From assembly GCA_913061385.1 (NCBI GenBank), contig CAJXTM010000056.1:1-10554 (forward strand): 10,554 bases of DNA. The letters run 5' to 3'. Under the pieces are notes generated by a model. The model was not told the origin of the DNA and made no database searches. It was given only the letters and a program-made list of their open reading frames with translations. Origin of the DNA: an uncultured Rhodopirellula sp. Lineage in GTDB: Bacteria; Planctomycetota; Planctomycetia; Pirellulales; Pirellulaceae. The position numbers and the translations under genes are program-made. Shown in pieces: positions 1 to 10,554 of the stretch. Position 1 is the first letter of the stretch; every line of letters begins with the position of its first letter.

Positions 1-47
1 CTACACGTAAGGAGTCGTCGGCAGCGTCAGATGTGTATAAGAGACAG
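1..47 (+). other. Illumina Nextera i5 adapter left on the contig end (not genomic)
   Basis: Bases 1-6 match the 3' end of the Illumina P5 oligonucleotide (CTACAC). Bases 7-14 are GTAAGGAG, which matches the Nextera i5 index known as S505/N505. Bases 15-47 match the 33-base Nextera read-1 transposase adapter, ending in the mosaic-end bases AGATGTGTATAAGAGACAG (29-47). Genomic sequence begins at 48. The adapter was recognised from memory of the published oligonucleotide; the match is complete over its length. Any reading frame that crosses 1-47 is artificial, and the large minus-strand gene is cut at this junction rather than ending there. Confidence 0.98.
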
Positions 48-3000
48 CCACTGGGGTCAATGATCGACGCCAGAATTGCTTCTTTGGTTTTGTTTGTAAT
101 CGATGCCAACTTGGGCCCTACATCGTACCCCTCGCCATTGATTCTATGGCAATTGATGCACAACTTCCTGAACAACTTTTTCCCTCGTGTGGCTTCACCC
201 TCAAGCTTGATCGCTGATGCATATCGAGCTAACACCGCCGCACGATCAGCAGACACTTTTGCCGACAAAAGTTCTTTCCAAGAACCTGAATTTTTGTTGG
301 CATTGAGCAACCGTTGCTGAACGGGTGCTGGCAGTTCGCTTGAGCTGATGCTTCCATTTTGCACGTGAGCCAGCAAACTTGCTGACCAGGCAGCACGACT
401 CACGATGGCATTGAGTATCTGTTTTCGCTGCTCAGGACTACGCGACTGCCAGCCATCGAGCAGAACCTCCGCCACTTCAGGATCATTTATCTTCGCAAGA
501 CGTGAAACCACCTGCTGTTGCACAAATACAGGCGAACGAGGCCCCAACAACTCAGCCAGCAAATCAAAATCTGACTCTTGATTATCTTGTTCACGCCCCA
601 ACAAATGGACCGCGGATCCGCGACGATCAACTTCGGCGGATTCATCAGTTGCAGATTCGCGTGCCTCTTGAATGCTGTCTGCTATCCTGCGGCGAGCATC
701 ATCTGACGTGCGACTGATGGGCCACTTACGATCCTCAAGTCCATCGAGTGCCATGGCCAAAGAAGCAAAGTGTCGGGCACCAGCCTTACCTTCTGTCGAT
801 GCATGGACAACTTCAAGGACTCGTTCAATTGTCTCTGCGTCACCCATGGCAACCGCTTGACCGATCAACTCACGCACCAAATCAGGTTTTGCACTGGTAT
901 TGATCAGGCTAGCCAAAACATCTGATACATTGCCCGGATTCAACGAGCTCATCGCAGCTGCAATCATGTAGTGATCGTTCGCGTTCGCTGCCATCAGTTG
1001 CCCGAGTGCTGATGCCGCAACAGGGGTTTGATAATTCCCCAAACAGGACATCAGTTCCAATTTTACTTTGGGGTCTGGATCATCAGTGAGTCTTGTCAGG
1101 CAATCGACATCAACTTTGATGGTTGACGCGACACGAACGGCATTCCGCCGCACCCCCGGGTGCTGATCTGACAAAACCGCCTCGAGGCTGTCGACTGATA
1201 GTCGACCAAGCCCCTCCAGCGTCCAGAGAGCATGCAGTCGTGCGAGCGGCTGTCGGCTGGTTTGCAACAAATCCTCAAGCACAGGAACAGCGGATTGGTG
1301 ATCTCCTCGCACCAACATTCGTTGAGCCATGTCTCGCTGCCAGCCATTCGGTTTTTCGAGTACAGCAGCGAGCTCAGTCGCAGTTTGCTCGGCGAGAGTC
1401 TTACCCGATCCAAACGTCTGATCATGATCGCGCGTCTGATTCTGCCGCACAATACGATAGATCCTGCCGCGGTCTTGCCCCGCTCTGAACCACGGGCGTA
1501 ATTCGTTCTGTCCGTTTTCGGGCAACCACTGGGGATGCTCGATCATGTACCGATACATGTCCACAACCCACAGAGCTCCCTCAGGTCCAGTGCGGACCAT
1601 GACAGGCCGACACCAACGATCCTCGCTGGCAAAGAAATCGGTTTCTGCTTCCTCAGGATCCCGCCTGAAAGCAAAACTGACTCCTTCATCTCGAATCAAA
1701 TTGTGCTGCACAAGATTGTGGAACGGTTCACAGGTAAAGGCGTGTTGCTCTGTTCCCCTTTCGAACAAATATGCATCACGGTAAATCATCGGCGAACACG
1801 CAGACGTAAAGCGTCCAGACTGGCTGAAGCTGTGATAACGTTTTTGTAAATTACTGGCTGGATAGACAGGCGGATTGGCTGGTGTGACCACTTGGTGTTT
1901 GGGATCAGGTGGAGCGTAGTGCGAATTTCGTCGGATGTTCTGGTCAGCTAAAACATAGTGCCACAAGGGATGGCTGTTCTGCACACCAAACCAATTGCCC
2001 CAGTCATCGCGGCTTCTTCCGTATTGCGAAGGACCACTCTGCGGGTCCATCAGTCCCTTGTCAGGACGCAGCCGAAAATCGCGACTACCGAGACGATATT
2101 CGGCACCTGTTTGCAATGACTTGATTTCACTGTCTTTGCCATAGCCGCCATGATGGCTTCCACTGGCACAGTACACCCAGTTGTCGAGTCCCCAACGAAG
2201 CCCATTGACTCGCAATTGCTGATTCCCTTGAAGAAAACCAGAATACAGTGGCCGCTGCACATCGGCTTTTCCATCACCTGACGTGTCTTCCAAATATACG
2301 ATTTTGGGAGCAGCGGTCACAAGGATTCCGTTGCCCCACACCAGCACACCGGTTGGAAAACTCAGGCCTTCGGCGAACAAAGTAGTCTTATCGTAAAGCC
2401 CATCAGAATTCGTGTCCTCAAGAAAACGCACTCTCCCTCCCGGTTGCCCTTTCCCATCCAACCCCAGCGGATAGTCAGCCATTTCCACTACCCAAAGTTT
2501 TCCATCCGGCCCCCAATCAATAGCAACGGGATCCTGAACCAGCGGCTCTGCAGCCACAAGCTGAACCTCGAAACCGTCACGCACCTGAATCGTGTCGATC
2601 GCCTGCCCTGCGTCCGTTGGCGTTGGATCAGCCAAAATCGCCGAAACTGCATCTTGTGGGTCCTTGATCTGCTTGACTGCGGCTGCTTTAAAATGGGCAG
2701 CGACTTCGGCGGGATTCAAAGCACGATCATAGAGAGCGATTTCTTCCATCATCCCCTGAAGGTTTGCAAAATTGTCAGCTCTTCCCCCCAGCAAAATCTG
2801 CTCACAGCCATCCGGATACCCGATGGGTAAATCCTCTTCGATTTCTGGTTCAACATCACCATTAAGGTAAACAGTGATGCGTTGGTCCTCTCGCACCATC
2901 ACCACATGCGACCAACTGCCCTGCACGATCGGCGTCTTCCCCGCAACTAATTGATCCCGCTGATTACCATTGAACACAATCAGCCGCCCCATGTCCGAGT

Positions 3001-5536
3001 GCGTACCACCAATTCCCAAATTATCACCCATGGCACCATCGACTCCATCCACCGCCCTCGAAAACACATAGGCGGTCACAGGGCGTGACCCGACGGCCAA
3101 TTCATTCCGAACCCAGAGTTCGATGCTGTAGGTATCTCCTAGAGCAGGCACTTTCACCTTGACCCGTCCGCCCGAAAAATTGGGCACATTCGAATTCACT
3201 TCAAGCGGTTTTGAGCCGTCTTCATAAACAGCAGCACTGGCTGCAGGTGCATTGGTGCCGAGAGAGCTGAGCGTAACTGCATTTTTCGCTTGCGAAGCCA
3301 ACCCACCATGCAGCCGCCAAAAAGCAACTGGCTTGGACGCCAACACAGCATCAGCATATTTTCCGCGTGATTTGGCATCAGTCGATTTTGCAGCCAGCAC
3401 GACCATTGGTTTGGGTCGTGGTGGAGGGACCATTCCCGACACTTGATAAAGTACATCCACATCAGCCGTTTTCAATGCACGATCAAAAACGGCAACCTCA
3501 TCAATTTTCCCATCGAACGTCGCCTGCGAAACACCATCGCTACCAATGAGCAATCGCTGCACTGGCTTTAGCGAATCAACCGGTGCATCAATTTCAGGAT
3601 CCAGACCGCCATTTAGGTAGACACGGATACGTTGATCATCTCTGGTCACGATGATCTGATGCCAATCGATGGGTGAAATGGGCGTCTTACCTGGATAGAT
3701 TTTCTGTCCGGAATGAAGCAGCAATCGACCTGCGTATTCGCCGCTTGCTGTACCACCAAGCAACAGCGTTTCGGTCTCGTTCGAAAACAAAACACCGGTG
3801 ATTTCACGAACCCCAGCGGGCAGCATATTCTGAAACGACATTGCCAGACTGTACTGCTTAGGTGCCTGCTGCAATTTTGCCTCAACGTGTCCACCGGCAA
3901 GATAAACAGCTCGCGATCCATATCCCTCTGCAGCGAAACCAGCGGCCTCGGGACCAGGCAAGAACAAGGCAACCGCACCGTGATACTGAGCGGAATGATT
4001 CTCAATCGAATCAACAAGCTGTTCCGAAGTCATATCATCGAGTTGCCAATGAGCGATCGGCTTTCGGTCACGGAGTGCCTGCGAGTAGGGCGAATCGCTC
4101 TGAGCAATCGTCCGACGTTTTTTTCCGGAGACCTGTTCCAGCAAGCTCAATAAGGCTTCCACGACCTGCGGCTCAGCCTGTTCCTCAAGCCCGGCAGTAC
4201 GAGCGGGCCAAGTCGTGTAGCCGCCCAATTGGTGCTGTTCAGGCGGTGGAATGTATCCCGTTGCTCCATTGGCAAGTTCAAGATTGAAGGTCGCAGCAAG
4301 CGGACTCTGCCGTTTCAATTTCAGGCCGGTGATGCCATAAACTTCATTTGGCATCGCAGTGATTCCCAGATCACCAATCCGGACTGCTTGCAGAACCACC
4401 TCAGCGCTCGGATGTTCGTGAATCCACTCGGCCTGTTGGGCGTACACCTCCACTCGTGTGCGTGGCAACAATTCGCCGCGGGCTGCATTGATTGGTCGTG
4501 CCCATTGCCGACGGTCTTTGGACGGTTTCCGTAGGTCAATCGTCAATCGTTTTTCGGACATCGCAAGCGAGTGATCGGAGCGGTGCTCGACCTTTGCAAC
4601 GGCATCCAACACATGGTCCGCAACACGTTGAGAATACTGCTGACGGTTGATGGCCTGACGGGGCTGGCTGTAATCCATCCAGTGCAAATCACCACTCGTA
4701 CCCTGAGACATGATGCCCACAAAACCAAAAACATTCTCCGCGTTATCCTTCTGCATTCTTTCTTTCAACAGACGGGCAACTTCACCAAAATAATCTGCAG
4801 AAAAACCACCACCACCAAAGTAGTGCATCGAAAGATTAGCCATCACACAGATGGGTGTCGCATCCTTATCGGAAACCACACTCAATACCGAAAGCCATGG
4901 GTCAATCGGCCCAGCAGGACTTGTGTAAGACGGATTTTGATAACCAGGATGCATCATCGCTCGTACGGTTTTTTGACCGAATGGATCGACACCCATTTTG
5001 TCGCTACGAGTGATCCAACGACGACAATTTGTTAATTCGCTACCGTCCACAACGGTCCAGCCAATTTTTGCTGGCTGCAGATTCTGGTGTGCCTCGACAA
5101 TGGACTTTGCAATGCGGGCGGGTACATACTGGACATAGGGATCGTCAGCAGGACACCCCAGACACAACATCGAGGACGGGGCCATGTGGGTATGAGTCGC
5201 GCTGATCAAAATGCGATCGATTGGGATCCCTGTTTCCTGCGATGCCAGATGCTTGGCCTTGTCGCACAAAAATGTCGGCAACATGCAAGAATCAACAATC
5301 ACCATTGCAATGGTTTCTGATCCATCACTGATCACCAAAGAACGTGCATGCAGCGGATCTACCACTCGATCTGACTTGGCCTGCAGAAACCCACCGTTCT
5401 GAAACGCAGGCAGTGTCTGCGGCGATATGTCCACTGCCGCAGCACCTGCAAGCAGTACAGTCGTATCCGCACCACGTAACGTGGCCCCTGTCATAAGTAA
5501 TGTCAAAGAGCAGGCAAAGTTCAACAAAGATCTCAT
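48..5536 (-). CDS. Exported giant fusion: ceramidase-like hydrolase, two LamG domains, PVC-type dehydrogenase, HEAT region and CxxCH cytochrome domain (3' end cut off)
   Basis: One open frame of about 1,829 codons with no stop before the adapter junction. The ATG at 5536 is the only sensible start, because an in-frame TAG lies seven codons upstream; no clear Shine-Dalgarno is seen. Residues 1-22 look like a signal peptide. Residues 28-470 resemble neutral/alkaline ceramidase, with ATHTH 113-117, H238, GTSGD 279-283, MPNEVYG around E398 and GYIPPP at Y428. LamG-like domains lie near 490-700 and 735-946, both with a DQRI-VYLNG strand and a DRAL ending. Residues 983-1361 are the Pirellula/Verrucomicrobium-type dehydrogenase propeller (FEVQLVAAEPLVQDP, DDWGNWFGVQNSHPLWHY, WVVDMYRYMIEHP). 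HEAT-like helices follow to about 1740. CINCH 1793-1797 is a c-type heme site; the text stops at IIDPS. Family knowledge suggests periplasmic redox chemistry on a sugar-like substrate, with electrons passed to the heme. The hydrolase substrate is unknown. The domain assignments are firm except for the HEAT boundaries. Confidence 0.9.
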
Positions 5537-5910
5537 GCAAATCCCAAGAGGTATCGACTACTTTTATCTTGCAAAAACGGATATTTGAAATTGTCATGGC
5601 CCATTACACACAGGCTGCTGTGATGAATAACGTGAGTTAGAAAACAGGTAACCACATGATCAATTTCTCGACACCATTAAGTTGCCGTCTTAGATCCGCA
5701 CAGGTTGTCCAGTGAAAGCATACCGAACCCCCCAAGGACTCGTATCGCTGAAGGACCGGCATGGCCCATCCCAATCCAATTTATTGATGAATCACCATCA
5801 TTACGAGCAGCATAAAAGCCGCCGCGCCACGCCACTCGTTGCTAGCTTTTTGCGACTTCGCGGCTGGATGATTCAGCCCTGATTTAAAATCACAATCGTT
5901 GAATTTATTC

Positions 5911-5938
5911 TTGACAGAGACCAATCAAATTGTACATT
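5911..5938 (+). promoter_or_regulatory. Candidate sigma-70-type promoter for the gene at 6027
   Basis: TTGACA at 5911-5916 is a perfect -35 hexamer. After 16 bases comes TACATT (5933-5938), which matches TATAAT at four of six positions. The spacing is one base short of optimal. The candidate sits about 90 bases before the ATG at 6027, leaving a leader that contains an inverted repeat. Planctomycete promoters are poorly characterised, so this is a pattern match only. Confidence 0.35.
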
Positions 5939-5944
5939 TGTACA
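5931..5944. repeat. Two TGTACA palindromes 8 bp apart, overlapping the candidate -10
   Basis: TGTACA occurs at 5931-5936 and again at 5939-5944, separated by TT. Each hexamer is its own reverse complement. The pair overlaps the putative -10 element, a position where an operator would work. It could equally be chance in AT-rich sequence, and no regulator is encoded nearby. Confidence 0.3.
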
Positions 5945-5945
5945 C

Positions 5946-5990
5946 CCAGCGTCAAACATGGCGTAACGTGGCTCGTCAACGTTTGACTGG
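5946..5990 (+). repeat. Inverted repeat in the leader of the gene at 6027
   Basis: CCAG-CG-TCAAAC (5946-5957) pairs with GTTTGACTGG (5981-5990). This gives ten base pairs with a two-base bulge and a 23-base loop. It lies between the candidate promoter and the ATG at 6027, so it could fold in the transcript leader. No poly-T follows, so it is not a terminator. No known riboswitch class was recognised. Confidence 0.4.
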
Positions 5991-6026
5991 CCACCATTTT
6001 CATCACACTCTTGGGGCAAAAGAGTT

Positions 6027-6515
6027 ATGAGTAATGCATGGAGTCGTAAGGTATTGGTTCTTGCTTTCACTGCAGTCTGTCTAATCGCAATCGCACAGGA
6101 GAAGCCGCAAGGCCCAAACACTGATCCGGGTCGTGGGGCAACCACCGACCCTGAGCGTGGGATAACGTCGGTCAGTCGCGAAGCGGTGAAGGGCAGACTG
6201 CCGCGGCATTTTGCTTCGTTGGTAAATAGCGAGCAAAGAATCGAGATTTACCTGATTCAGACGCAATTCCGCGACCAAATTTCTAAACTCAAGCAGGAGC
6301 TGGCAAAACTTGAATCAAAACAGATGCAAGATATCGAAGCGGTACTGACAACGGATCAGCGGGAGAAACTATTTAACTTCCGCAACAGTTCTCGCAAGAA
6401 ACGAGCTACAGATTCTGGCGTTGGTGATGGTCGTACTCCGAAGAAGGCGACGAACGATTCGCCAGGTCCCGCATCTTCAGCGAAGAACCAAACGTCGAGC
6501 ACTTCCAACCAATAA
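6027..6515 (+). CDS. Small exported helical protein, Spy/LTXXQ-like (tentative)
   Basis: 162 residues with an ATG start. Residues 1-23 look like a signal peptide: a basic MSNAWSRK, a hydrophobic core, and AIA before QEK. Residues 30-50 form a Pro/Gly-rich linker with a loose repeat (TDPGRG, TDPERG). Residues 58-118 are strongly helical and charged, ending in VLTTDQREKLF (106-116). That resembles the LTxxQ-type helix of Spy/CpxP-like periplasmic proteins and many planctomycete small secreted proteins. The tail from 119 is rich in Ser, Lys and Thr and probably disordered. Only a weak AAGAG precedes the start. The gene stands alone, ends in its own terminator and is divergent from the giant gene. 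The export call is good; the Spy-like assignment is an inference from one motif, and function is unknown. Confidence 0.75.
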   Translation: MSNAWSRKVLVLAFTAVCLIAIAQEKPQGPNTDPGRGATTDPERGITSVSREAVKGRLPRHFASLVNSEQRIEIYLIQTQFRDQISKLKQELAKLESKQMQDIEAVLTTDQREKLFNFRNSSRKKRATDSGVGDGRTPKKATNDSPGPASSAKNQTSSTSNQ

Positions 6516-6832
6516 CGCTTGTTGCCAATGATCGGCAATACGCTTCGACTGGAACAAGTGGTGCACGGCCCAAACCGTGGCACCCTTGTTCTTTTCTTGT
6601 TCTTGTTATTTTCACATCAGATCGTTGATCGTGCCGAGCACTCGGTCTACAAGACAACGGAAGAATCCCAACTCGGTCCTCTGACGCCGGGCACAATTTC
6701 AATGCTGCAATTCGATTTTGATGCATCCGCAAATGCGATAACATGATCTAATGGAATTCGGTGATACACAACAGTCGCTTTCTTTTGTGAACGCTTCCTG
6801 TATTTTGCTCAGCCACTCCTGACATCTCTGCC
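6516..6832. other. Intergenic region between the small secreted gene and the Kelch gene
   Basis: It holds the hairpin terminator at 6552-6603. The rest, about 6605-6832, should carry the promoter of the Kelch gene, but I see no well-matched -35/-10 pair and no strong ribosome binding site before the ATG at 6833. No reading frame here looks genuine. One plus-strand frame (6519-6746) owes its hydrophobic stretch to the T-rich terminator tail. Confidence 0.6.
6552..6603 (+). terminator. Rho-independent-type terminator of the gene at 6027
   Basis: A 16-bp stem with two single-base bulges: GAACAAG (6552-6558) pairs with CTTGTTC (6585-6591), GGTGC (6560-6564) with GCACC (6580-6584), and ACGG (6565-6568) with CCGT (6575-6578). 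T6559 and G6579 bulge, and CCCAAA is the loop. A T-rich run (CTTTTCTTGTTCTTG) follows on the plus strand only. It starts 37 bases after the stop codon at 6513-6515, which fits termination of that gene and not of anything on the minus strand. Confidence 0.8.
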
Positions 6833-7879
6833 ATGAACAACAAGCACCAAATCGCCCTGCTATTTTTTACCATTTTCAGTCTGTTGATTGAGACCCCCGC
6901 ATGTTCTGCGGAGGAACCCGATTCAGCAAAGCCCATACCGCACTCGTCTCCCAAAGTTCAAGTGAAAACCACAGACCTCCCGGAACTGCCACTCGAGCTT
7001 ACGAGCTTTGGCGGCGCTGTTGCGAACGGAACATTGTTCATTTACGGAGGTCACTCGGGGACGGCACACTCTTATTCCACCACAGAGCAATCCAATGAGT
7101 TTTGGTCACTCGATCTCAACGACCCGCAACAGTGGAAGCAATTACCCTCAGGCCCGCGTCTGCAAGGTTTGGTGATGCTTCCTCACAAAGACTCGGTCGT
7201 ACGCATTGGCGGCTTTACGGCTCGCAATGCCGAGGGCGAAGAACATGATCTGCACTCCCAACAAACAGTCAGCCGATTCGACGTAGCCAAAAACGACTGG
7301 GTCGATCTTGCTCCACTGCCGGAACCAAGATCATCTTTGAGTGCTGCAATTGCTGGTGACCAAATTTTTGTGATTGGCGGCTGGGCACTCAAAGGCGAAG
7401 CAACTGATTGGCATGGCACTGCCTGGAAACTGAATCTCACAGACTCAAATGCTGTCTGGCAACCGCTTGCAAACCCACCCTTCAAAAGAAGGGCTCTGTT
7501 TGCAACAGCCCATGATGGAAAAATCCATGTGATCGGCGGCATGAATTCCAATGGTGGCCCAACCACTCGAACCGATGTTTACGATCCCGCAACAGACAGC
7601 TGGCTGCAAGGACCAAGCCTTGAGGGCAAACCGCTCACGGGATTCGGATCAGCCGCTCATTCCCTTGGTGGTCACCTTTACGTCAGCACAATTGACGGAA
7701 ACGTCCAAAGGCTTAACGAATTAGACAAGAAATGGGATGTGGTTTCGGAGTACGAACCCGCACGTTTCTTTCACGTGATGGTGCCATGGACTGACACAAA
7801 AATGTTACTAGTCGGGGGGGCAAACATGTCTGTGGGCAAGTTTACCGACCTGGATTCCGTCGAGATCGCAACCGAGTAG
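6833..7879 (+). CDS. Exported Kelch-repeat beta-propeller protein
   Basis: 348 residues with an ATG start. Residues 1-26 are an export signal: MNNKH, a hydrophobic stretch and a CSA processing site. TPAC at 21-24 could alternatively be a weak lipobox. Six Kelch-type strands follow, recognisable by hydrophobic residues and a Gly-Gly doublet: 59-76 (LFIYGG), 111-130 (VVRIGG), 168-186 (IFVIGG), 221-240 (IHVIGG), 271-290 (blade five, LYVSTIDG, doublet lost) and 311-332 (MLLVGG). Conserved Trp and Tyr/Phe partners appear between them (YDPATDSW, FDVAKNDW). Six blades and this length suit a complete propeller with nothing else attached. Kelch propellers bind proteins or glycans, and some are enzymes such as galactose oxidase; I see no basis for a catalytic call. 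It is transcribed alone and converges with the gene at 8020. Confidence 0.9.
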   Translation: MNNKHQIALLFFTIFSLLIETPACSAEEPDSAKPIPHSSPKVQVKTTDLPELPLELTSFGGAVANGTLFIYGGHSGTAHSYSTTEQSNEFWSLDLNDPQQWKQLPSGPRLQGLVMLPHKDSVVRIGGFTARNAEGEEHDLHSQQTVSRFDVAKNDWVDLAPLPEPRSSLSAAIAGDQIFVIGGWALKGEATDWHGTAWKLNLTDSNAVWQPLANPPFKRRALFATAHDGKIHVIGGMNSNGGPTTRTDVYDPATDSWLQGPSLEGKPLTGFGSAAHSLGGHLYVSTIDGNVQRLNELDKKWDVVSEYEPARFFHVMVPWTDTKMLLVGGANMSVGKFTDLDSVEIATE

Positions 7880-8019
7880 ACCTGACACATCAGGGTGTAT
7901 GTCCTGTACCAAAAAGTCATTGCCCACTTGGACCTGCTCAGGCTCATCAGGGCGACAGAGTCACTTAAAATATGGTTCGTTGGCAAATACTCTCAGTAGC
8001 ACAGATACAGATTGAATCC

Positions 8020-8679
8020 TCAGTCTTCGCCACGGCTCATTTCCAGCATCTTGGCGATCATCTTAAGACGACTAACCAGACTTCGACACGCAACTACATG
8101 CTCGCTTTTCAAGTTACAGGTAAGCACTTCTGAGTACAGAATTTTGTCGCTGGACAAATCAATCTTTTCATCCCACTGCAATGCTTGGCCAGGCGAATGA
8201 TCATTTTCAAGCTGAAGTTCAGCGACTCTGCCTGACCAATCCTTTGTCCGGTGCACCACTTTGCCAGGCTCACTTGAACAAACGCCACAGCGGCCTGCTG
8301 CGATCTCCACCACATCACCAACCAACAAGATCCCCGCTCGGTATTCCTGCTCGGTTTCGTACACTGCCAATAACAGCGACCCCACTTGGGGAACTTCCCG
8401 CGTGATACCGGATTCTCCACGGGCAACTGATTTGATTTTATTGTCAGTATTGAAGGACTCACTTCCATGTACCGGCGGTGGCGACGGGTAAAAAGCAGGT
8501 CCACTCCATGCTCCGGTGCTCGCGTCACTTCCCTGGTCCCGCGATTGGCCGTACATACATTGATCCTTATTCGAGGTTTGTAATCGGGTTGTCGTCTGGC
8601 TGACGGAACACCCCACACCTACTGAGTCGCGTCGAACACGGATCGACTCCGCAGAGCAATTCGAAGCATTGCGGATCAT
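8020..8679 (-). CDS. Hypothetical protein downstream of rsmE
   Basis: 219 residues from an ATG at 8679; I do not recognise the family. The first 90 residues are Ser/Gly/Pro-rich and look disordered (SGPAFYPSPPPVHG around 59-72), with several Cys. Residues 95-219 look folded: alternating strands (SLLLAVYETE, AGILLVGDVVEIA), a CGVC pair near 135, and a basic helical end (SLVSRLKMIAKMLEMSRGED). No signal peptide or convincing lipobox is seen, although VGVGCS near residue 20 has a Cys. It starts 58 bp after rsmE ends on the same strand, so the two may be cotranscribed. A competing minus-strand frame at 8109-8618 has shadow-like composition (Arg, Trp, Cys). The true start could lie further in, since no clear ribosome binding site decides it. 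Confidence 0.6.
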   Translation of the reverse strand: MIRNASNCSAESIRVRRDSVGVGCSVSQTTTRLQTSNKDQCMYGQSRDQGSDASTGAWSGPAFYPSPPPVHGSESFNTDNKIKSVARGESGITREVPQVGSLLLAVYETEQEYRAGILLVGDVVEIAAGRCGVCSSEPGKVVHRTKDWSGRVAELQLENDHSPGQALQWDEKIDLSSDKILYSEVLTCNLKSEHVVACRSLVSRLKMIAKMLEMSRGED

Positions 8680-8728
8680 CGCAAATTGAACGCAAGATTC
8701 ATGTCCCGGTCGATTGGTTCACTGGGCC

Positions 8729-8745
8729 CAACCTGAATCAGGTTG
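8729..8745. repeat. Near-perfect palindrome spanning the rsmE stop codon
   Basis: CAACCTGA (8729-8736), a single A, then TCAGGTTG (8738-8745) form a 17-bp inverted repeat with one central base. The TGA stop of rsmE (8738-8740, minus) lies inside it. As RNA it could form six pairs with a five-base loop. No T tract follows, so it is unlikely to be an intrinsic terminator. Confidence 0.4.
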
Positions 8746-9433
8746 CCAAAACAGCAGCAATGGCCGTCGCCGCTGTTTCGATTCGATAGATGCGTGCGCC
8801 CAGATCCACCGCCCTGAAACCATGCGAAACAGCCAATTGCACCTCGCCATCGGTCCATCCACCTTCCGGCCCAATCGCAACAGAAAAGCTGCCCGAGGGT
8901 GCGGCATCACGAATGATATCGTCCATAGCGGGATGGGCGATCCAACGCGTATGCTGCTCACCGTTCTGGAAAAAGGCTTCAGACCGCATCGGTTCTTTTA
9001 AGTCCAGCAACTGATTTCTGCCTGACTGTTTGCATGCCTCAATCACGCCGCGACGGAGTTTTGCAAGCAATGAATCGGTAGGCGGGCGTTGCGTACGCTG
9101 GGCGATCAATGGCGTTAGCGAACACACCCCCATTTCCGTCAAACGCTCGATCAGTTCTCTGGAACGATCAGGTTTGGGGAGTGCGATGGCGAGATGGATC
9201 TCACGTTTGGGCTCACGGTTGATCGCGTGGGCGGCATTTGCCTGACAGTGGCATTCTTTGCGTCCCACCTGCACGCAATTTGCGGTTGCCTCATTGCCCC
9301 GACCGTCAAACAGCACCAGATCGTCACCAACTTGGACTCGCATGACACGACTAGCGTGCTGTGCTTCCGCCTCAGGCAGACTGACCAAGCCACCTAAAAT
9401 AGGTAAATCAGGGACAAAGTATCGTCGTGTCAT
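8738..9433 (-). CDS. rsmE: 16S rRNA (uracil-1498-N3)-methyltransferase RsmE
   Basis: 231 residues from an ATG at 9433; the family is usually about 240. RsmE methylates N3 of U1498 in 16S rRNA in the cytoplasm, using S-adenosylmethionine, and is a SPOUT-fold (trefoil-knot) enzyme. Residues 1-75 match the PUA-like RNA-binding domain (MTRRYFVPDL, HASRVMRVQVGDDLVLFDG). Residues 78-231 are the SPOUT domain. EACKQSGRN (132-140), the SAM-loop motif IGPEGGWTDGE (187-197) and the knot motif LGARIYRIETA (211-221) are all present. The usual TELGV appears as TEMGV at 99-103. Nothing appears to be missing. It is divergent from the AAA-like gene at 9590 across 156 bp and probably leads the unknown gene at 8020. 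No clear ribosome binding site precedes the start. Confidence 0.97.
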   Translation of the reverse strand: MTRRYFVPDLPILGGLVSLPEAEAQHASRVMRVQVGDDLVLFDGRGNEATANCVQVGRKECHCQANAAHAINREPKREIHLAIALPKPDRSRELIERLTEMGVCSLTPLIAQRTQRPPTDSLLAKLRRGVIEACKQSGRNQLLDLKEPMRSEAFFQNGEQHTRWIAHPAMDDIIRDAAPSGSFSVAIGPEGGWTDGEVQLAVSHGFRAVDLGARIYRIETAATAIAAVLAT

Positions 9434-9579
9434 CGTTTATAGCACCGCAATCTGGCAATTTTGGTCATCACGTGGGCCAAGGCATTCTCAAGAAGATACT
9501 ACACGTTAGCCGATCTAAAAGAGGACCAGAAGATGCAAATTTGCTGACTCTCCACGCCACATCACCGTACTATTTACGC

Positions 9580-9583
9580 AGGA
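9580..9583 (+). promoter_or_regulatory. Ribosome binding site supporting a TTG start at 9590
   Basis: AGGA lies six bases before TTG (9590-9592). Upstream in the same frame there is no ATG, GTG or TTG before an in-frame TGA at 9545-9547. The first ATG inside the gene falls at codon 71, beyond the conserved N-terminal segment. TTG is therefore the best start. Confidence 0.7.
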
Positions 9584-9589
9584 ACTGAA

Positions 9590-10432
9590 TTGTCGCTGTT
9601 TGCTCATCAGCCTTTTTCCGACTACCTGCACCATTGGTCACTGCAACGCCCCCCATTTCTTGGTTGCCCTGATTTCTTTTTTTCAGGCCAGCCTCAACGT
9701 GAAACGCTGGCGGCACTGCAGTACTTTGCAGCGAGTACTTGGAAACTTGCCTTTCTAACGGCAACAAGTCGAACTGGGGTCAGTCATCTGCTTGAGCACA
9801 TGGTTTCCATGCGTGGACTCGGCTCATCTCCGGTCGACGTCATTCTGACTCGCATCAGCGGCCAAGGATCACAGACTCCGATACAGCAACTTGGTTCTTT
9901 ACTGGGATATGGACACAGCAGCACAACAACCCGGCAAATGATTGATGCTGCAATCCAACAGAGTGATAAGCAAGGAATCAGCACTTTGTGGTTTCTTGAA
10001 AACTGTTCCGTGTCCACCATCAGTGTGGCCGCTGGCTTTGCGCAGCGGCACCGCAATTTTTCGGTGGTTGCCACCACCCAACCCGACCAGCGACCGTTAT
10101 TGCAATTAAGTGCGGGCATGTGTGGCATGCAGATTGAACTTGAGCCATTGACCCCACACGACACGGCAGCCTATGTGAGTGCTGCTTTGAAACAAGCTGG
10201 CAGCATACGTGCAATCTTCAGCGAAGCGTCCATTAGACGGTTGCATGAATTGTGTGCGGGTCTAATCGGTGAAATAGCGGTAATCGCCGAGTCAGCACTC
10301 ACGACAGCCGCCTGCAGCGGTCTTTCAAAAATCACACCAGCTACAATTGAACAGGTATTTGAAAGCCACAACATGCAGCGTCGAACACAACCACCCGGAG
10401 ATGATGAGTTGTTGGGCAAGCGGGTTGCGTGA
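9590..10432 (+). CDS. ExeA/GspA-type AAA protein with degenerate nucleotide-binding motifs (likely pseudo-ATPase)
   Basis: 280 residues from a TTG with AGGA six bases upstream. The N-terminal YLHHWSLQRPPFLGCPDFFF (12-31) is the typical opening of ExeA/GspA-type AAA ATPases, which work in secretion and envelope assembly. The C-terminal half keeps the family layout: TTQPDQRPLLQL after the core, LEPLTPHDTAAYV, IFSEASIRRLHELCAG and a helical lid. The core motifs are changed. The expected Walker A pattern LTGxxGxGKTxLL reads LTATSRTGVSHLL (56-68), with Val64 in place of the invariant Lys and two Gly lost. The Walker B position reads LWFLENC (133-139), without an Asp-Glu pair. The usual PRxIN of sensor 2 reads IGEIA. 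The frame is intact, so this is not decay by stop or frameshift. ATP hydrolysis is unlikely; a binding or scaffold role is inferred. The next possible gene overlaps it by four bases. Confidence 0.8.
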   Translation: MSLFAHQPFSDYLHHWSLQRPPFLGCPDFFFSGQPQRETLAALQYFAASTWKLAFLTATSRTGVSHLLEHMVSMRGLGSSPVDVILTRISGQGSQTPIQQLGSLLGYGHSSTTTRQMIDAAIQQSDKQGISTLWFLENCSVSTISVAAGFAQRHRNFSVVATTQPDQRPLLQLSAGMCGMQIELEPLTPHDTAAYVSAALKQAGSIRAIFSEASIRRLHELCAGLIGEIAVIAESALTTAACSGLSKITPATIEQVFESHNMQRRTQPPGDDELLGKRVA

Positions 10433-10554
10433 ACAACATTCTGAAGATCAGTGGACGCTCAAAAAAATGCCAGCAGGCTGTGGCTCGAGAATGTGGCTCG
10501 AGAATGTGGCTCGAGAATGTGGCTCGAGAATGTGGCTCGAGAATGTGGCTCGAG
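10429..10554 (+). CDS. Possible start of the next gene, overlapping and running off the edge
   Basis: A GTG at 10429-10431 overlaps the TGA of the preceding gene (GTGA), an arrangement typical of translational coupling. The frame stays open to the end: VNNILKISGRSKKCQQ, then the 13-bp repeat read as a 13-residue peptide unit, VARECGSRMWLEN. Because 13 is not a multiple of three, the array uses all three frames before repeating, and none gives a stop in this frame. About 17 codons precede the repeat, too few to recognise a family. It may be a genuine gene start or chance. Another possible start is the ATG at 10468. Confidence 0.3.
   Translation, partial: MNNILKISGRSKKCQQAVARECGSRMWLENVARECGSRMWLE
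10479..10554 (+). repeat. Perfect 13-bp tandem repeat at the contig end
   Basis: The unit GTGGCTCGAGAAT begins at 10480, 10493, 10506, 10519 and 10532. A sixth copy of ten bases runs to the edge. There are no mismatches. Including the preceding T, the array spans 76 bases. Each unit carries the palindrome CTCGAG. The repeats touch the contig end, so the true copy number is unknown and the array may be longer or may be an assembly loop. It is not a CRISPR array because there are no spacers. Confidence 0.95.

Follow-up and report, generated by a model that had tools for sequence, protein, structure and literature searches.

A ceramidase-fold domain, two LamG domains and a propeller-HEAT-cytochrome c core in one polypeptide of an uncultured Rhodopirellula sp.

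Several groups of described proteins come close to the polypeptide considered here. The PVC-type heme-binding CxxCH proteins (TIGR02604 plus HEAT plus TIGR02603; DUF7133) have the same core. The only propeller-family member with a reported activity found in our literature search is Lac161_ORF7 (AGW45552), a 109-kDa protein from a Chthoniobacter-like cosmid reported to be a beta-galactosidase; by family name it has the TIGR02604, HEAT and cytochrome c core, and the available part of the report mentions neither ceramidase-fold nor LamG domains (PMC5342196). Neutral ceramidase (structures 2zws and 4wgk; PF04734 and NF041649) shares fold and metal site with the N-terminal domain described below. 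In the human enzyme, according to the available part of one paper, Ser354 is said to stabilize Arg257 and not to be the attacking group (PMC6952831).

The window, the whole 10,554-nucleotide stretch analyzed, is from an uncultured Rhodopirellula sp. (GCA_913061385.1, contig CAJXTM010000056.1). A minus-strand frame starts with an ATG at 5536 and runs stop-free to the window end, and all protein features given here lie on this strand. Bases 1..47 are sequencing adapter and not genomic, with 15 to 47 matching what we take to be the Nextera read-1 adapter and 1 to 14 presumably representing primer tail and index. The adapter core occurs in 1,366 copies (667 + 699) across 1,197 contigs of the source assembly, compared to 0 and 0 for a reversed control. 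The raw frame thus ends in artifactual residues, and the fusion protein (50..5536) is cut at about residue 1829, its C terminus lost at the contig end. A complete homologue, P0001, has 1,919 amino acids and 99% identity to the window protein. Third-position GC ranges from 0.45 to 0.52 over the chain and reaches 0.60 in its cytochrome end, which is short.

The stop-free frame and the profile matches bear out the order of domains in a single polypeptide claimed by an earlier note on this DNA, and the fusion of these domains in one chain is confirmed. A misassembly or frameshift between domains, which that note had named as an event that would undo its claim, is very unlikely, because homologues from many separate assemblies keep the identical domain order. 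Both parts are present in 69 of 77 loci, and 68 of those carry them in a single stop-free frame; the one exception (L046) contains a masked stretch.

Among the best 120 of 1,518 homologue matches, the ceramidase-like part was present in 116 and the propeller family in 120; a second homologue search used the best 120 of 2,274 matches. Both halves occurred in one frame in 17 of the 99 genomes searched, and the architecture is conserved in planctomycetes, verrucomicrobia, and relatives. Far from being rare, the fusion represents a conserved family that is already annotated, with the identical domain order found in many relatives. The genome of origin has 34 propeller-family matches, some of which are pieces of one gene. 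New here are the fusion of ceramidase-family domains to the propeller-HEAT-heme core at three positions and the fusion of NodB, an unrelated metal deacetylase type, to the identical core. In a tree of 73 selected rows, built by a quick method and with long branches meeting, the PD-middle group had a support of 60.

No propeller or HEAT-cytochrome partner was found near stand-alone ceramidase-like genes in 20 stretches, a weak negative for split genes, since several of the stretches (L137, L142, L143, and L144) end at contig edges. A sulfated-polysaccharide neighborhood was considered and rejected: a sulfatase-type cluster, its family named from one member, accounted for 23 open reading frames in 15 of 77 loci, compared to 19.9 expected from the 137 matches of the own genome, fragments included. 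Being near background frequency, these genes were left out of the functional reading. A DUF1501 cluster was present in 14 loci (raw count).

In the best reading, which we hold tentatively, the chain is a soluble enzyme that is exported, works on carbohydrates, and combines N-deacylation with sugar processing in a modular design; both its substrate and its chemistry are inferred. A signal-peptide-like stretch (residues 1 to 24; 5465..5536), read by eye and modeled with low confidence, suggests export. The N-terminal domain would be a metal-dependent N-deacylase whose pocket is unlike that of true ceramidases in its altered serine column but retains the metal site and the catalytic His and Arg. 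The LamG domains may hold a glycan or glycoconjugate, and the propeller would act on its sugar portion, most likely through an oxidation that delivers electrons to the heme of the same chain; the HEAT region would then be the spacer that separates propeller and heme. As substrates, N-acylated amino sugars or glycoconjugates would be the likeliest class, ahead of ceramide itself. The earlier proposal that the chain cleaves, holds, oxidizes, and passes on electrons is still conjecture, yet carries more weight than it could from a single window, because deacylase folds are recurrently paired with this core.

The propeller (residues 978 to 1365; 1442..2605) matches DUF7133 at 500 bits in Pfam and TIGR02604 at 237.6 bits in NCBIfam, over a cutoff of 122.2. 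Fold comparison identified a six-bladed propeller of the sGDH type, and in a second comparison sugar dehydrogenases scored best (21.7 to 25.4), with other six-bladed propellers close behind (20.1 to 21.4). Foldseek ranking of an 870-residue model placed helical-repeat proteins first and PQQ glucose dehydrogenase at rank 48. A sequence-level link between DUF7133 and GSDH was rejected, as the propeller profile had no match among PDB sequences up to an E value of 10 and profile comparison by hhalign gave no meaningful alignment. With the register set by hand, the position of the sGDH catalytic His (H144) falls on Leu149 (L in 33 and H in 6 of 39 rows). A candidate Arg/Asx dyad, R215-S216 (R in 39/39 rows, N in 24/39), lies 66 positions from residue 149, compared to spacings of 67 in two AA12 enzymes, 84 in sGDH (printed numbers), and 78 in the GSDH set. 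PqqC was detected in one of the 60 clade genomes examined and matched 0 of 14 control genomes, and PqqD was not found in the own genome, which is 78% complete.

Downstream of the propeller lies a helical HEAT-repeat region (HEAT_2 in Pfam) at about residues 1386 to 1779 (200..1381), followed by a Cytochrom_C domain (residues 1783 to 1826, Pfam) with the heme c site CINCH (residues 1793 to 1797; 146..160; Pfam and motif). The heme motif is present in 39/39 aligned rows, with C834, C837, and H838 invariant. TIGR02603 matches the C-terminally cut window protein partially, at 51.7 bits compared to a cutoff of 68.15, and passes in complete P0001 at 120 bits. The Pfam and NCBIfam searches thus agree with the earlier note in placing propeller, HEAT repeats, and heme motif in the same chain. 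The C-terminally incomplete chain has no hydropathy peak of transmembrane grade, the highest 19-residue value being 1.48, which lends no support, over the part of the chain covered, to the "membrane-bound" of the family's older name.

One alternative, possible but somewhat unlikely in our estimate, makes the propeller a glycoside hydrolase and the heme a separate element for anchoring, redox sensing, or no function, with the chain deacylating and hydrolyzing a glycoconjugate. In its favor, Lac161_ORF7 purified from E. coli hydrolyzed lactose with a Km of 1.8 mM, in the available part of the report (PMC5342196), and 18 Paludisphaera homologues were interpreted, in the part of a second paper that was available, as beta-propellers with a distant relationship to putative glycoside hydrolases (PMC5352709). 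The rarity of PqqC and the Leu found where the catalytic His would be point the same way. However, the best-matching folds are sugar dehydrogenases, the heme motif is universal among the aligned rows, and the kinship of Lac161_ORF7 to the window protein rests on a common family name. E. coli BL21(DE3)pLysS makes its own LacZ, so contamination is a risk in the Lac161_ORF7 lactose assay. This strain was the host in what is a single report, based on glucose release, although the optima given there, pH 6.0 and 50°C, argue somewhat against host LacZ (PMC5342196). For the label "dehydrogenase," the fold fits, while the scarcity of PqqC, Leu149 in its hand-set register, and the beta-galactosidase reported for the assayed relative weigh against it.

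Both LamG domains named in the earlier note were found by profile (PF13385, Laminin_G_3, two stretches, 107 bits compared to a cutoff of 27.6). The first, a LamG/concanavalin-like domain at about residues 495 to 715 (3392..4054), has borders set by us and includes a TafC match at 591 to 700; the second spans residues 793 to 946 (2699..3160; Pfam). Improbable, in our judgment, is a redox-assisted glycosidase in which the propeller-heme unit oxidizes a sugar hydroxyl and the glycoside, thereby activated (3-keto type), is cut by a LamG-like domain or by a partner; in a glucose-release assay this would pass for hydrolysis. A Caulobacter DUF1080 protein has been proposed, in the available part of one paper, to act with lactose 3-dehydrogenase (PMC9007349). 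The 3-keto-disaccharide hydrolase profile PF06439 (cutoff 26.8 bits) overlaps the LamG region in P0093 (28.5 bits), P0094 (24.9), and P0101 (26.9), but Laminin_G_3 far outscores it in all three, and the window protein has no PF06439 match at E 0.1. The two families have a common jelly-roll fold, which sufficiently explains the weak PF06439 match.

Returning to the preferred N-deacylase reading, the N-terminal domain (residues 25 to 473; 4118..5464) has the catalytic-domain fold of neutral ceramidase, in keeping with the complete metal-hydrolase domain previously proposed. Ceramidase_alk (PF04734) matches residues 62 to 161 at 27.4 bits, under its Pfam cutoff of 32.1. The NCBIfam neutral ceramidase model NF041649 has no window match at E 0.1, and P0120 alone among four homologues scanned matches it, at 17.7 bits compared to a cutoff of 1200. 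The zinc-site His/His/Glu is retained as H115, H238, and E398, equivalent to H97, H204, and E411 of 2zws, which we take to be zinc ligands. Among homologues with a letter at the column, H is invariant in the HTH motif (residues 115 to 117; 5186..5194; aligned with H97 and H99 of 2zws and human H194 and H196; 116/116) and at His238 (4823..4825; 116/116), as are R at Arg172 (5021..5023; R160 of 2zws; 115/115) and E at Glu398 (4343..4345; 118/118). Tyr440 (4217..4219; Y in 118/120 homologues), a candidate fourth metal ligand, may be the counterpart of Y448 of the Pseudomonas enzyme and lies in a loop (432 to 448) with pLDDT under 50.

The sequence GDLH (residues 282 to 285; 4682..4693) occupies the site of GDVSPN, which we take to be the ceramidase motif, and His285 stands in the serine column (human S354). 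That column holds 70 H, 41 M, 5 Q, 1 W, and 0 S in 117 homologues (3 gaps), where PDB alignments ending one or two residues ahead of the serine were extended without a gap. Middle-type ceramidase-family copies have GADxNP there, consistent with the gapless register. The string G[DN]xSP[NQ] was absent from the stand-alone, middle, and C-terminal copies searched, and all 37/37 aligned rows of other ceramidase subfamilies lack Ser in this column. The altered column is thus no peculiarity of the window fusion. The "Ser motif" cited earlier is thus not the ceramidase serine, and ceramidase activity as such loses ground. A true ceramidase or lipid amidase joined to an oxidoreductase has little probability: fold and metal site are present, and with Ser354 not the attacking group, as the available part of the source has it, serine loss need not abolish activity (PMC6952831), but the serine is missing from all 117 homologues with a letter there, PF04734 and NF041649 score as above, and nothing in the core indicates a lipid. 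Even less probable is a noncatalytic binding module kept as a scaffold. The changed serine column and the poorly modeled loop with the candidate fourth ligand speak for it, but a scaffold does not need metal-site and His/Arg columns invariant among the 115 to 118 homologues with a letter there.

More broadly, and as an unlikely proposal, PVC-superphylum bacteria may several times have built one-chain enzymes from a metal N-deacylase, an AA12-like propeller, and a heme, using the ceramidase type (three positions, distinct subfamilies) and the NodB type, with some chains having both, so that glycoconjugates or N-acylated sugars would be processed by a route of the type "deacylate, then oxidize or redox-cleave." We know of no enzyme family that covers such a route. 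In a search of open-access journal papers, ceramidase was not found together with planctomycete heme-binding or membrane-bound dehydrogenase proteins or with Rhodopirellula, nor was a deacetylase paired with PVC heme-protein names. Recurrent fusion to two deacylase types is a direct clue to the substrate of the core, and it opens the long-standing annotation "putative membrane-bound dehydrogenase" to testing with a defined set of substrates. Two database names call for caution, "ceramidase" (serine column changed) and "dehydrogenase" (putative cofactor); a plain "ceramidase plus dehydrogenase" interpretation has only half the support it would need.

Compared to neutral ceramidase, the window family has His, Met, Gln, or Trp in the serine column, and the window domain precedes LamG domains and scores under curated cutoffs. 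The AA12 pyranose dehydrogenase CcPDH of Coprinopsis, as described in the available part of its report, has a cytochrome b and a CBM1, with heme b where the window protein has heme c, and no deacylase; its catalytic His363 would correspond to Leu149 in the hand-set register (PMC6881789). Relative to the PVC-type heme-binding CxxCH proteins, the window protein adds a ceramidase-fold domain and two LamG domains ahead of the core. Also similar is the L130/P0121 group, in which a polysaccharide deacetylase (PF01522) precedes DUF7133, HEAT, and cytochrome c. Its core is as in the window, likewise with a metal deacylase in front, but the deacylase is of a different family, and FG-GAP repeats replace LamG in 4 of the 5 stretches scanned (of 20 stretches, picked for frames lying inside). 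Some members of this group also carry a middle ceramidase-family domain.

On the minus strand, an ATG at 5536 begins one stop-free frame that reaches the end of the window. Window bases 15 to 47 exactly match the Nextera read-1 adapter. Genomic DNA therefore ends at base 48, which limits the readable protein to residue 1829. In the 1197 contigs of the window's own assembly, the core of the adapter is present 1366 times (667 forward and 699 reverse), and a reversed-letter control of it gave 0 matches in either orientation. All places listed are contig ends, where the adapter was left untrimmed, and frames entering such ends acquire a false tail. The missing C-terminal end was supplied by P0001, a complete homologue of 1919 amino acids labeled Rubripirellula sp. 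by its source, which is 99% identical to the window protein and carries a full heme domain (120 bits versus a cut-off of 68.15). At the opposite end of the window, a perfect 13-base tandem repeat (10479 to 10554, 5.8 copies) runs to the contig end and is probably where assembly stopped.

An earlier note had claimed that these domains form a single chain, and that claim was borne out: besides the one frame in the window, 68 loci encode both parts in one stop-free frame. The ceramidase-like and the propeller part were both matched in 69 of 77 loci from named genomes; the former is missing in seven and the latter in one, several at contig ends. At least 13 of 99 genomes, own included, gave a single match from residue 35 or earlier through 1829, and both halves share one frame in four more (G025, G039, G043, and G053). 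These counts are lower bounds because only best matches were listed; the window's copy is truncated. The fusion, seen in at least 17 of 99 genomes, is ordinary in the sense of being a conserved family. Among the best 120 of 1518 matches, precomputed annotation placed PF23500 in all 120, ceramidase-like columns were present in 116, and a shorter form of about 1650 to 1720 amino acids was common. Some carry the source label "neutral/alkaline non-lysosomal ceramidase N-terminal domain-containing protein" or "PVC-type heme-binding CxxCH protein." Record titles name Planctomycetota, Verrucomicrobiota, and Hydrogenedentota. Six metagenome bin records carrying this PVC gene family (L077, L023, L047, L049, L068, and L080) are titled Klebsiella pneumoniae or Akkermansia muciniphila, titles that look wrong.

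Two plus-strand neighbors, a Kelch-repeat protein weakly resembling N-acetylneuraminate epimerase (6833 to 7879) and a 162-residue protein without a Pfam or NCBIfam match at an E value of 0.1 (6027 to 6515), each recur close to the fusion gene in six loci, window included. A third plus-strand gene (9590 to 10432) has a weak, below-cut-off match to an XrtA/PEP-CTERM system ATPase.

A second deacylase family is joined to the same core. In other long propeller proteins of relatives, a polysaccharide deacetylase (PF01522) precedes the core in five of five scanned (E < 0.001, three above cut-off), with FG-GAP repeats in four. Residues D81, D82, H136, H140, R176, and P178 are invariant in 120 listed homologues of one such protein, which is consistent with NodB-type deacetylase motifs. 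Some proteins (P0133, P0153, and P0226) have a domain of the ceramidase family after the deacetylase and ahead of the propeller (PF04734 above cut-off), and four (P0100, P0109, P0116, and P0118) have one at either end of the propeller-heme core. In a quick 73-row tree, indicative only as long branches meet, C-terminal copies group together (support, 99), as do middle copies (support, only 60), both distant from the N-terminal type, and at least six changes between fused and stand-alone states are required. Within the 20 stretches examined, no propeller gene lay beside stand-alone ceramidase-like genes.

To place residues in the ceramidase fold, 30 family members were built into a profile and aligned with neutral ceramidase structures 2zws and 4wgk. 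In the Pseudomonas enzyme (2zws), the counterparts of H115 and H117 are H97 and H99, and those of R172, H238, and E398 are R160, H204, and E411; wherever a letter is present among the 120 homologues, these columns do not vary. The serine column, placed by an ungapped extension of 1 to 2 residues where alignments stop at GD or GNL, is His285 in the window protein and reads H 70, M 41, Q 5, and W 1, with serine in 0 of the 117 homologues having a letter. A wider set of 37 rows comprised the window, 23 stand-alone frames (two being the same gene), nine middle copies, and four C-terminal copies. H115, H117, H238, and E398 are conserved in all 37 and R172 in 33, being Ser in all four C-terminal copies; middle copies read GADxNP at the column-285 site. 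Serine is absent from that column in all 37 rows, so the change is general to the groups sampled rather than fusion specific. According to a review, the critical residues of human ceramidase are His196, Arg257, Tyr579, and Tyr591, and Ser354 stabilizes Arg257 (PMC6952831). Since that serine stabilizes Arg257, its replacement would modify the pocket rather than prove inactivity.

With the GPD-like turn set in register by hand, the catalytic His of sGDH and AA12 falls on propeller position 149, which is L in 33 and H in 6 of 39 aligned rows. More than a quarter of AA12 sequences are reported to lack this His, frequently having Leu instead (PMC6881810). R215-S216 is a candidate Arg/Asx pair, spaced 66 residues beyond position 149; published numbering gives a spacing of 67 for two AA12 enzymes but 84 for sGDH. 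Profile comparison of the propeller with sugar-dehydrogenase sequences yielded no alignment supporting this register. PqqC was found in one of 60 genomes searched (G014:C352:2367-3077, in a genome 74% complete), possibly as contamination, and PqqD was not found in the window's own genome, the sole one searched (0 of 1). Fungi bearing AA12 enzymes are not known to make PQQ themselves, so scavenged PQQ could possibly serve the propeller here.

The repeated joining of two unrelated metal deacylases to one core suggests that N-acyl (or acetyl) removal and sugar-part treatment go together. We therefore favor an exported glycoconjugate-processing enzyme whose deacylase domain would remove an N-acyl (or acetyl) group and whose propeller-HEAT-heme core would treat the sugar part. 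The propeller may oxidize or hydrolyze: its fold and the heme favor oxidation, but Lac161_ORF7, the one assayed relative, freed glucose from lactose after expression in BL21(DE3)pLysS (PMC5342196). The earlier note's one-chain scheme of cleaving, holding, oxidizing, and passing on electrons is plausible. Half of it, however, depends on names that either fail or could not pass when tested residue by residue. It is the repeated pairing with deacylases, on which the glycoconjugate-processing reading rests, that deserves pursuit. In a report on freshwater Verrucomicrobia, PSCyt (planctomycete-type cytochrome) proteins are fused to carbohydrate-binding modules, with unknown function (PMC5615132); these are akin in kind to the window fusion but belong to different families.
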